Shown: piece by piece, positions 1 through 64,000 of the stretch
Numbering within the stretch: position 1 is the first letter of the stretch
Layout of the letters: every line of letters starts with the position of its first letter
Source: Bolinopsis microptera
Lineage: Eukaryota > Ctenophora > Tentaculata > Lobata > Bolinopsidae
Direction of reading: 5' to 3'
Length of the DNA: 64,000 bases
Assembly: GCF_026151205.1 (NCBI RefSeq)
Contig: NC_087078.1
Coordinates: forward strand, 3,861,675-3,925,674
Translations under genes and position numbers: made by a program
The notes under the pieces: generated by a model
The model's input: the letters and a program-made list of their open reading frames with translations, nothing else
What the model was told of the DNA's origin: nothing
Databases searched by the model: none

Positions 1-125
1 GCCCACACACACGCCCACACACACGCTCACACACACGCTCACACACACGCTCACACACACGCCCACACACACGCTCACACACACACACGCACACGCCCAC
101 ACACACGCTCACACACGCGCACAAC
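1..125. repeat. CA-rich minisatellite
   Basis: Tandem run of about 12-bp units, CACACACACGCC or CACACACACGCT, cut by the left edge of the window. No coding potential is apparent. Confidence 0.9.
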
Positions 126-1566
126 ACTGCGCTAAGTTGAAAGATGAATATTTGAAAGATGAATATTTGAAAGATAAGATACCAATTAGAATGCTCTCAC
201 TAGAAGAATTATAGTGACCGATGTAAAATGCCACGTTTTAGCCGTGCGGGAGAGTAGTGTATTGATTAATTGCATCCATTTTCTCTGACGATATGCTTAT
301 TAATTTCATGTTCAATAACGTGTTAAAAATGTAAAGCAATTTCGTATTTTCTATGATATTTATATTGAAATCTTGAGACCGATTCTATTTGTAGAGAGAA
401 GGAAAACGTCATTGCTAAAAAACGTAAAATTATAGTGATGATATATGGAGCATAAGATATCAAAATATATTGCAAAACAAATGTACCTCAAAATGAAATA
501 TCAAAAGTGTAATCAAACGGATAAAAAGCTGTAGTTACAAAACATAATTCTATATCAGGAAATAAATGCGTCACCTCTAACAGTAACCAACGATGACTTA
601 CTTTTCATTTGCATAAAAATAATGTAACAGAAGAGGGGTACCTCATTTCCTTCTCAATTTTCCTAAAACAGATAGATGAAAGCAATTGAAGTAAGTTTAA
701 CAAGTGTAACTTAATAACCTTATAATGCTTTTGGACACGATGGGAAACACACAACATAAGGCTTGAAATCTTCGTAAAACTACATCATTAGAGCCTCAAA
801 TTATTTGTTATATTATATGTAGTAGTGTTGAAAGTATTAAAATAACCTTATCACACAACTCAGTTAACCCAGTGTAACTGGTACACTCCCGCAATGTTTC
901 TATTTAACAGGGATAATCCTGTCAGAGGAAAGTAGTGTCCTGATATCTGAACTGTTGGAACTCTGCCAAGAGCAGTCTGAACTGATTTCACGTTGTGTGG
1001 AAGAGGCGTAGAGCAAGGTAAAGTGAATACCATCCTTTCCCTGGGATCAGTTTTAGTGGGGGGGGGGGGGGCGAGGTATTCTATAGATTACAAGAAATAG
1101 AATACAGCAGTATGGATAACAAGAGGGTAAAGGTAGATAGGTGAAATCTGCAATGATTCGCTTCAATACAATACAAAAATAAGGCTTATAAGAAATGCTA
1201 AGAGACTGGCAGTCATTATTTTAGCCACGACTTTTAAAGCTTAATAGTATTCATTCTTGATCACACTCATTATTATTTTTAAATCGACAGCCGAGAAAAT
1301 CATGACAAGGATAATCAATTTAATAGGGAAGTTCATTGGATCAAGGAAAGGACAAGCTGTGATTAGAATAAAACCACTCTCACGAAAGTGATCTCAGTTT
1401 AGAATTAGATAAGAATGAGCGAGATTCGTAGTAGTTAGTTGCTGTTATTACTTCAGCGAGATGTCCTTACAATTATCACTTCGTCAAAATTCAAGATTGT
1501 TGGTTAGATTTTTCATAACAACACGTGTGAAACATAACAACACTTGTAACACATAACAACACGTAC
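126..1566. other. Mostly unassigned AT-rich DNA 3' of the NUDT18-like gene
   Basis: No convincing complete gene. It holds a poly-G run near 1056-1071 and a segment at 797-846 that resembles the DNA just upstream of the LINE ORF1 at about 34350-34386. The missing final exon(s) of the minus-strand Nudix gene should lie here, but I could not place them. Confidence 0.5.
911..1011 (+). CDS. Possible terminal exon of an unidentified gene
   Basis: A TTTAACAG acceptor precedes 101 nt that stay open in one frame (two leading bases, then 32 codons and TAG). The predicted tail is leucine- and glutamate-rich, with motifs such as SELLELCQEQSELISRC, and looks helical. I found no upstream exon with a matching phase, so this may be a chance open stretch or the last exon of a gene starting left of the window. 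Function unknown. Confidence 0.2.
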
Positions 1567-3507
1567 CTGTCGACCATCGTAGGCTAAAGTTAGAATACCG
1601 CGAAATAACAAGTCAGAGGTGGAGCCAACTCCTACAATCTCCTGAATTAGAACTGTTTGTAGATCTCAAGTAAGTTGAGTTTTAGAACTGGACTGCTACT
1701 TTAAACGCAGCTATTGTATCAGCTGTGATTCTCGAATACACGTTGAACTTCTGTGCGTACATATGAAAATATCAGATTTCATATCAAAAGATTGCAAGCC
1801 TATGCAAACTTTCAAATGTAATGAGTTTGAACTATAAAGTTTCTGAGTAAAGAAGAGTGACGACCAATGTCCCTTAATCAATGGATCTCACATACCTTGC
1901 ATATCTTGTCAGCTATCCCAAATATGTCGAAAATATGTTTGGCATGGCTTTTGGGGTCCCTTTTTTCAATAGACATGGTCGGGAGACCTCCACTTCTATC
2001 AGTCACAACTGATATCGGACTGTAAGTAAGCTATGTTAAACTCATGAATCAGGGGGTGGGGGACCGGGACTCTAGGGCGTAAGACTTTACGGCGGCGCCG
2101 TGCAAACCGGGACTCTAGGGCCTGGGGGTGTGAAAAAACAGGACTCTACGGCGGCAAATATTATTTTCCTATTTTCGATCAAAATAGATCTAATTCCATA
2201 TTAAATGTTAATTAGCAATTAGGATGCTCGTAGTCACAGCCCGTCACAGGGAGTGTTCTTTGAAAGGGTGTTAATCATCGAGTGACTATAAATTGAATCA
2301 TAAGTTTAAAGATTTGTAAATAAACGAAGATAAACCTCCCACTATTATCATTAAACACGATAGCAAGGGATACAGTGTAATTAGCTCTCTCTATCGCAGA
2401 AGGGAGAGTACCAACAAACAGTTTCTCCTGTTGTACCACAGCATTCCGTATCACTGGGATAATATCGGCGGCCCTGAAATTATACAATTTATTGAACCAG
2501 AATCGGGTCATCTAACCCTACTTATAATTATAGTTATTGTTATAAAACAATATTGAAAATGTTCAAGATATTCAGCGTTTAATGAACGATCCCGGCGATA
2601 GACACTGCGCGCGCGTTAGAAAACACGTGCTATGGAAAATAAGTACCCTTGCAGAAACACCGCGCGTTACTAAAACAGTATGTTCGAAACGTGACTACAT
2701 AATGGCAAACCTTAAATCGATTCTGCGGTCGAGTACTTCCGTCAAATCAAACCACTTGGCTTGAATGCTTTCCTTGTCTTCGTGAGTCTTCAGTTCTCCT
2801 CCAGATATCTCTCCGTAAAAGTTAAATCTCATCCACCTGAATTGGGCGAGAGCAATTTTAATTAAGGGAAACTTCTGGTCGACAATTCTGCTCGATACAA
2901 GGGTATACTCAAATTTAATAAATTACGGTTATTTGATCTGTTAACCATATTATTGAGCTAACTTGACCGTACCCAGGAGAGCTCCCCTCAATTCCCACAA
3001 CACGTGTCGGATTAAAGAGAAACCCCGCCTCCTCCTGCACCTCCCTCTGTACAGCCAGTGTCAGTGTTTCTCCAGGATCTACTCTCCCTGCAGGCAGGTA
3101 CCATTTACCTCTACACCCCAGCTTAGCTTCCTGGATCATCAGCACCTGGTCAGTGGTGATTATTGGACTCCAGCCAAGTTGGGACACGTGCAGTGCAGTA
3201 TAGTAACATGCGAGTAACAAGCACTTGTTTATCATAACACACTAAGATTTCAGTAGAAGTGTGGTTTAAAAGTAGACGACTAAAATATGGAACTAAGTAT
3301 TGTGGTTAGTAGTAGTTACAAAATTATACGAATAACTAAGTACCGTGGTTTACAGTTTAGCACTATGAACAATACCTTGTTATCTTTGAGAATAACAGCA
3401 CTGACGATGTAGCAACAGTTCCGTCTAAGTTGAGCCACATAACCATCAGTAGGAAGAGAGGGAGAGAGGGACAGTGGGGAAACTAACAATCTTCCTAAAT
3501 CTTCCAT
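1567..3507 (-). CDS. NUDT18: Nudix hydrolase, NUDT18 (MTH3)-like, six exons found
   Basis: Minus-strand exons with phases that join cleanly: 3507-3376 (ATG), 3145-2973, 2836-2711, 2473-2336, 2019-1896 and 1641-1567. Exon 1 ends in [10 protein letters not shown] and exon 2 continues VLMIQEAK, then [14 protein letters not shown] and the Nudix box GX5EX7REVQEEAG, which binds the catalytic metal. Exon 3 carries a [13 protein letters not shown] segment that matches the NUDT18 pattern after the Nudix box, and exons 4-6 follow the weaker C-terminal region of that family. NUDT18 proteins hydrolyse oxidised nucleoside diphosphates such as 8-oxo-dGDP, which sanitises the nucleotide pool. The part found encodes about 226 residues against about 320 in vertebrates. 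Exon 6 ends in a GTACGT donor, so at least one more exon must lie below 1567. Family assignment is firm; the 3' end is unresolved. Confidence 0.85.
2063..2156. repeat. Short GC-rich direct repeats in a NUDT18-like intron
   Basis: The motif ACCGGGACTCTAGGGC occurs at 2063-2078 and 2106-2121, and a diverged CAGGACTCTACGGCGGC follows at 2140-2156. All lie in the intron between exons 4 and 5. Origin unknown. Confidence 0.6.
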
Positions 3508-4361
3508 CTTCCTCTGTCATCCAACCCATCTACTTTATCACGCGTTATTCACATCCGCTAGTTCATGTTTATAGCTTTATAGTACTCTACTCTTTTATAA
3601 ATCAGTAATAATTTTGCAAAACCATTTTTAGTTCTGACAGTACAGTTTGGTTTTAACAAAATATGAAGATTAAGTTATTTTATATTTCTTTGTCCCCGAG
3701 GCGCATGATCTCTGGGCAAGATTTAATAGTTTGATTAAAGTGATTCTTTGCCAAGATTATAACTTTTGTTTGCTTTCACATGTTATTGAATTGTTGAGCT
3801 GTGCCAACATAAACAAACTGTTAACCACTTTAGTGACTTTTGTAAATCAAATAATATGTAACAAATAATTAGCCAATCATAGCTCAAGACTTTTGTATTT
3901 GAATTTTAACAATGAACAAAACAAACACGTGTGGATATTGTCCAACATAATGACTGTAATAAATAATAATGACATCACCAAATTGAGAATTCTAATTAAA
4001 CTGATAAATTTGTACATTAAGACGAAGATTCGCCTACAAGAGTCTGTGAATATGCCCAGTACTGCGCACACAAGTCTCTTTTGATGAGGGTTTCATTCAG
4101 TCAGTGCACCTTTTTACTTAATATTATTTTTTGAAATACTTGTTATAATGATAATTAACATGCCTTTGTAAAAGGTGAAAATAATTCGGTGTTCTCAGGG
4201 CTGTTTCTAAAATATGTTGCATGCCTTATTAGGAAATTACTTTAGAAGAAATGTTCAAGTAACCGGAATATTGTCTGAAATAGGATGCATCATGCAATTC
4301 TCCATACAAATAAACATATTGCTCTTCAGTCCTTTGTTGTAAAGAATAAATATATATCCCA
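3508..4361. other. Intergenic AT-rich DNA
   Basis: Upstream flank of the NUDT18-like gene and 3' flank of the small peptide gene. Short open frames on both strands at 3877-4084 overlap each other and lack family features, so I do not call them genes. Confidence 0.5.
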
Positions 4362-4577
4362 TTATCCTTTTCTGAAACCACTCTTCAGTCCGTGTTTTAA
4401 AATATTACCCTCACTATCCATATCATGAATTATCTCCACCATATCCACCAACTCCGCCTCATCCAACTCTGCCTCAGGAACTTCAATATCACTAATGTCT
4501 TCTTCGACCTCAAATTCAACTGGTTTAGCTGATACCGCGAACAATACAAACAGAACCAAGACAATGTGGCTGTTCAT
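4362..4577 (-). CDS. Small secreted peptide precursor, acidic pro-region and basic C-terminus
   Basis: A 71-residue open frame from ATG to stop. Residues 1-17 (MNSHIVLVLFVLFAVSA) look like a signal peptide. They are followed by about 35 very acidic residues rich in E, D, V and I, and the protein ends in a short basic tail, ILKHGLKSGFRKG. A signal peptide, an anionic pro-segment and a cationic end is the layout of many neuropeptide and host-defence peptide precursors, for example Hydra arminins. The final glycine could serve as an amide donor. There are no cysteines. I do not recognise the family, and without introns or homologues it could be a chance frame, although the three-part charge layout argues against that. 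Confidence 0.5.
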   Translation of the reverse strand: MNSHIVLVLFVLFAVSAKPVEFEVEEDISDIEVPEAELDEAELVDMVEIIHDMDSEGNILKHGLKSGFRKG

Positions 4578-5582
4578 GGTTTACAGAACAAGATAATTTA
4601 CCAGCAAATACTAGTTGTCAATTGATGCACTGATTACAAGGAAATGCCACATTTAGCATTTATTCTTAAAGAAAAGTCTTCAAGTTTACTTACTGTTAAT
4701 ATATCGTCATCATGGGAATTTTAGTATACTACTGAATAACTTCATTGTGGAGAATATTAATCTATCTTCGCAAAGTGTGAACCAAACAATATTAACATCA
4801 ATTAATAAGCAGAGAATAAAGCTGTTTAATAGAGAGAGAGAGAGTGTGCCTCAAATATAGCTGGAAACTATCGATCAGTCTCAATGAAGTTAGTGTAATG
4901 ACACAAGTAACACCCCCTATCAAGATTGCTGAGAAAGTGCGATGAGCCTGGATTATGGGCATTTGAAAGTGCGATTGTCACGTGTCACGGGGGGGGGGGG
5001 GGGGGGGGATTTTTGGCCTAATTCAGCATATCCTGTCAAATTGCAGTATAACTGCACGAAATTCGCCCCTTGTAGTCCAAATTTACATTTCTTATTACTA
5101 GAATTCATTCCTCAAAACAAGTGTTTCAAAAATTGTTCCAGATCCTTCCTCCTTGCGCCCTTTCTGAGAGTGAAACCTACTGTAACCATATTTTTCAAAA
5201 TTTACAGGAATTAATCCTTTGATATGACCCTTAAATTAGCGCAAGAAAATCTTGCTAGAATTACCATTTCACTGAATCTCCTGAAACTATTTTGAGAGAA
5301 TACGATATGCTTGAACTAAACTTATTTTGCTAGAACTGCTTGCACGCCCTAATATGCATTCAAAATCGTATTATTTGATATTTGTTATTGAAACTGTGTT
5401 TGAAAATTATCTCTATCGCCAAATTTTTCATTGCAAAAATAAGTACCAGTAAAATGATCTTCAACGGGCTTCGGACCGCCTACATATGGCATCATAGAAA
5501 AGTGGCTAACCAATCGCGCCACTGAGTATACATATATAATAATATTTGTGTATATATATACGCGCGTTCATGCTAATTGCTT
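4578..5582. other. Intergenic DNA with a poly-G run
   Basis: No gene seen. A run of 20 G at 4989-5008 follows GTGTCAC. A dinucleotide-like (GA)n stretch lies near 4831-4842. The last bases, GCTT (5579-5582), form the left 4-bp TSD of the copia element. Confidence 0.6.
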
Positions 5583-5731
5583 TGTTAAGTTGCTTTATAT
5601 CATTAACTATGTATTTCCCAGGGCTTTGCTGTATATAAGCGTATGACTTGATACTGTATGACTTGATACGATTCATTACTACCTTTCATATAACAACGGT
5701 GTAGTTACTGGTACCAAACACAAGGTTAACA
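5583..5731 (+). repeat. Copia 5' LTR
   Basis: Starts TGTTAAGTTGCTTTATA and ends GGTTAACA. It contains a short internal duplication of GTATGACTTGATAC and a TATATAAG box-like sequence suited to a Pol II promoter. Confidence 0.9.
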
Positions 5732-5752
5732 GTGGTTGCAGGAAGTGTGAAA

Positions 5753-8239
5753 ATGTCAAAGCAAAGCCCTCCTAGGATTGGTGAGGATTATGGAGCATGG
5801 AAAAAGGAGATAAAAATCTGGGAGTTAGGGACTGATGTCGCGGTGAAGAAACAAGCTCCTACGGTTATTGGGGTCTTGGGTGGAGACTACAAAACTGTTG
5901 CAATTGAAATGTCTCTAGAAGATATGGTCAAAGAAAATGGTTTGGAACTTTTAATCACACATCTAGACAAGGTGTTTGAGAAAGACAAAAATGATATGGC
6001 CTATGAAAGGTATGTTATTTTTGAAGATATAAGAAGAAATCAAGATGAAGAAGTCGCAGACTTCATGATTCGTTTTGACCGTGCTATGAAACAAGCTAAA
6101 GCTATTGACATTACTTATCCTGATAATGTGCTTGCTTTCAAATTGATGAGGTCCATGGATCTGAGTGCTGATGAACAGAAAATGATCATGACTGCTTGCA
6201 CTGATATTAAATATGACTCAATGCAGTCTGTCATCAAACGTATCTTGGGTGGAAAAACCAGCACATGTGGATCAAATGATATCAAAATTAAGCAGGAGAC
6301 ACAAGAGTCGTTCTATGCCAGACAAGGACAAAAGAACTACCAAAACTATAGATCAGGGAACAAATTCAGCTCAAATAATAATCAACAGTATTACCCGAAC
6401 GGTAATCAGCAGCAACATCAGGGCAAGAACAAGTACATAAATCGAAAGGACAAGTATGGGAACATAATGTTGTGTTTGATATGTGATTCAAAGTATCATT
6501 TGGTGCGAGAATGCCCACGCAAAAGTACACCATCCTTCTTTACACGCTCAGTCCAAGGAGAGCTGGAAAGTGAACCTAATCTGGAGAACGTTACAGAGAA
6601 GGTGAAACTTCAATATTTCACCAAAGAGTATTCCTCACCCCAAGCTATTTACCTTGCTGAATCATTTGGTAATGCTATTTTGGATACTGGTTGTACCAAA
6701 ACAGTGTGTGGTGAATTATGGTTGAAGGATTTTGTGAAAAAGTCCAAAGTTGTTCTCGAAACCTCTCCTTCTTCGGCTGTGTATAGGTTTGGTGATGGTG
6801 ACCCTATCAGAGCAACAAAACAGGTTCTTCTGCCAATGAATCTTGATGGTGAGTTGTTTGATCTAAAATGTGATGTGGTAAATGATGATATACCTCTTTT
6901 AATTAGTCAAGAGACTATGCAGAATACTGAGACTGTCATTGATATGGTCAACAACCGTGTTAGTATGTTTGGGAAGGACATTCCTACTTCTTTCACCTCC
7001 ACTGGGCTAATAATGATTGATATGTTGCCTCACATTGAGATTGATGATACATTTGAAGACCACTTAGAAGAAGCAGCTACCGTTAATGTCTGTCAGTTTG
7101 TCGAAAAGAAATTGGACAAAGCTTCGGTGAAAAAGCTTCATTGTCAGCTGGGACATGGTTCATATGACAAGCTCAGGCGACTACTTAGTGATGCTGGTTT
7201 GGGAGATGTAGATTTGTTTAGAGTTCTACAAGAGGTCATTGAAACTTGTGAGATCTGTCAAGTTTACAAGAAGGCTCCTGCTAAACCATGCACATCATTT
7301 CCAAGAGCTCGAGGAATAAATGAATCAGTTGCCATTGATCTGCACAAGCTGGATAATAATTTGTACTACCTGCACATCATTGATGAATTCTCTCGGTTTA
7401 GTCAGGCTGGGATTGTCAGGTCCAAGAAGACTAGTGAGATTATTGATGTTCTCAGTCAGAAATGGATATCCGTCTTTGGGTGCCCTTCATTGATATTCTC
7501 TGATAATGGCGGAGAGTTTTGTTCCAAAGAGTTTGAAGATTGGACACAGAATTTCAACATTGAGCATAAGACTTCTGCTGCCTATAGTCCTTTCTCAAAT
7601 GGAATAGTTGAGCGGCATAATGCTGTAATTTCCTTGATGATGCTGAAACTGGCTGAAGAATTTCCAAATACTAATGTTGATACCATACTCAGCTGGGCGT
7701 GTAGTGCAAAGAACTCACTCAGTACTGTTGCGGGTTTCTCACCCAATCAGCTCATGTTTGGGACACAAACATACCTGCCCAATGTCCTCAACTCAAGTCC
7801 ACCTGCTCTTGAGAATGAAACATCAAGTAAAGTAGTCGCTAGTCATATTAATGCAATGAACGCTTCTAGAAGGATGTTTCTAAGCTGTGAAAGCTCCAAT
7901 AGGATAATGAAGGCTTTGAAGAAGCCACTGAGAACTTACACAACACCCATAACCTTTGGAAGTAAAGTTTACTACAAAGCTGTGGGATCAGACAAGTGGA
8001 AGGGCCCTGCAACGGTAATAGGACAAGATAGTACAGTGGTATTTCTTCGTCAAGGAAGCTTTGTAACAAGAGTACATCAGAGCAGGATCTCTCTTGTGAA
8101 GGACCAGGTTCCCTATGAATCTAAATCTGATAGTACAAATGGTCCAATTCAGGATGTTGAGTCTATCAAGCAAGTGTACTTAGAATACCAGGTCTTGACT
8201 GTTCTAGTGATGATGTTCCAGTCCAAGAAGTTGAAGTAG
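5753..8239 (+). CDS. Copia gag-protease-integrase reading frame
   Basis: The first ATG of the frame is at 5753, 21 bp after the LTR, and is preferred over the in-frame GTG at 5732. The N-terminal gag region is followed by a CX2CX4HX4C zinc knuckle (CLICDSKYHLVRECP, about 6471-6515), the aspartic-protease motif ILDTGCTKT (about 6677) and an HHCC integrase zinc-binding region (HCQLGHG ... CEICQ, 7139-7260). The integrase catalytic core shows the acidic residues in AIDLH, SDNGGEF and NGIVERH. The frame stops at 8237-8239, where reading passes to another frame upstream of the reverse transcriptase. That may be a true frameshift signal or a mutation; I favour mutation because a second break occurs downstream. 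Confidence 0.9.
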   Translation: MSKQSPPRIGEDYGAWKKEIKIWELGTDVAVKKQAPTVIGVLGGDYKTVAIEMSLEDMVKENGLELLITHLDKVFEKDKNDMAYERYVIFEDIRRNQDEEVADFMIRFDRAMKQAKAIDITYPDNVLAFKLMRSMDLSADEQKMIMTACTDIKYDSMQSVIKRILGGKTSTCGSNDIKIKQETQESFYARQGQKNYQNYRSGNKFSSNNNQQYYPNGNQQQHQGKNKYINRKDKYGNIMLCLICDSKYHLVRECPRKSTPSFFTRSVQGELESEPNLENVTEKVKLQYFTKEYSSPQAIYLAESFGNAILDTGCTKTVCGELWLKDFVKKSKVVLETSPSSAVYRFGDGDPIRATKQVLLPMNLDGELFDLKCDVVNDDIPLLISQETMQNTETVIDMVNNRVSMFGKDIPTSFTSTGLIMIDMLPHIEIDDTFEDHLEEAATVNVCQFVEKKLDKASVKKLHCQLGHGSYDKLRRLLSDAGLGDVDLFRVLQEVIETCEICQVYKKAPAKPCTSFPRARGINESVAIDLHKLDNNLYYLHIIDEFSRFSQAGIVRSKKTSEIIDVLSQKWISVFGCPSLIFSDNGGEFCSKEFEDWTQNFNIEHKTSAAYSPFSNGIVERHNAVISLMMLKLAEEFPNTNVDTILSWACSAKNSLSTVAGFSPNQLMFGTQTYLPNVLNSSPPALENETSSKVVASHINAMNASRRMFLSCESSNRIMKALKKPLRTYTTPITFGSKVYYKAVGSDKWKGPATVIGQDSTVVFLRQGSFVTRVHQSRISLVKDQVPYESKSDSTNGPIQDVESIKQVYLEYQVLTVLVMMFQSKKLK

Positions 8240-9666
8240 AGCCTTCTACAAACCCTGTAGCTGAAGTTAATTATCCAGCTGAAATCGAAGCTGAGTCACC
8301 TACAAGTTTGCCTGAAATTGCTGAGTTAGATAACAACACAGTCAGTACTAAGCAGGATCAAAGAATTGACAAGCCAACTGCCATTAAGAGAGGCTCAACA
8401 ATAATCTTTGTTGATGATGGGACACAGTATGAGGCTGTTGTATTGTCAAGAGGAGGAAGGGCTAATGGTAAACATAAGAACTGGTACAATGTTCATGTTA
8501 AAGAGACAGATGAAGTCATATCTATAGATGTATCTACCATTGATGACTTCACTGTACTGAACAAAGATGAAGGTGATGAGTTTGATTTCGACCCAATTGA
8601 AGATGTCTATGCTGTTCAATTGGATGACTATGCAACTGAAAAGCAGTTAGAACTGAGTTCGTGGGTAACTAACAAGGTGTATGAAGAAGTTCAGATAGAA
8701 GAGCTAGATGCTAGAAAAATTATCACAAGTACTTGGGTATGTAAACAGAATGGCGATACCAAAAAGGCTAGACTAGTTGCTCGGGGATTTCTTGAGGATA
8801 CATCGTCCATCCTAAGTGATTCCCCTACTTGTTGCAAAGAGAGTCTTCGTTTGCTTCTTGCCATCATTGCCGGAAAGAATTGGATTGTACAAGCATTAGA
8901 CATTAAGTCTGCTTTCTTGCAAGGGAACGACATGATGAGACCTGTGTACATGAAACCTCCTAAAGAAGCAAAAGTTGCCTCAGAGGTAATATGGAAGTTA
9001 AAAAAGTGTGTCTATGGGCTAGTGGACGCCAGTCTTAAGTGGTATCAGCGAGTTGCTGATTGTTTAATTGATCTTGATGGTGTGAAATCGAAAGACCCTG
9101 CTGTGTTTTACTGGAGAAAGGATGGAGACCTTGAAGGGGTTCTTGCCTTGCATGTCGACGATTTCATGTTTGCTGGATCAGCGAAGTTTCTTGAAGAAGT
9201 AATGACAAAAGTAAAATCTGAATTCCTCATAAAGACTGAAGAAAAATCTGCTTTCACTTACCTTGGGCTAGAAATTCGTCAAAAGGCTGACTATATTGAG
9301 ATGGATCAGAAGAAGTATATTGAAAAGCTTTGTCCCATTGATATACCAGGTGGCGCCCTTAAAACCAGGGACCTCTCCAGTGATGAGAAGAATACTCTTA
9401 AGTCTAAGCTGGGCCAGATCCTTTGGGTATCCAACCACTCTAGGCCTGATGTGTCATTTCAGGTTTGTGTTACCAGCACAGGTATCAAAGATGCCACTGT
9501 GAAGGACTTTCATGACTGTAATCAGGTCATAGAAAGGCTAAAGAGAAAGCATGTCTGTATCAAGCATCACTCACTTGGGAATCTGAAAAATCTGAAGTTT
9601 ATCCTCTTTAGTGATGCCTCACACAAAAACCTCTACAATGGAGCTTCACAGGGTGGATATATGTAG
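8240..9666 (+). pseudogene. Copia reverse transcriptase region, frame-broken
   Basis: Open in a different frame from the upstream gag-integrase frame, from about 8160 to 9666. Reverse transcriptase signatures include ALDIKSAFLQG, a YGL-DAS-KWY block where many plant copias have YGLKQAPRAWY, the catalytic LHVDDFMFAG, and SRPDVSFQV. The frame ends at a stop just after GGYM (9664-9666), where RNase H should continue, indicating a single-base shift. The element is probably not able to make a full polyprotein. Confidence 0.85.
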
Positions 9667-10082
9667 TGTTCATTAAGTCGGATGATAGCCAGTTTGCCAC
9701 TCCTTTGATATGGTGCTCAAAGAAGTTAAAGCGAATTGTAAGAAGCACCTTGTTTGCAGAAACCTATGCACTCCTTGAAGCAATTGACTCCTGCATCTTC
9801 CTTCGCAGAATGACATCACAGCTACTCAACATTGAGGATATTAAAATTGAATGTTATGTTGATAGTCAAACTTTGTGTGATTCCATTGTTAGTAATAAAC
9901 TGAATGAGGATAAGAGACTTAGGCATGAAATAGAATGTTTAAAAGAAACTGTTAAATTAGATAATATTGAAGTTCATTGGATATCTAATAAACTGCAAGT
10001 TGCAAACGTATTCACCAAAGCTGGGGCACCGACAAATTTAATACTTGAAGTTTTGGATACTGGAGTTTTAAGATTTCGATAA
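9667..10082 (+). pseudogene. Copia RNase H region, out of frame with RT
   Basis: 138 residues beginning FIKSDDSQFATPLIWCSKKL and continuing RSTLFAETYALLEAI, ECYVDSQTL and HWISNKLQVANVFTKAGA. This is the usual copia RNase H end (SSKKQ...R S..AEY.AL ... D...L). It is separated from the reverse transcriptase frame by the break at 9660-9666. Confidence 0.85.
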
Positions 10083-10286
10083 TTAATTTATCGTGTATTT
10101 GATAGATTTTACCCCCGGTGTTTTTTATGGGTCTATTGTTAGATCTCATTCGTTGTTTTATATGAACCCCCAGAGTTTCATCTCATCTTTACTTTATAAA
10201 TGAAGTTTTATATTGACTATTTAAATTATTACTATCACCTCGATTTTTATCCTAAGCTTTTGTTCATTGTTTGAAAGGGGTAAGAT

Positions 10287-10303
10287 TGTTAAGTTGCTTT
10301 ATA
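10287..10303 (+). repeat. Copia 3' LTR, first 17 bp
   Basis: TGTTAAGTTGCTTTATA is identical to the start of the 5' LTR. Its last six bases, TTTATA (10298-10303), are repeated at 24386-24391 on the far side of the 14 kb insertion. Confidence 0.93.
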
Positions 10304-12926
10304 GGGGGGGGGGGTGTCATGTCCGTCTATGTCCGCCTATGTCCTGTCCTTTTTGGATTCTATGAGACAACGGACGTGTTTTTTGGGACATTGGCGGACA
10401 CGGACGGACATTGGCGGACACGGACGGACATTGGCGGACTCGGACGGACATTGGCGGACTCGGACGGACATTGGCGGACTCGGACGGACATTGGCGGACC
10501 CGGACGGACATTGGCGGACTTGGATGGACATTGGTGGACATTAGCGGACATTGGTGGACATTAGCGGACAATGTACTAATGTACAGAGTACTGAAGAGTA
10601 CTGAAGAGTACTGAAGAGTACTGAGGAGGATGGCTGAGAAGGATGGCTGAGGAGGATGGCTGAGGAGGATGACTGAGGAGGATGACTGAGGAGGATGACT
10701 GAGAGGGAGGAGAAGGATCAGGAAGACCCAGGAGGAGGAGGAGGAGGACCCAGAAGGAGGACCTAGGAGGAGGAGGAGGAGAACTGAGGAGGATGACTCA
10801 GGAGGAGGAGGACTCAGGAGGAGGACTAAGGAGGACTGAGAAGGAGGAGGACTGAGGAGGATGACTGAGAGGGAGGAGGAGGAGGAAGAGGAGGAAGAGG
10901 ACTGAGGAGGAGGAGGAGAAGGACTGAGGAGGAGAAGGAGGACCCAGGAGGAGGAGGACCCAGGAGGAGGAGGACCCAGGAAAAGGCCCCAGGAGGAGGA
11001 GGAGGACTGGGGAGGAGGAGAACTGTTGAGGACTGATGAGGAGGACTGAGGACGAGGAGGAGGAGTAGGAGGATGACTGAGGAGGGGAGGAGGAAGAGGA
11101 CTGGGGAGGATCAGGAAGACCCAGGAGGACCCAGGAGGAGGAGGAGGAGGAGGAGGACCCAGGAGGAGGAGGAGGACTGAGGAGGACTGAGGAGGAGGAC
11201 TGACGATGACTGAGAAGGAGGAGGACTGAGGAGTACTGCGGAGGATGGCTGAGGAGGATGGCTGGGGAGGATGGCTGAGGAGGATGACTGAGGAGGATGA
11301 CTGAGAGGGAGGAGGAGGAGGACTCAGGAGGAGGACTCAGAAGGAAGAGGAGGAGGACTCAGGAGGAGGACTTAGGAGAAATGAGAAGGAGGACTGAGGA
11401 GAACTGAGGAGGAGGAGGAGGAGGACTGAATAGGAGGAGGAGAAGGAGGGGGACTGGGAGATGACTGGGGAGGAGGAGGACTGATGAGAAGGATGAGGAG
11501 GAGGACCCAGGAGGAGGAGGACTGAGGACCCAGGAGGAAGAGGAGGAGGATGAAGAGGAGGAGGACCCAGGAGGAGGAGGACTGAGGAGGAGGACTGAGG
11601 AGGACTGAGGAGGACTGAGAAGGAGGAGGAGGACTGAGGAGGACTGAGAAGGAGGAGGAGGAGGACTGAATAGAAGGAGGAGGGGGACTGGGGGAGGGTA
11701 CCGCGACAATTGACCCCCCGACAATTGACCCCCCGACAATTGACCCCCCGACAATTGACCCCTATGTAATTACACTGGGGTCAATTGTCGCGAAATCTAG
11801 GCTTGAGTACGACAATTGACCCCCCGACAAGTAACCCCCCGACAATTGACCCCCCGACAATTGACCCCCTATGTAAATACACTGGGGTCAATTGTCGCGA
11901 AATCTAGGGCTCAGTACGACAATTGACCCCCCGACAATTGACCCCCCATGTATTTACACTGGGGTCAATTGATCGGGTTAGGGTCAGGGTCCTGGGTCAG
12001 GATCCTGGTTCAGGGTCCTGGGTCAGGGTTAGGGTTAGGGTTAGGGTTAGGGTTAGCGTTAGGGTTAGGGTTAGGGTTAGGGTTAGGGTTAGGGTTAGGG
12101 TTAGGGTCCTGGGTCAGGGTCAGGGTCATGGTTAGGGTTAGGATTAGGGTTAGGGTCCTGGGTCAGGGTTAGGGTTAGGGTTAGGGTCCTGGGTTAGGGT
12201 TAGGGTTAGGGTTAGGGTCAAGGTCAGGGTCAGGGTTAATTGTATTAAATCATATTGTCGGGGGGTCAATTGTCGGGAGGTCAATTGTCGGGGGGTCAAT
12301 TGTCGCCCACCCTGGGGGAGGACTGAGGAGGAGGATGGAGGACTGAGGAGAAGGATGAGGAGGAGGACTGAGGAGGACTGAGGACTGAGGAGGAAGAGGA
12401 GGAGGATGAAGAGGAGAAGGACCCAGGAGGAGGACCCAGGAGGAGGACTCAGGAGGAGGAGGAGGACTGGGGAGGAGGAGGACTGTTGAGGACTGATGAG
12501 GAGGACTGAGGACGAGGAGGAGGAGTAGGAGGAGGACTGAGGATTTGAGGAGGAGAGGAGGAAGAGGACTGAGGAAGATCAGGAAGACCCAGGGGGAGGA
12601 GGAGGAAGAGTAGGAGGAGGAAGCATCTAAATGTTATTTCCATTTTTGTCCGTTTTTGTCCATTTTTGTCCGTTTTTGTCCGCTCTATTTTTTGTCCGTT
12701 TTGAAAATATAGGGTACCGAACGGACAAAAAACATGATCCCCCTATAACAGCAAAAATTGAACATTTTATTTAGCAATTTAGGTGTCCATTAATGTCCGC
12801 CTATGTCCGCCTATGTCCGTCTATGTCCGCCTATGTCCGTCTATGTCTGCCTATGTCCGCCTATATCCGCCTATGTCCTGTCCTTTTTGGATTCTATGAG
12901 ACAAGCGGACATAGACGGACGTGACA
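10304..12926 (+). mobile_element. Non-coding TIR element, copy 1
   Basis: 2.6 kb with a left G-run and TGTCATGTCCG end, then about eight 20-bp units of the CGGACGGACATTGGCGGACT type (10395-10570). A long strand-biased purine tract of GGA/GAG repeats follows (10590-11700), then short inverted units built on GACAATTGACCCCCC (11700-11975), GGGTTA/GGGTCA arrays (11975-12236), more purine repeats (12310-12630), T-rich TTTTTGTCCG repeats (12645-12700) and TGTCCGYCTA repeats (12787-12890). Its right end, GACGGACGTGACA, lacks the terminal C-run and abuts gene sequence at 12927. No transposase frame is present, so it must be mobilised in trans. Superfamily unknown. Confidence 0.88.
11975..12236 (+). 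repeat. Telomere-like GGGTTA array in TIR element copy 1
   Basis: Repeats of GGGTTA mixed with GGGTCA and GGGTCCTGGGTCA. TTAGGG is the usual animal telomere repeat. Here it lies inside a transposable element, bordered by GACAATTGACC inverted units, and is duplicated in copy 2. Confidence 0.9.
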
Positions 12927-14831
12927 AGGTGTTTGAACAAAAGAGCACTTCTTGCACACCCACCGAGAGAGTTTACCGGTCCTACTCCTCTGGAGCTGTC
13001 CTCTCTAGTGACCTAACCAAAGCAGCAGGAAAACATTGCGCCTTTCCGAGCCAATGTAAGCTCTCTAAAACTGGGAGCAGTCTTCAAGCAGCAACCTGCA
13101 CCGAACTGCTGAGGATCAGAGACGAGATAACCAGCGGTGGATACACGGCCACATGCCGGCATGATCAAACCAACTGGAATGTTAGCCCTCCAGAAAAGAA
13201 AGGATGTGGTGCTGATGGAGTATGTACTGATCCTAATTACAGCATCTTTCTTCAGAGGAGACTTTCTCCAGCAGGTTGGTTTACACGTTTTTAATTTCCG
13301 GACGACATGTTTGTTGTAATTGTCTAACATTGTCACATTAAATCGTATCGCAACATTGTTCACCCGTTTCAGCCCGTTTTAGGATTACGTTTTGAAATTT
13401 TTAGACGGCATACAATCAATTTTTGTTAACCCTATTCCAATTATTCCGTCAAAGTTGACTATCTTTAATAAACCTCCACCAGGTCTACGCCGATCAAGTG
13501 TACAAGGACAATCTCTTCTAAAAGCTGGAGTACAAATAGACAGCCTGGTATCCTCCTCTTACGAGCGTTCTAAGAATTCTGCTAAACAAGTAGGATACTG
13601 GTTTGGGATCACTGAGGTTAAAGAGGAGCCTCTTCCTTTGGACAACGGTGTACACGGCGCCCAGGATTACGAGAGGAAGGCTGGATATGAACCAAAGACT
13701 GATTCTGATCGGGGTTCAGATATCAAGAAAATCATGCGAGTTCGTATGAGGAATTGGCTACAAGAGGATTGGGACAAGCAGACTGAAGGAGGGGTAAGGT
13801 TTACTTATAGCCATGGAGGTACAATGGAAAATGCTTTCGGACACTCATTTGACGAAGGTGACTGTGCTTGGTCGAAGCCAACAGACAAAACTTACGATCT
13901 GAACGAGCCTTTGACTGTGGTTCTAAGCCAAAAGGAATTTCCAAACGAAATGGAAGTTGGAACAAAGAAGATTGACTTGTTTGCGGTGCTGAGCCCAGAG
14001 CAGACACAGAAGATGGCCCAGTGCACTGAGCTGAGAAAGGACTATGAGGATAGTATTTCATCATCAGATACTACGATTCTAGCAGCTGACAAAGACAAGG
14101 ATCTTGAAATAACAGAAGATGAATTTACCAAATTCTGTGAAAATTCAGTGGATACTTCAAGAACATGCTCTGATCTATGGAAGTCTATCCTTTCGCTGCA
14201 AGCAAAGCCGTACTGGCAGAAAAACACAGTTTCCACTAGCTTTTTCATCGGAGAGCATGCTTACTTTAACGGGGGGTGGTATGAAAAGGAGCACAGTTAT
14301 GGTGCCTGGCAATTTCCTTATCGTGGGACAACACTGGACACAATCAGACCCACAGTTTCAGAAATGAAACAAATCCTAGCCCCTTTGGACGAGCTGATAA
14401 GAGCTGATCTTAATGATAAGGAAACGAAAGCAGTTGTAGACTGTATCCCACAAGAAAGCACAATCCAACAGTTCAGCAGCTGTGCTTCCTCTCTGCTGTC
14501 CTACAAGCCCATACCAACCCGCAATCGACCTGAAGATGACGTGCATCTGACAGATGATTACCCCATTCTAGGACAGAAATACGCCTACCCGACCACAATA
14601 ACCATCACCCCCGTCCCTAACCCTGTGATGAAACTAGCCATGTGTTTGGTGGAGAAGAGACACATCACAGCAGAGAGGATGTCCCAGCTAATGGGTTGTG
14701 AATTAGCCGGGTCTGCAAATCAGAAGGGTGCATCGTGCACACCCTCTGAAAATGGATACAGGCTCAACTCCGGATATCGTCACCAGTTTGTCTTTGTGGT
14801 GGTGCTGACAATTATCTATAACATGTTTTGA
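12927..14831 (+). CDS. 3' part of a cysteine-rich EF-hand surface protein gene
   Basis: Exon 12927-13274 (phase 1 end, CAG|GTTGGT) joins exon 13483-14831 (CACCAG acceptor) in frame, giving about 560 residues. An EF-hand loop, DKDKDLEITEDE, lies near 14092-14127 and predicts calcium binding. Cysteines are spaced as in an extracellular protein. A short motif recurs near both ends (KSTSCTPTERVYR and KGASCTPSENGYR), which suggests repeated modules. The last 16 residues are hydrophobic (HQFVFVVVLTIIYNMF), consistent with a GPI-anchor signal or membrane tail. The 5' exons and signal peptide are missing because TIR element copy 1 abuts the first visible exon at 12926/12927. I do not recognise the family. 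Whether it is still expressed is unknown. Confidence 0.6.
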
Positions 14832-16774
14832 GAGCGGGATAGTCGGAAACTTACTTGTATTTAGTAGATAAACTTTTTCTTTACAGTAGACTTATCGTAT
14901 AATTACATTTTTATATAAGAATATGTATCGAGATTCGAGAGGTGATAATTTAAGTTCCAAACAACTATCAGACTGGATGAATTAGAGATAGGTGATATTA
15001 TATTATATATAATTATATATTATAAAAGGAGTTGTTACGGTAAAGTTCCAGCATCGTGGTTTTGATAGGTCTCTCTCTACTCGAGCTGCTATGTCGAGAT
15101 CCAACATGGATTATTTATTTATGGCTGCGACGGCTTTGATTGTCCCAAACATTTTTTCTTTCTTTAAATATGAGCTGTCTCAAACTTGTCCAGCTTCTAG
15201 TTCTCGATAAAACCTTCCCAATATGATCATCGTGGAAAAACTCAAGCGGCACTGCTGTACATATAAACATTTCAGAGTTAGAAAATATCCGTGAGCAACG
15301 CTCAATTAGTTACATTTTTATGGCAAATCATATTGAACAACTAGCCAGTCAAAGTATCACTGCCATCAGAAAGTGAAATTGTGTGTACATCTGACTGACA
15401 AGAAACAATTAAAGTACCACAAGACGACATTACGACCAGATAATCGCTTTGTACCATCTGTTTGAGATTGGAGCTGTCTTTGAACTACCCATAAATACTT
15501 TCGGCAAAGAAAAAGTATCAAAAAAATCTGAAATGGTCATACTTCAGTACACTTTTAAAGAAAAGATGTATTATATCTTCTATTTTTATATATATAGCAC
15601 TAAAGAGGTTGCCTCAAAACTCACCTGGTACTAAAACTCACACGTGAGGCATTAGGAGCTGTAAAGCATATCATTTTGTAATTTTGTCATCCTTACTCTG
15701 CCTTCAGTTAGATTAACTCATGGGTCAAACACCCACCACTGCTGCTCTCTTGAGCCAGATGAAAACTATTTTATAACCATTCTTCATTTTTTAAAGCTAT
15801 TAACTGCTCAATGCTATTTTAAGACCGCCCACGGGCCAAGTGAGCAGTAATTAAGTAGCAGGTAAGTAGCAGGTAAGTGGCTAGTAAGTGGCCATTAGTG
15901 ACTAGCCGACCAGTGGCCGACCAGAAGCTTGCTATGAAGCGGTGGTGGTTGGTGTTTGACCTCATTCTCAATTCACTACTTACTATTTATAGGTTATTGA
16001 AGTTAGACCAAAGGTACCATTGTAACCTGAATAACTTGTTTGTTGATCCTCTTGCCCCGGGACGCTCTCGTATGAATTATGTAGCATTCCCTGGAGAGTG
16101 GGTCTGGAGCGGTGGTATATATTTGACTAAGTTACCATCACTTCTGGCAGGGAAAGCAGAATAGAACAATGATAGAACAATGATATTGTGCGGCATATTT
16201 TAGAGCAACTTGTCTAATAGACTTACTGACTAAATGACACATAAATGGCACGTGAGCGTCGTTGGAATGCTACATAATTCATATGAGGGCGTCTTGGCAA
16301 GGGACTTGAAGCAGCTGGAATATCAGACAAGAGAGACGTAGAATACAATAGGTCTCTTTTGTTCATATGTTATAGTATGAACATTGTAGCTCCAGAATTA
16401 GAACAAGTTTTATTGTTAGTCTTTGTTCCTATTCCTAGCTTTGTTCTCATAAAGCTAGGAATTGTTAAGCTTCGCTTTTGGATGGAGTTAAAGAGTTAAT
16501 AGTTTCTCAGTACTTTCCTGTTTATTTACCAGGGTGAAGTATAGAGTACATAGTTTTTATGTACCGTTTGTCAGCGGTGAGCGGCAGATTTCACACTTTC
16601 TTAACTATTCGGCCGCATTTGTTGTAATTTGCTCTCCGTATTAAGACAGCATCACGTTATTCGTAAATCAGAGAATATTCTTCGATTTCATAGCCATCTT
16701 TCATTATTTTGATCTTGAATAATAACCAGTAAATAGCAACAAGCAAAACTACATTTCAACGACAATAAGACGGC
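14832..16774. other. Intergenic DNA between the two carried genes
   Basis: Holds an AT-only quasi-palindrome near 14996-15026, short TAAGTAGCAGG repeats (15853-15895) and an inverted repeat at 16048-16303 (listed separately). No gene seen. Confidence 0.5.
16048..16303. repeat. Inverted repeat with ~43-bp arms
   Basis: Arm CTTGCC..CGCTCTCGTATGAATTATGTAGCATTCC (16051-16090, given in part) is mirrored by GGAATGCTACATAATTCATA and onward (16264-16303), with a few mismatches and a loop of about 170 bp. It may be a small foldback element. No TSD was identified. Confidence 0.7.
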
Positions 16775-19700
16775 ATGATACGAGTAATTGTTCAATTGGT
16801 GTTGTTGGCGTTGTACACAGAAGGTAAACATCTATAAATATCATGTTGACTTGTATTGCCCAATTTGAATTAAAACGTCGAACCAATCCGATACAATGTT
16901 AATTTGTTAAATACCATGTGTGTATACTAAAATAACCATCCTTCTGCAGGATCACTAGAATACAAGTTAGCAGAACACAACACCCCAACCACATTCAACA
17001 CATCATGTGACCTGATCATACTCTCAACAAAGAACTTAGTCTTTACGCAAGGCTGGGAGGGGGATATCATATTTTTAGCGGCCACTGAAGAAGTCCTCAC
17101 GATTGGACTGCATCCGGAAAGTGCCAGCTTGGCTATCAAGAATGATGTGTTTCTAGGAGATAGGGAACAGTGGGATTTCCAGTGGGTGGAACAAGTGTTT
17201 TATCCAAACCGTGATGTTAATGCTCAATGGGAGACTACCGTTAGCTTCAATGATGACGAGCTAGTGGTAACGTGTGAAGGGGAGGTTAGGTCGTTAGGAT
17301 GCTTTATTTCAAAGTTCATAATTGTATTAATTTCTTCAGTGAGAAACGCTTCTAGCAGTTTAACATTTCAACTGGTTGAAAGATATTAGATAATTACCAA
17401 GGACTAAAATTTGTTTGATATATTTCATACCTATTGGATCTTCCTAATGCATATTAGCTAATTTAATTGAAGAAAGTGCTTAAATGCTATTAATTTCAGA
17501 CTCTAAAGATTTTAGCTGAGATCCCGTATACTGAATTAACGGGCGATAAAGATACGTTTCTGGCCAGCATTGATTCAATCTCTTTTATTCTGGAGGGGGA
17601 TAAACCTGTGGCTAGTAGAATCTATTACACCCTCAGTTGTAAAGGTAAATGTTATAATGGTTTTACATATTATAGCATTGAGCAGTTAATACCTCAAACA
17701 CACCTTATTATTAATTTAGAAAACTTAGTAAAGAAGGTAACTAATATCTGCTATTTTCAGAATCATGTGCTGCAGGACAACGTTTTGATCAGAGTAACGG
17801 CTGTGTGGAATGTCCGGAAGATACGTGGAGTGTTGCTGGAAATACAAGTCCATCTTGTACAGACTGTCCAGAAGGAAAAGGTGTTGCAGCTGGGCAGGGA
17901 AAACATTTAAATGACTGCACATGGAGTGAGTTAGACTCTGTTATAACAAAACAGTTCATCAACAATCAACTGTCAACTTTGTAGATCGAAATTGTTATTT
18001 GTTACATTAGTAAAGAAAGTTAATATCTTCTATTTTCAGAATCATGTGCTGCAGGACAACGTCTTGACCAGGTTGACGGTTGTGTAAACTGCCCGGATAA
18101 TCAGTGGAGCTCTGATGGAAATAACGCGGCTACTTGCCAGATATGTCCTTCAGGGAAAGGGGTGGCAGCTGGAGAAGGGAGAAAGGAAAGTAATTGTGCT
18201 TGGGGTAAGTTCAGTTCTTCTCTTTGGACTTTTAGTTGTGAAGTGCAAACGCTAGAAGTTGTAAATTAAGATTTTCAAGATAATGAACAATGGTTACCAT
18301 CCTTCTTTTCAGAGCCGTGTGATGCTGGACAATTCCTTCAACAGAGTATCGGCTGTGTGGAATGTCCAGAAGATACGTGGAGTGTTGCTGGAAATACAAG
18401 TCCATCTTGTACAGACTGTCCAGAAGGAAAAGGTGTTGCAGCTGGGCAGGGAAAACATTTAAATGACTGCACATGGAGTGAGTTAGACTCTGTTATAACA
18501 AAACAGTTCATCAACAATCAACTGTCAACTTTGTAGATCGAAATTGTTATTTGTTACATTAGTAAAGAAGGTTAATATCTGCTATTTTCAGAATCATGTG
18601 ATGCAGGACAACGTTTTGATCAGAGTAACGGCTGTGTGGAATGTCCAGAAGATACGTGGAGTGTTGCTGGAAATACAAGTCCATCTTGTACAGACTGTCC
18701 AGAAGGAAAAGGTGTTGCAGCTGGGCAGGGAGAACATTTAAATGACTGCACATGGAGTGAGTTAGACTCTGTTATAACAAAACAGTTCATCAACAATCAA
18801 CTGTCAACTTTGTAGATCGAAATTGTTATTTGTTACATTAGTAAAGAAGGTTAATATCTGCTATTTTCAGAATCATGTGCTGCAGGACAACGTCTTGACC
18901 AGGTTGACGGTTGTGTAAACTGCCCGGATAATCAGTGGAGCTCTGATGGAAATAACGCAGCTACTTGCCAGATATGTCCTTCAGGGAAAGGGGTGGCAGC
19001 TGGAGAAGGGAGAAAGGAAAGTGATTGTGCTTGGGGTAAGTTCAGTTCTTCTCTTTGGACTTTTAGTTGTGAAGTGCAAACGCTAGAAGTTGTTTATTAC
19101 GATTTTCAAGATAATGAACAATGGTTACCTTCCTTCCTTTCAGAGCCGTGTGATGCTGGACAATTCCTTCATCAGAGTAACGGCTGTGTGGAATGTCCGG
19201 AAGATACGTGGAGTGTTGCTGGAAATACAAGTCCATCTTGTACAGACTGTCCAGAAGGAAAAGGTGTTGCAGCTGGGCAGGGAAAACATTTAAATGACTG
19301 CACATGGAGTGAGTTAGACTCTGTTATAACAAAACAGTTCATCAACAATCAACTGTCAACTTTGTAGATCGAAATTGTTATTTGTTACATTAGTAAAGAA
19401 AGTTAATATCTGCTATTTTCAGAATCATGTGATGTAGGACAACGTTTTGATCAGAGTAACGGCTGTGTGGAATGTCCAGAAGATACGTGGAGTGTTGCTG
19501 GAAATACAAGTCCATCTTGTACAGCCTGTCCAGAAGGAAAAGGTGTTGCAGCTGGGCAGGGAAAACATTTAAATGACTGCACATGGAGTGAGTTAGACTC
19601 TGTTATAACAAAACAGTTCATCAACAATCAACTGTCAACTTTGTAGATCGAAATTGTTATTTGTTACATTAGTAAAGAAGGTTAATATCTGCTATTTTCA

Positions 19701-20844
19701 GAATCATGTGCTGCAGGACAACGTTTTGATCAGAGTAACGGCTGTGTGGAATGTCCAGAAGATACGTGGAGTGTTGCTGGAAATACAAGTCCATCTTGTA
19801 CAGACTGTCCAGAAGGAAAAGGTGTTGCAGCTGGGCAGGGAAAACATTTAAATGACTGCACATGGAGTGAGTTAGACTCTGTTATAACAAAACAGTTCAT
19901 CAACAATCAACTGTCAACTTTGTAGATCGAAATTGTTATTTGTTACATTAGTAAAGAAGGTTAATATCTTCTATTTTCAGAATCATGTGCTGCAGGACAA
20001 CGTCTTGACCAGGTTGAGGGTTGTGTAAACTGCCCGGATAATCAGTGGAGCTCTGATGGAAATAACGCGGCTACTTGCCAGATATGTCCTTCAGGGAAAG
20101 GGGTGGCAGCTGGAGAAGGGAGAAAGGAAAGTAATTGTGCTTGGGGTAAGTTCAGTTCTTCTCTTTGGACTTTTAGTTGTGAAGTGCAAACGCTAGAAGT
20201 TGTAAATTAAGATTTTCAAGATAATGAACAATGGTTACCATCCTTCTTTTCAGAGCCGTGTGATGCTGGACAATTCCTTCAACAGAGTATCGGCTGTGTG
20301 GAATGTCCGGAAGATACGTGGAGTGTTGCTGGAAATACAAGTCCATCTTGTACAGACTGTCCAGAAGGAAAAGGTGTTGCAGCTGGAGAAGGGAAAAAAG
20401 AAAGTGATTGTGCTTGTAAGTTCAGTTCTTCTCTTGTACTTGTAATCAGAAATTACCTTATCGGACATTATTAGTAAGAAAATAATTATGAACGGACATT
20501 AAAATGCACGCTAGAACCCCCAGCGTCCAATACATGTCCGTTCAAATAAAGTCCGGTAACAGATAAACGTTTGTAGCGTTTTAATTATTTTGAACTAGCT
20601 TATAAGTACCGTTATTCAACCAAACTTATTTGTTATATTCTGACGAAAACCCCAAATTCCAGTCCCGTGTTCCAACCTGGGTTCAGCTTGGGATAACGTC
20701 GTAAAAGATTTCTCACTGCCGATAGAACACGGCCAATCAGTGGAGTTCAAATGTGATCAGAAATATGTCAACATGGGGGATAAAACTGCAACATGCAGTG
20801 ACGGATCCCTACAACCTGAACCAAACTGTAGAAAAACAAGTTAG
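16775..20844 (+). CDS. Secreted multi-module GCC2/GCC3 (ephrin-receptor-like) and sushi protein
   Basis: Fourteen exons join in phase. 16775-16823 holds ATG and a signal peptide (MIRVIVQLVLLALYTEG). 16950-17284 and 17500-17644 encode a unique N-terminal region. Ten phase 1-1 exons follow: 17761-17925, 18040-18204, 18313-18477, 18592-18756, 18871-19035, 19144-19308, 19423-19587, 19702-19866, 19981-20145 and 20254-20415. Exon 20663-20844 ends in TAG. The ten exons each encode a 55-residue, six-cysteine module (54 in the last), of the form ESCAAGQ...GC..CPE....C..CPEGKGVAAG...C.W, the GCC2/GCC3 or ephrin-receptor-like fold. The last exon has four cysteines in a sushi/CCP pattern (VEFKCDQKYVNMGDKTATC). 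The protein is probably extracellular matrix or adhesive; the exact role is unknown. The gene lies wholly inside the 14 kb composite insertion. No exon has an internal stop, so this copy could be functional. Confidence 0.8.
17761..20415 (+). repeat. Tandem exon duplications in the module gene
   Basis: Module exons fall into three types (A: GQRFDQ..GCVECPEDTWSV; B: GQRLDQVDGCVNCPDNQWSS; C: EPCDAGQF). They repeat in order A-B-C at an exact 831-bp period (17761, 18592, 19423), with one extra A exon at 19702. Exon-to-exon spacing is 279, 273 or 279 bp. Introns are nearly identical between units, so the expansion is recent. Confidence 0.9.
20456..20556. mobile_element. pogo-related MITE in the module gene's last intron
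   Basis: A 101-bp sequence starting CCTTATCGGACATTATT and ending TTTGAAC-type sequence inverted (...CAAATAAAGTCCGG), with TA on each side (20454-20455 and 20557-20558). Ends and internal ATGTCCGTTCAAATAAAGTC match the larger pogo-type element at 52620-53514, so this is a miniature derivative. Confidence 0.75.
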
Positions 20845-21851
20845 AAAATTAAAGATTTTAGTTCTCACATTCTTACGAGTGGTAACTGTCGAATGTCGAT
20901 ACAACATTATCATTTTTGTATAACCATGGCTATATTTTACAATTTAAGAGAAAGAAAACGTGAACTTTGTTTGAAAATCATATTGTAGGGATATGATTTT
21001 CACACAAATTAACGCTATGTTATTTATCTTGCATTTTCAGTAAACTTTGGATCATGTGAACAATCTGATACGATCAAGTGATAACATATGATCAGTCAGT
21101 CTTCACAATTAACATTTTACGTTTTAGGTTAGTATTGGTAGTAAGAACTGCTGCAGCCGTTAAATGCAGTCAGCACTATCAAAATCTTTATGATCTGTTC
21201 GTCCAACAAGGATTCTAGTACACAGTAAAGAAATTGTTGGTGTGAAAATCTTGCATGAGATGGTCACTGGCGTTCCTGTGAAGTCATTTGGGCTGGACAG
21301 ATTTGGTGTAGGGGCATAAACGCTTAAACTCTTAAGTAGGCGTATCTTACAATTAGTAGGCGTATCTTACAATTAGTAGGCGTATCTTACAATTAGTAGG
21401 CGTATCTTACAATTAGTAGGCGTATCTTACAATTCCTCGGGGATCACAACAAAAATGTAGTATCGTGCTGAAATGACAAGTTTGTGACGGTTCATGATGA
21501 CAGTTCTCACTCGAGAAAACTGTCAATATTTTAGATGTCGTATTATCAAGTGTACCACCCTCCTGAAACTAACTTCATAAAACGGGTCACGTGACTAAAC
21601 ACAGGTCTGTATTAATCACGGCAGGTAATATAACCAGGTTAATGTATATGTAGTTCTACATTCTTTTCTAATGGTGATCACAGCTGAAGACTACTTAACG
21701 AATTGTTGCATCTTCAAAAAATTCTCCATCTCACATTTTATCCTAATGTCTGGTGATTATCATGGCCAATAACTCTACTGGTTCCTTCGCTTTCTCGGCT
21801 CAAAAGGTAAATGAAATAATTAGTAAAATAGTTAATTAACCATTTTTTAGT
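20845..21851. other. Downstream flank of the module gene
   Basis: No gene seen. It contains a 20-bp tandem repeat at 21335-21434 (listed separately) and ends against the G24 run of TIR element copy 2. Confidence 0.5.
21335..21434. repeat. 20-bp tandem repeat, five copies
   Basis: Unit AGTAGGCGTATCTTACAATT, five nearly perfect head-to-tail copies. Confidence 0.95.
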
Positions 21852-24385
21852 GGGGGGGGGGGGGGGGGGGGGGGGTGTCATGTCCGTCTATGTCCGCCTA
21901 TGTCCTGTCCTTTTTGGATTCTATGAGACAACGGACGTGTTTTTTGGGACATTGGCGGACACGGACGGACATTGGCGGACACGGACGGACATTGGCGGAC
22001 TCGGACGGACATTGGCGGACTCGGACGGACATTGGCGGACTCGGACGGACATTGGCGGACCCGGACGGACATTGGCGGACTTGGATGGACATTGGTGGAC
22101 ATTAGCGGACATTGGTGGACATTAGCGGACAAACATTTTGAGGACTGAAGAGTACTGAAGAGTACTGAAGAGTACTGAAGAGTACTGAGGAGGATGGCTG
22201 AGAAGGATGGCTGAGGAGGATGGCTGAGGAGGATGACTGAGGAGGATGACTGAGGAGGAGGAGGACTCAGGAGGAGGACTAAGGAGGACTGAGAAGGAGG
22301 AGGACAGAGGAGGATGACTGAGAGGGAGGAGGAGGAGGAAGAGGAGGAAGAGGACTGAGGAGGAGGAGGAGAAGGACTGAGGAGGAGAAGGAGGACCCAG
22401 GAGGAGGAGGACCCAGGAGGAGGAGGACCCAGGAAAAGGCCCCAGGAGGAGGAGGAGGACTGGGGAGGAGGAGAACTGTTGAGGACTGATGAGGAGGACT
22501 GAGGACGAGGAGGAGGAGTAGGAGGAGGACTGAGGAGGGGAGGAGGAAGAGGACTGGGGAGGATCAGGAAGACCCAGGAGGACCCAGGAGGAGGAGGAGG
22601 AGGAGGACCCAGGAGGAGGAGGAGGACTGAGGAGGACTGAGGAGGAGGACTGACGATGACTGAGAAGGAGGAGGACTGAGGAGTACTGCGGAGGATGGCT
22701 GAGGAGGATGGCTGGGGAGGATGGCTGAGGAGGATGACTGAGGAGGATGACTGAGAGGGAGGAGGAGGAGGACTCAGGAGGAGGACTCAGAAGGAAGAGG
22801 AGGAGGACTCAGGAGGAGGACTTAGGAGAAATGAGAAGGAGGACTGAGGAGAACTGAGGAGGAGGAGGAGGAGGAGGACTGAATAGGAGGAGGAGAAGGA
22901 GGGGGACTGGGAGAGGACTGGGGAGGAGGAGGACTGATGAGAAGGATGAGGAGGAGGACCCAGGAGGAGGAGGACTGAGGACCGAGGAGGAAGAGGAGGA
23001 GGATGAAGAGGAGGAGGACCCAGGAGGAGGAGGACTGAGGAGGAGGACTGAGGAGGACTGAGGATGACTGAGAAGGAGGAGGAGGACTGAGGAGGACTGA
23101 GAAGGAGGAGGAGGAGGACTGAATAGGAGGAGGAGGGGGACTGGGGGAGGGTACCGCGACAACTGACCCCCCGACAATTGACCCCCCGACAATTGACCCC
23201 CCGACAATTGACCCCTATGTAATTACACTGGGGTCAATTGTCGCGAAATCTAGGCTTGAGTACGACAATTGACCCCCCGACAATTAACCCCCCGACAATT
23301 GACCCCCCGACAATTGACCCCCTATGTAAATACACTGGGGTCAATTGTCGCGAAATCTAGGGCTCAGTACGACAATTGACCCCCCGACAATTGACCCCCC
23401 ATGTAATTACACTGGGGTCAATTGATCGGGTTAGGGTCAGGGTCCTGGGTCAGGATCCTGGTTCAGGGTCCTGGGTCAGGGTTAGGGTTAGGGTTAGGGT
23501 TAGGGTTAGCGTTAGGGTTAGGGTTAGGGTTAGGGTTAGGGTTAGGGTTAGGGTTAGGGTTAGGGTCCTGGGTCAGGGTCAGGGTCATGGTTAGGGTTAG
23601 GATTAGGGTTAGGGTCCTGGGTCAGGGTTAGGGTTAGGGTTAGGGTCCTGGGTCAGGGTTAGGGTTAGGGTCAAGGTCAGGGTCAGGGTTAATTGTATTA
23701 AATCATATTGTCGGGGGGTCAATTGTCGGGAGGTCAATTGTCGGGGGGTCAATTGTCGCCCACCCTGGGGGAGGACTGAGGAGGAGGATGGAGGACTGAG
23801 GAGAAGGATGAGGAGGAGGACTGAGGAGGACTGAGGACTGAGGAGGAAGAGGAGGAGGATGAAGAGGAGGAGAAGAACCCAGGAGGAGGACCCAGGAGGA
23901 GGACTCAGGAGGAGGAGGAGGACTGGGGAGGAGGAGGACTGTTGAGGACTGATGAGGAGGACTGAGGACGAGGAGGAGGAGTAGGAGGAGGACTGAGGAT
24001 TTGAGGAGGAGAGGAGGAAGAGGACTGAGGAAGATCAGGAAGACCCAGGGGGAGGAGGAGGAAGAGTAGGAGGAGGAAGCATCTAAATGTTATTTCCATT
24101 TTTGTCCGTTTTTGTCCATTTTTGTCCGTTTTTGTCCGTTCTATTTTTTGTCCGTTTTGAAAATATAGGGTACCGAACGGACAAAAAACATGATCCCCCC
24201 TATAACAGCAAAAATTGAACATTTTATTTAGCAATTTAGGTGTCCATTAATGTCCGCCTATGTCCGCCTATGTCCGTCTATGTCCGCCTATGTCCGTCTA
24301 TGTCCGCCTATGTCCGCCTATGTCCTGTCCTTTTTGGATTCTATGAGACAAGCGGACATAGACGGACGTGACACCCCCCCCCCCC
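21852..24385 (+). mobile_element. Non-coding TIR element, copy 2
   Basis: Same order of parts as copy 1 and almost identical in sequence: G24 run, TGTCATGTCCG end, 20-bp GGACATTGGCGGAC repeats, purine tract, GACAATTGACC units, GGGTTA array (about 23427-23690), and right end GACGGACGTGACA with C12. It differs mainly by small indels in the repeats, for example a shorter purine tract after 22130. Its right end adjoins the duplicated TTTATA of the copia LTR. Confidence 0.9.
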
Positions 24386-24391
24386 TTTATA

Positions 24392-24523
24392 TCATTAACT
24401 ATGTATTTCCCAGGGCTTTGCTGTATATAAGCGTATGACTTGATACTGTATGACTTGATACGATTCATTACTACCTTTCATATAACAACGGTGTAGTTAC
24501 TGGTACCAAACACAAGGTTAACA
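24392..24523 (+). repeat. Copia 3' LTR, remainder
   Basis: Continues the copia LTR from base 18 to its end, GGTTAACA. By eye it is identical to the 5' LTR at 5600-5731. GCTT follows at 24524-24527 and matches the GCTT before the 5' LTR. Confidence 0.95.
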
Positions 24524-24678
24524 GCTTGACTCGAAAAAATACTACTAGATTTTCGAGAATTTCCAGGAACATTTTTCATTGAAAAGTTACCTTCTGCAAA
24601 AGGCCAATGACCAAGTTAATAGTTAATAATGGTTAATAGCCAATAGTTCTATGTTTATTGTTTACAGTATGCACTGAC

Positions 24679-24884
24679 GGGGTATCCTAGGAAGTTTCTT
24701 GAATTTTTAACTGGTACCCCTTCTCATTTAACCGTAAATTAAGTTTCCTATCATTCGGCTGAGTCAACCGGGGAGATCGCACAGATTCGATGGATCCTTA
24801 GCTACTCCATAAACTAGGTGACACTGTGAATCGAACCCTGAACCTTCTGCGCAGAGGGTGGGTCCTCTAACCACTAGGCCACCT
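24679..24884 (-). mobile_element. tRNA-derived SINE, longest copy
   Basis: Read on the minus strand, the head GGTGGCCTAGTGGTTAGAGG contains an A-box (TGGCCTAGTGG) and GGTTCGATTCA a B-box, the internal Pol III promoter of a tRNA gene. A family-specific body follows with GTGTCACCTAG and GTAGCTAAGGATCCA, ending near GGATACCCC. Truncated copies lie at 37262-37390 and 61085-61172. Confidence 0.8.
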
Positions 24885-25149
24885 ATAATGCTGAAAAAGG
24901 ATGCCGAAATCTCGCGGAAAATCTCACGATATCGTGAGCCTAGCTATGAGATTTAAACGAAACTTGCAAAAATCTTGCGCACGTTACGTCGAAGTTTTCA
25001 CGCTATAAACAAGTGATGAAATACACGTTAGGTGTATAAAATACACGTTAAGTTCCTAATTATTGTGTCCCTCAACTTTTTCTGTTTTTTCATTTATTTA
25101 CAAATTTTGTGCGATGAGTCTGGCTCGCAATCTCGCATGAATCTTGACC

Positions 25150-25690
25150 TGGGAGTAACACTGTGGATGGCAGAAAATCATCAGATTAGAAAAAAAGATT
25201 TTGGAAGATTTTTGAAGAGGAGCTTTTCTGCTGTCTCCTTGACCAATATTTCGCAGTTTTTACTGTATTTTTGACCAGTGACCGATCAGTCAGGTCGGTG
25301 AGAGTGACACAATTTGACATCAAGGTACTGGAAACTGTATACCCGGAGAAAACTTTCCATGATCTAAATTTCACTGTTTTGACTGAATTTTTATTGACTG
25401 ACCATCTAAAAAGGCCATTGAGGATGGCACAAGACACGATTGAGGTACTGAAAGTTGGATTTCCAAAGAAAGCTTTGATAAACGGAAAATCATCAGAATA
25501 GAAAAAGAGACTTTGGATGATTTTTGAAGAGAAGCTCCTCTGCTGTCTCCTTGACCAATATTTCGCAGTTATGACTGAATTTTTGACCAGTGACCGATCA
25601 GTGAGGTCGGTGAGAGTGACACAAGTTGACATCAAGGTACTCGAAGCTGTATATCTGGAGAAAACTTTGATGGAAGGACAAAATTTTTAA
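25150..25690. repeat. Diverged direct repeats, ~155/310 bp period
   Basis: A block at 25167-25362 (containing CTTGACCAATATTTCGCAG and GACCAGTGACCGATCAG) recurs at 25480-25668. A weaker half-unit lies between them (ATTGAGGTACTGAAAGTTGG against CATCAAGGTACTGGAAACTG). Parts stay open in one frame, so it may derive from a repetitive coding sequence. Family unknown. Confidence 0.7.
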
Positions 25691-25829
25691 TTTCCTACCA
25701 GTAGAACATTTTCAGATTTCAGATTTCCATGACCCAAATTTCAATGTTTCGGATAAATAGCTTGGATTACTAGCCAAGCAGTTTACATTTACTTTTCAGC
25801 ATCAACAAGCCTCGAAATTATTTCTCTGT

Positions 25830-27795
25830 TACACAAATAAGTCACGTTCTGAATATCCTAGACGATTCTAGTTTAAAGCAGTGTGTTTAGAACACACTGT
25901 TCTTAAACAACTTTTTCTAAAATAAATTATTCAATTAATTAAATAATTAATAAATTTTTTCAAATATTTCAAAAATATATTTTGATAAAAATGTTCACAA
26001 TTACATTACACGTTAACATAATTACATTACACGTACACACACATTACACGTATAATGAACAAATTTTTATAAAACTTTTGAAAATTTGCACTAATAAAAA
26101 GGCACTATCCGTCGCGGAGTAGAGTCCGCGGCGGAGCCGCCGGACTCCGAGCGGACTCCGAGCGGACTCCGGCGGAGCCGCCGGACTCCGAGCGGACTCC
26201 AGCGGTGCTCCGCCAAAATGTATTTACACTGGACTCGAGTACATTTTGGCGGACTCCGAGCGGAGCCGAGCGAGCCGAGCGAGCCGAGCGGACTCCGAGC
26301 GGAATTTATATTTCGCTGCCTGGCAGCTCATTGCGCGTCGCAACGAGCTTCGTTGTTCGTTGACGTGCGACGAGCAACGAGAAAAATTGCGTGGTGCGTC
26401 GGGTGGCACATCTTAACGGGTGATACGCGTATAAATTTCGATCGCTGACGTACAGCGAACATCACAGCTGCGAGTGGCGTCAGCTAGTAGGATTTCATCC
26501 TACAATGCAAGGCACATCGCGTTCATCTAGCTAACCAGGTGCTTTCGCGCCGCTGCAGGCGCGCTTGTTCCACAAGTCATTTCCGGCGGTCTCACGCTAC
26601 TGCAAGCGATAGGGCTATACTTAGAGCAACACATCGCGCCACAAGCCATATATTTATCAACATCTTGACTAGCTACGCGGTCGTTTTCCGCATGCGCTCG
26701 CGCTGTGCTCAAAAATTGACGTCGTCAATTAATCAACATCAAGATTTTAGTTTTACATTTGACCTTTATGTCAAAAAATCTTTGAATTTTCAATCGGTGG
26801 TCGATGTTACCTGAGGACCTCAGGCTTCGTCCTTACTTCGTCACAGGACGATCGGAGCTCGAAGAGCGTAGAGAGTGCTGGCTGGCGTCGTCCTGTGATG
26901 GTCGACGTATTTTTGCTTGCTGGGATCCGGCCGAATGACGCCACATGCAACATGTAGGGTAAAACTAAAAACGCTTCCCTATATGAGACATTATAGGGTC
27001 AAAGTTAGGACTAGAATTGTACACTATTGACATTGTGAGGGTAATGGTTAAGGTTTATCACTAGCGACCTTTTCATCTGACCACAATATTGCAAAATGCT
27101 ATGTTGTATGTCACGTGACAAATTTAGCCGAGGGTCGGAAGTCAGAGGTCGGAAGTCAGTGGACTCTGTTGGAGTCCGGCGGACTCCGAGCGGAGTCCGC
27201 CGAGCTGGCGGACTCCGCCAAGCTCCGCCAAGCTCCGCCAAGCTCCGCCAAGCTCCGCCAAGCTCCGCCAAGCTCCGCCAAGCTCCGCCAAGCTCCGCCA
27301 AGCTCCGCCGGACTCCGCCGGATTCAAGTCTGGCGGAGAGGTCCGGCGGAGTCCGCCAAGCACTCCGCCGGAGTCCGCAGCGGACCGGAGTCCGCCTAGT
27401 GGCTTACTCTGCGGCGGACACTGTGCCGAGCCGCCGCGGAGCCGCTCGGAGTCCGCGGCGGACTTTAAAGTCCGCTCGGAGTCCGCTCGGCTCCGCTCGG
27501 AGTCCGCCAAAATGTACTCGAGTCCAGTGTAAATACATTTTGGAGGAGCACCGCCGGAGTCCGCTCGGAGTCCGGCGGCTCCGCCGGAGTCCGCTCGGAG
27601 TCCGCTCGGAGTCCGGCGGCTTCGCCGGAGTCCGCTCGGAGTCCGGCGGCTCCGCCGGAGTCCGCTCGGAGTCCGGCGGCTCCGCCGCGGACTCTACTCC
27701 GCGACGGATAGTGCCAATAAAAACGACTTCTGATGTCTTAGAAAGTTCTAGATTAAACTGATGTGTTCAAAACAGGAAAGAGAACAACTTTTTAT
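25830..27795. mobile_element. AT-rich interspersed repeat, split by a GC-rich TIR element
   Basis: Left part 25830-26092 (TTCTGAATATCCTAGACGAT, AAAGCAGTGTGTTTAGAA) and right part from 27716 (CGACTTCTGATGTCTTAGAA) match, in reverse orientation, a second copy at about 34417-34708. There, the bases corresponding to the insertion point read CTAATAAAACGACTTC with no GC-rich insert. Confidence 0.7.
26101..27715. mobile_element. GC-rich TIR transposon, non-autonomous, 8-bp TSD
   Basis: Left end GGCACTATCCGTCGCGGAGT and right end the exact reverse, ACTCCGCGACGGATAGTGCC. Perfect 8-bp flanks AATAAAAA lie at 26093-26100 and 27716-27723. The inverted repeats extend about 190 bp or more and are made of CGGACTCCGAG units plus a shared palindromic core with ACTGGACTCGAGT. 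A tandem AGCTCCGCCA block (about 11 copies, 27218-27307) sits inside the right half. No transposase. An 8-bp TSD fits hAT, P or Merlin superfamilies; the ends do not decide between them for me. Confidence 0.85.
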
Positions 27796-27984
27796 CTGAC
27801 AACCATTTGATTAGATAATTAATTAATTAGTTAATCAATTATTAAACAAATATTCAAAAATTATGAAATTATTTTCGATCAAAATATTTTAAAATTACGT
27901 AACATGAATAATAAACAACTTTTCACTAAATTAATCGGGAAATCGAAGCAGTACTTTATATATGACCATATTATATACTAGATA

Positions 27985-28205
27985 AGAGTCTTACTTATGA
28001 AGTCCTCAGCTGGCACATTGGTGCAATTGTCCTGACATTTAAGGCAGGTTGATCCACAATGTATTCCTGCTTTTCTGCATGAACAAGCATTGCCACAACC
28101 TGACTTTAAACAGTTGCAACTGATGTTTTAAATGAGCTTTTTCGGAGCTGTATTCATAAGAGTGGTCACTGGTACATGTGCCCCATTATTCTTCTTTCAT
28201 CCTCA
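27985..28205 (-). pseudogene. C-terminal fragment of a transposon-type protein gene
   Basis: On the minus strand this stretch reads as a cysteine cluster (CNCLKSGCGNACSCRKAG, then CGSTCLKCQDNC), preceded by an APKKLI-type segment with a stop. This end, with the CHAFTG fragment at 29590-29965, is typical of an uncharacterised, widely repeated animal transposon-associated protein. The two fragments are in the right order for one gene split by the LINE-type insertion between them. Confidence 0.6.
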
Positions 28206-29589
28206 GCTTATCGGATCTAGGTTATTATTGTAATCAGTGTAGCTTGTGTTGCAAATATCGAGCTCTCTTATCTTTTGTAAATTTGCAATAAGTTCAGTTT
28301 GCTGCTACCGCGTAGTTTACCTTTGCGTGTGTACTTGTACATTACTATACAAGTACACTATGGCGGATGACCCAACTTTGACCCGATCCCAGGAGTTGAT
28401 TAAGGAGTTCAACTATGATCAACAGGAAGATGTGGAAGGCTGTGTTGCACGCTGGTCCATTCAGTTAGAAAAAGACCTGCATATTGACTACCGTGAAATT
28501 GACTACGAAAGTCGTGAAAAGATCAAGACTAAGGATAAACTGACTCTGTCTGGCTGGATTGTGGATGCAGTGGACCTTGTTCGTCGGCAGAGTAGTCAGA
28601 TGTATCTCTTGAAGGAGATCATCGAGTGCTTCAAGACGGAAGCACTAGCAGACAAAGAAAAGGTGATCAGACTGCAGGGCCAGCTGCTGATGCAGAAGGA
28701 CGAACAACTACAGTTGCTTAAGACGTCTGTTGAGGAGACAGTACAAACAACGGTGGAGTCTGGGATTCAGAACTATAGTGCAGCTGTTCAACAGAACAGT
28801 GCAAGTGGTACGGTCTGTAACAGTAAAATCCTGAAGAAGGTGATGAAGAGTGTGGCTGCAGAGGAGGACAGGAGCAAGAACCTGATCGTGTTTGGGCTGA
28901 AAGAAGAGGAGGAAGAACAGCTTCCAGCGCTAGTTACCGCAGTTTTGGAGGAGATCGGGGAGAAACCTCACTTCGAAGCGACTAGAGTCGGTTGGAAGAG
29001 GCCAGGTAGTACGGCTATCCGACCAGTCAAGATCACCGTCCCAAGCTCAACAGCGGTTCATCAGATTCTGATGAAAACAGGGAGACTGAGGGAGACGCAC
29101 AAAGATGTATGGATATGTCCAGACAGATCCAGCGAAGAACGAGCAACAAGGAAGCATCTGGTCACTGACCTGAAGAAAAAGAGGGCTGAACAGACTCATC
29201 TCGACCACTACATCCGGTACGGGAAGGTATGTAGCCGTGATAAGAAGTCATCATGAGTTATTCATGTCTCTTGGACACTGATCAGTATATGAAGGAGTGA
29301 TGATTATTTTAAGAATTTTCAGACGTTATCTGTATTTAAAAGACAACTATATATATTGAATATTTTATTATTTGATTGTTTCACACTTTTCATATTTCAT
29401 AATTTTATTACTAGGTGGAGGTGATGTTATTGAGACTTTGGGCGGCCATAAAACTCCTGTTTTGAAAGTTGTCCTCTGTACTTGTTTCACTGACCCACGC
29501 TTTATAGCATTTATACATTTCGGCCCATTTTATATGTTTGTTCGATTTGCTGTACATTTGTATATTTGCTATTGTGTAAAAGTTTCAAA
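28206..29589 (+). mobile_element. ORF1-only LINE-type insertion
   Basis: Insertion between the two halves of the decayed transposon protein gene. It has a 5' leader (GAGCTCTCTTATCTTTTG...) and ORF1 at 28360-29256 but no endonuclease or reverse transcriptase. A second, decayed copy with the same leader and ORF1 lies at about 34965-36150 and also shows no ORF2. Exact ends were not defined and no TSD was found. Confidence 0.55.
28360..29256 (+). CDS. LINE ORF1-type protein (coiled coil and RRM-like)
   Basis: A 298-residue intact frame from ATG (MADDPTLTRSQELIKEFNYD). The start at 28360 is preferred because the frame's upstream part is leader-like. The first half is charged and helical, probably a trimerising coiled coil (KEKVIRLQGQLLMQKDEQL). 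The second half, RSKNLIVFGLKEEEEE followed by LEEIGEKPHFEATRVGW, RPVKITVPSS and ICPDRSSEERATRKHLV, is the nucleic-acid-binding module seen in ORF1 of many invertebrate LINEs. Such proteins coat element RNA. With no stop or frameshift the copy is young or selected. Confidence 0.75.
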   Translation: MADDPTLTRSQELIKEFNYDQQEDVEGCVARWSIQLEKDLHIDYREIDYESREKIKTKDKLTLSGWIVDAVDLVRRQSSQMYLLKEIIECFKTEALADKEKVIRLQGQLLMQKDEQLQLLKTSVEETVQTTVESGIQNYSAAVQQNSASGTVCNSKILKKVMKSVAAEEDRSKNLIVFGLKEEEEEQLPALVTAVLEEIGEKPHFEATRVGWKRPGSTAIRPVKITVPSSTAVHQILMKTGRLRETHKDVWICPDRSSEERATRKHLVTDLKKKRAEQTHLDHYIRYGKVCSRDKKSS

Positions 29590-29965
29590 TCAAATCATCT
29601 TACGCCTGCAGCTGATGGTAAACAAGATTAGAATGTTGTTCAGCTGTCCCAGATGTTGGCGGGAGCTGTTCCCACTTGATGTCTGCTGTTGAAGATTGCG
29701 ACTTCTGTTCAAGAACTGAAAGTCTAGCTTCATCTAGTCATCTCGATTTTGATGAAATCAACTGCAGCATCAAAAGTTCTCCGACATGCTTTATGGTTGC
29801 TGGTGTAGAATTTGCCGAATAAAAAGCATCTATTACACTTTCATCGATAGATGCGATCGTTCTAAATAGCCGATCCTTACCAATTCCGTGGATCCGACTG
29901 GTGGTGTCTGATCCAGTGAAAGCGTGGCACAGCAGTATCGTGTTTACGTGCCTCCAAGTTTAGGG
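29590..29965 (-). pseudogene. N-terminal-side fragment of the same transposon-type protein
   Basis: Minus-strand translation shows ILLCHAFTGSDTTSRIHG, then IKHVGELLMLQLISSKS, a TGA stop, and LPPTSGTAEQHSNLVYHQ. These match the CHALTGCDTTS and LPPTSGAA blocks of a common transposon-associated protein family. Stops confirm decay. Confidence 0.65.
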
Positions 29966-30189
29966 GGAGTGTGGGTGCCATGAGTCAATACACATACGCA
30001 TACGTTGAGTCTTATAATCGACATGTACTCGTGTTTGCGAACTGCTGTAAACTGCATTATAACATATTGCAATATGATGGCGCGAAACGGATTGAAAATG
30101 ATGAAGTTATCAAACAATTTGTTTATCTCGTTAGCGAAATTGATTGGGTTATCAATGATTACCTAATCGCTAATCACGTGACAGGGTGC
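29966..30189. other. Unassigned DNA next to the LINE 3' end
   Basis: A 73-codon open frame (29971-30192, +) has no recognisable features and I do not call it a gene. The (AAGTA)n tail of the minus-strand LINE begins at 30190. Confidence 0.4.
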
Positions 30190-30362
30190 TAAAGTAAAGT
30201 AAAGTAAAGTAAAGTAAAGTAAAAATTATGACATAACATCATCACTAATGTCTACAAAGTATCATCACACTACATGGAAAAATAACTATTTCTCCATCAA
30301 ATTTAAAGGTAATAATTTATCAAATATTAATCATGAATAAAAACAACATTACAAAATTTAAT

Positions 30363-33326
30363 TTATTCATACTTCCCAGTGGAGTAAAGATTTATAAAAC
30401 GTTTCTTTGCTACATAAGGATGGAACCACAGATAATCATTGTGTTTTTCCTTATTACTGATATAACTGGTACCTTCAATTCTTGTTAAAACTTCTTTCGA
30501 AACATTCCAAAAATGAAAGTCATTTACAATACATTTAGAAATCATATTCTTTTTAAAACTTTCCAATCCAATTTTAAAACTCAAAACTGTCAAGCAGTTC
30601 TTCACCTCCGAAGGGAGTTTGTTCCAATAAGGAACAACCCGCTCTGGAAGAAAAGAAAACTGAAGATTCTTGACCTTTGTCACACTCTTACTACATCTAT
30701 TGGATGAAACCAGATTAAGACCTGATCTGCTTGGTCTGAACAAGTCTGAACCATAATCAGTCAAGCCATTAATAACCTTAAAAGCTTCAATAAGGTCCCC
30801 ACGTATTCGCCGCTCTGCCAGCGTTGTCAAATTAAGGATTTCCAGTCTACGGCTGTAAGGAAGAGTACCCACCTCATCAATCAGACGGGTAAACCGCCTC
30901 TGGACGGTCTCCAGCTCCAAAACAGTCCCCCAACTTCCATGAGCCGCAACTGGATTCCACAATTGGACACAATACTCTAGATGAGGTCTTATCAAAGCTT
31001 TATAGATGGCTATCATTACACATTTTTCTCTAATTATCAAATTCCTTACAATCCAGCAAATCATTCGATTTGCCTTGGAAATACATGCTTTTATCTGTTC
31101 ATTCCAAAGCAGGGAACTATGGGTAATAACCCCCAAATCTTTTTCCTGATCAGATACTTCAAGTTCTACACCATTTACTAAATAATTTAAGTTAGGGTTG
31201 CTATTAAGATTAATATGAACAACTTTACATTTAGCAGGATTAAACTTCAAAAGCCAAATACTCTCCCAGACTTCCAGTTCTACAATATCTTCAGCAACAC
31301 TGCTGTGGTTAGCTGCATTACCAATCAACTTGAGGTCATCTGCAAATAATTTAATCTTATTCTTGACTATATCAGGTAAATCATTAATATAAAGAATAAA
31401 TAGCAAAGGACCCAATACTGACCCCTGGGGAACACCAGATAACACGTGTTTCACCTCAGACCATTGTCCTTCTACACAAACCCTCATGGTTCTGTCTGTA
31501 AGAAAATCTTTAATAACATCTAAAACTTTTCCTTTGACCCCAAACCCCTCCAATTTAGATAAAAGTCTAAAGTGGGGGACAGTGTCAAAGGCCTTACTAA
31601 AATCAAAATACAGTAGATCAACAGGATCACCTTCATCTAAAATATCAAGAATATTATCAAATGTCTCTAAAAGATTAGATAAGCAAGATTTGCCCTTAAC
31701 AAATCCATGCTGATGCTTTGATATTCGTTCTTCTAAAAAATCCAATAAATGTGCCCTCACCAACTTTTCGTACACTTTGCACAAAATACAAGTTAAGGAA
31801 ACTGGTCTATAGTTTAAGGGATCTGATTTAACACCCTTTTTAAACAATGCTACAACGGATGCTGACTTCCACACCTCAGGAAGAGATCCCGTTTCTGAAC
31901 ACATTTTAAATAATTTAGTGACTGCTTCTACAAAGTTGTCATCATAAGCTAACGATTTTAATAACTTTGGATGAACACCATCCGGACCTGAACTCTTAAA
32001 AATATTAAGCTTTAAAAGTTGCTTCTTAATATCAGCACTGCTAACTTGCAAATCACTAATAACATCTTTATCATAATCCAAAGTGTCATTTTTAGGAAGA
32101 GGGCCAGGTGGCTCACACACAAACACTGAGCTGAAGGCACTTGCAAGTACTTCAGCAGACTCAGCAGAACTATCTGTGCGTGTACCATCTCCTCTATCCA
32201 AAGAAACCACACTTGATTTTACTTGCCTTTTGTTACGTAAATATGAGTAAAAAGACTTACTATTCTGCTTTAAATTAGATGTAATCTTCTTTTCATAGTT
32301 AACTTTAGCTTTAACTTCAGCCACTTCAAAAATATGTTGCTTGCTATTAGCATAACTAAAATTGATTACAGATGGATTTCTATCAAACTCAGCCCATGCT
32401 TTGTCCTTATTCTTCCTCATTCTCTTAAGTGAAGTTGTACTCCATGGCAACTTGACAGGCCTGTTGTCGAGATAAACAGAAGCAGCTGGGACAGCAGCGG
32501 CAACAGCCTCCAGTTTACCATGTAGTTCAGTCCACATTTCTTGAACATTATAATTTGTAGAACTATAATCCCAGTCAATGTTATCCATACTAAACTTCAA
32601 TAATTCATCAGACGAAATCTTACCCCAGATAGGTTTTACAGTTTTCTCTTTAGGACTCTTATCAGTATTTGACGAAACAACCAGTTCGACAAGTATCCCA
32701 ACGTGATCACTCTTACCAAGCGGTGAAACAATCTTACAACCGTTGACAAGAGCATCATTTGTATACAAGACCTGATCAAGGAGGCTCTCCTGGAGAGTAT
32801 CTTTCACAAGCCGTCTTCTGGTTGTTTCGTTGGTAAAGTACCATGTTAAACCACTGTCATTAAAAATATCCATATACTTCTGTTGAATAGTTAAAAATTG
32901 ATTTCTACTAAAGATATTATTATTTACACTTCCATTTACCCATGATACAGTAGGTAAATTAAAATCTCCTATAAGGATTGCTTCAGAATTGTTCTTTTCA
33001 CTACATATACCCTTGATACAAGATAGTAATGTATTGTTCTGTTTTAAATTTAAAGAAGTTGATCTATAAATACAACAAATAGTAATCAATCCACCAGATG
33101 TGTTAATACTAACAGCTAAAGAGTCTGGTGCACTTAAAAAAGAGCTTACTAAAGAAGCATTACAGCTGTTCTTGATATAAATGATAGAACCACCACCCCC
33201 ACTTATAATATTGGTAGAATTGTCAATCTTAAAATCTCTATCCTTTCTAAACATAGTAAAACCTTCAATAAAAATTTCAGCATCTAATATGTCACTACTA
33301 AAATGAGTTTCTGTTATGCAAATCAC
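30363..33326 (-). CDS. LINE ORF2: AP endonuclease and reverse transcriptase
   Basis: 987 residues from the first ATG; the same frame stays open further upstream to overlap the end of ORF1 and encodes typical endonuclease N-terminal residues (FYTNANGLFNKIDEL), so the true protein starts before this ATG. Endonuclease motifs are ITETHF, LIGDFNLPTVSW and SDHVGI. Reverse transcriptase motifs are PEVWKSASVVALFKKG, YRPVSLT, FDFSKAFDTV, GVPQGSVLGPLLF and catalytic FADD. The C-terminal region (SRRLEILNLTTLAERRIRGD) is also typical. It nicks target DNA and copies element RNA. No internal stop is visible, so the element may be active. Confidence 0.93.
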   Translation of the reverse strand: MICITETHFSSDILDAEIFIEGFTMFRKDRDFKIDNSTNIISGGGGSIIYIKNSCNASLVSSFLSAPDSLAVSINTSGGLITICCIYRSTSLNLKQNNTLLSCIKGICSEKNNSEAILIGDFNLPTVSWVNGSVNNNIFSRNQFLTIQQKYMDIFNDSGLTWYFTNETTRRRLVKDTLQESLLDQVLYTNDALVNGCKIVSPLGKSDHVGILVELVVSSNTDKSPKEKTVKPIWGKISSDELLKFSMDNIDWDYSSTNYNVQEMWTELHGKLEAVAAAVPAASVYLDNRPVKLPWSTTSLKRMRKNKDKAWAEFDRNPSVINFSYANSKQHIFEVAEVKAKVNYEKKITSNLKQNSKSFYSYLRNKRQVKSSVVSLDRGDGTRTDSSAESAEVLASAFSSVFVCEPPGPLPKNDTLDYDKDVISDLQVSSADIKKQLLKLNIFKSSGPDGVHPKLLKSLAYDDNFVEAVTKLFKMCSETGSLPEVWKSASVVALFKKGVKSDPLNYRPVSLTCILCKVYEKLVRAHLLDFLEERISKHQHGFVKGKSCLSNLLETFDNILDILDEGDPVDLLYFDFSKAFDTVPHFRLLSKLEGFGVKGKVLDVIKDFLTDRTMRVCVEGQWSEVKHVLSGVPQGSVLGPLLFILYINDLPDIVKNKIKLFADDLKLIGNAANHSSVAEDIVELEVWESIWLLKFNPAKCKVVHINLNSNPNLNYLVNGVELEVSDQEKDLGVITHSSLLWNEQIKACISKANRMICWIVRNLIIREKCVMIAIYKALIRPHLEYCVQLWNPVAAHGSWGTVLELETVQRRFTRLIDEVGTLPYSRRLEILNLTTLAERRIRGDLIEAFKVINGLTDYGSDLFRPSRSGLNLVSSNRCSKSVTKVKNLQFSFLPERVVPYWNKLPSEVKNCLTVLSFKIGLESFKKNMISKCIVNDFHFWNVSKEVLTRIEGTSYISNKEKHNDYLWFHPYVAKKRFINLYSTGKYE

Positions 33327-33409
33327 ATCAATAGATTTATATACTGGTAAAATACATTTAAGTTCATCAATTTTATTAAAAAGTCCATTAGCATTGGTGT
33401 AAAATATAT

Positions 33410-34351
33410 TTAAGCCTTTACTGATTCTCCTTTCGTCTTTTCCAACCTGTTCTTCTCTGCTTCCAACTGTCTCTTCTTCCTCTCCTTTCTGGCTAAAAAA
33501 TGGATCTCGCGGTCTGATCTACACTGGTCTTGATTGATCCAGTAGGACGATTCCTTCCAGCCTTTACCAAAGTCAGAGTAAAAATTTACTGACTCTTCGT
33601 CGACTGTCTGTATGATGAGAGGTCGACAGTAGTCATGGTTGTTTGGATCAACTTTTCCAGCACGATGGCAGCTAACAATGTCGTCTTTCTTCATCTTGAG
33701 TGTTTCTACGCAGAAAGAGACATCATCCTTCTGACGCTGCTTAGGGTTCTTCTCCTTACTCTCAGGAACCTTCAGAACACATAAGTTATGTTTCCTTCTG
33801 TTCCTTTCAAATGCATCAGTGTGCATCTTGGACTGCACTTTAGCAATAACATTTTCTGATGACTGGGAGTTGCTCAGATCTTCTATTACTGTCCTCTGAG
33901 ATTTTGCTGTAATTTCTGAGTAAAGTTGCACAGCTTTGTTGACAGTTTTATCTGCGCTTCCTTTAATAGCTTCCTTAATCGAGTTAGTCAGGGCTGGGGT
34001 CAAATGTTGGAGTTCCTCTTTAATAATAGCCCTGACAGCCCCGTTTTCCTTAGTGTCAGCTGAGGTATGAGGTGCCACAAAACAGTATGGGCACTTCCAA
34101 TTTGTTAGATTCAGTAACATCTCGTTTTTAAGGCCAGATAAACCAACACAACTCAGGTGCCAAAATAATTGGCAAGCTTCACATTCAACTGATAGTTCTT
34201 CTGACATGTAAACATCACATTGGCAGTATTTTTCCTCTGGCACTGGGACATTATCAGAAGATGAATCCTTAGGGGGACTCGTCTTGACTCCACGTTTTTT
34301 TCGTATCGACACCCTCTCGGGTACATTGTTACTTGCCATCCCTGAACTCAA
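33410..34351 (-). CDS. LINE ORF1 with PHD finger and L1-ORF1-like region
   Basis: 313 residues. Near residues 40-90 a PHD-type zinc finger (CQCDVYMSEELSVECEACQL, then FWHLSCVG and WKCPYCF) may bind chromatin or protein. The later part (RRKHNLCVLKVPESKEKN, DDIVSCHRAGK, RPLIIQT, SSYWINQDQCRSDREIHFLA) follows the nucleic-acid-binding ORF1 module. PHD-bearing ORF1 proteins are known in CR1/L2-related LINEs. The stop overlaps the open frame of ORF2. Confidence 0.85.
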   Translation of the reverse strand: MSSGMASNNVPERVSIRKKRGVKTSPPKDSSSDNVPVPEEKYCQCDVYMSEELSVECEACQLFWHLSCVGLSGLKNEMLLNLTNWKCPYCFVAPHTSADTKENGAVRAIIKEELQHLTPALTNSIKEAIKGSADKTVNKAVQLYSEITAKSQRTVIEDLSNSQSSENVIAKVQSKMHTDAFERNRRKHNLCVLKVPESKEKNPKQRQKDDVSFCVETLKMKKDDIVSCHRAGKVDPNNHDYCRPLIIQTVDEESVNFYSDFGKGWKESSYWINQDQCRSDREIHFLARKERKKRQLEAEKNRLEKTKGESVKA

Positions 34352-34760
34352 ATTATTTGTTATATAGTAGTGTTGAAAGTATTAAAACTGCTAGGATACT
34401 GTAATTGGGCTTTCTGCACGATTAGTTTAATCTAGAACTTTCTACGACATTCAGAAGTCGTTTTATTAGCGGAGATTCAATGTGGCAAAAAGTGGTAAAT
34501 AGTGGTTACTCTTTACAAATTTCGAAAAGTCCAAAATATTGCAAGTGAAATTTTCAAAAGTTTTATGAAAATTAGTTCATTATATTTAATTAATTGAATA
34601 ATTTATTTTGGAAAAAGTTGTTAATGAAAAAGTTGTTCTTCTTTGTTTTCTAAACACACTGCTTTAAACTAGAATCTTCTAGGATATTCAGAACTTGACT
34701 TATTTGCGGAAAACCAAAATGGTAAAAAGGTGGTAAAAAAATGTGGTTTGGGAATTCTCT
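34349..34760 (-). repeat. Second copy of the AT-rich interspersed repeat
   Basis: Reverse-orientation match to 25830-26092 and 27716-27795. The section CGACTTCTGAATGTCGTAGA (minus) and TTCTGAATATCCTAGAAGAT (minus) identify it. It lacks the GC-rich TIR element and so serves as an empty site for it. Confidence 0.7.
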
Positions 34761-34964
34761 GGAATGATTCCTGGGACCATTTCCCTTTAAAATCGCTTAG
34801 TTGCGAATTTTGTCTGACAAAAAGACGTATTTGACTGTACTACTTATATATAACAGAATCACAAGAGGGGTAACAGTTCGTAAACACACATGATGTAACG
34901 GTAATAACATGTTATGTGTATTACCTCTGAATTGTATCAAAGACATGACTAAAAAATATACGTG

Positions 34965-36150
34965 TGTCAGTGGAGCTTACATTGCAATTATCAAACTCTC
35001 TTATCTTTTGGTAACTTGTGATAAGAATTACTAGCCTGTGCCTTTGTGTGCTTGCTACACATCTTGTGGACAGAAATATACAATGCAAAACCCTTGTATA
35101 ACAAACATCTAAAGAATTTGCATGCGGTTAGAGATCAGATCTTTCATAAGTTGTATTTTGACCAAGGGACAGTTTTTTATCCAAGATTAAAAGTGAAATT
35201 AACAAGATAAGTTACGAGGAGATTCAATCTTGCAATTTGATGAACAAGAGATCATGAACAAGAGAGTAATGATTAATGAAAGAGAAACTATGCAAATGGT
35301 TGGAAACTGTCTGTTGTATATTGGACCAGGTCAGTATCCCCTGGCTAAGGATGGCGACACCTCTTGCAGAAGAAATTGACAAGCTGAAAAGTGAGAAGAT
35401 TTCAGATCAGAGCACTATCATCTATCTTCACAGTAAAGTAGTAGAAAAAATTAATAGAAAGTAACCATACTACACATTGAATTAGGATTCCTTTAAATAT
35501 CAAATTGATTAATTGTAAACTTGTTTATTCTGAAATAAGTGGCATAAAAATGAAATTTTTGTTTAACTGAAATTTTTGTTTAACTGAATAGAAAGTAATA
35601 GGAAGTAATAGAAAGTAATAGAAATAATAGAAAGTAATAGAACGTAATAGAGAAAAGCGACGAACTGCTAAAATCAGTGCAGAATAGTCGTGCAAACGGA
35701 GATGAAAAGCTACTCTTCAGTCGTTAGCAAAAGTATCAATACAATGCTGCTTGCGCCCCGAAGTAGATACACGCTGCAGTTAAGAAAGTAGAAAACCAGA
35801 TTGAGAGAAACAAGAACGTTGTCATTTATGGTTTACTATCATAATCAGAGAATGAGCAACTCCAGAGTAACCTTGAGGAGGTTCTGAGTGAAATCGGTGA
35901 GAAGCCTTTACACAAAGACTGCTGTCGATTTGGAGCTCTGAAAGAAAATGTGTCCTAAATATAGGACCAGTCAAGTTCATATCGAGCAACTCTGACACAA
36001 GTGATCAGAAACGCCAGTAAACTACACACTATAGAGGGGTATAGAGCGGTTTACATCAGCCCTGATAGAACTGTCGCGAGACGAGCTTACGAAAAGCTTG
36101 TAGAAGAACTGAGACTGAAACAGACTACATAACAGAGCCTGACAAGTTTC
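34965..36150 (+). pseudogene. Decayed LINE ORF1-only copy
   Basis: The leader (CAAACTCTCTTATCTTTTGG) and coding remnants (IERNKNVVIYGL, then NLEEVLSEIGEKPLHKD, and ISPDRTVARRAYEKLVEEL) match the intact ORF1 at 28360-29256, with stops and frame breaks between. It ends about 40 bp before the TIR element at 36187. Confidence 0.7.
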
Positions 36151-36186
36151 ATAATACCAGGAAGAATTATTATATAGTCAGCTTTG

Positions 36187-36826
36187 TTGTATCACGTCGT
36201 GACCCCCACGGTCGTTTCACTAAACCCCTGTATAGTTTCTACGATACAGGGGGAGCCGCGCACTCGTGCGCGGCGGGTCATACAGCGTATGACAACAGCT
36301 TTGTAGAGTAAAGGCGAGACTGGCTAAAATTGGTATTCCTACTTATCTCAATTTAAACAATAAACATTATTGTTGATTTTTATTTTGAAGGGACCACCGA
36401 CCATATAATACATTTTTACGGCCAAAATTTGCTCAATATGATTTGTTTTTTATTTCAGGATTGCCACGATCGTAAATTCAATAAATGTGATTATCATTTT
36501 TGTATTTAACGGGCTTCGCTAAGCAACGATCTCAAAGGGTTGACATAATAGTCAATCAAATGTTGATCATTGATATTTTAAGTTTAACCAATTAAGTCTT
36601 GTAGGCTTATAACCTACGCTACTAAAATGCGCCCACCGAGTTGGAGATCGTCGACGGTCTATTATTTGAAAAAGAGTATCACCCGTTAATAACGGGTGAT
36701 ACTCGTTAAATATTTGTCATACGTTGTATGACCCGCCGCGTACGAGTGCGCGGGTCCCCCTGTATCGTTAAAATTCTACTACACTATAGTGACACGACAT
36801 TGGGGGTCACGACGTGATACAATTAA
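36187..36826. mobile_element. TIR element with ~110-bp inverted ends and internal hairpins
   Basis: Ends TTGTATCACGTCGTGACCCC and its inverse, with homology continuing through CGATACAGGGGGA and the GCGCACTCG..CGCGGCGGGTCATAC block. An internal perfect palindrome, GAGTATCACCCGTTAATAAC and its mirror, occupies about 36675-36705. No coding frame. TSD not clear. Confidence 0.8.
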
Positions 36827-37832
36827 ATATTTGTTTTGAATAGGACCGTCGCACGTCGACGAGTCCAACTCGGCGCGCGTCCTGGTAGGTTGCAGTAAAC
36901 CTACAAGACCCGTTAACATAACAGAATTAACCAAAGCTTTGCAGTAGCGCGCGCACGCCGATTACCAGACGTTAACTTGTCTCTATGCGCGCCGCGGTGC
37001 TCTTTCCTTGAGAGGAGCAGGGGGATAGCTTAACATCAAATTAGGTGGCTGCATTTTGTTTTGATTTTAGTAGGTCCTAGTATTTATTACTATTGCCTTA
37101 AAGTGTTAAAAGAACTCACCTTAAATTATTTAATTAATGCAGTCACTCAGATAAGTTTTATCCCAGGACACTTCAACAAAGACACATACTTTGCCCACAA
37201 TAAGAGGCCTTAATTGTTTTAATTATGTAACTGTATAGAATTATTATTATTATTATTATAATTGAAGGGGTATCCTAAGAAGATTCTTGATCGGGGATAC
37301 ATTACCCAGATGTGTAATTTGTATAAATCCAATGGATCCTTAGCTACTCGCAAGACTTGTGGGTTTATAACCCATCAAGGGAATAAAATTGTTAGTCATA
37401 AACTGTAAAGGCAACTTAACAAAATAATCGACATAGTCATAGTTTCCTACTCTTGAGGCACTAAGTCAATGGAAATATTATGGCTTGTACCATTGTAAAG
37501 ACAGAGGGGAATGAGTAGATTCCTGGTCTAGTAATTGAAAACAATTTTCTGCTCCAAGTAGTTTTTATCCTCATTATTGTAGTTGCTCACAGCAGCTCAC
37601 TGGAAGTTCCACCAAGAACATTGTTATGGGAAAAGCAGATTTTGACCTTTAACAAATCCGTACCGTGGCTGGAATATTTTTCAGATGCAAGGCTAGGACC
37701 AACTACCAGAAATGCACTATTTAAATTCTGGAGCATGCTCCAGAAATGCATAATCTGGAGATATGTTGTCTATAAATTCGGAAATCACCAGCTGGTTTTT
37801 GATGCAGCCCTTTTGGTTTCACTTCAAATCTA
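36827..37832. other. Intergenic DNA with repeat fragments
   Basis: 36827-36910 shares AAATATTTGTT and a CCAACTC-GCGCGCGTC..TGGTAG block with 60490-60570, a diverged repeat family. A SINE fragment is at 37262-37390. A TTA microsatellite sits at 37238-37262. An open stretch around 37621-37833 (+) has no recognised features. Confidence 0.5.
37262..37390 (-). mobile_element. SINE fragment with TTA-repeat tail
   Basis: Matches the body and 3' end of the SINE at 24679-24884 (GGGGTATCCTA.GAAG and CAATGGATCCTTAGCTACTC, + strand). The adjacent (TTA)n run at 37238-37262 is probably its 3' tail. The tRNA-like head is missing or diverged. Confidence 0.7.
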
Positions 37833-38610
37833 AAGTAAAGTAAAGTAAAGTAAAATTTATGACATCACATCATCACACATGTCTACAAAATATCATCGAA
37901 CTGTGTGAAAAAATATATAATAAATTATTTATCAAATACAATATTTTCAAAAAATTTATCAAAAACATTATCCTATTTTAAAAACTTTCCAGTGGAATAA
38001 AGATTTATAAAATGCTTCTTTGCCACATAAGTACGAAACCAAAGATAATCGTTATGTTTCTCTTTATTACTGACAGCAGGGACTACAGCACCAGAATGTG
38101 ACAGATTTCACAAACGTCTTGCTAGATTGATATCAAAGAAGAGAAAGGAGAGCTACACAGATGTTATCAACTACATCAGGACCAAGATATGCTTTGCTAT
38201 GCTTAAAAGCTTAGTGGTATCAGTTCATGGTGTGAGGAGTCAAGAAGAAAAGAAAGTAACAAAAACGGTTGCTGACACAGCATTTGGACTTATACCTAGT
38301 ATGACCTCTTATGAGTGCCGTTAAATTATTAACAGGAAAATTGTCTTAATTTTGGTTGATCGAATGTTTTATATCAGATGTTGATTTCTTAAAGATAGGT
38401 GTATATTTTTGCTATTATTTCTATGAAAGGGGAGGTACAGATAAAGTACCAAACCTTATTGTGTATATTTGGTTGCAACTCCGGTAAATGATGAAACATG
38501 TCTCTTATGAGAGTGATACCGTGAGTTGCTCCCTTTTTTTTTTTTTTTTCTTTATTACTGACATAACTGGCTCCCTCAATTCTTACTAAAACTTCATTGG
38601 AAACAATCTG
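37832..38610 (-). mobile_element. LINE 3'-end fragment interrupted by a 473-bp insert
   Basis: 37832-38075 matches the 3' end of the LINE at 30190-30460 (AAGTA tail, CAGTGGA.TAAAGATTTATAA, TTTGC.ACATAA). The match resumes at 38549 (GACATAACTGGCTCCCTCAA). Between the parts, 38076-38548 is an insert flanked by a 15-bp direct repeat, TCTTTATTACTGACA (38061-38075 and 38549-38563), ending in a run of about 16 T. The insert contains a fragment open for 65 codons (DVINYIRTKICFAMLKSLV) that resembles the end of an uncharacterised transposon protein. Confidence 0.75.
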
Positions 38611-38782
38611 CTTTATGTTAAACTACTTTTTCTTACTAAAAGATTATATGAAAATTAGATATTCCCCAATGTTGTTTGATAATGTTTTAATCAGAGGGGG
38701 CCCATTTGTAACTGAGAGTGGATTGTTCCTAGTCTGGCACTTGTCTAACTTAATATAATCTTTAGATTTATGGGTTTCAATT

Positions 38783-39302
38783 ATGGACCCTAGAAACGTG
38801 ACAGAGAGCAAAAAATTAGGACAAGTGACACAGTTTCTGCCTGAGATCTACAAACTGCTTGAGCTTCTAAACACAACAAGTGATATTGGAACCGTTAATA
38901 AAACTGTAAGTTTTTTAACATACCTCGTCCCTTTAATGGATCATATTTCTAACACACATAATGCAACAAGTTACATTGGTATGTAAATACTTATTATTTA
39001 ACCTAGAGTATTATAATGCATCATTATTTTCTTGCTCCAGCATACCAATCTGTTTTGTTTAAACATTGTAATACCAAATTTCTGCATATTCCATTTTGCA
39101 CTATCCCATTCTATGATTTATTTGACAGGTGGATAACATAGAAAATCAGTTTAAAGAAGCACGTGAAGTTGTATCTCAACTATCCTCTGAAACAACTGAA
39201 CAGCTCAAGGAAAAACTAGCAGCTTACAAAAGTGCTAACCATCAACAGAAAGTTTTGTTAAAAGAGTACCGACATTTGCCTGTATTTACTGAACAAAGCT
39301 GA
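38783..39302 (+). CDS. MED9: Mediator subunit 9-like small coiled-coil protein
   Basis: Two exons, 38783-38905 (phase 0, ACT|GTAAGT) and 39129-39302 (TTTGACAG acceptor), give 98 residues. The sequence runs FLPEIYKLLELLNTTSDIG, then QFKEAREVVSQL and KVLLKEYRHLPVFTEQ, which follows the pattern of Mediator subunit 9: a short helix, a long coiled coil and a K-Y-K-x-L-x-x-F end. MED9 sits in the middle module of the Mediator complex that links activators to RNA polymerase II. The similarity is modest and by eye, so another small coiled-coil protein is possible. The stop at 39300-39302 is 5 nt before the LRMDA start codon in the same exon. Confidence 0.55.
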
Positions 39303-39307
39303 GCGAG

Positions 39308-40762
39308 ATGCTTACCACTACAGGTAACTATCTTATTGTAATCAGTAGGTAGATATATTCATTTATAGCTCCAATGATTGAAGAATGATGCTCATGAGAA
39401 CAAATGATTTGAGTGATCCATCTCCTTACTAAACTCAATCCTGATTGTTTCAGATAACGATAATGAGTATTCAAGCAATAAGGAAACAGACAGTCTGTTT
39501 CTAGTGGGCCAGGATATCACTGAGTTTAACATAGCTCCAAACAATGCTCAATACATAAAACATCTCGACCTTAGTTACAATCTGTTGGAGAAGGTTCCTT
39601 TTGTCATACCATCACATATTTTATGATCCATTGACATCTTTACTATTGATTTTTTACATAGATACCCATAGTTTAATCTATGCATTTTAAAACCCTGGAA
39701 TGCAGCTCCGCATTATGAAATTTTAATTTTAATTTTTGCAGTTTATTTCTCCTACAAAATTTCTCAGTTTTTAGTTGCAGACAGTGTCATTATACCACAT
39801 CTTGTTACATGTATCTTATCTTGTTAAAAGTGACTGTCTAGTACGCAACAAATTATCTACATCATAGCGTGGTGTTGTATTACTTGTATTATCACAAGAT
39901 TAACACTGCTGTTTACTTCTCAACAAATTCATACTCTATCAAAACAGGTAGAAGGGCTACAAAGGTTTGTGGGACTACGCGAACTTATCCTGGACAACAA
40001 CATGTTGTCTAACATACAGATCCCACTGCTACCCTTTCTACACACGCTCTCACTTAACAAGAACAGGGTTTACGATCTGGATAACTTACTGGATACACTC
40101 AGTAAACACACCCCTCTATTAGAATTCCTCAGCTTGTTGGGTTTGTACTTTGTAGTTACTTACTTTCTCAATTATATTTAATTTATTTTTGTTTTAACTT
40201 CTTTTAAAGTTCAACTTGTACATGAATGAACAATAATAATATATGTCCTTGTATAATATTTTCAACTGATAATGCTGAGTATTTTATTGAACCTGTCAGG
40301 TAACCCGGCTTGTCCCAATGAGCTAATGCACGGTGACGAGGAGGATTATCAGAACTACCGCTACTCTGTCATTAACCGCCTCAAACACCTCAAGTGAGAC
40401 ACTTCATCACAGAGACAACTAGTTCCATTTCTTTGCTAATATAAACTATATGATTTTGTGTTCCATTTATATTAAACCATTCCTATCCCAGGTTTCTAGA
40501 TTCCAGACCTGTAGTAGCAGCAGAGCGCTATGACGCACAGAACAGAGTTAAGATAGTACAAGTTGTAAAGGCTCTGCAAGAGGACCTGTGTCCTGATGAC
40601 TCTCTAGATCTGACTAGATCACTAGATCTGAGGACAGCAGAGACAACCCCCCTAGACAGGAGCCAGGACATGGTACAGCGTGCTGGGTTCGGGAAACGTA
40701 GTTACAAGTACAAGGGGAAGAATAGTGAGGGGAATAAGTTCATTTCAAATGACGATCTGTAA
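39308..40762 (+). CDS. LRMDA: Leucine-rich melanocyte differentiation-associated protein orthologue
   Basis: Exons 39308-39323 (ATG), 39454-39593, 39948-40140, 40300-40393 and 40492-40762 (TAA) join in phase and give about 237 residues. The protein has leucine-rich repeats ([66 protein letters not shown]) and an LRR cap ([20 protein letters not shown]). The conserved tail, [15 protein letters not shown], is a distinctive mark of LRMDA (C10orf11). In vertebrates LRMDA acts in melanosome biogenesis with Rab32/38 and the Commander/Retriever system, so a trafficking role is likely. The start was chosen because the tiny first exon has a good donor and matching phase. Confidence 0.9.
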
Positions 40763-41320
40763 ATTGGGCGATGTGAGGCGTGGTATTTGGGGAACTTGAG
40801 AATAGGGTAGTATTTGGGTATTATCATCAGATAGTGGAGGAGTTTTTATTAAATTTGATCTTGTGTGAATAATGCTGATTTGGATGATTTTCTTGCTTAC
40901 TTAACTAACAATCTAATATTGCGAAGAAGTCGTTTACTTTTGGTCTATTCCTTATTATTATAAAATCATGTTGGCCCAGAAAACGATGATATGTTTCATA
41001 TGTTTTACATTTATTTGTATTTTAATCATCGTTATTGTTATATTTGTTAATGCAACTTGTTTTTATCATTATTAATCATTTTAAATCATGTGCTGTACCG
41101 CTTATTATATTATGGACAGTAGTTCCACTCTATTAATATGACTAATAATTTATATCTTGAAAATAGTCATATCTACCGGTAAAAATGAGAATGACGTATT
41201 ATACGTCACGTACATTCCATCCAGAAAATCATTGTGACAAAACCAATTTCAGCACAGAATTAACTGTATTATTGAACTGAATTTAAACAACTTTCCATCT
41301 AGCAGAAAGTAATAAAGTTC
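40763..41320. other. Intergenic region between LRMDA and YIPF4
   Basis: AT-rich, about 560 bp. It must hold the LRMDA 3' end and the YIPF4 promoter. No specific element seen. Confidence 0.5.
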
Positions 41321-57774
<16,454 letters not shown>

Positions 57775-59255
57775 GGCGCTTTCTGGTTTATCCTTCGTAA
57801 TTCAATCTTAGCTTTATTCTGATACTTTTCGAATGTCAAAGATATGATTTCAAGATTTTTCTGTAGTGTAATATTTAAGAGCGTTTTAAGTGGTTCTGGT
57901 CATTTTTTATATTCGTCTGGATTTTGCACCACTTACTTTGATCACTTATCCTGCTTTGTTATTTTGTGGGTTTAAAAGACTATTTAAAGCTAAAAATAAT
58001 TATGAATTTTGAAACGAATTGAAATAATGACATCGAAATTGATAAAGAAGTAAAATTAATACACTTTTCTGGATTAATAAAACATTTTTCTGGTTTAATA
58101 GTTCTTTGCGTCAGAATTTAATTGCTTGTTAGATACAATTTGTACATTTTACAATCTCAATGAAAAATTTCAATTGTTTTATTTATAATATGGATCTCGA
58201 TCATATTGACAAGTACCTGACGAATGGATTTATGGATATCACTATTTAATATGGTAGGGACCGACTTATTTGCGTGTTTCTACACCAGAAATAGTCAGCT
58301 CCGTCCTCTACACTGCACTGTCTGCATGTTCTCTGTTATACACCGTACACGTAACATGGTCCTGTCTCATTGAACCCGAAAAGTGGTACCACATAAGAAA
58401 CCATGTGATGTCTGATATGTAGGGCGCGAAGCTCAATTTAATCTGGTTCCGGCGCGATTATATACACGTACTTAATATGATGATTGAAGCGCGCGCCCAA
58501 CATAAAATTAAACAGCTATTTATATGTATGTTGTTATTATGTTGTTGTAAGACAAATTAGTCCCCTGGCCTGGTCAGGTAACCAAACAAGAATTGCGCCC
58601 GTTATTTCGTTTTGGCGGACGCTAGATTTCCGTTCACTATAACTATAAATATAGGCTCCAATCAGCTCACTTCATAATAATAATATTGATACATATCAGT
58701 ACACTATACAGTATACACGCATACCACGTACAAATTGGGCTTAATACCTCATGCTATACATTACATAATATACATTAAAATTCTCTCGCGCCGCGCATTC
58801 ATTGACATGCTAGCTATATACATCACATCTCCACAGCGCAAGCAATACTCGCGCGCTTCACTGCGCGCTGGTTGTCATGGTAACTAACGGAAGGACTGAC
58901 GACATATTCAGACCCGCCTACCGCTATCTCCAAAATCCACGTTTTTCTGCAAAAACGTCCATTCGTAACTTTTCACTATTGCCTTTTTAGAAAAGGGTGA
59001 ACGGAAAAAATCGTCACAGACGTGCAGCGTTCGAGTTTTTTGATAATGTAATGTTTGCCATATCACATATAACCAATGACATGACAGGATTTGTGATTCG
59101 TAGTTTTTATTGTACACGGCCTGTCGATTATTAATAATGGTCTAGTCGGCTTGCGCACGCTACTTCGTATCACTTGCTTCGCGGGCAAAAAGGCTCTACT
59201 TCGAAGATATTTAGACTAGTAACATCCGTTTTGCTCTATCCAGAGCCCTTCTGCC

Positions 59256-59459
59256 TTACCTGAGGACCCCAGGCTTTAATGTTGTAAACCGAATAGAGAT
59301 TAGGCGGAATGACAGGCTGAGCGCGGCCCAGTAACCTTTTGCCCTACTTTGCGCTTGCAGGTGCTCTAACCAGAGCCCTCTCGCTTACTGGGCCGCGCTC
59401 AGCCTGTCATTCCGCCAAATCTTTATTAATGAACATAATAGCCTGGGGTCCTCAGGTAA
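59256..59459. mobile_element. Foldback element with TTACCTGAGGACCCCAGGC ends
   Basis: Arms 59256-59334 and 59385-59459. Outer TTACCTGAGGACCCCAGGCT and inner GGCGGAATGACAGGCTGAGC match their inverses almost exactly; the middle of each arm is diverged. A similar end, TTACCTGAGGACCTCAGGCT, occurs inside the GC-rich element near 26809. Confidence 0.85.
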
Positions 59460-59731
59460 CCTTTCGCTTGCAGTAGCGCGCGACCGCCGTAGGCGGCAAA
59501 GTATATATTCAACTTGTGAAACAAGCGCGTCACGCAGTACGCGTATACACATGGCTATGTGAACGCTTGCAGTACACAGGACAGTAACGCGGCAGCGGAG
59601 GCGCGAAAGCACATGGTAAGGTGAAACATTCGTCAACCACTCCACGCAATTTAAAAATTGAATCAATTTTATCAGTTAAAATCCGCTTGGTTTTCTAATA
59701 TCCTTGATTGACGATGTCAATCCGTCGAGAT

Positions 59732-59874
59732 CGTTGCTCTGCGAAGCAGAGCAACGATCGTCGACGATCTTGCTTCGATGCGAAGCAAGAATGCTAGTTT
59801 GCGCGGCGCGTCGAAGCGGCGAAGTCCTCCAACTAATATCCATATTTTTAGTATAGGACTTAGACGCGCCGCGC
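59732..59874. repeat. Cluster of perfect hairpins
   Basis: CGTTGCTCTGC-GAA-GCAGAGCAACG (59732-59756), CTTGCTTCG-ATG-CGAAGCAAG (59769-59789) and an outer pair GCGCGGCGCGTC / GACGCGCCGCGC (59801-59812 and 59863-59874). Confidence 0.9.
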
Positions 59875-60191
59875 ATGCTTGGTACTCTACGTGATGCGAC
59901 GAGATCATAGCGCAACTACGAGCAGAAACAAACTGTCATCGTCAGTCAATTAATTTATTTTCCCACGTTTACTGTAACCACTGTGCAATTGCTGATTGCA
60001 GATTGTTGATTGTTGTGTAGCTACAGTCAAAATTGGCCAAAGTTGATACAATAACAATAAAACAACAAAATATACAGTACAAACAATAGTTTACGTAAGC
60101 CAAATAAATATTAACTATTTTTGATATCGGCCTCTTTTAAGCTGTTACTATTGTTCACAACAAGTTTAGTAACCCGAAGTTTTAAGTTTTT

Positions 60192-60224
60192 GTTTGCTAT
60201 TATATCAAAAATATAATAGCAAAC
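60192..60224. repeat. Perfect 14-bp-arm hairpin
   Basis: GTTTGCTATTATAT, a CAAAA loop, then the exact inverse. No following T-run or gene context suggests a terminator role. Confidence 0.85.
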
Positions 60225-60618
60225 AATTATTTGTTTTTAATCTTTCAGGCATAAAATTTTTAAACCTGGTGTATAATACAACTTTTCGTAGTAAGTGTGA
60301 AATAACAGTTACAATGGGTAAGCGACCCAAGTCTATATATTTTATATATACATTTTTCTGTGTACACCATTTTGTTTATAAACAAAATATACAATAAATA
60401 AATAAGTTGTGTTGGGATTTGTGTTTGCAAACATTTTAACAGATCTGCCTTGTCTTCGGGGCTATACTATGCTCTTGCAGACAAATAACCGGTGATACTC
60501 GTAAAATATTTGTTCCAACAATTTGAGCCCAACTCCGCACGCATCTTGGTAGATTATAAACATACAAGCAAACAACATCATTTATGTTGTATATAATTTT
60601 ACGGACGAAATGATCCCA

Positions 60619-60733
60619 GGGGGGACTCCCAACCCACCGCTTCGGCGGGTAGTTGACGCACCTTTCACAAGCAAGAGCCACTTTGGTCTACTTGCTGTGA
60701 GGTGTCTCAGCTACATGGGTTGGGGGTCCCCCC
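60619..60733. repeat. Small inverted repeat with GGGGGGACTCCCAACCCA ends
   Basis: 18-bp arms at 60619-60636 and 60716-60733, one mismatch, followed by a T-run. Probably a miniature foldback element. Confidence 0.8.
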
Positions 60734-61084
60734 TTTTTTTTTAACAACATCATTTAAACTCACAAATTTAGGTATTCTTTACCTTGATCTTACCTATATC
60801 TTAGAAAGCGCTTGCGCTTTGAGGTATTAAAGACAACGGTTATTTCGATAAGGGGGGACAGAGGGCCCAAGTTGCGATATAAACCAGACAATATTGAAGA
60901 TTTAGATTTAAATATTGAGCCCTTTGGATAGAGAATACTTTCTTGAATATATCATTATCATTGGTAATGTTAATGAATTGTAATTGATTGATATGTAATA
61001 TTTAGGCCCGTGGCCAGTTTTCAAAAAATTCTTTACCTTGATGTCTTCGATTTTACGTAAGACCACACTTTGTTGGATATTAGA

Positions 61085-61172
61085 GTCATCGCATAGATCC
61101 AATGGATCCTTAGCTACTCCCTAGACTAGGTGACACTGGAATTCGATGCTCTAACCACTAGGCCACCTAGTC
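61085..61172 (-). mobile_element. SINE fragment
   Basis: CAATGGATCCTTAGCTACTC, CTAGGTGACACTGGAATTCGA and CTCTAACCACTAGGCCACCT (+ strand) match the tRNA-like head and body of the SINE at 24679-24884, with a deletion in the middle of the head. Confidence 0.75.
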
Positions 61173-61376
61173 CATTTGTCTGCTTTAATACTTTTGAGAT
61201 TTAGGCAGAAAGTTCTCGAAGATAGTTTATATAATGTTAACCAAGATTTTAGCTGACGTTTATTTAGTCAAAATTCATTAAATTTACAACAATTTTTATC
61301 GAAACCTTGACTTAATATTTGATATACAGTTTATTGTTTAGAAACTGAGTAATCTGTTTCCCAATGGTAATCTACA

Positions 61377-62552
61377 ATGAAATACGTCTTTGCAATTTTC
61401 GGTAGCATCTTCAGTGCAATATACTTAAGTAGCCTACTCTACAGTACCATGGACGACAATAAAGAAGAAACCAGCATCAAAGAGGAAGATAACAAAATGT
61501 CTCTCCTTGAAGTGGAGGAGGAAGAGAACAAAATGTCTTACGTAGAAATGGAGGAGGAAGATAACAAAATGTCTTTTGTAGAAGTGGAGGAGAAAGATAA
61601 GAAATTGTCTCTCGAAGAAGTGGATGAGGAAAATAAGAAATTGTCTCTCGAAGAAGTGAAGGAGGAAAACAAGAAATTGTCTCTCAAAGAAGCAGAGACC
61701 TCCGTGATAGTGGAAAAAGTTGGAGACACTGGATTTCACTTCACAGAGTCAGGAGAATTTCTTGATGAGCATGATTCAAAGTTTCAGTTTGCTGTATCAG
61801 ATGACCATTCTGATAATCAATCCAGGTATGAACAAATTGGAGATGCTGTTACTGAATACATCTACACAGTCATGGAAGAAAAATATGGACTGCGACGGAT
61901 ACACATTCCAATTGGGATAGAAGAAGCAGACCCATCATCATTTGTCTTTGTGTCAAATGAGTTCCAAAGCTCTGCAAATAAGAAGCTTGTCCTTATAAAT
62001 GGCAGTGGAGCTGTCAAAGCTGGTCAGTGGGCAAGAAGTATCATTATGAATGATAATCTCTATCCCGGTTCAATGCTACCATACATTCAGTGGGCTGCAG
62101 ACAATGAATTTGATGTCCTGGCTTTAAATACCAATGAATGTGGTTATGAAATGAATGGATCTCGTACACCATTCGAACATGCTCAAACTGTTTGGGATGA
62201 CATGATAAGTGGAGTTCTAGAAAAGAGTGTCTTTATTGTGACACACAGTTTTGGTGGGGTTGTTGTGCAGAAGCTAATAAAGAATAATTCCAATTTTAAA
62301 GATATCGTTTCAAAGATCGCATTCACTGATAGTGTACACATGGGAAAGATACCGTGTGATTCTATCCCATGCATTAATTGGGTATCATCCTCAAAACCTG
62401 TTGATAAACATTTGGGAGACGGGTTTGGTTGTGAGATGAGATCAGCAGGCTCTACAAAACACCCCTGGACATCACATTATGCTATGGATTATATTTTCAG
62501 TTGGTTCATGGAGAATGAAACTGATGAAGCTAAGGATGAAAATAAATTGTGA
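61377..62552 (+). CDS. ARB2A: Intronless ARB2A/FAM172A-like alpha/beta-hydrolase-fold protein
   Basis: 391 residues from ATG to TGA. Residues 1-23 (MKYVFAIFGSIFSAIYLSSL...) form a hydrophobic signal-like segment. Residues about 33-108 are five or six tandem 13-residue acidic units (EEENKMSYVEMEE, EENKKLSLEEVKE). From about 115 the Arb2 domain follows: YEQIGDAVTEYIYTVMEEKY, LINGSGAVKAGQWARSII, VWDDMISGVLEKSVFIVTHS, the HSFGG nucleophile-elbow-like motif near residue 289, LTDSV-type AFTDSVHMG, and INWVSSSKPVD. FAM172A/ARB2A links Argonaute 2 and chromatin or splicing in vertebrates and also has ER-type signals; the fission-yeast relative Arb2 is part of the Argonaute siRNA chaperone complex. 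The lack of introns suggests a retrocopy, but the frame is intact. The acidic repeats are not typical of the family. Confidence 0.85.
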   Translation: MKYVFAIFGSIFSAIYLSSLLYSTMDDNKEETSIKEEDNKMSLLEVEEEENKMSYVEMEEEDNKMSFVEVEEKDKKLSLEEVDEENKKLSLEEVKEENKKLSLKEAETSVIVEKVGDTGFHFTESGEFLDEHDSKFQFAVSDDHSDNQSRYEQIGDAVTEYIYTVMEEKYGLRRIHIPIGIEEADPSSFVFVSNEFQSSANKKLVLINGSGAVKAGQWARSIIMNDNLYPGSMLPYIQWAADNEFDVLALNTNECGYEMNGSRTPFEHAQTVWDDMISGVLEKSVFIVTHSFGGVVVQKLIKNNSNFKDIVSKIAFTDSVHMGKIPCDSIPCINWVSSSKPVDKHLGDGFGCEMRSAGSTKHPWTSHYAMDYIFSWFMENETDEAKDENKL

Positions 62553-63384
62553 CTTTATTGAATTACCATGATGTTCAGAAGATAACTCTAGCAGTAAAGT
62601 TTCTAGCCTAAAGTTTGCTGCTTCAATTTGTTTGCAAGTTAAGAGTCTAAAGAGAAATTCTCCAAGAGAAATCAAGTTCAAATGCGACTCATAAATATAG
62701 CCCCCTTGAACTATCTAGCAGTATTGTTTTGTTAATACAAGTAATTCGTTGATGTGGTAAATTTTATTGTTAAAATTTTACGATTGCACACATTTACAGC
62801 CAAAATTTAGTTTTTTGTTTGACTTTCCTCACTCTATAATATCAATTCTTTGTTATTTAATTTTATCATATTTCTATTGAGTGTCACATTTTTATGTAAC
62901 CTTTAAAATAATCTTATAATATTTTCTTGAAATATGAAAAAAACATTATTATTACAAATTGTGATGAAATTTGTCTAAGTGCCTCTGAAATGATATATTT
63001 TCATTATCTTTTGTTTAGTTAATTGGAAATTGATCGATTCTAGCTTCTAAGCAGTGTGCCAGTAATAATATTGCGTATTCTATTATAACACTGCTTTTTA
63101 AAATATAATGGATATGGTTCAACAGTAATTAACTCCTTGATCCACAAAGTTGATTGATTCTAGATGACCTTCCAAGTTGCCAAATTATACAGCTATAATG
63201 ATCAGAAATTACCCTAATTGAAAGCTATATGTGATGACCCTTCTAGATTATGATCATTTACAGGACTTCAAATAACTACAAAATCTATTCAGGCAAGATT
63301 ATGGCAAGCTGACTAGAAAATGGCTTTATTGTGAGTTGAGAAGACTAGTACAGCCTATTACACAAACTACAATCCCTTGTGATC
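62553..63384. other. AT-rich intergenic DNA
   Basis: 3' flank of the ARB2A-like gene. No feature supported. Confidence 0.5.
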
Positions 63385-64000
63385 ATGAACAAAGTGAAGG
63401 TTCCAATGGATTTTGGAGTTGAAAATTTGCAATGTCCTGTTCACAATAACATAGAACTACTGGTGGCTGACAAGAAGTTGTGAGAGCAAACTCTCTCATC
63501 CTATCTTACAACGGTGCTGTGTTTTACGATATATTTTTCAAACAATTGCTAAATTCAGTTGATGTAACCAGCTTTACCAAGAGCAGTGTTGATATCTTTG
63601 TCAAGTGCCTGTACTCTGGGAAGGTTTATATCAACCATGACTCTTTAGAGAACTATGTGAACTAGCTGACAAGTTTTTAGTTGACTGGGTCATTCAACAA
63701 TGTGACAGATTCTACATGCAAGAAATAGATTCCATTTCAGTCAGCAACAAGAACCTTGATGAAAAATTCAAGATTTTGAAGTTCTCTTTTGATGAAGCAT
63801 TGTGTGCCCCGAAGCGATACAGACAAAAGTACAAGTTAAAGGTACAAGAGAAGATGTCGGTAATGAGAGCATATGAGAAACGAAATTTCATTCAGAAGTA
63901 TTCTGCCACATACCTGTATCTATCAGTTGATCAATTGAATGCTTTGCTTGAGATTGCTAAAGGGTACGATGGAATTTTGTTAAAGATTGTTCAGGAAAAT
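63385..64000 (+). pseudogene. BTB/POZ-domain protein pseudogene, 3' end off window
   Basis: ATG at 63385 opens MNKVKVPMDFGVENLQ..., then a BTB fold: NIELLVADKKL, a frame break at about 63479-63482, RANSLILSYNGAVFYDIFFK, SSVDIFVKCLYSGKVYI, a second break near 63645, and LADKFLVDWVIQQC. A long helical C-terminal part follows (ISVSNKNLDEKFKILKFSFD, YRQKYKLKVQEKMSVMRAY) up to the window end. BTB domains usually mediate dimerisation or Cullin-3 binding. Two single-base shifts and no introns point to a decayed retrocopy, although a sequencing error cannot be excluded. Confidence 0.7.

Follow-up and report, generated by a model that had tools for sequence, protein, structure and literature searches.

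The 3′ LTR of a copia element in Bolinopsis microptera is interrupted by a block of DNA that carries host genes between two related repeats. How this block came to lie within the LTR, and whether it arrived there as one unit, is the question raised by the locus. The window referred to below is the whole stretch analysed, 64,000 nucleotides in length, and the surrounding assembly was searched over 264.65 Mb in 232 contigs (designated C1, C5 and so on).

An interrupted copia LTR

The copia element starts at position 5583, and its 3′ LTR is interrupted by a 14,082 bp block at 10304–24385. The features that define the target site are as follows.

5579–5582 (+): GCTT, left copy, taken as copia's own target duplication
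5583–5731 (+): copia 5′ LTR, 149 bp, the empty-site reference, with 149/149 identity to the rejoined 3′ LTR pieces
10287–10303 (+): first 17 bases of the copia 3′ LTR, with last letters GCTTTATA; the left TTTATA is 10298–10303
24386–24523 (+): remainder of the copia 3′ LTR, opening with TTTATATCATT; the right TTTATA is 24386–24391
24524–24527 (+): GCTT, right copy, taken as copia's own target duplication

The first-pass annotation had placed the block at these coordinates with these sequences, and we confirmed both, as well as the TTTATA at each junction (10298–10303 and 24386–24391). Joining 10287–10303 to 24392–24523 reproduces the copia 5′ LTR at every letter (149/149), so the 5′ LTR serves as the empty-site sequence and TTTATA is the duplicated target. 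The two LTRs thus differ at 0/149 sites. The exact rejoining and the outer GCTT pair, a 4 bp agreement that chance would give about 1 time in 256, together suggest that both LTR halves most likely derive from one copia copy. TTTATA is duplicated at the outer edges of the block only, and the copia GCTT lies outside everything. On this comparison of sequences, the 14,082 bp between the LTR halves is most likely an insertion accompanied by TTTATA duplication.

Terminal elements and their target site duplications

The ends of the block are formed by two elements, E1 and E2, each of which contains a nested module.

10304–12926 (+): E1, TIR element; outer end G11-TGTCATG, inner end GACGGACGTGACA without a C-run
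11703–12306 (+): CAATTG/TTAGGG module nested in E1, a repeat also present elsewhere
21852–24385 (+): E2, TIR element; inner end G24-TGTCATG, outer end GACGGACGTGACA-C12
23156–23759 (+): the same CAATTG/TTAGGG module nested in E2

E1 and E2 are copies of one TIR element in direct orientation, with outer ends like those of the family. The inverted outer ends reported earlier, G11-TGTCATGTCCGTC at the left and GACGGACGTGACA-C12 at the right, are present. The TIR arms of E measure 40–41 bp and are 90% complementary with the runs counted in. E has the terminal inverted repeats and the target site duplication (TSD) of fixed length that characterize class II transposons, E1 and E2 show no transposase, and E is apparently a non-autonomous DNA transposon. 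The family end pattern, a G run followed by TGTCAYGTCC, gave 702 matches genome-wide when GGG was included (363 forward, 339 reverse), while the reversed-pattern control gave 0 genome-wide; the family size is therefore about 350 elements. Compared to these 702 ends with at least GGG, only five exact ends in the genome have a non-G base before TGTCA, and the inner end of E1 is among them. Of these five, the E1 inner end and one other (L037) were inspected, and L037 keeps its run behind one odd base.

The elements had been described as near-identical. The same element does occupy both ends, but 22 substitutions separate E1 from E2 over 2482 aligned bases, nine of them in one cluster and 13 at point sites outside it, along with nine gap events, one of 111–114 bp. 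These substitutions and gap events rule out a very recent exact duplication of one element into the other. A copy on C13 differs from E1 at 25 of 2486 positions and from E2 at 8 of 2369, placing E2 nearer to the C13 copy than E1 is; a copy on C5 is more distant than the C13 copy from E1 and E2. No substitution in the alignment unites E1 and E2 against the C13 and C5 copies, which indicates that E1, E2 and the C13 copy separated at about the same time. As E1 and E2 share no substitution absent from C13, their sequences do not establish them as a local pair.

A 25-base piece of the nested module has 366 matches genome-wide with at most one mismatch. The left junction between module and E occurs exactly in four places genome-wide: E1, E2, C5:15455295 and C13:12204849. 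Allowing up to two mismatches gives five places; the fifth, C8:18123769, has two mismatches, and E-family element ends were not found in that stretch. The module-bearing C5 and C13 copies are ordinary insertions with their own TSDs, ATTATA and TTCTTT. This shared junction indicates that E1 and E2 belong to one rare subtype.

TSDs were scored, for copies with both ends available, by a script that lets up to two bases of the G/C run count in the TSD. In all eight such ordinary E copies the TSD is 6 bp long, or 6 with a base of the run added, bearing out the earlier expectation of 6-bp TSDs at other copies. With the composite included, all nine pairs of ends that the script could test have a TSD of at least 6 bp. 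Under the same leeway, cross-pairing between different elements gave a TSD in 2 of 72 cases, and pairing all 15 distinct left flanks with all 32 distinct right flanks gave 12 of 480, true pairs included. Two further C1 copies, too short for the script, show a 6-bp TSD by eye. The same script found no TSD for E1 alone or for E2 alone; instead, the sequence to the left of E1 agrees with that to the right of E2, and the TSD of the block is either 6 bp or, if one C of the C-run is counted in, 7 bp. Two independent insertions of E1 and E2 are therefore rejected, since each element would own a TSD and neither has one. A direct neighbour pair on C1 (9.075 and 9.091 Mb), chosen by eye from the 100 ends listed out of 702, has separate TSDs, so proximity alone does not produce an outer-only TSD. 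With a TSD at E1-left and E2-right only, the pair behaves as one inserted unit. The outer-only TSD, the direct element copies and the host genes within an otherwise perfect LTR together read as the signature of a unit bounded by the E1 5′ end and the E2 3′ end.

Cargo does not appear to be a habit of the family. Among four long E-family members, two of which were sampled only in the middle 2.2 kb, none carried host genes: one has tandem internal copies, one has a nested reverse-transcriptase element, and the two sampled in the middle are both satellite-like. General gene capture by the E family is not supported, and nothing suggests that cargo is common.

The enclosed genes and the internal joints

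Between E1 and E2 lie two segments, A and B.

12803–13294 (+): open frame from an ATG within the E1 3′ end, in frame into gene A exon 1
12926–13274 (+): remainder of gene A exon 1; position 12926 is common to the element end
12927–15025 (+): segment A, comprising gene A minus its first 49 codons and downstream DNA; nearest relative C7:20039700-20041665 (−), 98.8% over 1970
13483–14831 (+): last exon of gene A, to the stop; hydrophobic C-terminus, GPI-signal-like by eye only
15024–15027: A/B joint in a TA-rich repeat, overlap at most 1 bp, by eye
15027–21851 (+): segment B, comprising the whole of gene B plus 1.7 kb of upstream and 1.0 kb of downstream sequence; nearest relative C6:2042849-2049025 (−)
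16775–20844 (+): gene B, modelled with 14 exons and 785 codons, no frameshift or internal stop

Relatives of A and B were taken from the assembly search, in which the best 40 of 871 candidates were scored. Gene A had been described as the 3′ half of a gene; relative to the C7 gene at 20.04 Mb, it in fact keeps 565 of 614 codons without a stop. The 49 missing codons include the ATG and a signal-peptide-like stretch. In this putative chimeric frame, the end of E1 would give gene A an in-frame ATG and 41 codons, its own start and signal-peptide-like stretch being lost. A Pfam comparison of the 565 residues gave no hit at E 0.1. Other relatives of segment A are found on C7 at 98.3 and 98.6% (two pieces, 18.83 Mb), 93% (18.835 Mb) and 87% (13.53 Mb), and on C13 at 83–85%. 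Between segment A and its nearest copy, 22 of 1967 sites differ. As signals of age, the 22/1967 of A, the 13 point sites outside the cluster in E1/E2 and the 0/149 of the LTRs give no clear answer.

Gene B is the complete gene that the first-pass annotation had recognized in the block, with a start that is signal-peptide-like by eye. It has ten TNFR-like cysteine-rich repeat exons, compared to seven in the C6 relative. The best exon matches between the two are 94.6–100% and the flanks range from 79.6 to 98.7%. Over 1038 coding bases from 6 of the 14 exons there are 16 silent and 15 replacement differences (pS 0.072, pN 0.018), which suggests that B was probably a separate, constrained copy before its arrival here. 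Among the best 40 of 871 candidates scored, there is no near-identical donor of B in the assembly, so relocation is as likely as duplication and the locus may not be the direct route to gene duplication that had been proposed. Nor is the 8.9 kb between the elements unique DNA, as it had been called: in it, a relative of a C7 gene (A) is fused to a relative of a C6 gene (B). A check for a second, native copy of 12927–21851 returned one full match among the best 40 of 871 candidates, the block itself; a cut-and-paste move would likewise leave no second copy.

The three internal joints were read by eye. At the E1/A joint, GACGGACGTGACA is followed by AGGTG, with one A common to both sides and the C-run of the element absent. 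A and B, from different gene families, meet at about 15026, and the block is the sole place in the assembly with this junction among the best 40 of 871 candidates. The right edge of B is the exact, intact 5′ terminus of E2, preceded by TTTAGT, where the C6 relative continues as TTTAGTAGAATTC; the window reads TTTTTTAGT-G24-E2 and the C6 relative TTTTTTAGT-AGAATTC. To judge from this alignment, the B/E2 edge looks as expected of an ordinary 5′ insertion edge.

These joints bear on whether the block is real. An A–B stretch misthreaded by the assembly through repeated E copies could be suspected from the 702 E end matches genome-wide and from the presence of A and B relatives elsewhere, on C7 and C6. 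However, the sequences that meet at the E1/A and A/B joints have at most 1 bp in common, E1 and E2 are distinguished by the 111–114 bp indel as well as other indels, and the window contains no N letters. A and B also differ from every other copy listed among the best 40 of 871 candidates and are thus not collapsed duplicates. We regard such a chimera as improbable, the least likely of the explanations weighed here.

The joints could also reflect growth in place. A lone E would have inserted at TTTATA, and a later break at its 3′ C-run would have been repaired by copying, with template switches from E to A to B to E that left two E copies and filler. Two events suffice for this. A C-run, a TA repeat and a G-run mark the inner joints, sequences that may impede replication, and the overlaps read by eye are 0–1 bp. 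The membership of E1 and E2 in one rare subtype fits, and their divergence is compatible with the identical LTRs (0/149). Copying keeps the donor, yet the nearest relative of B is 7% off at silent sites, and B meets E2 exactly at the element terminus, a point that a random switch would rarely hit. Growth in place is accordingly unlikely in our estimation, though to be taken seriously.

A lone E at TTTATA might instead have recombined by homology with B-E-A carried on a circle or on another chromosome. The product would have the same outer TSD and direct E copies, and the outer runs are indeed similar in length (G11/C12) while the inner ones are unlike (none/G24). This would require a prior chimeric A-B-E circle or locus, but A and B are joined only in the block among the best 40 of 871 candidates; moreover, the E1/E2 alignment, with its few informative sites, shows no recombination switch. 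Recombination of this kind seems less likely still than growth in place.

Origin of the block and comparison with known systems

We lean towards the block having entered the copia LTR as one unit, by a transposase acting on the E1 5′ end and the E2 3′ end and carrying the DNA between them. Lacking a C-run at its inner end, E1 would need another 3′ end to pair with its 5′ end, and that of E2 is the next one. E2 would earlier have inserted next to B, E1 would have been joined to a broken gene A by end joining, and end joining would have linked A to B, either beforehand or in the course of the event; the whole E1-A-B-E2 unit would then have integrated at TTTATA. Insertion as a unit thus requires several prior events: an E1/A fusion, an A/B fusion and E2 beside B. 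A donor locus containing E1-A or B-E2 did not turn up in the assembly, which leaves movement as a unit an inference. The lack of a near-identical B donor among the best 40 of 871 candidates favours cut-and-paste over copying, although a donor could sit on an unassembled haplotype. An origin by re-replication would leave the donor in place, which counts against the unit model, as does the finding that homologous recombination made half of the sequenced maize joints (3 of 6). Bearing on a donor order of B-E2 ... E1-A, the relatives of A and B lie on different contigs (C7 vs C6, best 40 of 871 candidates). The composite transposition first proposed for this locus therefore stands as to the outer-only TSD, the two direct TIR copies and the host genes, while movement as a unit rather than growth in place is unproven. 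It is doubtful, but conceivable, that an intact 14-exon gene was moved, promoter region included, by alternative transposition, which in the same history made a chimeric gene.

If the E family repeats such events, it would provide a transposon route to move and re-head whole intron-containing genes outside plants. A natural case outside maize that can be dated, and that holds a complete gene with its introns, would demonstrate that whole genes, promoters included, can be moved or duplicated by small transposons and that chimeric genes can be built by them. The LTR target supplies an exact empty site, making the event genotypable in other strains.

Bacterial composite transposons have two element copies around a cargo, with a TSD at the outer ends only. 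The block resembles them in its cargo between two copies and its outer-only TSD, but differs in its cargo of multi-exon genes and in the absence of a visible transposase from E1 and E2. The giant transposing element of Drosophila carries genes and is flanked by foldback elements; it too is a gene-carrying unit between repeated elements, in an animal, but the element is a different one. In maize, Huang and Dooner are said to have found that movement uses one element's 5′ end together with the other's 3′ end. Macrotransposons are closely linked, direct-oriented maize transposons that move together (Huang and Dooner 2008, cited in PMC4270019). Unlike these, the block is natural, undated and only putatively mobile, and its cargo is already a fusion.

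According to PMC4270019, maize Ac/fAc Composite Insertions arise by alternative (reversed-ends) transposition with re-replication and are described as a macrotransposon in structure; alternative transposition was shown experimentally in maize, and of six sequenced Composite Insertion joints, three were formed by end joining and three by homologous recombination. As presented there, Composite Insertions likewise have a TSD at the outer edges, two related transposons at the ends and the flanks of both elements fused mid-block, in some alleles by end joining, and at 19,341 and 23,238 bp they are of the same order of size as the 14,082 bp here. In contrast to the maize cases, whose donor locus, twin products and transposase have been established, no donor was found here, the A and B relatives lie on different contigs, the inner end of E1 is damaged, and the TSD is 6 bp instead of 8 bp. 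The layout TSD-E1-A||B-E2-TSD matches that of maize Composite Insertions and macrotransposons; as a means of moving whole genes, such an insertion is plausible but unproven. The block shares with macrotransposons two copies of one element with intact outer ends and a TSD common to the outermost ends only, and with Composite Insertions the fusion of element flanks mid-block, at about 15026.

Termini and long members of the E family

The terminal G/C runs of the element family to which E1 and E2 belong span 7 to 34 bases and differ among the copies measured, including those in the genomic stretches L032, L055 and L065. In such copies the target site duplication directly adjoins these runs. The long members of the family owe their extra length to several kinds of sequence. 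L064 contains tandem internal copies, and L065 carries a nested element whose frame of 1093 codons matches reverse transcriptase and endonuclease families. L087 and L088, of which only the middles were sampled, contain GGA-rich satellite-like DNA.

Repeat arrays and a palindrome

A piece of the CAATTG module nested within E1 and E2 also forms a small tandem array at C4:1501669-1502329, where it occurs eight times at a spacing of ~91 bp. The right half of the window holds tandem-repeat arrays at 41704-42099, 47601-48192, 49439-50142 and 51873-52283, as well as an imperfect palindrome at 46842-47633 (inverted self-match of 95% over 771 aligned bases).

E-family sequence at gene A and its paralogues

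Exon 1 of gene A is in frame with an ATG within the 3' end of E1, and the resulting open frame (12803-13294) gives the truncated gene a transposon-derived head of 41 codons. A gene A paralogue on C13 (C13:12193184-12195123) has one of the four nested-module copies (C13:12203721-12206226; L003, L081) ~8.6 kb upstream and in the same orientation, a proximity that is possibly not due to chance. At another paralogue, on C7 (13.53 Mb), a short fragment with E-family terminal sequence (L014, 4857-4937) lies ~1.4 kb upstream.

Repeat exons of gene B

Gene B has 10 TNFR-like repeat exons (17761-20415), compared to seven in its relative on C6; exon number seems to change between the two through tandem duplication or loss.
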